Shown here: positions 1-36,738 of the stretch, in pieces | How the letters are laid out: every line of letters starts with the position of its first letter | How positions within the stretch are numbered: position 1 is the stretch's first letter | Origin: Terriglobia bacterium | GTDB taxonomy: Bacteria > Acidobacteriota > Terriglobia > Terriglobales > Acidobacteriaceae | Assembly: GCA_021325035.1 (NCBI GenBank) | Contig: JAJPHW010000071.1 | Location: 1 to 36,738 of the forward strand | Length of the DNA: 36,738 bases | Reading direction: 5' to 3' | Translations under genes and position numbers: made by a program | Notes under the pieces: model-generated | Databases searched by the model: none | What the model was told of the DNA's origin: nothing | Seen by the model: only the letters and a program-made list of their open reading frames with translations

Positions 1-809
1 GCGGTCTCATCGGGCACAGGGCTATAGCCGATGGTAAAGTGGGTCTCTTCCACGAAGCCACGCCTGTTTATTTCCAACTGAATGTCTTCCATCCAGGTGG
101 GAGGGCCGCCGTGAAAAGGCGTCTCAATCAGGGGCTGAAGGATCTGCCAAATTTCCCCCCAAACTTCCTTGACCGGCTTACCGAGCGCGGCGGGATGTTT
201 TGTTCCCAGGACTGGCACATAGGCATCGTTGTACAACGAGGAGAACTCAGGCCCCCACCACAGAAGTTGCGGGAAATTATTGGCCAGAAGAAATTTCACC
301 ATCATGCGTAAGGCTGGCGACCATGATTCGGTCGCGCCCAACTTGGTCTCAGACCAATCCGTCTGGCGCATGAGGGTCGCCATTTCGCCCTTAAAACTTT
401 CCCAAAGATCGTCCTGCGACCGATTTGAGAGTTGTGCCGGAGTATTCAACACCTCATGGATCGTGGAGACCAACTTCTCGCTAAGGTCTGCTTTTGCCAC
501 ATAGCCATTGGCCTGCACCTCCCCAGCTTGGCGCTGGACGAGGGCGGGATCGTTCTGGCTCACCAATATAATTTTGGTTTTGGGCAGATCTTGCCGAATG
601 ATTTTCGTCGCCGTTAAGCCATCCATGCGGGGCATGGCGATGTCCATCAGAATCAGATCGGGGCGAAGCAATTTGGCTTTTTCGACGGCCTCATTGCCGT
701 CGCTTGCTTCTCCACAAACATCCCAACCACGTTCAAGTTCTAATAAAGAACGAACACTATTTCTAAGCTTCTCATGATCATCAACAACTAGAATTTTGAT
801 CGTGCGCAT
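1..809 (-). CDS. Response regulator receiver + PAS-like sensor protein (partial, C-terminus outside window)
   Basis: The reading frame opens at the ATG ending at 809 and stays open to the left edge (269 codons), so the C-terminus is missing. Residues 1-120 form a CheY-type receiver: acidic pair D10-D11, phospho-acceptor D56 in LMDIAMP, switch Ser S84 and Lys K106. From about residue 140 there is a PAS/GAF-like sensor segment of the kind with a W-x-x-T-x-L-G entry and a later LYNDAYVPVLG stretch. In known proteins this segment usually precedes further PAS domains and a histidine kinase core. The likely product is therefore a hybrid regulator/sensor kinase whose catalytic part lies outside the window. 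The leader (810-1094) shows no gene. The receiver call is firm; the kinase tail is inference. Confidence 0.85.
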   Translation of the reverse strand, partial: MRTIKILVVDDHEKLRNSVRSLLELERGWDVCGEASDGNEAVEKAKLLRPDLILMDIAMPRMDGLTATKIIRQDLPKTKIILVSQNDPALVQRQAGEVQANGYVAKADLSEKLVSTIHEVLNTPAQLSNRSQDDLWESFKGEMATLMRQTDWSETKLGATESWSPALRMMVKFLLANNFPQLLWWGPEFSSLYNDAYVPVLGTKHPAALGKPVKEVWGEIWQILQPLIETPFHGGPPTWMEDIQLEINRRGFVEETHFTIGYSPVPDET

Positions 810-1094
810 AATCGTCGGTTAGCTCGTGCGGCAATTGGCCACCCCAGTAATGTCACAGACAAGCAACGCTGCATAAATGACTTGAGCATGGCACTGGTCG
901 GCAATTTTCCTCAATACGGCATTTCCTGTAGGAAGCGGTAAAGAGCAGTCTTTACGACTTGGGATATTGTACGGGTCTCAACCAATATCTAAAGATTTAA
1001 AACAATACTCGACACTTAGGAACTTACAATAGCCGCGCCCCCGGCAATGCTCTAAGACACACACCGAGGGCGGTTCCGACGCAGCAACTGCAAT
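810..1094. other. Intergenic region, no gene seen
   Basis: These 285 bases separate the 5' end of the receiver/PAS gene from the stop of the YXWGXW gene. Both flanking genes are on the minus strand, so the stretch must hold the receiver gene's leader and any terminator. I found no convincing coding frame, hairpin plus T-run, or consensus promoter. Confidence 0.5.
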
Positions 1095-2309
1095 TTAGCG
1101 GCGTTCTGGTGCAGGACGGGCCGCGGGAGGCCCCTGCCGCTGCATCAGTTTTTGTTGGGCCGCAGACTGCCGCTGCTGCAATTGTTGTGTTTGCTGTTGA
1201 TGACGCTGTTCTACTTGCTGCTTCCTGGCCTCATCAGCATTCTGCTTAGCCAGTTGGGCATGTTCTTTGTCTTGTTGCGCTTGAAGCTTTTGACGCTGCT
1301 TCTCCTGCTGCGCCTGAAGCTTTTGCTGTTGCTGTTGATATTTTTGATCTAGTTTAGGATTGCCCGTGTTAGGCGCAGCCGGCCGTTCATAAGCGGGCAA
1401 ATCATTGGGATGAACTGCTGGTCTGGGCGCTGCATTTCCAGGTTTCGGGGTCTCATTGGTATTCGCTTCCGGACGATTTTCCGGTTTGGCGGCCTCATTG
1501 TTCTTGCTTTCGGGGCGAGCATTCTCAGGACGCGCTTCGCCCGCAGGCTGCCCCTTAGCCTGTTTTTCGGGAGTTCGATATGGCGCTCCGGCTTCACGGG
1601 CAGCAACAACTCCACCTCCTTTGAACTCACTCGGCTTCTGAGTGGCAGCAATAGGCGGTTTACCTTGGTTGGCGGAAGCCCTCAATTCTGGATTGCTGCG
1701 CGCTTCTTGGATATGTTGAGTCTGCGCTGCAACTGGAGGAACGTGCCGTTCATTGGCCGCAGCTTCTTCGGCCGCAGTCGGACGGGCAGTGATGCCTCCA
1801 TTGCCGCCGTTATAGCTGACGCGATTTACAGTGGTTGTATTGTTAATAACCGTCGTGTTGTACACGTTGTGGATATTCGTCACATTCACATTGGTGACGG
1901 AGCGGTTGTAGTAGAAATGATCGTGGTCCCAGCGGCCGCCCTCAAATCCACTCCCAAAATATCCGAAACCATAAACGACACCGCCATAAAATCCTACGGT
2001 CGGCCCCCAATACCCCTCATGCCAAATGAAGGCGGCGCCGCCCCAACCCCAATAACCTGGGGTCCACAGAAAACCAGGTTCAGGAGCAAGGACCCACGTG
2101 CCGGGTACCCAAAAGTAGCCATCGTCTCCCCAGGCCCAGTAACCCGGCGTCCACAGATAACCATCTTCGGGGCAGGGCGGTTGTTCGTACACAGGTAAAG
2201 CTGGCGGCGCAATCGTGATCGAAACACCGATCTGCGCGAAAGAACTTGCGGACAACGTCAGCAGTACAAACATCGACAACAAAAACCGAACGATGCGGTT
2301 TGGTTGCAT
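1095..2309 (-). CDS. Secreted YXWGXW-repeat protein with Q-rich coiled-coil tail
   Basis: 404 residues. The ATG ending at 2309 is chosen because a strong Shine-Dalgarno GGGAGGAG (2318-2325) precedes it and a signal peptide follows, with cleavage likely after SSFA near residue 25. The frame stays open further upstream to 2564, but that part is not protein-like. Residues 48-103 carry tandem aromatic W-x-P-G-Y/T-W repeats of the YXWGXW family, common in secreted or outer-membrane-associated proteins of Acidobacteria and Proteobacteria. Residues 120-170 are rich in Tyr, Asn and Thr. From about 190 the chain is Ala/Pro/Glu-rich, and it ends in a Gln/Lys-rich, probably helical tail. Function is unknown; a surface or cell-envelope structural role is inferred. 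A large plus-strand frame inside this gene is a composition artefact. Confidence 0.85.
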   Translation of the reverse strand: MQPNRIVRFLLSMFVLLTLSASSFAQIGVSITIAPPALPVYEQPPCPEDGYLWTPGYWAWGDDGYFWVPGTWVLAPEPGFLWTPGYWGWGGAAFIWHEGYWGPTVGFYGGVVYGFGYFGSGFEGGRWDHDHFYYNRSVTNVNVTNIHNVYNTTVINNTTTVNRVSYNGGNGGITARPTAAEEAAANERHVPPVAAQTQHIQEARSNPELRASANQGKPPIAATQKPSEFKGGGVVAAREAGAPYRTPEKQAKGQPAGEARPENARPESKNNEAAKPENRPEANTNETPKPGNAAPRPAVHPNDLPAYERPAAPNTGNPKLDQKYQQQQQKLQAQQEKQRQKLQAQQDKEHAQLAKQNADEARKQQVEQRHQQQTQQLQQRQSAAQQKLMQRQGPPAARPAPERR

Positions 2310-2595
2310 TCGATAATCTCCTCCCGGCGACCTTGACTTGCTTGCAACCCGCGGTGGTTGCTGCGCGCCGGACGTCAGCTCTGCTCCTTGAAACATCTGG
2401 AGCAATGAGCCTGCACTTAGACTAGACAGCGCCTGAAAAGGTTGTTTCCTACTTACATTGGAAGACACCGACCAAGACTCTGAAAGAGACAAGCTAGAAC
2501 AGAGCTGTCGCAAAAGTTTCTGTGGTTTTATCGGAGAACCTGGTGAACACACCACGCGCGCCAATGTAGTGTGCTCGAAAGCAATTCAGAAGAAA
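2310..2595. other. 5' region of the YXWGXW gene
   Basis: 286 bases between the small secreted gene and the YXWGXW gene, both on the minus strand. Apart from the Shine-Dalgarno at 2318-2325 I see no clear signal. The downstream frame runs open through much of this stretch, but it lacks protein-like composition and has no start with a ribosome-binding site. Confidence 0.4.
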
Positions 2596-2991
2596 TTATC
2601 GCGGCACGTCGGAATTCACTAACCCGGTACCGCAGGTATTCGCAATTTCTGTGAGTTGAGCAACTTCAATGGTGCGCTGCTGAGCAGAACCCGAAGCTGT
2701 AGTCGCCGATCCATTGGTTGTCATGCCGACGACGGATACCTCATGGCCCACATAGCCTTGCAACTTTGTGTCATCTCCGGAAACTTTTACAGTTGAACCT
2801 GTTTCATCTTGCTTCAGCATGTAGTTGCCGGAAGAACCGCTCAGGCACCCCTGCACACTCAGGCTTCCGTAATCGTTCGTTGTCTGTACTTGATTCGCTT
2901 GCGCTTGATCCTGCGATGGAGCCGTCGGTTGCTGAGCCCAAACAAATGCGCCAACGAGCAGAACCAGCAACGCGATCGTAATTCTGTTCAT
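2596..2991 (-). CDS. Small secreted protein, DUF5818-like beta-barrel
   Basis: 131 residues with an N-terminal signal peptide (hydrophobic ALLVLLVGAFVWA, cleavage near residue 19) and a GGAGG Shine-Dalgarno (2997-3001) five bases before the ATG. The mature part is Gln/Ser/Thr-rich, then has a short beta-rich domain with the pattern GCL...Y.L...G..V.V.G....L..YVGH.V.V.G. This resembles small exported OB-like proteins often seen in Acidobacteria (DUF5818-like). Family assignment is from pattern memory only. It lies 12 bases downstream of the 120-residue gene that starts at 3366 and is probably co-transcribed with it. Function unknown. Confidence 0.8.
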   Translation of the reverse strand: MNRITIALLVLLVGAFVWAQQPTAPSQDQAQANQVQTTNDYGSLSVQGCLSGSSGNYMLKQDETGSTVKVSGDDTKLQGYVGHEVSVVGMTTNGSATTASGSAQQRTIEVAQLTEIANTCGTGLVNSDVPR

Positions 2992-3003
2992 GGAATCCTC
3001 CGA

Positions 3004-3366
3004 TCAATGGGCCGCGCGAAGCGGATCGGACATCGAACTGGACTTCACATTAGTCTTTACAACCCAAGCAGATAATCGGCTGTACGCTCGAGAAGGCAGG
3101 CGGAGACTCGGTACGCACTTTTGAGCAAATTCCGTACACAATTTCTCCAGGTTTAACAAATCGGTTAGGCTCGTCATGCTTGCCTCCCGCTCTTTCTCGC
3201 GTGGGGACATCGCATCCTCATATTGCATAATGCGATTCCGAGTTTTGGGCGTGAGCGCGTCGTTGATTCTACGGACTAAATCGCGCAATTTTTCGGGATC
3301 ATGCTCTTTCGCGGCGGCTTCGCAGAGTTCGCGCCAACTCTCATGAGCGTTTACATCATCGTTCAT
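3004..3366 (-). CDS. Small cytoplasmic protein of unknown function
   Basis: 120 residues when started at the ATG ending at 3366. That ATG has AAGGAGGT (3376-3383) at nine bases; the in-frame ATG three codons earlier would sit only a base or two from the same site. The first half is charged and helical (NAHESWRELCEAAAKEHDPE, then KLRDLVRRINDAL), resembling a short helical protein often seen in Acidobacteria. The second half is basic and less ordered, with no signal peptide or membrane segment. It is the first gene of a two-gene unit with the small secreted protein downstream. No function can be assigned. Confidence 0.7.
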   Translation of the reverse strand: MNDDVNAHESWRELCEAAAKEHDPEKLRDLVRRINDALTPKTRNRIMQYEDAMSPREKEREASMTSLTDLLNLEKLCTEFAQKCVPSLRLPSRAYSRLSAWVVKTNVKSSSMSDPLRAAH

Positions 3367-3732
3367 AAATGGCATACCTCCTTGACTGCCCTCTGGGGTG
3401 CGTGAAAGACATCGTCCATTTGGGTTTACAAACTCTAAAAGTCAGAACACGCTGCAACAACCAAATGCCAATTGCAAGTGCCATGCCATATCTCCAAACC
3501 GTAGCAGCACAAATATTTAGCTATTCAAAGGGCCTGCCAGGCTGCCGGTAAGAATTTCGCGGGCCTTGACCTTTTGGCGCGGTCAGTACAAGAAAAACCG
3601 TACGGGAGTCAGGCAGAACGGACGATGCGGGATGTCGAACGAATCAATTTTTCAAAACGTCCGATCTTAAATACAGCGATTATGGTAGCCAAAATTAGCA
3701 GTAAATTCGGTATGCTCTAGAGAGTTCATCGT
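3367..3732. other. Divergent intergenic region
   Basis: 366 bases between the minus-strand small gene and the plus-strand histidine kinase. It must contain promoters for both directions. I see the Shine-Dalgarno of the small gene at 3376-3383, a short TGACC/GGTCA dyad near 3570, and AT-rich sequence before 3733, but no consensus promoter I would defend. No coding frame is convincing. Confidence 0.5.
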
Positions 3733-5082
3733 ATGTCTCCCAAGTACAATGCACGCATTGTGTTTACACTGGCGGCTTTGTTGCTGCTGGTGAGTGGCAT
3801 TGCGGCTTGCTTGACTATCCTTCGATTGACTGAAACCGAAGGATGGGTTGGTCATACGCGCGATGTGCAAGTAGCTCTTGGGCAAGTGGATGCGCAGCTC
3901 GCAGTGGCGGGACGCAATCGCTCGGCCTATCTAAGCACGAGCGATGCAAGCTACCTCAATTCTTACCACGAAGCCTTGCCGAAAATATCGGCAGCATTAA
4001 GCCATTTATGTGTGCTCACGCAAGATAACGCCGTCCAAAGGGCGCGTTGCGCCGACTTGCAGGACACTGTAAACCAAAGGCTCGCTCTCTGGAACGCCTC
4101 CATCGATTTATGGAAAGCGAGCCCTCAGGATGCAAAGGGTCAATCGGATCTGGCTATGAAAGGCGTGGGCTTTGCGCAAACCCAAACTTCGCTGGCCGAG
4201 CAAATGCAGGCAGAAGAGGCCCGGCTACTTGACTTACGAAGACAAAGCTCACGGTTGCTGTACAAATGGGCCATTGTTGTGCTGTGCACATCTTTTGTGC
4301 TTGCACTCTGGCTGCTTTCCATCCACTACCGTCTCTTAATGTCGGAACTTGAATCTCGATTATCCGCGGAGAATTCTGCCCGGGAAAGTGAACAGTCTCT
4401 TCGCTTGCTGACGCTCCGCTTGCTGCAGTTGCAGGATGAAGAACGGCGAAAATTTTCGCGGGAACTGCACGACAGCCTGGGCCAGTACTTGGTCAGCGCA
4501 AAGATGAATCTCGACATACTGGCCCGGAACTTTCCTCATGAAGCATTGCTGGCGGAGGCGATACGATCGCTAGATCAAGCGATCGCGGAGACTCGAACCA
4601 TATCGCATTTGCTGCATCCTCCACTTTTGGATGAAGTGGGCTTCGTATCTGCGGCAAAATGGTACATCGATGGCTTCGCGCAACGCAGCGGGATTGAGGT
4701 CGTTTTCGATTCGCCCGCTGAAGCCCCTCGCCTGCCCAAGCAGATCAATATCGTGCTTTTCCGGATTCTGCAAGAGAGCTTGACCAATATTCATCGCCAC
4801 GCAATGGCTAGCAAGGCGGAAATAAGGCTGAATTATTTCCCTGATCGAGTGTGTTTGACGGTACGTGATTATGGCAAGGGCATATCGCCGGATTTGTTGC
4901 GAACTTTTGTCACCAAGGGCATCAACGTCGGGGTCGGGCTCGCAGGAATGCGGGAGCGGGCTCGCGAGTTGGGAGGCGAAATCAAAATCAGCTCCACCCA
5001 CAGCGGCACTACGGTATTGATTGATATTCCCTTGCGGGCGAACGTTGCCCACGATATGTACATGAGCCAGGAGGCAGTCTAA
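3733..5082 (+). CDS. Sensor histidine kinase, CHASE3-like sensor + HisKA_3/HATPase (NarL-type partner expected)
   Basis: 449 residues. TM1 is at 10-31, a CHASE3-like helical extracytoplasmic domain spans about 35-172, and TM2 is at 178-197. A coiled linker leads to a HisKA_3 dimerisation domain with the phospho-acceptor H246 in RELHDSLGQ. The ATP-binding domain follows: N-box ILQESLTNIHRH (345-356), G1 box DYGKG (379-383) and G2 box GVGLAGMRER (400-409). This is the architecture of NarX/DegS/LiaS-type kinases that phosphorylate LuxR-type regulators. No such regulator lies next to it, so it is an orphan in this window. The ATG is preceded only by a weak purine run. The downstream MscS gene is 85 bases away and may be co-transcribed. 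Confidence 0.92.
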   Translation: MSPKYNARIVFTLAALLLLVSGIAACLTILRLTETEGWVGHTRDVQVALGQVDAQLAVAGRNRSAYLSTSDASYLNSYHEALPKISAALSHLCVLTQDNAVQRARCADLQDTVNQRLALWNASIDLWKASPQDAKGQSDLAMKGVGFAQTQTSLAEQMQAEEARLLDLRRQSSRLLYKWAIVVLCTSFVLALWLLSIHYRLLMSELESRLSAENSARESEQSLRLLTLRLLQLQDEERRKFSRELHDSLGQYLVSAKMNLDILARNFPHEALLAEAIRSLDQAIAETRTISHLLHPPLLDEVGFVSAAKWYIDGFAQRSGIEVVFDSPAEAPRLPKQINIVLFRILQESLTNIHRHAMASKAEIRLNYFPDRVCLTVRDYGKGISPDLLRTFVTKGINVGVGLAGMRERARELGGEIKISSTHSGTTVLIDIPLRANVAHDMYMSQEAV

Positions 5083-5156
5083 ACTGACACTCCCGTATTT
5101 ACCTGCCTCTGATTAGCCAACCCTACTCTCTGCGCTTCCATCGAAACACCTCACGC

Positions 5157-5170
5157 GGAGGATTCCTTTG
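5157..5170 (+). promoter_or_regulatory. Shine-Dalgarno and TTG start of the MscS gene
   Basis: GGAGG at 5157-5161 followed by six bases and TTG at 5168. No competing ATG lies nearby in frame, so this site decides the start. Confidence 0.7.
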
Positions 5171-6247
5171 ACGCCTCAACACTTTGAGCGGGCGCTTCCT
5201 TATTTTGAAGCGATTGCAGCATTAATTGCAGTTGCATGGATCGTCCGACTGATTGGGCTGCGTTATTTGCATCAATGGGAGCAACAGTCCGCAAGCCGGT
5301 TCGCTGTTGGTTTGGTGAGGCTGACCGAGAGCGTAATCGTGCCGCTTACGATATTGGGCATTACAAATATTGCAATTAATTTTCTCCCGATACCGGCAAA
5401 GATCCTGCACCTCACCAATCGCATTCTTTGGGTAACGATTTTGTGCATCTGCCTCTATTGTTGCAGCCGGATATTGCACCTCGCTCTCGATGGATGGCTC
5501 GCACACCGGCAAGTCGCGGTAACGATGCGCGAGCCGATTCATTTCATCAGCAATATCGTCTTCGCCGGCTTCGCACTCATGATTGTGCTCGACAATCTTG
5601 GAGTGTCTTTAACGGCCGTATGGACCACTCTGGGAGTGGGGAGCGTCGCAGTTGCGTTGGCCTTGCAAGACACGCTGTCTAATTTTTTTGCCGGCTTTTA
5701 TGTACACCTTGACCATCCTGTTCATGTGGGCGATTACATCAAGCTCGATAACGGCGCAGAAGGTTATGTTTCACAACTTGGTTGGCGCTCGGCGCGCATT
5801 CGTAATCTCGGAGGAAACATCATTGTTGTGCCCAACAACAAGCTGGCATCTGCCATCGTCACCAATTTTTCTTTACCGGATCCTTCGATGTCCATCACCA
5901 TCCCAGTAAATGTGAGTTACGAGAGCGATCCATCTCAAGTCGAGCGTGTTTTGTCTGACGAAGCACGCCGTGCAGTTGGCTCGGTTCCGGGTCTAGTCAC
6001 TACCGACGTCCCTTCGGTCAGCTTTATTCCAGGGTTCGGCGATTGGGCAATGCAATTCGGTGTGAACTGTAAAGTCACGACTTTTGTAGATCAATATCCC
6101 GTACAGCACGAATTGCGCAAACGGTTGCTGGCACGCCTGCGCAGCGAAGGAATCCGCATCCCCTACCCTCAGCGTGACATTCACTTTCGCATGGAGGAGG
6201 CGGACGAACTCCAACTGAGTCCGCAGTGGAAAACCAAAGCTTCTTGA
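5168..6247 (+). CDS. Mechanosensitive ion channel, MscS family
   Basis: 359 residues from a TTG start. The start is supported by GGAGG (5157-5161) six bases upstream, and no ATG lies nearby. Hydrophobic segments fall at about 15-32, 46-73, 84-108 and 124-142. The MscS pore helix follows at about 148-172, with small residues (GVGSVAVALALQDTLSNFFA), then the conserved beta-domain entry HPVHVGDYI (183-191) and VPNNKLASAIVTNFS (221-235). The cytoplasmic alpha/beta part runs to the end. MscS channels release solutes on hypo-osmotic shock. The gene lies downstream of the histidine kinase and converges on the VWFA gene, whose stop codon is six bases beyond. Confidence 0.93.
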   Translation: MTPQHFERALPYFEAIAALIAVAWIVRLIGLRYLHQWEQQSASRFAVGLVRLTESVIVPLTILGITNIAINFLPIPAKILHLTNRILWVTILCICLYCCSRILHLALDGWLAHRQVAVTMREPIHFISNIVFAGFALMIVLDNLGVSLTAVWTTLGVGSVAVALALQDTLSNFFAGFYVHLDHPVHVGDYIKLDNGAEGYVSQLGWRSARIRNLGGNIIVVPNNKLASAIVTNFSLPDPSMSITIPVNVSYESDPSQVERVLSDEARRAVGSVPGLVTTDVPSVSFIPGFGDWAMQFGVNCKVTTFVDQYPVQHELRKRLLARLRSEGIRIPYPQRDIHFRMEEADELQLSPQWKTKAS

Positions 6248-6253
6248 TCTCGA

Positions 6254-7330
6254 TTAACGTGGAAGTTCATTGGGATAATACCCCGTGCGGGTGCGAACGT
6301 TTAGCTGCCCGTAAAGCGGAGAATTCGCAACGACTCTGACAGTTCTGAAAGCGTTACTCTGTGCGTTCTCGCTTGTCGGCTTGTAAGAGAGGTCGTATTG
6401 CACACGAATATCTCGGGCAATTTGGCGCGTAATCGAATCGACTTCGTTTATATTGCGAGGGAAAAAAGCTATCCCTCCCGAGGCCCTGGTCAGAGCAATC
6501 AAAGCGTCGCGGCCAGCATCAGAAAGGCCGTCCCCCGTAAGACCGATTGCATAAACGACAGGACCATCTTTTTGTTGGAGACTGCGAGTTGCCTCCTGCA
6601 GGGTATCCACACTCATGTTGTCCTGACCATCTGTGATGATGAGCAAGATTCTCTTGGTTTCTCTCCGATGGTTGCTAATATGCGCTGAAGAAGCCACGAC
6701 GGCGTCATACAATGCAGTACTGCCTGCGGATGAAACACGCAACATCGCCCTTTGAAGAAGGCTGGAGTCAGATGTGAAGTCTTGATCAAGATACGGATAT
6801 TGGCCGAAATTTACGACGAATACTTCATCCCGGGGATTGCTGGCCTGAATCAAATTCAGAAGTGCCTGGCTGAGCTGGGGACGCTTATCCAGCATCGAAC
6901 CGGAATTATCCACCAGAATACCTAAGGCAACCGGAACATCCTCGCGGTTAAAAGACGTGATTTTCTGCGGCACTCCATTGTCATAGATCGTAAACGCGCC
7001 GGTTTCTAGATCGGAAACCGGCCTGCCGCCCTGATCCACGGTTGCATGCAACACAACTTCCTCAACTTTTTTCTTGAAAACGAAAACATTTGGATCTTGC
7101 ACCGCAGGTGCCTGCTGTTCGGGCTGCGCGCTCGCGCTGCCCGGGGAGGCTTGCATCGAGCCTGTACTATTTGACACTAGATCATTGGGCGTTGATGTAG
7201 GCGCGGAATTCTGCGAATAACCCACGCCCACACAAATACACAGCATGACAACGACGCGAAAACTAGGTGTGCGCAAAATTGGATAGTCCTTTACCAAGAT
7301 ATTTTGTCGAATCAAAATTTGTCGAGCCAT
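6254..7330 (-). CDS. VWFA-related acidobacterial secreted protein
   Basis: 358 residues. A hydrophobic N-terminal segment (about 22-38) ends near GYSQ and acts as signal peptide or anchor; the ATG ending at 7330 lacks a good Shine-Dalgarno, so a later start is possible. A Pro/Ser/Gln-rich linker (40-80) precedes a beta domain (85-128, V.L...V.D..G.PV..L) and then a von Willebrand factor A domain. The metal-ion-dependent adhesion site is complete: D141-N-S143-G-S145, T205 in STALYDA and D234 in TDGQDN. This matches the VWFA-related family found almost only in Acidobacteria (TIGR03436). Such proteins are exported and probably bind protein or matrix ligands. It lies 36 bases downstream of galE and may share its transcript. 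Confidence 0.9.
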   Translation of the reverse strand: MARQILIRQNILVKDYPILRTPSFRVVVMLCICVGVGYSQNSAPTSTPNDLVSNSTGSMQASPGSASAQPEQQAPAVQDPNVFVFKKKVEEVVLHATVDQGGRPVSDLETGAFTIYDNGVPQKITSFNREDVPVALGILVDNSGSMLDKRPQLSQALLNLIQASNPRDEVFVVNFGQYPYLDQDFTSDSSLLQRAMLRVSSAGSTALYDAVVASSAHISNHRRETKRILLIITDGQDNMSVDTLQEATRSLQQKDGPVVYAIGLTGDGLSDAGRDALIALTRASGGIAFFPRNINEVDSITRQIARDIRVQYDLSYKPTSENAQSNAFRTVRVVANSPLYGQLNVRTRTGYYPNELPR

Positions 7331-7366
7331 ACAGCATTTACCGAATGCCGCAGACGGTAATCATGC

Positions 7367-8401
7367 TTAAGCTGCGGTGCAATCGGGTTCCTCCTTTGGT
7401 TCGCTAGATAAGTCGACTGTTGCATAACCATTGGGATGGGTGCGATGCCAATCCCAGGCAGATTTGATGATGGCTTCGAGGCTCGTATATTGCGGCCGCC
7501 AATCGAGTTCTCGACGAATCTTCTCAGAACTCGCAACCTGAATCGCGGGGTCTCCCGCTCGTGGAGGGGCTTCAATGGCATCAATCGATTGGCCTGTTAC
7601 TTTGCGAGCCGCTTCTATCACTTCACGGACGCTAAAACAACATCCATTCCCCAGGTTGTATATCAAGGGCTGCGCACATCGATCGAGCGCGAGCAGCGCA
7701 AGCAGGTGCGCATTCGCCAGATCGCTCACGTGAATATAATCACGCACACAAGTTCCATCGGACGTCGGATAGTTTGTCCCATAAATCTGAACGGAGGGCA
7801 ACAGCCGCAATGCGACTTTGAGCACGCGCGGAATCAAATGTGTTTCCGGATCGTGCGCTTCTCCACGGTGTGCACAAGAAGATCCGGAAGCATTGAAGTA
7901 GCGCAAGCTCGCATAACGCATACCGTGAATCCGATGAAACCAGGTGAGCATTCTTTCGACGATTAACTTCGACTCGCCGTACGGGTTTGTGGGCGAAAAG
8001 GCATCCTCCTCCAGAATCGGAGTCGAAACTGGGTTGCCGAAGATGGCGGCAGTGGAGGAGAAAATCAGCCGTCGCACGCCCGCCCTCAACATGCACTCAA
8101 GTAAAACGAGAGCAGTTGCGCTGTTATTATTAAAGAAACGCTCTGGGCAGATCATTGATTCACCGGCTTCAATGAAAGCTGCGAAATGCATGACCGCATC
8201 GAATGAGCGCGATTGGAACACATAAGATAATCGGTCTTTATCGGCAAGCTCGCCTTCTACAAGCTCGATACCGGCCGGAAGCGCCGCGCGGTGCCCACCC
8301 GAGAGGTTGTCAAAAACAGTGACATGATGGCCTGCGGCCACCAGCTGATCTGCCACGACGCTGCCGATGTAGCCAGCGCCTCCTGTAACGAGAATCTTCA
8401 T
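7367..8401 (-). CDS. galE: UDP-glucose 4-epimerase
   Basis: 344 residues from the ATG ending at 8401, which places the NAD-binding motif GGAGYIG at residues 7-13 as usual for GalE; the frame's upstream extension is not protein-like. The extended short-chain dehydrogenase catalytic set is present: S116-T117, Y141 and K145 (YGESK). Typical GalE signatures also appear: DNLSGG (31-36), LRYFNASG (166-173) and DGTCVRDYIHVSDLA (215-229). The enzyme interconverts UDP-glucose and UDP-galactose in the cytoplasm and supplies sugar donors for surface glycans. Family length is about 330-345, so it is full length. It is divergent from the ABC exporter/glucan synthase genes. Confidence 0.95.
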   Translation of the reverse strand: MKILVTGGAGYIGSVVADQLVAAGHHVTVFDNLSGGHRAALPAGIELVEGELADKDRLSYVFQSRSFDAVMHFAAFIEAGESMICPERFFNNNSATALVLLECMLRAGVRRLIFSSTAAIFGNPVSTPILEEDAFSPTNPYGESKLIVERMLTWFHRIHGMRYASLRYFNASGSSCAHRGEAHDPETHLIPRVLKVALRLLPSVQIYGTNYPTSDGTCVRDYIHVSDLANAHLLALLALDRCAQPLIYNLGNGCCFSVREVIEAARKVTGQSIDAIEAPPRAGDPAIQVASSEKIRRELDWRPQYTSLEAIIKSAWDWHRTHPNGYATVDLSSEPKEEPDCTAA

Positions 8402-8712
8402 ATGCATCGTAAGAATTACACTTGAACGAATTCGCGGCTTTAAGATGCAAAAGCTGGTTTTCGCGTATCCTGCGATACTGCTTGCAGATTTTTCGTTACG
8501 GTACAGCATTTTCCATGCTTATCTAAGGTTTCATACTGATTTTCGAGATGCGTACCACCCAGACAACCGGCGTATTGAGCATGCCTTCATGCGCGATCGG
8601 AATGGCCTCACGATTGCATTTCGAATTCATGGCTTTGCCGCGCGGATAACTCCAGATGAGATTTTTGCACCTCATATCGGCACATTTGTTGGCGAGCGAG
8701 TCGGACGAGTAA
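8402..8712. other. Divergent intergenic region between galE and the ABC exporter
   Basis: 311 bases. An in-frame TAA at 8710-8712 immediately before the ATG at 8713 fixes the exporter's start. Open frames exist on both strands here (for example 8445-8756 plus), but none has a Shine-Dalgarno or recognisable protein features. The stretch should hold promoters in both directions; I could not identify them. Confidence 0.5.
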
Positions 8713-10548
8713 ATGAGCGGGCGTGTGACCGAAAAGACCACAAACTCTACTACTAGTTGGCGACAGCGGATATCTGCGCTTCGAAACGTCCCTCCAACTT
8801 TGCGAATCGTTTGGGAATCGGGGCCCGAGGTCGTCTTATTGGGGCTGATTTCTCGAATCGTTGCCTCTTTTTTGCCCATCGCACTGCTTTGGATCACCAA
8901 ACTCATCATTGACGGCATCGTGAGAGCAATTTCCACGCGACAGGGTGTGTCACCGCGTTTCTGGTGGCTGGTTGCTGCCGAGTTCGCGGTCGCTGTGGGA
9001 AATGGAGTGCTCGCCCGTTTCATCGATTACCTTGATTCTCTGTTGGCGGACAATTACACGCGGCACGTCAGCATAAAGGTGATGAAACACGCCGCCAGCT
9101 TGGACCTAATTGCTTACGAGGATCCAGTCTTTTATGACCGATTGGAACGGGCCCGCGTCCAGGCAACGGACCGCTTGGGAATGATCCAGTCCATCGGACG
9201 TCTTATTCAACAATTCACTACGGCCGTTTTGATGTCCGCTTCCATTGTGGCGTTCTCACCATGGCTTTTGGTCTTGCTGGCGGTGGGTGTGTTGCCGGCA
9301 TTTGTGGGAGAGAGCCACTTTGCATTTCTCGGCTATGCCAAAAACTTCAAGCAGACGCCGATACGCAGACAGTTGGACTACCTCCGCCTGCTGGCTGGAA
9401 GTAAAGAGGCGGCGAAAGAACTTAAGCTGTTCAGCTTGAGCAGCTACCTTACCCAGCAATTCACGGCTCTTTCCAATCAAATTTATGACGAGGATGTCAG
9501 GCTCGCGAGGCGAAAGTTTGTCGCCAGCTCGCTCTTGTCGTTACTGGGCACCATGGGTTACTACGCAGCGTACGTCTTCGTGATTTGGCGTACTCTGCTA
9601 GGCGCAATCACAATTGGAACGCTGACCTTCTTGGCGGGTGCAATTCTTCAGGCTAGTGCGAATATCCAACAGGTTTTTTCCACACTCGCAGGCATCGCCG
9701 ACCAGGCGCTCTTCCTGACAGATCTTCTGGCTTTCTTCGACATGGAACCGACCATTCGCTCCAAGCCGAATGCACTGCCTGCACCGCGAACCGTACGCCA
9801 AGGCATCGAATTCCGCGATGTGTCGTTCAAATACCCCGGTAGTGAACGGTTGGTCCTGAATCATCTGAACTTCTTTCTACACCCGGGGGAACGCGTGGCG
9901 CTCATCGGTGAAAATGGGCAAGGCAAAACCACTTTAGTCAAACTAATCACGCGCCTATATGACCCGAGTGAAGGCCAAATACTGCTCGATGGCATTGACC
10001 TCCGCGAATATGACCTGGAGAGCTTGTATCGCGAGATTGGGGTCATCTTTCAAGACTTCATGCGCTATGAAATGACTGCGCGACAAAATATTGCGACGGG
10101 GCAAATCGAGCAGATTGAAGATCTTGACAAATTGCGCAATGCCGCGGAAAAAAGCCGGTCACACGATGTGATCGCAAGGCTCCCTTTGGCCTACGAACAA
10201 ATGTTGGGACGGCGTTTCGACGGAGGAATCGATCTTTCCGGAGGAGAATGGCAAAAAGTCGCCCTTGCACGAGCGTACCTGCGTGACGCGCAGTTACTTA
10301 TTCTCGATGAGCCCACCGCAGCGCTGGATGCGCGCAGTGAATTCGAAGTATTTCAAAAATTCTCAGAACTGACCGCGGGAAAAATGGCGCTCTTTATTTC
10401 CCACCGCTTCTCCACCGTCCGCATGGCCGATCGTATCGTGGTGCTTGAGAACGGAAGGGTCGCTGAACAAGGTAGTCATCCCCAATTGGTAAATCAGCAT
10501 GGGCGATATGCGGAAATGTTCGAGATGCAGGCAGCAAGTTACCGCTAG
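8713..10548 (+). CDS. ABC exporter, fused permease and ATPase (NdvA-like by context)
   Basis: 611 residues, a half-transporter of the MsbA/NdvA type. The membrane domain (about 38-330) has around six helices. The nucleotide-binding domain has Walker A GENGQGKTT (399-407), Q-loop FQDF (446-449), signature LSGGE (508-512), Walker B LLILD (528-532) with catalytic E533, and H-loop H564. An in-frame stop directly before the ATG fixes the start. The stop codon lies 11 bases before the ATG of the GT84 synthase and overlaps its Shine-Dalgarno, so the two are one transcript. In rhizobia and Brucella, cyclic beta-1,2-glucan is exported by the ABC protein NdvA/Cgt paired with NdvB/Cgs. The same role here is inferred from position; sequence alone supports only a generic exporter. 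Confidence 0.93.
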   Translation: MSGRVTEKTTNSTTSWRQRISALRNVPPTLRIVWESGPEVVLLGLISRIVASFLPIALLWITKLIIDGIVRAISTRQGVSPRFWWLVAAEFAVAVGNGVLARFIDYLDSLLADNYTRHVSIKVMKHAASLDLIAYEDPVFYDRLERARVQATDRLGMIQSIGRLIQQFTTAVLMSASIVAFSPWLLVLLAVGVLPAFVGESHFAFLGYAKNFKQTPIRRQLDYLRLLAGSKEAAKELKLFSLSSYLTQQFTALSNQIYDEDVRLARRKFVASSLLSLLGTMGYYAAYVFVIWRTLLGAITIGTLTFLAGAILQASANIQQVFSTLAGIADQALFLTDLLAFFDMEPTIRSKPNALPAPRTVRQGIEFRDVSFKYPGSERLVLNHLNFFLHPGERVALIGENGQGKTTLVKLITRLYDPSEGQILLDGIDLREYDLESLYREIGVIFQDFMRYEMTARQNIATGQIEQIEDLDKLRNAAEKSRSHDVIARLPLAYEQMLGRRFDGGIDLSGGEWQKVALARAYLRDAQLLILDEPTAALDARSEFEVFQKFSELTAGKMALFISHRFSTVRMADRIVVLENGRVAEQGSHPQLVNQHGRYAEMFEMQAASYR

Positions 10549-10562
10549 GAGTGAGAAAGATG
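10547..10562 (+). promoter_or_regulatory. Shine-Dalgarno overlapping the exporter stop, deciding the synthase start
   Basis: AGGAG (10547-10551) overlaps the TAG stop of the exporter (10546-10548) and sits eight bases before ATG 10560. A GTG at 10551 in the same frame overlaps this Shine-Dalgarno, which favours the ATG. Confidence 0.65.
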
Positions 10563-13500
10563 CTCGAAGCAGTTGATCTCCAGGCAGAAGAAACTCGTCG
10601 GGCTCCAATGATTTCGGTGCCGCCCGCATCGGCTACGGATCCAGAATTGATCCGTAATCATGCTCGCAAATTGGCGTCCGGTCTGGCCTGGATTCCCAGC
10701 ATTCGGACCTCAGATGTTCTTTCGAAGCGGGCATCCGTGCTGACTGGTGATCTTCGCACCGCTCTTTCAAAAGCTGCTGCGTCGGACATGGTGCGCGATT
10801 CGACAGCTCTCTTGCAATCAAGTCTGCACGATGTGACGGAGAGCTTTCGTTCGTTACACACGCTACCTCACGTCAAAACTCCCGATGGATTGGTTATTCC
10901 AAGAATTCTGGCCATCGCGAAGGGCTTTATGAGAGTGTCGGATTGGCGCTGGAATGAAAGCTCGTTCTTCCTTTATATCGAGGCGTTCCAACAAACAGCT
11001 GTGCTCAATCTCGCTGAATTGCGCGCACTGAACTCGGTGCTTGTACTATTGTGGCTCGAAAATATTAGCGACAGATTGGTTAAAACAGGATGGGTCCCCG
11101 ACGCCGAACTCAAGGCATCTCTTGAAGATATCCGCCACGTAAATCAAATGGATTGGTGGGGCTTCATCGAGCCCTTTATTTTATTTGATCGATACCTGCA
11201 ACAAGACCCTGCGGGCGCCTATTTGAAGATGGAATCCGATAGCCGCAACCGTTATCGAAATGAAGTTGCCTATATTGCACAATATTCCGATGCAAGTGAG
11301 GTTGAAGTAGCGAAAGCTGCTCTGTTATTCGCTGAAGATGCTAAACGTGAACTGCACTCCGACTCCCGCATGGCAATTCGCGTCACGCACATCGGATATT
11401 ACCTTGTTGCAGAAGGTTCACAGAAGCTTTGGCAGCAGCTGTCATTTCGGCCCCCATTGAGTCGACGGGCACAGATTCTGGTGAAAGCGCACGCAGATGA
11501 TTTCTACATCCCCACTCTGGCTTTTTTGACGGTTACGCTCGCAGGTGTAGTTGCTGAACTACTCGGCATGGCGCATGTAAATTTCTGGGCATCATTGCTG
11601 ATGTTGGCGGCATTGCTTTTACCATGCTCAGAAGCTGCAGTGCAGCTTACCAACTACTTATTTACATCCTTTTTGGAACCTGCGGCTCTTCCCAAACTTG
11701 ATTTCAATCGGGGAATACCGGTGTCATGCACAAGCATGGTGGCCGTACCTGCATTGCTGCTCAATCAAGATCAAGTTCAGAGATTGGTGGATGAACTAGA
11801 AGTGCGATTCCTGGGGAATTCTGATCCAAATCTCCACTTCGCCTTGCTGACCGACCTTCCGGACTCTCTGGAGGCTCCGAAGGAAGAAGAGTCGCTTGCG
11901 GCGTTTTGCGGGGGCTTGATCGAAAAGCTCAATCTAAAATATGCCGGAGAAAAGAGAGGGTCCTTCTACCTGTTTCATCGCAAGAGACTGTACAACCCCA
12001 GGGAGCAAGCGTGGATGGGGTGGGAGCGGAAGCGCGGGAAGCTGCTGGAGTTCAATCAATACCTTCGATCCGGCAGTGTTCCGTACGCGTTGGAAGTCGG
12101 TGACCTGTCAATCATTTCCACCGTGCGTTTCGTGATTTCTCTAGACGCGGACACGTTGTTACCCAGAGAAACTGCGAAGCGACTGATCGGAACGATTGCG
12201 CATCCGCTAAACCAGGGAATCGTGGACCCCGAACGCAACATAGTCGTCTCTGGTTATGGCATCTTGCAGCCAAGGGTTGGCATTAGTGTGCAAAGCGTAG
12301 CACGCTCAAGGCTCGCTAGGATTTACTCAGGGCAAACTGGCCTCGATATTTACTCTCGGGCCGTGTCGGACGTTTATCAGGATTTGTACGGGGAAGGAAG
12401 CTATGTAGGAAAAGGAATCTATGACGTGGACATTGTCCACCGCGTTTTAGACAGACGATTCCCTAACAATCTATTACTAAGCCACGATCTCATCGAAGGC
12501 GCATATGCGCGCTCAGGTCTGGTTAGCGATATCGAAATCATCGAAGATTATCCATCCCATTACAGCGCTTATAATCGCCGCAAGCATCGGTGGTTGCGGG
12601 GCGATTGGCAAATCATCGAATGGCTGCTAGGCCGGGTTCCTGACCGTAACGCTGTGCGGGTCAACAATCCTATTTCATTGATTTCGCAATGGAAAATTCT
12701 GGATAACTTGCGGCGTGGCCTAGTTGAACCCGCCACATTTTTCCTCCTCCTCCTAGGCTGGTTTGTTCTCCCGGGCTCTCCAGTCGCATGGACCGCGGCG
12801 ACACTCACCCTATTTTTCCTCCCCGATTGGGTGCGCGCTGGCGTTCGATTCGTCCAGGCAGTCCTTCAAAGAAAACCCGCACAAGTTCGTGCTGCTTTGT
12901 CTAATCTATTGACGGCAAACATAGGATCGACTCTGACGTTGATGTTTTTGGCACATCAGATGTTGGTTTCTCTTGATGCCATGGTGCGGTCTTTGATCCG
13001 GCGTTTCTTTACTGGCAGAAAGATGCTGGAATGGGTTACCTCCGCCGAAGAGGAAATGGCTTTGACCCGCCGAACTCCTCTAGATATCTATCTGGATTGG
13101 ACGCCAGCTCTTTCTTTTGCAATAGGCGTTTTGATTTTTGCGGTTCGGCCGATTGCACTCCTTGCCGCACTGCCTGTACTCGCGCTCTGGGCCTCGAGCA
13201 AGTTTGTCTCCGTGTGGCTTAACCAACCGCCTCAGCCTTCGCACGGACCCGACACCGAAAACGACCTACTCTTGCTTCGAAGAATAGGTTTGCGCACCTG
13301 GCGATTCTTCTCTGACCATAGCAATGAAACTAATCATTGGTTGATTCCCGACAACGTACGCGAGGATCCGCAATTCGTGGACAATCGCCTTTCGCCAACC
13401 AACCTTGGCTTTTTGCTGAATGCAAGACAGGCGGCCCACAAGCTCGGTTATATAACTCTTCCCGAGTTTGTTGACTTAACTTCGAAAACGCTTGCGACCA

Positions 13501-15020
13501 TACAACGTCTGCCGAAGTTTAAGGGGCATTTCTACAATTGGTACGACAACGTTACCTTGCAACCGCTTGCACCTCCGGTGGTCTCGTCCGTGGACAGCGG
13601 TAATCTGGTAGCGTCCCTTTGGACGCTCGAACAAGGTTGTCGCGAACGCCTCCGGAATCCAGTACTTGAAGAGACGCAGTCGAATGGATTGTTGGATCAT
13701 CTTTGGGAGCTTGTGAAGCTTCGTGCATTGCCTAAACACGTGGCCAGAAATTTCGCTCGTCTTAGCCGGCAGGACTGGATTACAGCCATCGAAGAGTTCC
13801 CGCTCAAAGTATTGGAGCGCAAAAACAACCGGCCGGCGAGTACTGATGATGCCAGCTGGTTTAGGAACCAATGCAAGCTGAGAATTGAGCACTTTCGTTC
13901 AACTCTGCAATCCTATGCACCGTGGCTTGCGCCTGAATTTCGAGCACTCGAAGAAACCTTACCTGGCCTCGATTGGGGCAGGTGGACGGGGATCCCACTA
14001 AATAAGTTACCTGCATTCGTTGATGCGCTCCAAATGGAAATCGCGCTAGTTTCAGAGTTGCCGGAGTCCACAGCATTCCGCACCCCCAACCGGCGCGCTT
14101 GCCAGCAGCTTGCGGAATTGCTGCCGGACGCGCGCGCCAAGATTGTCACGCTGATTGACGGATTAGAAACCATTGCTTCCCAGGCAGGCGATTTCGCGGA
14201 AAATACCGACTTCACCTTCATGCTGCATCCACAACGCAAGCTACTATCGGTCGCCTTTGAAGTTGCTTCCCAAAAAGCGAGCGATGCCTGTTACGACCAA
14301 CTGGCATCAGAGTCCAGGATGGCGTCCTTCGTCGCGATCGCCAAGAACGACATTCCCCAAGAATCATGGTTTTCTCTAGGCCGTCAGCACAAGCTTAATA
14401 ATGGACGCATAGTTTTGCTCTCATGGGCAGGCACGATGTTCGAATACCTTATGCCCTCTCTATGGATGGAAACATATCCTGGCACTTTGCTCGATCGTGC
14501 TTGCTCTGAAGCGGTTTATGCTCAACGCAGATATGCAGAAAACAAAAGGGTGCCGTGGGGAATATCTGAATCGAGTTATGCCGATCGCGACCCCGATGGA
14601 GGATATAAATATTTTGCATTTGGCGTGCCTGATCTGGCGTTGCGAAACGAAGAAAACCTGTCGCTGGTCATCTCACCCTATTCAACTTTGCTTGCGTTGC
14701 ACCTCACGCCGACAGAAGCCTTGAAGAACTTGCGTACAATGGAGCGATCGCATTGGCTTGCCTCACTCGGCTTCTACGAGGCAGCAGACTATACGGATCC
14801 ATTAACCAAAAAGCGCGTTCGCCGCCCCACTCTCGTGAAATCCTGGATGGCCCATCATCAAGGGATGAGCTTGCTTGCGATTACAAACTTCCTGTGCGAA
14901 GGCTTCATGCGGCAATGTTTCCATAAGAATCCTAATGTGCAAGCTACGGAACTCTTGCTCCAGGAAAGGCCAGTGACTCGCGTGAATCTGCCGTCTAGAT
15001 CACGCAGACTTGCTGCATAA
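10560..15020 (+). CDS. GT84 beta-1,2-glucan-synthase-like membrane protein with glycoamylase-like domain, no GH94 module
   Basis: 1486 residues. An N-terminal helical region (1-310) and two membrane helices (about 315-370) precede a GT2/GT84-type transferase domain with DAD at 529-531 and the R-W-L-R-G-D-W stretch at 677-683, the usual acceptor-site region. More membrane helices follow at about 720-755, 780-800 and 846-887. The C-terminal half (about 920-1486) matches the glycoamylase-like cyclisation domain of cyclic beta-1,2-glucan synthases: NLGFLLNARQAA near 947, RDPDGGYKYF near 1343, and MAHHQGMSLLA near 1430 followed by VQATELLLQER. In NdvB/Cgs (about 2800 residues) the GH94 phosphorylase region follows this last motif. 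Here the protein stops some 20 residues later and a GH39 gene begins. It would polymerise UDP-glucose at the inner membrane; product and cyclisation are inferred. Confidence 0.9.
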   Translation: MLEAVDLQAEETRRAPMISVPPASATDPELIRNHARKLASGLAWIPSIRTSDVLSKRASVLTGDLRTALSKAAASDMVRDSTALLQSSLHDVTESFRSLHTLPHVKTPDGLVIPRILAIAKGFMRVSDWRWNESSFFLYIEAFQQTAVLNLAELRALNSVLVLLWLENISDRLVKTGWVPDAELKASLEDIRHVNQMDWWGFIEPFILFDRYLQQDPAGAYLKMESDSRNRYRNEVAYIAQYSDASEVEVAKAALLFAEDAKRELHSDSRMAIRVTHIGYYLVAEGSQKLWQQLSFRPPLSRRAQILVKAHADDFYIPTLAFLTVTLAGVVAELLGMAHVNFWASLLMLAALLLPCSEAAVQLTNYLFTSFLEPAALPKLDFNRGIPVSCTSMVAVPALLLNQDQVQRLVDELEVRFLGNSDPNLHFALLTDLPDSLEAPKEEESLAAFCGGLIEKLNLKYAGEKRGSFYLFHRKRLYNPREQAWMGWERKRGKLLEFNQYLRSGSVPYALEVGDLSIISTVRFVISLDADTLLPRETAKRLIGTIAHPLNQGIVDPERNIVVSGYGILQPRVGISVQSVARSRLARIYSGQTGLDIYSRAVSDVYQDLYGEGSYVGKGIYDVDIVHRVLDRRFPNNLLLSHDLIEGAYARSGLVSDIEIIEDYPSHYSAYNRRKHRWLRGDWQIIEWLLGRVPDRNAVRVNNPISLISQWKILDNLRRGLVEPATFFLLLLGWFVLPGSPVAWTAATLTLFFLPDWVRAGVRFVQAVLQRKPAQVRAALSNLLTANIGSTLTLMFLAHQMLVSLDAMVRSLIRRFFTGRKMLEWVTSAEEEMALTRRTPLDIYLDWTPALSFAIGVLIFAVRPIALLAALPVLALWASSKFVSVWLNQPPQPSHGPDTENDLLLLRRIGLRTWRFFSDHSNETNHWLIPDNVREDPQFVDNRLSPTNLGFLLNARQAAHKLGYITLPEFVDLTSKTLATIQRLPKFKGHFYNWYDNVTLQPLAPPVVSSVDSGNLVASLWTLEQGCRERLRNPVLEETQSNGLLDHLWELVKLRALPKHVARNFARLSRQDWITAIEEFPLKVLERKNNRPASTDDASWFRNQCKLRIEHFRSTLQSYAPWLAPEFRALEETLPGLDWGRWTGIPLNKLPAFVDALQMEIALVSELPESTAFRTPNRRACQQLAELLPDARAKIVTLIDGLETIASQAGDFAENTDFTFMLHPQRKLLSVAFEVASQKASDACYDQLASESRMASFVAIAKNDIPQESWFSLGRQHKLNNGRIVLLSWAGTMFEYLMPSLWMETYPGTLLDRACSEAVYAQRRYAENKRVPWGISESSYADRDPDGGYKYFAFGVPDLALRNEENLSLVISPYSTLLALHLTPTEALKNLRTMERSHWLASLGFYEAADYTDPLTKKRVRRPTLVKSWMAHHQGMSLLAITNFLCEGFMRQCFHKNPNVQATELLLQERPVTRVNLPSRSRRLAA

Positions 15021-15035
15021 CTCAGGAACCCTGCG

Positions 15036-16550
15036 ATGCTTGGGAATCGTCTGGCCTTTTCGTTTTTGCTGTGTTGGAGCTCGGCGAGTAGCCTATGTGG
15101 CGCCCAAACAGCGGGAGCAATCGTGCCGGAACAAATAAGCATTAATTTGAACGCCCCCACCGAGGAGTTCCCTCATTTTTGGGAGCAGATGTTTGGCTCA
15201 GGGCGGGCGATTTTGTCACTACGGGACGATTATCGTAGCGACTTGCGAGCTGTCCACGCTGCGACTGATTTCAAATACGTTAGATTTCATGCAATCTTCC
15301 ATGACGAAGCCGGATTATATGACGAGGATGATCGCGGACAACCGATTTATAACTTCTCCTATGTGGACCAAATTTACGACGGGCTTTTAGCGGAACACGT
15401 CAAACCATTTGTTGAGCTGAGCTTCATGCCTGCAAAATTAGCGTCCAATCCTGGCGCGTTGCATTCTTTTTGGTACAGGCCAAATACTTCTCCACCAAAA
15501 GATTGGACGAAGTGGGACGCGATGATTTTTGCTTTCGTTAAGCACCTAATTAATCGTTATGGAGACGATGAGGTCCGCTCCTGGTACTTTGAAGTTTGGA
15601 ATGAACCGAATCTTGATTTTTGGTCAGGCGAGCCGCGCGAGGAAAGCTATTGGGAGCTTTACGATCACACAGCGAAGGCTGTTAAGAACGTCGATTCCCA
15701 GTTGCGAGTCGGCGGCCCGGCAACGGCACAAGCAGCCTGGGTGGACAAATTTCTCCGCCATTGTGCCACGAACCACATTCCCGTGGATTTCGTTTCTACG
15801 CACGTCTATGGTGACGACACATCAAAAGATGTGTTTGGCGCCAGTAAAGCGATCCCTCGCCGGGAGATGGTCTGCCGCGCAGTTAAGAAGGTACATGAGC
15901 AAATTGCGACGTCATCCATGCAACACCTTCCTCTGATCTGGAGCGAGTTTAATGCCACGTATCGAAACGTTCCCGAAATAACAGACTCAACCTATATGGG
16001 ACCATGGCTTGCTGACACGATTCGGCAATGCAGTGGCATGGTTACGATGATGTCGTATTGGACATTCTCTGACGTATTTGAAGAACAAGGAGTAATAAAG
16101 GCGCCATTTTATGGCGGTTATGGATTGATGGCAGAACGAGGCATTCCGAAGCCGGCGTACAACGCATTTCTGATTCTCCACCGTCTCGGAGAAAAGCGTC
16201 TTTCCGTCCCTTCTGACTCAGTATTGGCGACAAAGCGCAGCGATGGAACCTACGTGATTGCTGTATGGAACTACGCTGAGCCGAATGAGGAAGGCGCCAC
16301 GAGATTATTTGAATTGGACTTCTTAGGTAAAGATGTGAAGCATGCCTCGATTTCCCTGGTTGATGAAGAACATGGCAATGTTCGAAGAACCTACAAGAAT
16401 ATGGGGTCGCCTCAATTTCCTACCGAAAGACAAATTAAAGACTTACAAAAAGCGGCGGAACTGCCTCAAGCAGCAAAAGCAAAGATCCAAGATAAAAGGC
16501 TGACAATTTCCCTGCCAGCCCACGGCCTCGCTGTGATCGAAATAAATTAA
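15036..16550 (+). CDS. Exported GH39-family glycosidase
   Basis: 504 residues with an N-terminal signal peptide (cleavage likely after residue 23-27) and AGGA (15024-15027) eight bases before the ATG. The (beta/alpha)8 domain carries the GH39 hallmarks: acid/base E190 in VWNEPN and nucleophile E304 in IWSEFNATY, plus FVSTHVYGDD (252-261) and YWTFSDVFEE. A C-terminal beta domain (about 390-504) follows. GH39 members are retaining beta-xylosidases, alpha-iduronidases and related enzymes; the substrate cannot be read from sequence. The gene starts 15 bases after the synthase stop and is probably its operon partner, so an oligosaccharide from that glucan is a reasonable candidate. The stop overlaps the stop of the convergent glycoamylase-like gene by four bases. 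Confidence 0.9.
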   Translation: MLGNRLAFSFLLCWSSASSLCGAQTAGAIVPEQISINLNAPTEEFPHFWEQMFGSGRAILSLRDDYRSDLRAVHAATDFKYVRFHAIFHDEAGLYDEDDRGQPIYNFSYVDQIYDGLLAEHVKPFVELSFMPAKLASNPGALHSFWYRPNTSPPKDWTKWDAMIFAFVKHLINRYGDDEVRSWYFEVWNEPNLDFWSGEPREESYWELYDHTAKAVKNVDSQLRVGGPATAQAAWVDKFLRHCATNHIPVDFVSTHVYGDDTSKDVFGASKAIPRREMVCRAVKKVHEQIATSSMQHLPLIWSEFNATYRNVPEITDSTYMGPWLADTIRQCSGMVTMMSYWTFSDVFEEQGVIKAPFYGGYGLMAERGIPKPAYNAFLILHRLGEKRLSVPSDSVLATKRSDGTYVIAVWNYAEPNEEGATRLFELDFLGKDVKHASISLVDEEHGNVRRTYKNMGSPQFPTERQIKDLQKAAELPQAAKAKIQDKRLTISLPAHGLAVIEIN

Positions 16551-17911
16551 AACAAGGGCTTTTTGGAAGGCGTGTAGGGCTGAAATCCGGCGCGCTCCAT
16601 ACCTCGAGTCGCCTCGGCATTTTTCATAAACGTCTCCCACACAAAATTCGTTCTCAAATTCTCGGCCATTAGTAATGTAATTCCTAAATCAATCCCGATG
16701 ACATCGTGGCCATACCATTGTTTAAGAGGGTTAAATGCATCCACATAACCGTACCGGCTCCATGCGACGGGATAGCGATTGCGTATGTTGTGAAGCACTC
16801 TCAACGTCGCCGTCGGGAGAAACGGAAGCGAACCCCCTGTTGCACAAGGTACGACTGTTCCATCAATCGGCCCGAGCGCCGGCGGTCCACCCCAAACGAC
16901 ATAGCCGAGTTGGGAATCAGATGAGGTTATCCCCCACAAATCATCGGAGTAATCGGGAAACTGTTTCGCTAGTTCAATACAAAACCTGCGATGCACTTCT
17001 GTCGCAATCGTCGAGTTTTCGAAGTAATCTGCGTATTTGTCCCGTTTGTTGCGAAAATCAAACCAAGCCTGCGAATACTGGTGAACGAACAGAGGAGCAA
17101 ATGAACCGATATAACGCAGCCCGTCATACTCAAATTTCACACGCTTCCATGCATTCCACACGTCCACATTTAGCGGATAGGCCGACGAACCAAGCCCCAG
17201 TAAGTACATCATCATTAGTTCGCTGTAGTAATCCCATCGATACGGCAAAAAACCGGTCTCAGGGCGCCAGCCATGAGGCAGCAAAGTTGTATCTTCCGAG
17301 AGCCATGTCCAATCAACGCGGTTGAAGATTTCGTACGATAAATTGCTGATTTCGGAATGCGCTTCGAAGTGGGCTCTGCAAGTGAGAATGCCGCAAAGAA
17401 GAATGGCCGTATCCACCGATGACACTTCCGAATCCCACACCCGTTCACCGGTATTCACATTCGCGAAGTGATACAAAAATCCGCGGTGCGTTGGAAGTTT
17501 CTTCCAAAGAAATCGAAGCGTCGCAAGAACGCGATTGCGCGCATCGTCCGTGGACACATAATGCCGATTTTCGCCTATGCATAATGCCGTCAAGCCGAAA
17601 CCCGTCGCTGCGATGCTGGCTACGATACTGTTGTCGTTGGTGTGAGCATTGCACCGATCTCTCACCAATCCCGTTTGTGGATTGGCCTGATCCCAGAAAT
17701 ATTGAAAATGCGCTTTCTCTATCTCCTCGAGTAAGCGATCATCTTCGGGAGATAGCCCTTGGACACTCGTCGTTGAGGCTTCGATGTTCTGAAAAAGTGG
17801 CGAGCCGATGGCCGCACCCGAAACGAACGGAAGATACAAACCGGCTCCGGCAATCTGCTTTAATAATTCGCGACGAGAAAGCCCTCGAGATCGCGGAGCG
17901 TAGCCGGCCAT
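16547..17911 (-). CDS. Tat-exported glycoamylase-family protein, GH144-like (possible beta-1,2-glucanase)
   Basis: 454 residues. The N-terminus has a twin-arginine signal SRRELLK (12-18) followed by a hydrophobic stretch to about 38, so export of a folded enzyme is expected. The rest fits the COG5368/PF10091 glycoamylase family, an (alpha/alpha)6 barrel: HFQYFWDQANPQTGLVRDR (68-86), SIAATGFGLTAL (99-110), PYRWDYYSELMMMYLLGLGS (223-242), DLWGITSSDS (324-333) and RYGYVDAFNP (386-395). The family includes GH144 endo-beta-1,2-glucanases and is related to the cyclisation domain of the synthase encoded convergently. I infer hydrolysis or trimming of beta-1,2-glucan in the periplasm. The active-site acids were not verified. 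Confidence 0.85.
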   Translation of the reverse strand: MAGYAPRSRGLSRRELLKQIAGAGLYLPFVSGAAIGSPLFQNIEASTTSVQGLSPEDDRLLEEIEKAHFQYFWDQANPQTGLVRDRCNAHTNDNSIVASIAATGFGLTALCIGENRHYVSTDDARNRVLATLRFLWKKLPTHRGFLYHFANVNTGERVWDSEVSSVDTAILLCGILTCRAHFEAHSEISNLSYEIFNRVDWTWLSEDTTLLPHGWRPETGFLPYRWDYYSELMMMYLLGLGSSAYPLNVDVWNAWKRVKFEYDGLRYIGSFAPLFVHQYSQAWFDFRNKRDKYADYFENSTIATEVHRRFCIELAKQFPDYSDDLWGITSSDSQLGYVVWGGPPALGPIDGTVVPCATGGSLPFLPTATLRVLHNIRNRYPVAWSRYGYVDAFNPLKQWYGHDVIGIDLGITLLMAENLRTNFVWETFMKNAEATRGMERAGFQPYTPSKKPLF

Positions 17912-17992
17912 CGTACAATTTTAGATGGCGAAACGCGGATATAAGGTCTTTCATCTAAAGTTTTTTATCACTTTGCCGTACCCTGCGCTCCA
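17912..17992. promoter_or_regulatory. Divergent promoter region with an 8-bp dyad
   Basis: Within the 81 bases between the glycoamylase-like gene and the next plus-strand gene, TTTAGATG (17920-17927) is mirrored by CATCTAAA (17952-17959) with 24 bases between, followed by a T-run at 17961-17966. It may be an operator or a weak hairpin; the wide spacer makes chance a real alternative. Confidence 0.3.
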
Positions 17993-18979
17993 GTGAAAAG
18001 ATTTGTAAACATTACCGCGATATCGGCTTCTGTGTTCGTTCTTGTCGCCGCGCTTTGGATCGCATTATCCATCGTTCGGAAACATCGACGCGTGACCATC
18101 GTGGGCGCAGTATTACGCCAAGACGCGGATCCCAACAAACAGAGCCCAATTACGGGTGTGAAAATAACGGCGATAGCTGGGGCGACTCAGAGTAATGCAA
18201 CTTCAGATCAGCTGGGGCAATTTACTCTGATCCTCCCAAAAGGCTTCCGCCGACGGCAAGCGATTACCCTTGAATTTCAGCATGGAGACTATCAGCCGCT
18301 GAAACTGGAAGATTTCATCGGAGACAAGCTGTACATCGCGAGGCTTGTCCCCCTAAATAAAAGCGCCCGCGATGATGGGAGGCAGCCGCAGCAAACAATT
18401 GCAAACGTACGTGTGCGCTATTTGGTCAAAACGACGACGACGGCAGATATCGGCAGCGCCGTCAAAACATTTGAGGTAATAAATAAAGGCAATATTCCCT
18501 GCCGAGGTGGTGCTCCTTGCTCGCCGGACGGCAAATGGAGAGCAAATATTGCGGCCACGCAGTTGGACGCAGGCGAAGGTAATGAGTTTCGCAATATTCG
18601 CGTTTCTTGCATAGCGGGGCCGTGCCCTTTCACCAAGATTGAACGCGAAGTTGTGACCGACGACGGCCGACAGTTGGATCTTAGCGCCAGAGCATGGTCA
18701 GATACGGCCACGTTCTTGATCGAAGCGGAAGTCGTGCGCACGATGGTGAGCGATCTCGTCCGCGAATCATACCCAGTGATTTTTGGACCTTCGCTAAGTT
18801 TTAGTCTTCCGGTCGCTGCTGAAGGGCCGAGCCTCGAAGCCGAAGTCAACGGCGAGCAAATAGTCTTCCCACTCAGTCCATCCTTGTCGCTTAGCTGGGG
18901 AGAATGCACGTTGAGTCACAACAAGGACCAGACTAGTGTCTACCGCTGCGAACTAAAAGTCGGATATCGTTTCAAATAA
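17993..18979 (+). CDS. Membrane-anchored protein with carboxypeptidase-regulatory-like domain
   Basis: 328 residues from a GTG start with no clear Shine-Dalgarno; no alternative start lies before the N-terminal membrane helix (about 8-29, then KHRR). Residues 35-115 form a beta-sandwich of the carboxypeptidase regulatory-like type (VTIVGAVL...PITGVKITA...A.SD.LGQFTL). The rest (130-328) is a beta-rich extracytoplasmic region with paired Cys (CRGGAPC near 165, CIAGPC near 206), which may form disulfides. It has no known catalytic motif. It starts 81 bases from the glycoamylase-like gene in the opposite direction and ends four bases from the convergent DUF5666-like gene. Function unknown. Confidence 0.8.
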   Translation: MKRFVNITAISASVFVLVAALWIALSIVRKHRRVTIVGAVLRQDADPNKQSPITGVKITAIAGATQSNATSDQLGQFTLILPKGFRRRQAITLEFQHGDYQPLKLEDFIGDKLYIARLVPLNKSARDDGRQPQQTIANVRVRYLVKTTTTADIGSAVKTFEVINKGNIPCRGGAPCSPDGKWRANIAATQLDAGEGNEFRNIRVSCIAGPCPFTKIEREVVTDDGRQLDLSARAWSDTATFLIEAEVVRTMVSDLVRESYPVIFGPSLSFSLPVAAEGPSLEAEVNGEQIVFPLSPSLSLSWGECTLSHNKDQTSVYRCELKVGYRFK

Positions 18980-18983
18980 ATTT

Positions 18984-19913
18984 CTAGGGTTCGGGGCTTG
19001 CTGCGGCGAGGGCAATTTGCGAAGCCACGTAAAGACTGCCGTCAAAATTCGCACGCACGGTTACCTCATTTCCTTCTCGCAATGTAGCAACCGCAGGCAA
19101 CCGACTTTGGTCGAACGTGACGTCATATCTTTTTTGGTCGCGGGGATCGATAATTGCCAGTCTTCCCGAGTGGACGTCGAGAAAAGCGATCCATCCACGA
19201 AACACGAACGAATTGCCAGGCGTCGCAAGTATCGAGATATGTTTCGCGACTCCTCCGCCGCCCGCTCGAAAATCAGCTGCAATCAAGGTTCCCGGTGCTA
19301 AATCCCCTATGCTGGCATTTGCCGCCTGTCCAACGCCAGTGATTTTTGTGTCGGCGGGCACTCCTAATTTGACCGGCGTGGAAGATAGAGAGTCGCGCAA
19401 CAGAAGCACCCCGCGACTGCGATCAAATTGAATGACCTGCCCTTGCATTTCACCGTCGGGAGCTTGCGTCAAACCATGAATGCTTCGCGCAAATACTGTA
19501 CTTCCGTCGAGCATGGTTTCCACTGAAATGTGGTCGCCGGGATGAAGGTCTTTGACTTGGCATAATTTGCCATCACGATACATCTGCGTGCGGACGTCAA
19601 AAGCGATTTTCACATCGTGACCGCCAAATACGCGTAGAACAATTTGATCGCGGACCCGATCCAACTGTTTAATCTCACCGCCCACCACTGTCGATTTTCC
19701 CGTCGGCATAGCCGGAAGATCTGGCAATGGCTTGACCGGAGATTGTTGACTACTAACAACAGTTGGCGCGGCCGGCAATGAATCCGCGGCATCACTCGAT
19801 GCTAATGAAGTCGCTTGCCCAAACGCTGCGCATATAAGCAGCATGGGAAGCATCCACAAGGGTTTCACCAAGTCTTTGAATGGCAATGCCTTCATTAATA
19901 GAAACACTTTCAT
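18984..19913 (-). CDS. Exported protein with three tandem DUF5666-like repeats
   Basis: 309 residues with an N-terminal hydrophobic segment (about 18-38) acting as signal peptide and a Pro/Ser-rich linker to about 75. Three homologous units of about 70 residues follow, at 78-147, 157-229 and 237-303. Each has the pattern G.I..LD...G.L.L.D......V.......T......L..G..V.V.....G...A..I. This is the pattern of DUF5666-type beta-barrel repeats in exported proteins. The role is unknown; binding or scaffolding is a guess. The gene is divergent from the TPR gene and tail-to-tail with the carboxypeptidase-regulatory-like gene. Confidence 0.8.
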   Translation of the reverse strand: MKVFLLMKALPFKDLVKPLWMLPMLLICAAFGQATSLASSDAADSLPAAPTVVSSQQSPVKPLPDLPAMPTGKSTVVGGEIKQLDRVRDQIVLRVFGGHDVKIAFDVRTQMYRDGKLCQVKDLHPGDHISVETMLDGSTVFARSIHGLTQAPDGEMQGQVIQFDRSRGVLLLRDSLSSTPVKLGVPADTKITGVGQAANASIGDLAPGTLIAADFRAGGGGVAKHISILATPGNSFVFRGWIAFLDVHSGRLAIIDPRDQKRYDVTFDQSRLPAVATLREGNEVTVRANFDGSLYVASQIALAAASPEP

Positions 19914-19984
19914 TTTCGTGACGTTTTTGATGCCTCGGAATTGAAATGCGTGGTCTGAGGAGCTCCAAATAAGCGGCGAGCTAG

Positions 19985-20001
19985 TGGCAACAGATTTGCC
20001 A
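19985..20001. promoter_or_regulatory. Perfect dyad TGGCAA-N5-TTGCCA in a divergent promoter region
   Basis: TGGCAA (19985-19990) and TTGCCA (19996-20001) are separated by CAGAT. The dyad lies in the 130-base gap between the DUF5666-like gene (minus) and the TPR gene (plus, start 20044). The size and symmetry fit a dimeric regulator site. No T-run follows, so a terminator is unlikely. Confidence 0.4.
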
Positions 20002-20043
20002 TGTTTGCATCCAATAGGAGCCTTTGGGGATTATTTTCAAAAT

Positions 20044-21192
20044 ATGAGCCGATTAGCCAACCTTTGCGCCGCGTGTCTCTTATGGCAACTCGTAGTTTTT
20101 CTGCCCTGGCAGAGCGCGTTCGCGGACAAAGAACTTAAAATCACCTTCCCCCGGCGCAGCCACTTGACCCCGGTCCAAAAGTTAAATCGCGAAGGCGTTG
20201 CGGAAATTGAAAAACACCAATACGCCAAAGCGGAAGCCGCGTTCATGAAAGCTTATTTGTACGATTCCAGTGATCCCTTCACCTTGTACAACCTTGGCTA
20301 CGCCGCAGAACTCCAGGGAAACTTGGATCGCGCACAAAAGTTCTACGGCTTAGCAGTCGAACAAGCTACCGACGCGACCATCGATCGCACGAATGTCCGT
20401 TCTCTAAAAGGGCAGCCGATGCGCAAAGCAGCCTTAGGAATCGATGATCGCGAGCTGCGCGTGAACCAGGCAAATATTGACGCCATAAAGCTTTTGGAAT
20501 CGGGTCAGCCCCGGGAAGCGGAGTTCGTTCTAAGACAGACGCTAACGCGCGATCCGCAAAATGCATTCACGCTGAACAACCTCGGAGTTACTCAGGAAGC
20601 GCAAGGCAACTTTGCCGATGCCGAGAAGTCGTACCGCCGAGCGGCCGCCATTCATTCATCGCAAGCATCTGTGGTCACGTCCACCGGCGCCGCATGGCGT
20701 GGAAAACCGGTAAGTGAGGTCGCTAGCGCCAATGCCGCCACGGTGGAGCAACGCCTCCGATCTGCAAGTACGGCGCAAGCGCAGGCATCCCTGCTCAATG
20801 TACAGGGTGTGGCAGCCATTAACCGCAATGACTGGACGACGGCGTCACAAGATTTCCAAAAAGCATACAGTCTCGATCCGTCCAGTGCATTTTCTTTGAA
20901 TAATGAAGGATTTTTGGCAGAGACCAACGGTGACTCCGAAACGGCGCAGTTCTTTTATGAACGCGCCAAACTGGCCCAGGATTCCTCATCAGCAGTAGGT
21001 TTGGCGACTCGCCGTGAGGCCGAAGGTTCTAATGTCGCCTCCACAGCGAGCGGAAGTTCACAGCAAGTCGGAACGAAACTTTCTGTTCTTGAACAAGAAC
21101 GAAGAAAAGAAAATACGCCCGTCGTCCTCAGGAACCGCGACGATTCTCCAGTTATAGAGCCTCCGCCAGATGCTTCCACAACTCCTCAATAA
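20044..21192 (+). CDS. Exported TPR protein
   Basis: 382 residues from the ATG at 20044, chosen because it opens a normal signal peptide (hydrophobic LCAACLLWQLVVFLPW, cleavage near SAFA/DKE at 27-28); the frame extends 20 codons upstream to a GTG with no support. Three TPR pairs are visible, each with the A..LYNLG/LNNLG...G....A..FY.RA pattern: roughly residues 40-105, 137-200 and 250-315. The C-terminal 60 residues are polar and probably disordered. TPR proteins are scaffolds for protein-protein contacts, here probably periplasmic. The stop lies seven bases before the start of the nucleotidyltransferase-like gene, whose Shine-Dalgarno overlaps the intervening bases. Confidence 0.85.
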   Translation: MSRLANLCAACLLWQLVVFLPWQSAFADKELKITFPRRSHLTPVQKLNREGVAEIEKHQYAKAEAAFMKAYLYDSSDPFTLYNLGYAAELQGNLDRAQKFYGLAVEQATDATIDRTNVRSLKGQPMRKAALGIDDRELRVNQANIDAIKLLESGQPREAEFVLRQTLTRDPQNAFTLNNLGVTQEAQGNFADAEKSYRRAAAIHSSQASVVTSTGAAWRGKPVSEVASANAATVEQRLRSASTAQAQASLLNVQGVAAINRNDWTTASQDFQKAYSLDPSSAFSLNNEGFLAETNGDSETAQFFYERAKLAQDSSSAVGLATRREAEGSNVASTASGSSQQVGTKLSVLEQERRKENTPVVLRNRDDSPVIEPPPDASTTPQ

Positions 21193-21199
21193 GGAACTT

Positions 21200-22312
21200 A
21201 TGACCACACCCACATTCAAAGTTAGTTCATTTGATTCTTCTGCTGGAGTTTTTAATTCTCCGCCTGAAGTTGTTGTGCTGTCGCAACTCTTGCTGAGCCC
21301 CACTCCGGAGACTGAAATTCAGCCTGAGGCTCTTCGATCGGAGACTCTCGACAAGATGCTTGCATTGGCTCAGTCGCACCATGTACTCATGCGCGCCTTG
21401 CCCATTTATACCCAAATCGAATGGCAAAAGGATCGTGCGGCATGGGCGTGCGATGCCCTCAACCGCGAGCAGGCAAGAGTCGAAAATGCAGTTGGCTTTC
21501 TTGCTAGGATTTGCACCGTATTTGAAGAAAATCAGCGTGATGTGACGGTTATCAAATCATTGGATCACTGGCCAGATTTGGGCAGTGACTTGGATTTATA
21601 TACGAACTCCGAGCCCCGCAAAATTATTGATCTGATGAAAGCACGCTTCAATGCCAGGCTCGCGCCTCGCAGTTGGGGTGATCGGTTGGCAAATAAATGG
21701 AACTTCATTGTCCCAGGTCTCCCGGAGCTTGTGGAAATTCACATGGGCCGTCTTGGACAAACGGGCGAACATGTGGTCTTCGCCAATGGCTTGGCCGCAC
21801 GTGCAAGGCAGTTACAGCTGGCAGAAAAGACATTTCGTGTGGCGTCCCCCGAAGATCGATTGATGATCTGCACCTTACAGCGAATGTACCGTCATTTCTA
21901 CGCGCGGCTATGCGATATTTTTGACACCCTGCATCTTCTCGAAAACGATCCAATCGGTGTGGACTACGAAAAACTGCGTGACACGGCTTCCCAGGCCGGC
22001 ATTTGGGAGGGAACAGCTACGTTTCTTGTGATCGTGTCTGACTATGTACGCACGTACCGGGGATTCGGCATTGAACTCCCCCGCTGGGTCCGCTCATCCG
22101 CTAAATTCAATGCTGACCAAGTTTATTTCCGCAATGGATTCCTACGTATTTCGATAGCGCCCCACTCCATGAAGCTTTACGCCTCTCAACTGACATCCAT
22201 GCTCTTGCATGGGCATGTGGCCAGTACGGCCAGACTAAGTCTTCTCCCTTGCCTTGCCGTGGCCGCCGCCGCGGGTCAAAAAATTACTGGAAGTGACAAA
22301 GGAATTTGGTAA
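21200..22312 (+). CDS. Nucleotidyltransferase-fold protein (NTP_transf_5-like)
   Basis: 370 residues. The ATG at 21200 is preceded by AAGGA (21191-21195); an ATG ten codons upstream would lie inside the TPR gene. After a helical N-terminal third, residues 116-136 read V.VIKSLDHWPDLGSDLDLYT, with D130 and D132 placed like the paired acidic residues of the pol-beta-type nucleotidyltransferase fold, as in the NTP_transf_5 group. That group occurs in capsule and exopolysaccharide loci and has no fixed biochemical role. The C-terminal half is helical with a hydrophobic end. It is co-transcribed with the secreted TPR gene, an odd partner for a cytosolic protein. Activity is unproven. Confidence 0.65.
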   Translation: MTTPTFKVSSFDSSAGVFNSPPEVVVLSQLLLSPTPETEIQPEALRSETLDKMLALAQSHHVLMRALPIYTQIEWQKDRAAWACDALNREQARVENAVGFLARICTVFEENQRDVTVIKSLDHWPDLGSDLDLYTNSEPRKIIDLMKARFNARLAPRSWGDRLANKWNFIVPGLPELVEIHMGRLGQTGEHVVFANGLAARARQLQLAEKTFRVASPEDRLMICTLQRMYRHFYARLCDIFDTLHLLENDPIGVDYEKLRDTASQAGIWEGTATFLVIVSDYVRTYRGFGIELPRWVRSSAKFNADQVYFRNGFLRISIAPHSMKLYASQLTSMLLHGHVASTARLSLLPCLAVAAAAGQKITGSDKGIW

Positions 22313-22657
22313 ATTCGCGATAAAACCTGGCAGTGGTGTCGTTTCGCGGCACTACTAGCCAAAATCTTCCTCTATAGCTGCAATCAGCCCTTCTGATATC
22401 TAGACTCAAATAGTTTTCACCCTTACCCTAATTTCAGAATGCACCTTTGGATACGCGTCTAAGGGATCTCCTGATTGACCGTGTGCAAAGACCGTATTAC
22501 TTTTCGATAAACACGCGCCACTGTCACAGCGAAAACTCAGGGGTTTACCTTACTAGGATGAAGGCCGAACTTCATTTTGATTAGGTGCCTTTGGATCCCA
22601 AAACGAGTCGCACGTTTTCCTGAGTGTGCGTTTCCAACCGACATGGAGGAATGAGGA
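22313..22657. other. Intergenic region upstream of the Ig-like secreted protein
   Basis: 345 bases with no convincing gene. A possible weak promoter is TTGACC (22475-22480), 17 bases, then TACTTT (22498-22503); the -10 match is poor. A strong Shine-Dalgarno GGAGG (22644-22648) lies nine bases before the ATG at 22658. The long leader between the two could hold regulation, but I see no hairpin I trust. Confidence 0.35.
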
Positions 22658-23953
22658 ATGACGAAATGGCTTACGATTTTTTTATTCGCGGCATGGGCAA
22701 TACCGGGTCTTGCGACAGTTACGGTGAACACACCTGCCAACGGGGCGACGGTCAGTTCGCCTGTATATTATTCCGCAACTGCTACAACAAACACATGCAC
22801 TAAAGGCGTGGCCTCCATGGGGCTCTACGTTGATAATCAACTTGTATATGTGCAAAATGGCGCGGCACTCAACACAAGCTGGCCGCTCAGTCCTGGAAAA
22901 TACAACACGGTTGTCGAAGAATGGGACTATTGCGGTGGGGCCACGTATACGCCGATCGCGATTACCGTGAGTAGCCAAAGCGGTGTTTGGGTTTCTTCTC
23001 CCACAAACGGCGGTTCAGTAGGGTCTCCTGTGAATTACGTCGCGACCGCTTCGACCACTTGCAATAAAGGGGTAGCGTCGATGGGCGTTTATGTCAATAA
23101 CGTCCTGACCTATGTGGTGCAGGGCGCAAGCCTCAATACCAATTTGTCATTCAATCCCGGGACCTACAACACGGTCGTGGAGGAGTGGGACCATTGTGGT
23201 GGAGCAGCCTACACTCCCGTCAAAATTACGGTCACAGGGGGTAGCGGAAACGGCAAGACGCTCTCTGCTCTGCAAGCCAGTGGCGGGTGGAAGTCCTACG
23301 GGGAATATCCACCCGATTACAACACATGCACCCAATGCGGATCAGGGGTCACTTGGTCCATGGAACAACACATTACGTCGCCATCCCTGAGTGGCAATGC
23401 GTCTCAGTTCAATATCGGGGGGAATACGCCCTATTCCGATGTTTTGTGGACGAATGCCCTGATTGGCCAAAACTCCACCCAAGGCATTCCAGACAACAAC
23501 CACACCTTGTTGCCCACTCTGCACAATTTCACCTACGACGCTTATTTCTACGGATCGAATTTGTCTTTGTCGCAGGTGCTGGAATTTGATATCAGCATGT
23601 ACTTTAACGGACTCAGTTTGATCTGGGGAAATCAATGCCGAATTGCGGGTGGCAACGAATGGGACATCTGGGACAACGTAAATTCCAAATGGGTTCCCAC
23701 CGGATTCTCATGCAATCCCATTAGTAACGGTTGGAACCATCTCACCATTCAAGCACAACGCGAATCGGACAATACCCTGCTATTCCAATCCATTACTTTG
23801 AATGGTGTGACCAATACCATCAATAAATACTACGCTCCTGGATCCTGTCCAAGCGGATGGTGGGGAATCACGGTCAACTATCAGATGGATGGCAATTCCA
23901 AGCAATCGCCTTACACAACGTATGTTGACAACTTCTCGTTTACTTATTGGTAG
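22658..23953 (+). CDS. Secreted protein with two Cys-paired Ig-like repeats and a lectin-like C-terminal domain
   Basis: 431 residues. Signal peptide to about residue 19 (WAIPGLA). Two Ig-like repeats follow (about 20-107 and 109-195), nearly identical in layout: V.SP..G..V.SPV.Y.A.A.T, then TC.KGVASMG.YV, then YNTVVEEWD.CGG..YTP..ITV. Each has two Cys placed for a disulfide. The C-terminal part (about 205-431) is a Trp/Tyr/Asn-rich beta domain resembling concanavalin-like folds, with four further Cys. Proteins of this layout are common exported proteins in Acidobacteria and probably bind carbohydrate or surfaces; no catalytic motif is evident. It is a single-gene unit: own leader, good Shine-Dalgarno and a terminator directly after. 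Confidence 0.85.
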   Translation: MTKWLTIFLFAAWAIPGLATVTVNTPANGATVSSPVYYSATATTNTCTKGVASMGLYVDNQLVYVQNGAALNTSWPLSPGKYNTVVEEWDYCGGATYTPIAITVSSQSGVWVSSPTNGGSVGSPVNYVATASTTCNKGVASMGVYVNNVLTYVVQGASLNTNLSFNPGTYNTVVEEWDHCGGAAYTPVKITVTGGSGNGKTLSALQASGGWKSYGEYPPDYNTCTQCGSGVTWSMEQHITSPSLSGNASQFNIGGNTPYSDVLWTNALIGQNSTQGIPDNNHTLLPTLHNFTYDAYFYGSNLSLSQVLEFDISMYFNGLSLIWGNQCRIAGGNEWDIWDNVNSKWVPTGFSCNPISNGWNHLTIQAQRESDNTLLFQSITLNGVTNTINKYYAPGSCPSGWWGITVNYQMDGNSKQSPYTTYVDNFSFTYW

Positions 23954-23962
23954 AAGGCGACA

Positions 23963-23992
23963 CGCGGATGGCTTTCGCCATCCGCGTTTTTT
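23963..23992 (+). terminator. Rho-independent terminator
   Basis: A perfect 10-bp stem, CGCGGATGGC (23963-23972) with GCCATCCGCG (23977-23986), a TTTC loop, then six T at 23987-23992. It lies 10 bases after the Ig-like gene and before the stop of the convergent kinase gene. The opposite strand has no T-run, so it works for the plus strand. Confidence 0.93.
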
Positions 23993-23999
23993 CTTTACG

Positions 24000-24650
24000 C
24001 TAAGCCGCGTTCGTAATTTCGTAAATTTCGGCAGCTGCGGCGGCAATCGACTGACAACGAACAACTCTCATCACCGGTGTCATTCGGCTTAGGCCGAGAT
24101 AAGCCTCGCGGTTGCGAATCAAAAAATCTAACGGATACTCGGGTTTGCGCGCTCGCGCGTGCGCGGGATCGGCATCGAGCAGGATTGCCGCATCTGGTTG
24201 GCTTGTCCATCGCAATGCCCATTGGGCATAAAGCCGCTGGCCAATCGAACCAACCAAATTCAGATTCGCTAATTCATCGTAAATGTAGCGGTCGAAGATC
24301 ACGACATCCGCAGAGCTTCGCTTGGAGCGTCGGAAGATGAGATTCAAATGCAGAGAATCCAATAGGTACAGAAACAAACGCATTGGTGTCATGTACCACG
24401 TTCGGACATTTTTATCTTGGCGATTTACAGGACAGTCTGGAGTGCCAACCCCGCTTTCACTCTTAAATAATGCATGACTCGATGCTTCGCGAAAGCGCTT
24501 AAACGTCGCAACATCATCCCAAAATCGAATCAGGCTTACTTTCTTGCCGCTCGCTACAAGACTTTGCCGCAAATATTCAATTTGCGTAGTCTTGCCTGCT
24601 CCGTCAATTCCGGAAAAGCTAACGCTGAGTGGCTGGACTGGGGAATTCAT
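24000..24650 (-). CDS. dTMP-kinase-like P-loop kinase
   Basis: 216 residues from the ATG ending at 24650; an in-frame TTG three codons earlier has no support. Walker A GIDGAGKTT lies at 14-22 and the dTMP-kinase-type DRYIYDELANL at 120-130. The region between carries an insertion compared with classic Tmk, and the LID region (RARKPEYPLD) is variant. A housekeeping Tmk is expected elsewhere, and this copy is last in a flippase/STAS unit, so a role outside dTTP synthesis, perhaps phosphorylating a sugar or lipid-linked substrate, is possible. The phosphotransferase fold is clear; the substrate is not. The start lies 14 bases after the preceding gene's stop. Confidence 0.8.
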   Translation of the reverse strand: MNSPVQPLSVSFSGIDGAGKTTQIEYLRQSLVASGKKVSLIRFWDDVATFKRFREASSHALFKSESGVGTPDCPVNRQDKNVRTWYMTPMRLFLYLLDSLHLNLIFRRSKRSSADVVIFDRYIYDELANLNLVGSIGQRLYAQWALRWTSQPDAAILLDADPAHARARKPEYPLDFLIRNREAYLGLSRMTPVMRVVRCQSIAAAAAEIYEITNAA

Positions 24651-24664
24651 TGCAATCAATCGGG

Positions 24665-25018
24665 CTAACGAGCGCCTGGAGGACGGCTCGGGCTGGCATT
24701 CGCAAGTGCGACCACTGTACCTACGGCCGCCGCCGTCCCCAAAACGATGCCAACACTGATTAGGATCGTGCGGACTCTGTGCTGTTTGGCTGGCGCAATC
24801 GCGGCCCCTGCTGGGCTAAAGGCTGCTACGCCCGTAACTGGAACGGCCGGTGCAACAGCGGTTCCTACAGGAACATTCGAGGGTGCGGTTTGGCTGGGCT
24901 CCGGCGCTACTGTAGGATTTTCAGGCAACAATTGCGTTTCATTTGAGGGCGATTGCTGCGCAACTGCGGAACTTACGAAGTAGGACAGGAGACATGCTAT
25001 CAACAAAGCGCTCCTCAT
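24665..25018 (-). CDS. Small exported Ala/Pro-rich protein with C-terminal membrane helix
   Basis: 117 residues if started at the ATG ending at 25018, which opens a signal peptide (SALLIACLLSYFVSSAVA, cleavage before QQ). An ATG ending at 25066 would add 16 basic residues and cannot be excluded. The middle is Pro/Ala/Thr-rich (about 22-80), followed by a basic patch (KQHRVR) and a hydrophobic helix (TILISVGIVLGTAAAVGTVVALA). No domain is recognised. It sits between the STAS and kinase genes on the same strand with short gaps, so it belongs to the flippase unit. A membrane-tethered accessory role is a guess. Confidence 0.65.
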   Translation of the reverse strand: MRSALLIACLLSYFVSSAVAQQSPSNETQLLPENPTVAPEPSQTAPSNVPVGTAVAPAVPVTGVAAFSPAGAAIAPAKQHRVRTILISVGIVLGTAAAVGTVVALANASPSRPPGAR

Positions 25019-25085
25019 CTGCCTCGTCCGCCTAGGCAATGCGCCGTTAGTGCCTTTTTTACGCATAGTGTTCAATCGCCCGAGT

Positions 25086-25475
25086 TCAGTCGCCGTTGGA
25101 ATAAACCGCATTCGTTGCGAATTTATGCGCATAGATTTCCTCAGCCCAACCATCTTCATAAAAGCTGTCCGAGGCTTCTTGCGCAGTGTCATAAACATCG
25201 CAGATCTGGTCGAGGCCTGTTTGCTGGAGTGTGCACGCCAACTCTGCGGGTACGGATGCCAGTTTTACATCGCCATTCTGCTTGAGTGCCTCTTCAAGAC
25301 ACTTCACCAGAACAAGAATTCCCGAACGGTCGATCGCGGTTACCTGCGAAAAATCAAAAACAACAGTCGGACGCCGTCTCTTCAATGCGGGTTTGGTCTC
25401 TTCAAAAAATGACCATGCATCGCCGGCAACAAATTTGCCTGGTACTTCCTTGATCACAACACTACTTTTCATCAT
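25086..25475 (-). CDS. STAS-domain protein (anti-sigma-factor-antagonist-like)
   Basis: 129 residues. The ATG ending at 25475 is chosen over an upstream GTG (25499) because GAGGAAAG (25483-25490) sits at a normal distance. The chain is a single STAS domain: beta strand TVVFDFSQVTAID, then the conserved D-x-S-G at 49-52 with the phosphorylatable S51 as in SpoIIAA/RsbV, then helix ILVLVKCLEEALKQ and strand DVKLASV. The last 40 residues (DTAQEASDSFYEDGWAEE) form an acidic tail. In known systems such proteins are controlled by phosphorylation and bind a kinase or partner protein. No anti-sigma kinase lies nearby. It directly follows the flippase-DGNHR gene (62 to 86 bases). Confidence 0.85.
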   Translation of the reverse strand: MMKSSVVIKEVPGKFVAGDAWSFFEETKPALKRRRPTVVFDFSQVTAIDRSGILVLVKCLEEALKQNGDVKLASVPAELACTLQQTGLDQICDVYDTAQEASDSFYEDGWAEEIYAHKFATNAVYSNGD

Positions 25476-25561
25476 GGCCGCACTTTCCTCATACTCCACT
25501 AAACATTAGCTGCGCGGCGCACAAGCTTCCATCCGGTCAACTCGGTAATTGTCTGAGGGCC

Positions 25562-27655
25562 TCACTGTATGCCACTGTCGGATATTCCTATGAGTGGCTG
25601 TCCGGCGTCCGCGACAAGCAAACGTTGGAGGTCCTTTTCGGGATCATGCAGGCTGTACCGGAGGAGATTGGCTGCATATCGGACTAACGTTGAGAAGTTA
25701 GTCTTATACCAGCAGCAATACACCATTCGAGGAGAAACACCGCAGAAGCAACGGAAACGTTCCACTGATGATGGCGATGTAAGAATGGAAGCAACCAGCC
25801 GGTGATTACCATCAAGAACGGTCCATGGGCCGCTCTCCGACGTCCCGATCAATATAATCGCGCCGCGCTCATTCCCGTGGGGCCCCGCATCTTGCAGATC
25901 CTTGATTTTCTGAAGAAACGCAGAGTCTGCCGACTTCGCAGCTTCTCCCGATTCGATCGACTTGATAATGCGTGGCAGCGAATAGTCGCCCCGCGCCAGC
26001 TTTCTCCATTGCGCTCGCGGAAAAACGCGGATGCGGTCAAAATGAGCCGGCTTTAATTCGGTTTCGAACCATTGAGTATCTTTTGGAATTTCTCTCCACA
26101 GCGAACCATGCCGCAGATAAAACAGAGCACGCCGGGTAGCATTCTCGATTGCGTCATCGTAGTTTGGAGTATCTACCACTTTAGCCAGAGACTGCCTGTA
26201 GTCTTCAAATTCAAGTCCTTGAAAATCTGTATGCAGGAATTCTCCAATGACTTCATTCTCGACCGTACTGCGGAGCCAATTCAGTTCCCTTGAAGCGGAG
26301 AATGCGTCGCTTGAGCTTCTCCTGCGTCGCAGCCAATCTGCAAGAAAAGGTATAGCCACGATCAGCAGAAGGATGCTCATCATGACTAATTGAACGAGAA
26401 TAACTTGTTGTAACGAACGATGGTAGCGGTAGATACTCGCGATAAGAGCGGCGCTGAACATGAGTTGGACCCAGCTTGTATTAGCAATCTTGTGCGACAT
26501 TTCGTAGGCAATCATGACCACACTCAGCGAATACACGCAGGTGGTCGCGGCATAGAGGGAAAGGAGATACGGCAATCCGTATTTGCCTGTAGTAGCGAAC
26601 TGGTTGCCGAAAAGTACAGTCCATATCCAACCGGGCGCAGTGCGTAAACCGAGAGCCAGAACGGCTCCGATTCCCAAAACCAGCAGTAGCGACATTCCCA
26701 AGACTTTGCGGCTCTCTTGTTCTTCTTTCTTGCGCGCGCTGGCCACGATGGGGAACATGGTGTTCACAATCGCCCAGGAGAACGCGAATACGACACGTCC
26801 TACCAAAGCCACTGCGGCATAGAGGCCGGCAGGATTGGGAGGGAAAAAATGTTTAACCACGACAATGTCGCAGTTGTTAATGACCACTTGCCCCACAAAA
26901 AATACAATCGCCTGCATCGCCTCGCGAAACGCATTCGGAATAACGATTCGCTCTCCCGATGCATTAGGAAGTCGAGGCAGCGCAAATACGTAGGCGGTGG
27001 CAACTGCCGCAGCATTGGCCGCGATCACACCCCGCACGCCATAACCGAGCCCCATGCACAGGAGCGATCCGCATAAGCGGACAAATCCTTCCAAAACGAG
27101 ATTCTTGGCAAGCCCCCGGAATCCGCAGGTACCTTGTAAATATCCACGCCGCGTTCCCAAGGGGATATAAAAGGCAACTCCGGCACCCAAGAGCACGACC
27201 AACGTTGGGTCTTGGAGCCGCAAGTATTCTGTAATGGAACTTCGGAAGAGCGAAAACAGAAGACCGAGAATGAGTCCGCACGCCCACGAACTGCTATGAA
27301 ATTCGTGATATGCATTGCTACGCTCTTGCGGTGAGCCCTGTCGGGCAACCATTTTGGCGGAGACAATTTGAAAAGAAAGGGTGACAGCCGAGACAAGAAT
27401 CAGCAGCGTATAAACGGCACTCGCATTGCCGAAATCAGTGGGGCCGAGAAATCGTGCTACCGCGATGTTGTAGATGAAATTAATTGCAGTGGCGAAACCA
27501 GAACCAACAAGCAGGACGAAGCTGCCGGAAAGTACCCGTGCCTGCAGGCTTCTGCCTTCGACTGTGGAAGATTCGTTCACGATTGCAATCCCCGCGTTAG
27601 GGGGAACGCGATTCTGATGCAAAAGCCGCTTTGTCTGCTGCCTAGACTCATGCAT
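25562..27655 (-). CDS. Wzx/MOP-type polysaccharide flippase fused to a C-terminal DGNHR-motif domain
   Basis: 697 residues. Residues 35-442 form a polysaccharide-transporter/MOP-superfamily membrane domain with about 12-14 helices, beginning VLSGSFVLLVGSGFATAINF and containing ARFLGPTDFG (67-76), as in Wzx/RfbX flippases. Normal family length is 400-500 residues. About 250 extra residues follow a basic stop-transfer (WLRRRR, 441-446). This soluble part is helical (450-520), then has a compact domain ending in WTVLDGNHRLVAS (611-623); DGNHR matches the DGxHR core of ParB/sulfiredoxin-like folds. The frame is continuous and codon use changes little, so this looks like a true fusion. The ATG has no strong Shine-Dalgarno. 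A lipid-linked glycan flippase with a cytosolic regulatory or enzymatic module is inferred. Confidence 0.85.
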   Translation of the reverse strand: MHESRQQTKRLLHQNRVPPNAGIAIVNESSTVEGRSLQARVLSGSFVLLVGSGFATAINFIYNIAVARFLGPTDFGNASAVYTLLILVSAVTLSFQIVSAKMVARQGSPQERSNAYHEFHSSSWACGLILGLLFSLFRSSITEYLRLQDPTLVVLLGAGVAFYIPLGTRRGYLQGTCGFRGLAKNLVLEGFVRLCGSLLCMGLGYGVRGVIAANAAAVATAYVFALPRLPNASGERIVIPNAFREAMQAIVFFVGQVVINNCDIVVVKHFFPPNPAGLYAAVALVGRVVFAFSWAIVNTMFPIVASARKKEEQESRKVLGMSLLLVLGIGAVLALGLRTAPGWIWTVLFGNQFATTGKYGLPYLLSLYAATTCVYSLSVVMIAYEMSHKIANTSWVQLMFSAALIASIYRYHRSLQQVILVQLVMMSILLLIVAIPFLADWLRRRRSSSDAFSASRELNWLRSTVENEVIGEFLHTDFQGLEFEDYRQSLAKVVDTPNYDDAIENATRRALFYLRHGSLWREIPKDTQWFETELKPAHFDRIRVFPRAQWRKLARGDYSLPRIIKSIESGEAAKSADSAFLQKIKDLQDAGPHGNERGAIILIGTSESGPWTVLDGNHRLVASILTSPSSVERFRCFCGVSPRMVYCCWYKTNFSTLVRYAANLLRYSLHDPEKDLQRLLVADAGQPLIGISDSGIQ

Positions 27656-27663
27656 TTTCGGGG

Positions 27664-27702
27664 TTTACTTTCAGTAAAAGACGACAACCCAAAGTGTTGT
27701 CG
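27664..27702. promoter_or_regulatory. Two inverted repeats in a 69-bp divergent promoter region
   Basis: TTTACT (27664-27669) pairs with AGTAAA (27673-27678) across TTC, and CGACAAC (27682-27688) pairs with GTTGTCG (27696-27702) across seven bases. Both lie between the flippase-fusion start (27655) and the GH99-like start (27725). Dimer operator sites or RNA leader hairpins are both possible. Confidence 0.4.
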
Positions 27703-27724
27703 AAGCCTCTAATCGGCAGCATCC

Positions 27725-28699
27725 ATGAGGAAACAAAGCAAAATTGCTCTCGCAGTTGTGGGAATTCTTTTGCTCCAAGCCTGCGCTCCCACACATTACA
27801 AGCCGGCCATGGTTTCGAACCTTCCCACGAACACTCCTGTCACCAAGACTCTGGCCGTTTATGAGCCCTGGTTCGGCCATCCAGAGCATATTTCTGTCGG
27901 CTATTCTTCCCATGACCCGGCTGAGATACGCAAACAAATCGAAGAAGCAAAAAACATGGGGATTTCAGGCTTCGTCGTGGATTGGTATGGGGATCGAGAA
28001 CCCTTCATTGATCAAAGCTACGCACTTATGCAATCCATTGCAGCGCAAATGAATTTTCACGTCGCCATGATGTATGACGAAACAGAAGGCGCCACGGACC
28101 AGGCAACCGATGACGCTTTAGCTGCATTTCAGAAATTCAACACGACTTACCTTGCTCCAGATTCGCCCGGACATTCCGCCTATCTCATGTACAACAATCG
28201 GCCGGTGATCTTCATTTTTCCCAAAGGCGGCACCACAAATTGGCATCGCCTACGAGAAGTCGTGGACAAGTGGGACCAGCCTCCATTATTGATTTATGAA
28301 CAACGGCAAACGCCATACGTCTCCGACTTCGACGGTTTCTTTGCCTGGATTAATCCGGGGAAAAAAGGCTGGGCAGCGGACGGAAGTAATTGGGGAGAAG
28401 ACTACTTGCGGGCGTTTTATACGAAGATGACGACGCAATATCCTGATAAGATCGCCGTCGGCGCGGCATGGGCGGGCTTTGACGATACCAAAGCCTCCTG
28501 GAGCCTGAACCGCCACATGTCGCAGCGCTGTGGCGCCACACTTGTCGATACCATGAATCTCGTTTCACAGTACTACACTCCAGACCGTCCACTTCCCTTC
28601 CTCCTCATTGCGACATGGAACGATTATGAGGAAGGCTCGGCGATCGAAGCCGGGCTCGCGAAGTGTAAGCCTGAACAAGAAAAAGCAGCCGGAAATTGA
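27725..28699 (+). CDS. GH99/GH71-like glycosidase lipoprotein
   Basis: 324 residues. The N-terminus is a lipoprotein signal: KIALAVVGILLLQAC with the lipobox LLQ-A-C and lipidated C20. The mature domain has the endo-alpha-mannosidase-type pattern: LAVYEPWFG (43-51), AKNMGISGFVVDWYGDREP (74-92) and a late ATWNDYEEGSAIE (298-310). The last resembles the WNEW-x-EG signature that carries the catalytic acids in GH99 and GH71. The family cleaves internal alpha-linked mannose or glucose; substrate here is unknown. It is divergent from the flippase fusion across 69 bases and tail-to-tail with GtrB (five bases). An envelope-anchored glycan hydrolase or remodeller is inferred. Confidence 0.8.
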   Translation: MRKQSKIALAVVGILLLQACAPTHYKPAMVSNLPTNTPVTKTLAVYEPWFGHPEHISVGYSSHDPAEIRKQIEEAKNMGISGFVVDWYGDREPFIDQSYALMQSIAAQMNFHVAMMYDETEGATDQATDDALAAFQKFNTTYLAPDSPGHSAYLMYNNRPVIFIFPKGGTTNWHRLREVVDKWDQPPLLIYEQRQTPYVSDFDGFFAWINPGKKGWAADGSNWGEDYLRAFYTKMTTQYPDKIAVGAAWAGFDDTKASWSLNRHMSQRCGATLVDTMNLVSQYYTPDRPLPFLLIATWNDYEEGSAIEAGLAKCKPEQEKAAGN

Positions 28700-28704
28700 G
28701 TTGA

Positions 28705-29685
28705 TTAGGCTGCCGAAGAGGCTGACCTGCGACCATCTCTTTGCCAAGTCTCGAGCACACGTTGCCGGACGTGGGACGAACGATGCACCTCATTAATGAT
28801 CGAGAGTGGACGGCTGCGGATTTCATCATAAACGCGGCCCATGTATTCGCCCAATAATCCCAAGCTTAGCAAAATGAGCGAACCCACCAGACAAACCGTG
28901 GCCGAAATACCGGACGTCAATGTGAGTGTAGGCGTGCTGGTGGCAGCAGCCACAATACTTAGTATTACCGCAGCGGCCAAAGCGAGTCCGGACAACACAA
29001 AGCTCAAGCGCAAGGGTTTGTAACTGAAGCTGGTAATCGCATCCATTGCATACTTGATGCGGCTGAGAAAAGTGAGCTTCCCCTCCCCGCCGATTCGGTC
29101 CTGTCGATCGTAATAAACAATCGCCGTCCTATAGCCGACCCACGCACGCAAGCCGGGCAAGTAACGGTTCCGCTCGCGGAGTCCATTTATAGAATCGACT
29201 GCCTTACGATCCAGCAAGCCAAAAATGCCTGAATCCAAAGGAATCGGAAAATCCGATAGTGCACCCAGTACGCGATAGAAAATAGGGAACAGAACAGCGA
29301 GGACTTTACGACCCTCCTGACGGCTGCGTCGAACCCCGGCGACGACCTGCGCGCCATCGCGCCAGGCTCGCACGAATTCTGGGATGACGCTGGGAGGGTC
29401 CTGCAAATCAGCATCCATCAAGACGATGGCATCGCCTATTGCGGTCTGCAGACCTGCGGCGAGTGCGCCCATGTGGCCAAAGTTACGGGAGAGATCTACA
29501 ACAACAATATGAGGATCGTACGTCTGCTGATCCCGCAGCATGTTCAGTGAGGAGTCTTGTGATCCATCGTTCACATACACGACCTCCCACTCCTCTCCGA
29601 TGTTCTTCATGGCATCAGCCACCGCTTCGTGAAGTTGGGGGATTATTTCCTCTTCGTTATAGACGGGAACGACGATTGAAATCAT
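28705..29685 (-). CDS. GT2 polyprenyl-phosphate glycosyltransferase, GtrB/DPM1-like
   Basis: 326 residues. AGGAG (29693-29697) lies seven bases before the ATG. The GT-A domain begins ISIVVPVYNEEEIIPQL, has VNDGSQDSS (38-46), the metal-binding DAD at 91-93 followed by LQDPP, and GGEGKLT near 205. Two C-terminal membrane helices (about 228-250 and 258-280, ending LLGEYMGRVYDEI) are the GtrB/ArnC-type anchor. Such enzymes transfer a sugar from a nucleotide donor to undecaprenyl phosphate on the cytosolic face; the product serves GT-C enzymes outside. A GT-C gene lies at the head of the same operon. Sugar identity is unknown. Confidence 0.93.
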   Translation of the reverse strand: MISIVVPVYNEEEIIPQLHEAVADAMKNIGEEWEVVYVNDGSQDSSLNMLRDQQTYDPHIVVVDLSRNFGHMGALAAGLQTAIGDAIVLMDADLQDPPSVIPEFVRAWRDGAQVVAGVRRSRQEGRKVLAVLFPIFYRVLGALSDFPIPLDSGIFGLLDRKAVDSINGLRERNRYLPGLRAWVGYRTAIVYYDRQDRIGGEGKLTFLSRIKYAMDAITSFSYKPLRLSFVLSGLALAAAVILSIVAAATSTPTLTLTSGISATVCLVGSLILLSLGLLGEYMGRVYDEIRSRPLSIINEVHRSSHVRQRVLETWQRDGRRSASSAA

Positions 29686-29719
29686 CTGAGGGCTCCTAAA
29701 ATCCTTCCAAATACACTGC

Positions 29720-30286
29720 CTATCTCTTAGCTGTCACGTTATCTTCGACCCCGGCATCTGCCTGTAAAATCCTTACCTTCCAACTCACCTCAGTTGGAGT
29801 TAAGACCGCCACATATCGCGCCTTAACATGCCGCATGGCCTGCGTTTTTCCACGATCGGAAACCTCAACGTCATACTCCGCGTCATCCAGCAACTGAATA
29901 GAAAGGCCTTCGGGCGAGTAAAAGACGAACCTAAGATGGTGCGAGCCATCCCGATAGCTGGTAGTGAGGTTCGCTTTCTGTTGTTGACTAATAACGCCTG
30001 CAAGCTTCTCTTTGGCGATACCAGTAAATGCTGAATCAAGCACGCTGAGATTGTTTTCCTGGAGCGCTTGAGACATCGTCTTCCAGCACTTCAGATAGTC
30101 GCGAACTACCGCGTCTCTTGTCTGATCTTCGAGCGGACGCGGCCCGAAAGAAGGAGGAACGTCAACTTGAACGAGTGGTTGCGGCGCAGCGTCGGCAAGC
30201 GTATTCGCTGCCAGGCACAACAGCATGCACACAACAATCGCGAACTGCTCTATGGTTTTAGCTCGTCTTTTCGTTGTTACTCCCAT
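29720..30286 (-). CDS. Small exported NTF2-like protein
   Basis: 188 residues. Signal peptide in residues 10-32 (FAIVVCMLLCLAANTLADA). The mature part resembles an NTF2-like/IMS fold: DAVVRDYLKCWKTMSQALQENN, then VLDSAFTGIAKEKL, then beta strands HHLRFVFYSPEGLSIQLLD and WKVRILQAD. No catalytic residues stand out. The start lies three bases after the stop of the preceding Ig-like gene, so translation is probably coupled. The same fold seems to occur at the N-terminus of the 374-residue gene of this operon, suggesting duplication. Fold call is by pattern only. Confidence 0.75.
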   Translation of the reverse strand: MGVTTKRRAKTIEQFAIVVCMLLCLAANTLADAAPQPLVQVDVPPSFGPRPLEDQTRDAVVRDYLKCWKTMSQALQENNLSVLDSAFTGIAKEKLAGVISQQQKANLTTSYRDGSHHLRFVFYSPEGLSIQLLDDAEYDVEVSDRGKTQAMRHVKARYVAVLTPTEVSWKVRILQADAGVEDNVTAKR

Positions 30287-30289
30287 CGG

Positions 30290-31165
30290 TCACTGGCCAC
30301 CATTCCAACGGAGTTGATTACCAAGGACTTCCCCAGCCGCTACGGTAATTACCGCACCTCTGTTCGCCGGGATATCTGCCTCTGCAATGCCGTTCTTTAG
30401 AGGCGCATCCACAGTCGAACGGTTGCCGTCATAAATCTCAGTAAATGTCACAATCGTACCGTCGGCGACCAGATTACCCGTACAATCGCGAAGCGGCGCT
30501 GTCTGAACATGTAACCGGTCGCCTACCGGGCGCGCTGACATGCGAAGTTGGCATGCATCTCCTGGGACCTCTTGCAAAACTCGCAAAGACGTTCCCTTGC
30601 CCACTGCCGCTTCAAAGCTGGCGTTGCCCGCGCGTGCGGAAGAATCCATTTGGATCCAGGCGACTCCTTGATGGCTATCCACGGTATGAATTTCTGGAGC
30701 CGTGTTCGGAAGAGTTAGTTGAAAATGGACGGGTTGAGACTGCATAACTAAGTTATGGTAGGCATCAAATATGTAAGCCACCCCGCCAACTCCTTTTTGC
30801 AAACTGACCGGCAGCCGGGATGGCCTGGCGAGAAAACTCAGAGATGCAGCTTCGGGCGAAGAAGTGATGTCAAGGTCTGCAGTCTCGGTGGAGGTCGAAG
30901 TGATCAAAAAAACCGTGTAGTGGCCAGCGTTAGAGATCTCATCAGGCGGAATGGAAATTCGTGCCCCTAACTGGATTGTCCTTTCTACTGCGCCGCTCGG
31001 CCCCACAATGTAAAGATGCCCGACGCCGCTCCCGTCGGTACTGATAGTTATGGTCCGCCCAGCCTCAGCACTCCTTGGAACGGATACGCTGGCGGCAAAC
31101 GCACTTTGCGTCCAGATCGATAACGACAGGAATAGAACGACGCAAATTGTCCGTGATTGAGTCAT
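30290..31165 (-). CDS. Exported Ig-like beta-sandwich protein
   Basis: 291 residues. Signal peptide to about residue 24 (SIWTQSAFA). The mature chain is beta-rich: 25-105 has an Ig-like layout (SVSVPRSAEAGRTITIS, then IPPDEISNAGHYTVFLI). A second unit covers about 108-200 (LPVSLQKGVGGVAYIFDAYH) and a third about 205-288 with one Cys pair (C208, C227) and A.IPANRGAVITV. No catalytic motif is visible. The ATG overlaps the stop of the upstream gene by one base (TGATG, 31163-31167), and no Shine-Dalgarno is needed or seen. A structural or binding role at the surface is inferred from the operon. Confidence 0.8.
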   Translation of the reverse strand: MTQSRTICVVLFLSLSIWTQSAFAASVSVPRSAEAGRTITISTDGSGVGHLYIVGPSGAVERTIQLGARISIPPDEISNAGHYTVFLITSTSTETADLDITSSPEAASLSFLARPSRLPVSLQKGVGGVAYIFDAYHNLVMQSQPVHFQLTLPNTAPEIHTVDSHQGVAWIQMDSSARAGNASFEAAVGKGTSLRVLQEVPGDACQLRMSARPVGDRLHVQTAPLRDCTGNLVADGTIVTFTEIYDGNRSTVDAPLKNGIAEADIPANRGAVITVAAGEVLGNQLRWNGGQ

Positions 31166-32289
31166 CAGAGTAGGGTCGAACTGTAGGAACTGGTCACCAC
31201 GCGAAAAGTGGCGACTTTATCCGCAATATCCACGGGCACGTTAATTGAGAACTTGGCAGGCAAGTTGGGAAGAAGAGCCCGATTCTCGTAAGAGTCTCCG
31301 ACCCAGAGCAGCTGCCCACGGTTATCGTAGAAAGTGCCGATAACGTGCATGATGTTAACGATTTGCCCACTCTCGTTTCGCAGTTCACCAGTCAGCGAAG
31401 TATGCGGGGCACCAGATAGCTTCTGATTCTCTATTTCAATCACCGGATCCGCCGAGGCTGCGATCAAACTCGAGGAGGGTTGCATTTTCACGCTGTCCAC
31501 TTGCGACAAAGCCACGTTCGGAAAATCAATCCGAAAAGGAGAAACCTGTTTGGGCAAAAGTACGTGCGAAATTTTGTCGAAGGAGTCTTCGGTCCCGAGC
31601 ACTTCCTTATCCTTGCCGATGAGCGTGCTTTTCACCGTGACGAATGCCGGCACCGTATCTTCATTCAAAATTTCGCCCAAAATTGATACACCATTTCCAC
31701 GATCAATCGGCCGCATATCAATGATGCGAACATGTGGTGACTCCACATTTTGCGCAGCCCAATCGTCGCCGGGGCCCCGGTAGATCACATCCCAGCGCAG
31801 ATAGTTCACTGGAATCACCTGCGGAGGAACCCTCTGCTCCGCCACAAGCGGCCATACAACTTTCCATCGACCGTTTTCTTTCGCAACTCGCAAGTCGCGT
31901 GATTCCTGAAACACCCCGACCACTGACGACCACCGTAAATTAACTCGAAATTTGCCCTCATCCTCCAAAACATGCAATGGTTGGACCGAAAAATCCGCCA
32001 GGGTCGCATAGGTGCGAAGGCTTGGATAGCCTCCATTCAGATCGTGAATGAAGTCCGCTTCGGAAAACTCAGAGCGGTTAGCCAGACTTTCATAAGCGGC
32101 ATTCCAATCGTGACTGCCAACTTCAGCAAGTAAATTTGTCACTGCGGATTGCGGCTCCGACGACCCATTAAATGAATATCCGGCCCCGGCCATAGCCTGG
32201 GCCGTGTGCACTGGCCAGATGGTTCCCACGACAACCAGGCCTACCGTCGTAATTGCGATGAAAAGCGCAAATAAAGTACTTCGGTTCAC
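31165..32289 (-). CDS. Exported protein with NTF2-like and FxLYD-like domains
   Basis: 374 residues from a GTG ending at 32289. The start is supported by GGGAGG (32298-32303) at eight bases and by an N-terminal hydrophobic helix right after it (LFALFIAITTVGLVVVGTIW); a longer frame to 32439 would run inside the GT-C gene. Residues about 45-150 look NTF2-like (AVTNLLAEVGSHDWNAAYES, then WKVVWPL). Two FxLYD-like beta domains follow, about 170-270 (VRIIDMRPIDRGNGVSILGE) and 275-374 (LTGELRNESGQIVNIMHVIG). It is N-terminally anchored and mostly extracytoplasmic. The GTG overlaps the GT-C stop in a GTGA quartet, so the two proteins are made together. Confidence 0.8.
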   Translation of the reverse strand: MNRSTLFALFIAITTVGLVVVGTIWPVHTAQAMAGAGYSFNGSSEPQSAVTNLLAEVGSHDWNAAYESLANRSEFSEADFIHDLNGGYPSLRTYATLADFSVQPLHVLEDEGKFRVNLRWSSVVGVFQESRDLRVAKENGRWKVVWPLVAEQRVPPQVIPVNYLRWDVIYRGPGDDWAAQNVESPHVRIIDMRPIDRGNGVSILGEILNEDTVPAFVTVKSTLIGKDKEVLGTEDSFDKISHVLLPKQVSPFRIDFPNVALSQVDSVKMQPSSSLIAASADPVIEIENQKLSGAPHTSLTGELRNESGQIVNIMHVIGTFYDNRGQLLWVGDSYENRALLPNLPAKFSINVPVDIADKVATFRVVTSSYSSTLL

Positions 32290-32303
32290 GACGCCAGCCT
32301 CCC
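32286..32303 (-). promoter_or_regulatory. GTGA stop/start overlap and Shine-Dalgarno
   Basis: GTG (32287-32289) of the anchored FxLYD-like protein overlaps TGA (32286-32288) of the GT-C gene. GGGAGG at 32298-32303 lies inside the end of the GT-C coding sequence. This is a standard arrangement for translational coupling. Confidence 0.75.
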
Positions 32304-34064
32304 GAAGATCAATTCGTCGCCGGAAGACGCAGGTTGAATTGCTCGCTGCTCTTGCCGTTTTCGCGCGGGAATCAAGAGTAGGAGCATCGCCAAAATACTG
32401 CTGCCGATCGGAAGTGTTCCCCACAACAATCCCTGCCATGCCGGAGGAATCTGCGGTGCATTGAGCGGCGTAGCCGGTGGAACATCTTCTTTTCCCCAGA
32501 CCGAAATCGTACGATCTTCAAGATCGTCCACTCTTCGCCATCCGGCAAAAACGAGCAATGGCTCGTAATAAGGATCCCGAACGAAGACCCATTTCAATCC
32601 ATAATGATCGGCATGATGAAGAATGGCGCTCAATGCGTCGAGTCCTGCTTTACCAAAATATTTTGAACTGGTCAGTGCGCCTCCGCCATGCTCTGTAAGT
32701 TCCGGGAGCATGCGACCCGAATTCCATTCGCCGTCAACGCTGTTCGCATCGGTCATCATGGCGAGGCGTGAAATCTTATTGCCGAAGCCGAGGGTTATAT
32801 AGCGATACCGGTCATGTCCGTCACGATTTAACCAGGCTGCCGTTGAGTCCACCCTGAAATCAACTGCATCGGCTGGTTTGTAAGTTGACCATGCCACGGC
32901 AAGGGCACATGTAAATACGGCTGCGATAGTGAGCGTGGCAATGCCCGCCATCCGAAAACGAACAATGCACTCTTTCGCCAATAAACCGACAAAGGGTAGA
33001 GCCAGAAGACTCGCCCAATAGGTGAATCGCTCCATCGTCAAAACTTCAAAAGCGCGCCCTAACAAAATTCTACCGACGGGGGTCGTACCGCCCAGCCCCA
33101 ATAGAAAAGCTAGCCAAAATCCAAGCAGCAACGGCCTGAGTCGTGAAATCGACGCGCCTCGCCACACGACAAACGGCAGAGCAATAATCATTGCGCCGTA
33201 AGGAACAACAAAATAATTAAGCCCCCATTGCGGACTCAAAATGTAGTTCGCGCGGCTGGGATGTGGGATTGGCACTTGCGTGACCGGATATTTAATCAGC
33301 GCAATCCAGAATGGCAAGAGGACGACAGCTATGGCAGCACCCACGATGCCAGCAGCCACAATAGACCTGAGGATGATGCCCTTCTTAGACGCAGCTTCCT
33401 CTTCGTCAGACTTACGATCGAGGAACGCAAGCGCGACTACCGGAGCCGCAAATAACAATGACCCAAAGAGTAAAGTCGCATGATGGGCAACCGCAGCTGC
33501 TACGCTTAGCGCAGCCCCTTTTAAAAGCGCGCGCCAGTCGTTCCGGCGCAACCATTCATATAAATATGGGAGCGCATTCAGGTATAACGGGGCTGCAAAA
33601 GTTGTCGAGAGTTGTCCCGCCGAATACACCAAGAAGCATTCTGCGCCGAGAAAAACAGCAGCTAGACCCGCCAGCGATGCTGATCGTTCATCAACCCACA
33701 ATCTCGCGAAACGATACGCTCCCAGCGCCAACAACAATATCCCGATGAACTGCACTGCCATGTAGGCCATTTCCAAGCCGAAAACATGCGACAAAACTGC
33801 GACCCATTGCTGGGGCAGCGGGGGATAAGTCGTTTGTGAAAAACCCGCATACCACTTCGTATTCCAGGGCTCAAACCAATGGTGCAAGTAATGGGACGCG
33901 AAAAAAATATGAAAATTTGTGTCATACGACTTAAGCGGCAGCTTCATGAGCAATAGCGGCGCATGGATACCGAAGGCCATTAAGAAGATGACACTCAGGG
34001 GTACGGCACGAAACTCAGATGTGTTAACGCGCTGCACAATTTTCTCCGCGCGCTTTGGATTCAC
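32286..34064 (-). CDS. GT-C-type polytopic membrane glycosyltransferase
   Basis: 592 residues, about ten to twelve membrane helices between 22 and 400 plus one near 550-568. The first extracytoplasmic loop has LKSYDTNFHIFFASHYLHHW (44-63) and WNTKWYAGFSQTTYPPL (67-83); the acidic D48 with nearby His fits the catalytic loop of GT-C enzymes. The layout is close to the membrane protein group annotated as 6-pyruvoyl-tetrahydropterin-synthase-related (PF10131), which is GT-C in fold. A soluble region (about 410-540) follows. The frame starts at a GTG (34064) with no Shine-Dalgarno; a GTG at 34037 has GGAG six bases upstream and is a good alternative. It would use polyprenyl-phosphate sugars such as those made by the GtrB-like enzyme of the same operon. 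Confidence 0.8.
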   Translation of the reverse strand: MNPKRAEKIVQRVNTSEFRAVPLSVIFLMAFGIHAPLLLMKLPLKSYDTNFHIFFASHYLHHWFEPWNTKWYAGFSQTTYPPLPQQWVAVLSHVFGLEMAYMAVQFIGILLLALGAYRFARLWVDERSASLAGLAAVFLGAECFLVYSAGQLSTTFAAPLYLNALPYLYEWLRRNDWRALLKGAALSVAAAVAHHATLLFGSLLFAAPVVALAFLDRKSDEEEAASKKGIILRSIVAAGIVGAAIAVVLLPFWIALIKYPVTQVPIPHPSRANYILSPQWGLNYFVVPYGAMIIALPFVVWRGASISRLRPLLLGFWLAFLLGLGGTTPVGRILLGRAFEVLTMERFTYWASLLALPFVGLLAKECIVRFRMAGIATLTIAAVFTCALAVAWSTYKPADAVDFRVDSTAAWLNRDGHDRYRYITLGFGNKISRLAMMTDANSVDGEWNSGRMLPELTEHGGGALTSSKYFGKAGLDALSAILHHADHYGLKWVFVRDPYYEPLLVFAGWRRVDDLEDRTISVWGKEDVPPATPLNAPQIPPAWQGLLWGTLPIGSSILAMLLLLIPARKRQEQRAIQPASSGDELIFGRLAS

Positions 34065-34171
34065 GGGCTTATCTACGGGTTGCCCTTAGGGACTCTCGGT
34101 TATCAGCCAACTTGAGCGGCTCATCGCGAATCGAATCGTCGCGTTATAGGTATCTTCACTGGAGCTTAGAG
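34065..34171. other. Divergent promoter region between the GT-C operon and the TPR gene
   Basis: 107 bases. A CGCGA-N9-TCGCG dyad lies near 34128-34146; it is short and could be chance. No consensus -35/-10 pair is clear. The region must drive both the five-gene minus-strand operon and the plus-strand TPR gene. Confidence 0.35.
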
Positions 34172-34174
34172 TTG
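34161..34174 (+). promoter_or_regulatory. Shine-Dalgarno and TTG start of the large TPR gene
   Basis: GGAG (34161-34164) is followed by seven bases and TTG (34172-34174). A typical signal peptide begins exactly there and no in-frame ATG lies nearby, so this site decides the start. Confidence 0.7.
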
Positions 34175-36738
34175 AAAAGCATATTCATCTACGGGCTGTT
34201 GTGCTTTTTGTTTTTGTCGAGCACACATGCGATTCTCGCCCAGACTTACAAAATCAATCAATCCGCGCCCGACAAAGTAAGTGCGAGTCGTTCCGAGCAC
34301 AATTCCGAAACTAAATCTTTAGGATGGGGTTCAAACATTGAGAACGCTCGTTTGGCGCGTTCTGCGCAACAGGCGCTAAAAAATGGCGACTATCCCGCCG
34401 CAGTTGACTATGCACAACGCGCGGCCCAAGCAGCCCCAGGAGATGCACAGTTGTGGTTCCTGCTCGGTTACGCAGCGCGATTGGCGGGTAAACGTAACCT
34501 CTCAATAGATTCTTACAATCGTGGATTAAAAATTGAGCCGTCTTCCTTAGAAGGGCAGTCAGGCCTTGCGCAAGCGTACTACAGCGCCGGACAAACTTCA
34601 GAGGCCGAACACATCCTCACCAGCATTATCGCGGCAGATTCGCGGCGGACCAACGACGTCGCGCTTCTCGGAGAAATTCAACTCCGGTCAGAGAAGTATG
34701 ATGAAGCAATTTCAACGCTCAACAAGGCGGAAGGGTTACAGCCTTCCTCGCGCATCGAGCTTCTAATCGCATCCGCTTATCAGCACAAGAAGCAGTTTGA
34801 TCTCGCGAACCATTATTTGTCGCTCGCGAAGCAGCACTCTCCAAATGATCCGGAGATAGCCCGTTCTTTCGCTGGATACTATCGGGAGACTGGAAATTAC
34901 AGAGCTGCCATACTTTCCCTGCAGACTATCCGAAACCCCAGTGCTGATGTGCTAGCTGAACTTGCGTACACCTATCAGTTGAGTGGAAACCCCGCGGAAT
35001 CCGCCCGATTCTATGCTAGAGCTGCTCATGAACGCCCCAAAGACTTGAACCTTCAGCTCTCTGCCGCACAAGCGGAAGTCACAGCGGGTTCCATTGAGGC
35101 TTCCCAGCCATTTATTGATCGAGCCGCCCAGATTGATCCTGACCATTACCGTCTTCATGCCGTACGGGGTGAAATCGCACGCTTAGAAGATAGAAATGAC
35201 GACGCGATTCGGGAATATCGATCCGCGATCGAACACCTGCCAAGCGATACGCCCGAAGGCATGCTCTATCCCATAGCGTTGCGAATGAATTTGGTGGCCT
35301 TAGAAAAGAGTGCATCTGATCAGGATGCTGCCAAACATGATCTTGAGGTTGCCAGTGCAGCCATCAAAGGTCTCGATGTGCGCGGGCCATCTCGGCCCGA
35401 GTTTCTGCGTTTGCGGGCTCTCGTAAACATGGAACATGGCGACCTTACGGCCGCAGATGCTGATCTAAAGGAAGCCCTATCGCTTGGCCCCGACGATCCG
35501 AACAATCTGCAACTCAGCGGCGATTTATTAGTGAAGATGGGCCGCACCGAAGATGCGATCAAGCTTTACCAAAAGGTACTTGAGGTTGATTCCACAAATC
35601 ACTTGGCCCTAGCTTCTCTGGGCTTTGCCTCTCGTACTGTTGGCCGCGATGCTGAGGCGGAGAAATATTTCAAGAAGCTGGCTGAAGTGGAACCGAAATC
35701 GTATGCCGCCTACCTAGCGCTAGGCGATCTTTACACGTCGGAACGGGAGTTCCCGCAAGCGGAGGGTTCCTACCGCAAAGCTTTCGCCATCGCTCCAAAG
35801 AACAGTCAAATCATTGCCGGTGCCATGAACGCGGCGATTGAAGCCAAGAAATTCCCGCTGGCAGCAGAGTGGCTGGGCCGGGCAACGGTAGAAATAAAGG
35901 AAAATTCGCAGGTCATGCGGGAAGAAGAACGTTATTACAGCTGGACCGGCGATTATCAGCAATCCGGCGATATTGCACATGAAGCTATCAAGAAACTGCC
36001 GAACGATCGCGATGTCGTCGTATATCTGGGATACGATTTGCTTCATCTTGAAAAATATGACGAACTCGCGGCCCTGACATCTCAATATCAAAACAGACTG
36101 CCTAAGGAACCTGATATTCCGCTTCTTAAGGGATATGTGGACAAGCATAACGGAGCACTGGAAGAAGCTGATAAAGACTTTAGCGAAGCGCTCACACGCG
36201 ATCCAAATATTGCTACTGCTTACGTCAATCGCGGATTTGTCAGGCACGACTTACATCGCCCGGCGGAGGCTCGGGAGGACTTTGAAATCGCATTAAAGCT
36301 TGACCCCAAGAATGGTGAGGGTCATCTTGGAATGGCATATGCCAGTTTGGACTCCCACCAAGCTAAAAATGCTTTGCGTGAAGTGCAAGTCGCCAAAGAA
36401 GCGCTCGGTGACTCCATGGCGATTCACTTAATTCGAGCCACAGCATTTGGCGATCTGGGAAAACTAAAAGATGCAGCCACAGAATATCGTTTGGCGCTGA
36501 ACTTCGCCCCGGACAATGCTTCACTTCATCTTGCGCTCGCCGACACGCTTTTCGGAGAGAAAATGTATTCCGATGCAGTGACAGAATTGCACATTGCTGC
36601 GAAGCTTACGCCAGACGATACATTGATCTATGCAAGTCTCGCCCGGTGCTATGCGGAACTCCATGACCGCGACGCTGCAATGCAGAACATAGAACTTGCC
36701 GAGCGATATGTTGCCAATCAACCTCAAAATCAGAGCAC
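34172..36738 (+). CDS. Large exported TPR protein (partial, C-terminus outside window)
   Basis: 855 complete codons with no stop before the right edge. The TTG start is followed by a signal peptide (IFIYGLLCFLFLSSTHAILA, cleavage before Q). The rest is a nearly unbroken array of 34-residue TPR units from about residue 60 onward, for example ALKNGDYPAAVDYAQRAAQA, LAELAYTYQLSGNPAESARF and LALGDLYTSEREFPQAEGSY, with typical A/G/Y/P spacing. Large secreted TPR proteins act as scaffolds in exopolysaccharide export and in PEP-CTERM/exosortase-type systems, but no lipobox, exosortase or sorting motif is seen here. It is divergent from the GT-C operon, so a link to that glycan route is possible. Function unknown. 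Confidence 0.88.
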   Translation, partial: MKSIFIYGLLCFLFLSSTHAILAQTYKINQSAPDKVSASRSEHNSETKSLGWGSNIENARLARSAQQALKNGDYPAAVDYAQRAAQAAPGDAQLWFLLGYAARLAGKRNLSIDSYNRGLKIEPSSLEGQSGLAQAYYSAGQTSEAEHILTSIIAADSRRTNDVALLGEIQLRSEKYDEAISTLNKAEGLQPSSRIELLIASAYQHKKQFDLANHYLSLAKQHSPNDPEIARSFAGYYRETGNYRAAILSLQTIRNPSADVLAELAYTYQLSGNPAESARFYARAAHERPKDLNLQLSAAQAEVTAGSIEASQPFIDRAAQIDPDHYRLHAVRGEIARLEDRNDDAIREYRSAIEHLPSDTPEGMLYPIALRMNLVALEKSASDQDAAKHDLEVASAAIKGLDVRGPSRPEFLRLRALVNMEHGDLTAADADLKEALSLGPDDPNNLQLSGDLLVKMGRTEDAIKLYQKVLEVDSTNHLALASLGFASRTVGRDAEAEKYFKKLAEVEPKSYAAYLALGDLYTSEREFPQAEGSYRKAFAIAPKNSQIIAGAMNAAIEAKKFPLAAEWLGRATVEIKENSQVMREEERYYSWTGDYQQSGDIAHEAIKKLPNDRDVVVYLGYDLLHLEKYDELAALTSQYQNRLPKEPDIPLLKGYVDKHNGALEEADKDFSEALTRDPNIATAYVNRGFVRHDLHRPAEAREDFEIALKLDPKNGEGHLGMAYASLDSHQAKNALREVQVAKEALGDSMAIHLIRATAFGDLGKLKDAATEYRLALNFAPDNASLHLALADTLFGEKMYSDAVTELHIAAKLTPDDTLIYASLARCYAELHDRDAAMQNIELAERYVANQPQNQS

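Follow-up and report, generated by a model that had tools for sequence, protein, structure and literature searches.

The DNA analysed here, referred to throughout as the window, is a stretch of 36,738 nucleotides that makes up contig C207 of the draft genome of a Terriglobia bacterium (3.86 Mb, 232 contigs, 97.95% complete). Among its genes is a pair encoding an ABC exporter and a predicted beta-1,2-glucan synthase without GH94, followed by two genes for glycoside hydrolases and one for a small protein:

8713..10548, + strand: ABC exporter of 611 aa, a half transporter of the ABCB/MsbA type and the first of the gene pair; PF00005 121 bits, with P-gp and MsbA relatives in the PDB
10560..15020, + strand: predicted GH94-less beta-1,2-glucan synthase, 1486 aa from the ATG (1489 aa from the GTG at 10551)
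10551..13235, + strand: N-terminal domain and GT84 glycosyltransferase with membrane helices (aa 1-895); AlphaFold2 pLDDT 88.4, Z 33.0 to 8rf0
12351..12353, + strand: Tyr601, which aligns with Tyr694 of A. tumefaciens Cgs, the primer that is glycosylated in that enzyme
13236..15017, + strand: GH189 cyclase domain (aa 896-1489), complete up to the C terminus; AlphaFold2 pLDDT 93.2, Z 62.9 to 8wy1
15036..16550, + strand: GH39 glycoside hydrolase, 504 aa, with a signal-like N terminus (judged by eye); PF01229 335 bits
16547..17911, - strand: GH144-type beta-1,2-glucanase, 454 aa; PF10091 222 bits
17993..18979, + strand: small protein with a hydrophobic stretch at the N terminus; CarboxypepD_reg only below cut-off, no confident Pfam family

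The synthase reading frame is open throughout 10551-15020 on the + strand, and its ATG lies 11 bp downstream of the end of the exporter gene. An AGGAG at 10547-10551 stands 8 nt ahead of the ATG at 10560 and overlaps the ABC gene stop. This spacing makes the ATG a likelier start than the GTG at 10551, and the overlap suggests translational coupling: the exporter and the synthase probably share one operon for translation. Synthase residue numbers nevertheless count from the GTG, which adds three residues. Further upstream, at 3733-6247 and some 2.5-5 kb from the gene pair, lie genes for a histidine kinase with CHASE3 and for a mechanosensitive channel of the MscS type, neighbours that would suit an osmotic role of the glucan. 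A GalE UDP-glucose 4-epimerase gene (7367-8509, opposite strand; TIGR01179, 396 bits) adjoins the exporter gene; the compared loci gave only one GalE match, at 25%.

The synthase matches A. tumefaciens Cgs with 697 bits, mainly over query residues 191-1039 and 1205-1478, and identity to the structurally solved Cgs enzymes is 28-34% within the aligned parts. The AlphaFold2 model of residues 1-895 (pLDDT 88.4) aligns with Cgs 8rf0 over 819 residues (Z 33.0), and the fold and the aligned residues place this part in family GT84. In the C-terminal part, PF10091 matches at residues 1249-1461, and 8wy1, the cyclization domain of T. italicus, scores 341 bits; the model of residues 896-1489 (pLDDT 93.2) superimposes on 8wy1 with Z 62.9 (562 residues, rmsd 2.9 Å) and on 8rf0 residues 982-1528 with Z 48.8. 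Sequence and fold agree with the cyclization domain of TiCGS, and the two catalytic Glu are present, which assigns this part to GH189. By alignment, the counterparts of A. tumefaciens D624, D626, D739 and Y694 are D532, D534, D646 and Y601, and those of T. italicus E1356, E1442 and H1536 are E1254, E1340 and H1435. The roles of these residues are taken from excerpts of PMC10901819 and PMC10834661; Y694 is described as the glycosylated primer (PMC10901819).

After the motif VQATELLLQER the protein continues for 16 residues and ends. The phosphorylase part of A. tumefaciens Cgs is reported to begin at residue 1536 (PMC10901819) and the match to 8rf0 reaches residue 1528, so the synthase ends at the cyclase/GH94 boundary. 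On the model, then, the cyclase domain is complete and the protein terminates where GH94 would start. The sequence-only reading had proposed a GT84 transferase and a cyclase domain without GH94, with a stop about 20 residues after the motif, and had asked that the transferase assignment be checked by alignment. All of this holds: the 697-bit match to Cgs keeps the GT residues, the cyclase fold is that of 8wy1 (Z 62.9), the stop lies at the domain boundary and the genome holds no GH94 match, as described below.

Homologues were sought in two sets of genomes chosen independently of this gene, 150 relatives and 396 members of the phylum. Among the matches listed, 66 of the 150 relatives carry a CGS homologue, 50 of a short type and 16 of a long type, a sorting that is our own, made from open-frame lengths and fetched loci, and in which the short type takes in whole, broken and partial genes. 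Many of the 50 short-type genomes hold partial genes (G086 has only an N-terminal piece), and G083, counted as short-type, has in addition a long-type piece that is truncated where its contig ends. Within the phylum set at least 105 of the 396 genomes match; beyond the class to which the window belongs, only G269 and G501 show a complete short form among the matches listed, G265 has the remains of a long gene, and pieces at contig ends, such as those in G210 and G380, cannot be assigned to a type. In G269, a single contig, a short synthase linked to an exporter gene occurs together with a full-length copy of the long type (L159, L165).

A larger collection was assembled from matches to the window protein, a selection that makes it a non-random sample. 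A genome-contig scan confirmed 285 relatives, of which the best 80 are all Acidobacteriota by title. After removal of 17 duplicate loci, of 10 loci in which the CGS gene is broken or truncated at a contig end, and of the misfiled long genes L133 and L145, 102 distinct acidobacterial short loci were left, 61 from the scan and 41 from other genomes. Short proteins with their own 5' end (n = 93) have a median length of 1500 aa (range 1159-1586), whereas complete long acidobacterial proteins extend another 1308-1358 residues beyond the last aligned position. Broken copies also occur: the short synthase of L144 is broken into three open frames, that of L166 is present as a late-starting frame, and L175 contains the remains of a long synthase. 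Cgs homologues occur on plasmids as well, with 132 matching records, 38 of them typed conjugative, from Pantoea, Paracoccus, Escherichia, Klebsiella and others. Ten of these were inspected: eight have annotated CDS of about 2450-2880 aa, L155 is unannotated with a 2888-aa ORF, and L154, with a 2367-aa ORF, was excluded from the trees. Nine of the ten proteins align across the GH94 half.

Active-site residues are invariant across both types. The nine mapped positions, namely the three GT aspartates (D532, D534 and D646), R680 and W681 of the RW motif, the primer Tyr601, the cyclase glutamates E1254 and E1340 and the support histidine H1435, are kept in 103/103 short and 24/24 long proteins; Tyr601, the putative primer, is thus a tyrosine in every one of them.

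The GH94 part, by comparison, has left no trace in the sequences searched. A profile search of the 97.95%-complete source genome gave no PF17167 or PF06165 match, and a tblastn search that used three GH94 regions as queries (E up to 1e-3) had no hit in the window and none in the 102 true short loci, 94 of which include at least 1 kb of downstream sequence. Among loci first filed as short, only L133 and L145 gave matches; both are long genes, the one broken and the other cut. The gene that follows the synthase is, as had been proposed, a GH39 gene (PF01229, 335 bits) and not a broken GH94. With a protein that ends at the domain boundary and a genome without a GH94 match, the synthase can be classed as GH94-less, and the observation of an intact GT84-GH189 protein without GH94 is confirmed. 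A GH94 protein encoded elsewhere and acting in trans, which had been named as the finding that would undo this picture, was considered and rejected as the rule: PF17167 exceeds its cut-off in just 6/50 short-type genomes, compared with 16/16 long-type genomes (among the matches listed), and the source genome has none. The two strong matches of the six are chitobiose-phosphorylase-like (G077, 1188 bits) and cellobiose-phosphorylase-like (G088, 1134 bits), while the other four score only 45-90 bits.

The strongest feature of the short type, absent from the sequence-only reading, is an exporter gene fixed directly upstream. An ABC homologue occupies this position, on the same strand and with a median gap of 9 bp, at 92 of the 93 short loci whose upstream sequence reaches 300 bp or more; the single exception is L166, in which the ABC gene lies 908 bp upstream of the late-beginning synthase frame. 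The 15 long loci that extend 300 bp or more upstream all lack an ABC homologue at this position. Genome-wide, an ABC homologue at 60% identity or more is found in 49/50 short-type, 0/16 long-type and 1/84 CGS-free genomes (among the best 8 candidates per genome), and in the one CGS-free case, G044, the contig stops inside the ABC gene. Two long-type genomes, G115 and G122, encode exporter homologues at 54% and 49% identity, distant from their long Cgs; that of G115 (L167, 6620-10126) lies beside a GH144 homologue. These two genomes speak against a plain exchange of GH94 for the exporter. The exporter falls below the NdvA/ChvA/Cgt cut-offs (190 bits against 585 for TIGR01192 and 240 against 733 for NF010178), and its top NCBIfam score, for MsbA, is likewise below cut-off (292 against 602).

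Further clues come from phylogenetic analysis. In a FastTree phylogeny (aa 190-1475; 85 rows, 1288 columns) a branch with support 100 separates the window and 61 short proteins from all other rows; one of the 61, L045, is cut by a contig end at the domain boundary. Trees built from the GT part or the cyclase part separately (55 rows each) both place the window and 30 short proteins on one side, again with support 100. When T. italicus CGS was added to an IQ-TREE analysis of the cyclase it fell on the long side, so that in the unrooted cyclase tree the short clade stands apart from T. italicus CGS and from the acidobacterial and proteobacterial GH94-bearing enzymes. Rooting with GH144 nests the short clade inside the long ones; we do not rely on this root, because its stem measures 9.5 changes per column. 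In these trees the short synthases are shown to be monophyletic among the sequences compared, and the question whether homologues of this size form their own clade can be answered positively, for proteins of about 1400-1590 aa and with support 100.

Two separate losses of GH94 were considered, since the order f2 holds both short (L130/L131) and long (L123/L124) proteins, and rejected: the short ones group together with support 100 in the GT and cyclase trees. All four proteins lack most of the GH189-specific helical insertion, which measures 18 residues in L130 and 9 in L123 and L124 compared with 180 in the window, and the loss of this insertion within one order is apparently independent in the two types. 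A segment of the N-terminal domain (q170-q195) was examined as a possible partner of GH94. It spans 17-41 residues in 96/96 measurable short proteins, compared with 100-113 in 19/22 long ones and 40-42 in the other three. Those three (L121, L149 and L150) are short there yet have the whole C-terminal half, and a perfect partnership was therefore rejected.

The window's GH144-type protein has as its best PDB relatives the Xanthomonas beta-1,2-glucanase 8xul (224 bits) and CpSGL 5gzh/5gzk (159 bits), and keeps the general-acid Glu column, placing it in GH144. Its N terminus, judged by eye, looks Tat-like. A separate GH144-type gene, called as PF10091 above 150 bits, is present in 48/50 short-type, 2/16 long-type and 24/84 CGS-free genomes (among the matches listed). 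The difference between short and long types is significant (Fisher p 2e-10) by a test that ignores the relatedness of the genomes. At the loci themselves, 33 of the 63 short loci that extend 5 kb on a side have a GH144 gene and 30 do not, and 14 of the 63 have a GH39 homologue. Six loci repeat the window order ABC-CGS-GH39-GH144, and the family of the small protein (17993-18979) recurs near GH144 in 20 short loci.

Taken together, these results point to a pathway in which the GT84 domain would prime itself on Tyr601 and then extend a beta-1,2-glucan using UDP-glucose; the GH189 domain would free the chain as a ring, its own length preference providing a first size limit; the ABC exporter would carry the product out; and the exported GH144 endo-beta-1,2-glucanase, perhaps with GH39, would trim or recycle the glucan outside the membrane. 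Size would then be set after or beside synthesis, without a fused phosphorylase. We regard this explanation, taken as a whole, as probable. It builds on direct observations (the architecture, the monophyly among the compared sequences, the intact active-site residues and the fixed genetic partner), and priming, elongation and ring closure are proposed because the relevant residues are conserved.

Published work helps to define what the loss of GH94 might entail. In A. tumefaciens Cgs, removal of the C-terminal half abolished function, while knocking out just the active site of GH94 changed little (excerpts of PMC10901819). The C-terminal half is therefore a scaffold in that enzyme, which is a difficulty for the proposed pathway: the short clade must make up for the missing half in some other way. 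The earlier suggestion that the enzyme makes glucans of uncontrolled length does not follow, since the isolated T. italicus cyclase domain makes rings of DP 17-26 by ESI/MS, with TLC suggesting larger ones too (PMC10834661). A Cgs carrying a deletion within the phosphorylase domain gave larger rings in E. coli, on a TLC reading, and these were mostly retained in the cell when the native exporter was present (PMC11071196). The natural short enzyme may likewise need a transporter that accepts its product, and the dedicated exporter fixed next to it would fit such a need. E. coli also has a separate beta-1,2-glucanase, OpgD, which has been suggested to adjust glucan length (PMC11842490). The earlier proposal that size control is left to separate hydrolases gains circumstantial support, namely the association of GH144 with the short type (48/50 genomes compared with 2/16).

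This association can be read in another way. GH144 may serve the uptake or recycling of beta-1,2-glucan, whether the cell's own or foreign, leaving size to be set only by the cyclase and the exporter. The 24/84 CGS-free genomes with GH144-type genes allow such a catabolic meaning, and just 33/63 loci have GH144 near the synthase. Against this, GH144 distinguishes short-type from long-type genomes (48/50 and 2/16), its N terminus looks exported, and in G115 the exporter homologue sits beside GH144 and away from the long Cgs, linking this type of exporter to GH144. Recycling in this sense is a real possibility, if not the one we favour.

A linear product, also raised in the sequence-only reading, is unlikely. 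The GH94 surface is proposed to orient the chain for cyclization in A. tumefaciens (PMC10901819), and without such positioning GH189 might merely cut or transfer; the nucleophile, the acid/base and the support His are, however, invariant in 103/103 short proteins, the isolated T. italicus domain cyclises unaided (PMC10834661), and the Cgs with the deletion in its phosphorylase part still gives a cyclic product in E. coli by its authors' TLC reading (PMC11071196).

Slightly less likely still is that GT84 has drifted to another polymer and that the locus makes an exopolysaccharide other than beta-1,2-glucan. GH39 homologues neighbour the synthase at 14/63 loci, and to our knowledge GH39 is not a family of beta-1,2-glucan enzymes; identity to solved Cgs, moreover, is only 28-34% in the aligned parts. 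The GT residues and the primer Tyr are conserved, however, and beta-1,2-glucan is the described substrate of the two families to which the fused GH189 domain and the partner GH144 belong (PMC12102758, in excerpt). An assembly error or a recent frameshift can be dismissed, as the sequence-only reading had anticipated: the window genome is a draft of 232 contigs, but 102 distinct loci end alike (0 to 43 residues beyond the last aligned position), those of the single-contig genomes G017 and G046 among them, six loci repeat the ABC-CGS-GH39-GH144 order, and tblastn found no GH94 remnants in the window or the short loci.

Returning to the pathway of self-priming synthase, exporter and exported hydrolase, a broader evolutionary reading is tentative and, to our minds, rather doubtful: the synthase clade may retain an architecture predating the GH94 fusion, within a second, GH94-independent beta-1,2-glucan pathway in which length control has moved to an ABC exporter inherited along with the synthase and to a GH144 enzyme that is exported. 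The older architecture is suggested by the separate position of the clade in the cyclase tree, whereas the GH144-rooted tree, with its long stem, would place the clade within the long enzymes.

The literature searched, mostly open-access, yielded no description of a GH94-less Cgs. The GH94 active-site residue is stated to be conserved in known Cgs homologues (PMC10901819, in the excerpted text), a statement that the short clade qualifies. New here are the exporter fixed upstream of the short synthase and the genome-wide association with GH144. In soil Acidobacteria, a GH94-less synthase with an exporter and, usually, a glucan-cutting enzyme amounts to a natural test of how glucan size is set in bacteria. 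Because the short clade is natural and widespread, it offers a direct test of the role of the phosphorylase half, as the product sizes of short and long enzymes can be compared, and it allows one to ask what replaces the scaffold and whether the exporter or the hydrolase takes over size control. The short synthase could also provide a half-size enzyme for the production of cyclic glucans.

Comparison with known systems places the locus more precisely. With the Cgs enzymes of A. tumefaciens (8rf0) and T. italicus (TiCGS) the short synthase shares the N-terminal domain, GT84 with its membrane part, the primer Tyr and GH189 with both catalytic Glu. It differs in lacking the C-terminal GH94/RFL half, in the brief segment of its N-terminal domain (found in three long proteins too) and in the ABC exporter gene upstream. 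The engineered Cgstr expressed in E. coli (PMC11071196, in excerpt) is alike in combining GT84 and cyclase with a deleted phosphorylase domain, and it makes rings; Cgstr is, however, artificial and its larger product is mostly kept in the cell, whereas the natural enzyme adjoins a dedicated exporter gene. NdvA, ChvA and Cgt are likewise ABC half exporters for a glucan synthase, although the exporter described here scores below their NCBIfam cut-offs. The gene at 16547-17911 is a relative, known here by its sequence, of the GH144 beta-1,2-glucanases CpSGL and XcSGL. Finally, OpgH with OpgG and OpgD (PMC11842490, in excerpt) resembles the proposed division of labour between a synthase and a separate exported beta-1,2-glucanase, but the E. 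coli hydrolase family (GH186) is unrelated and the product linear, so that the likeness is one of analogy only.
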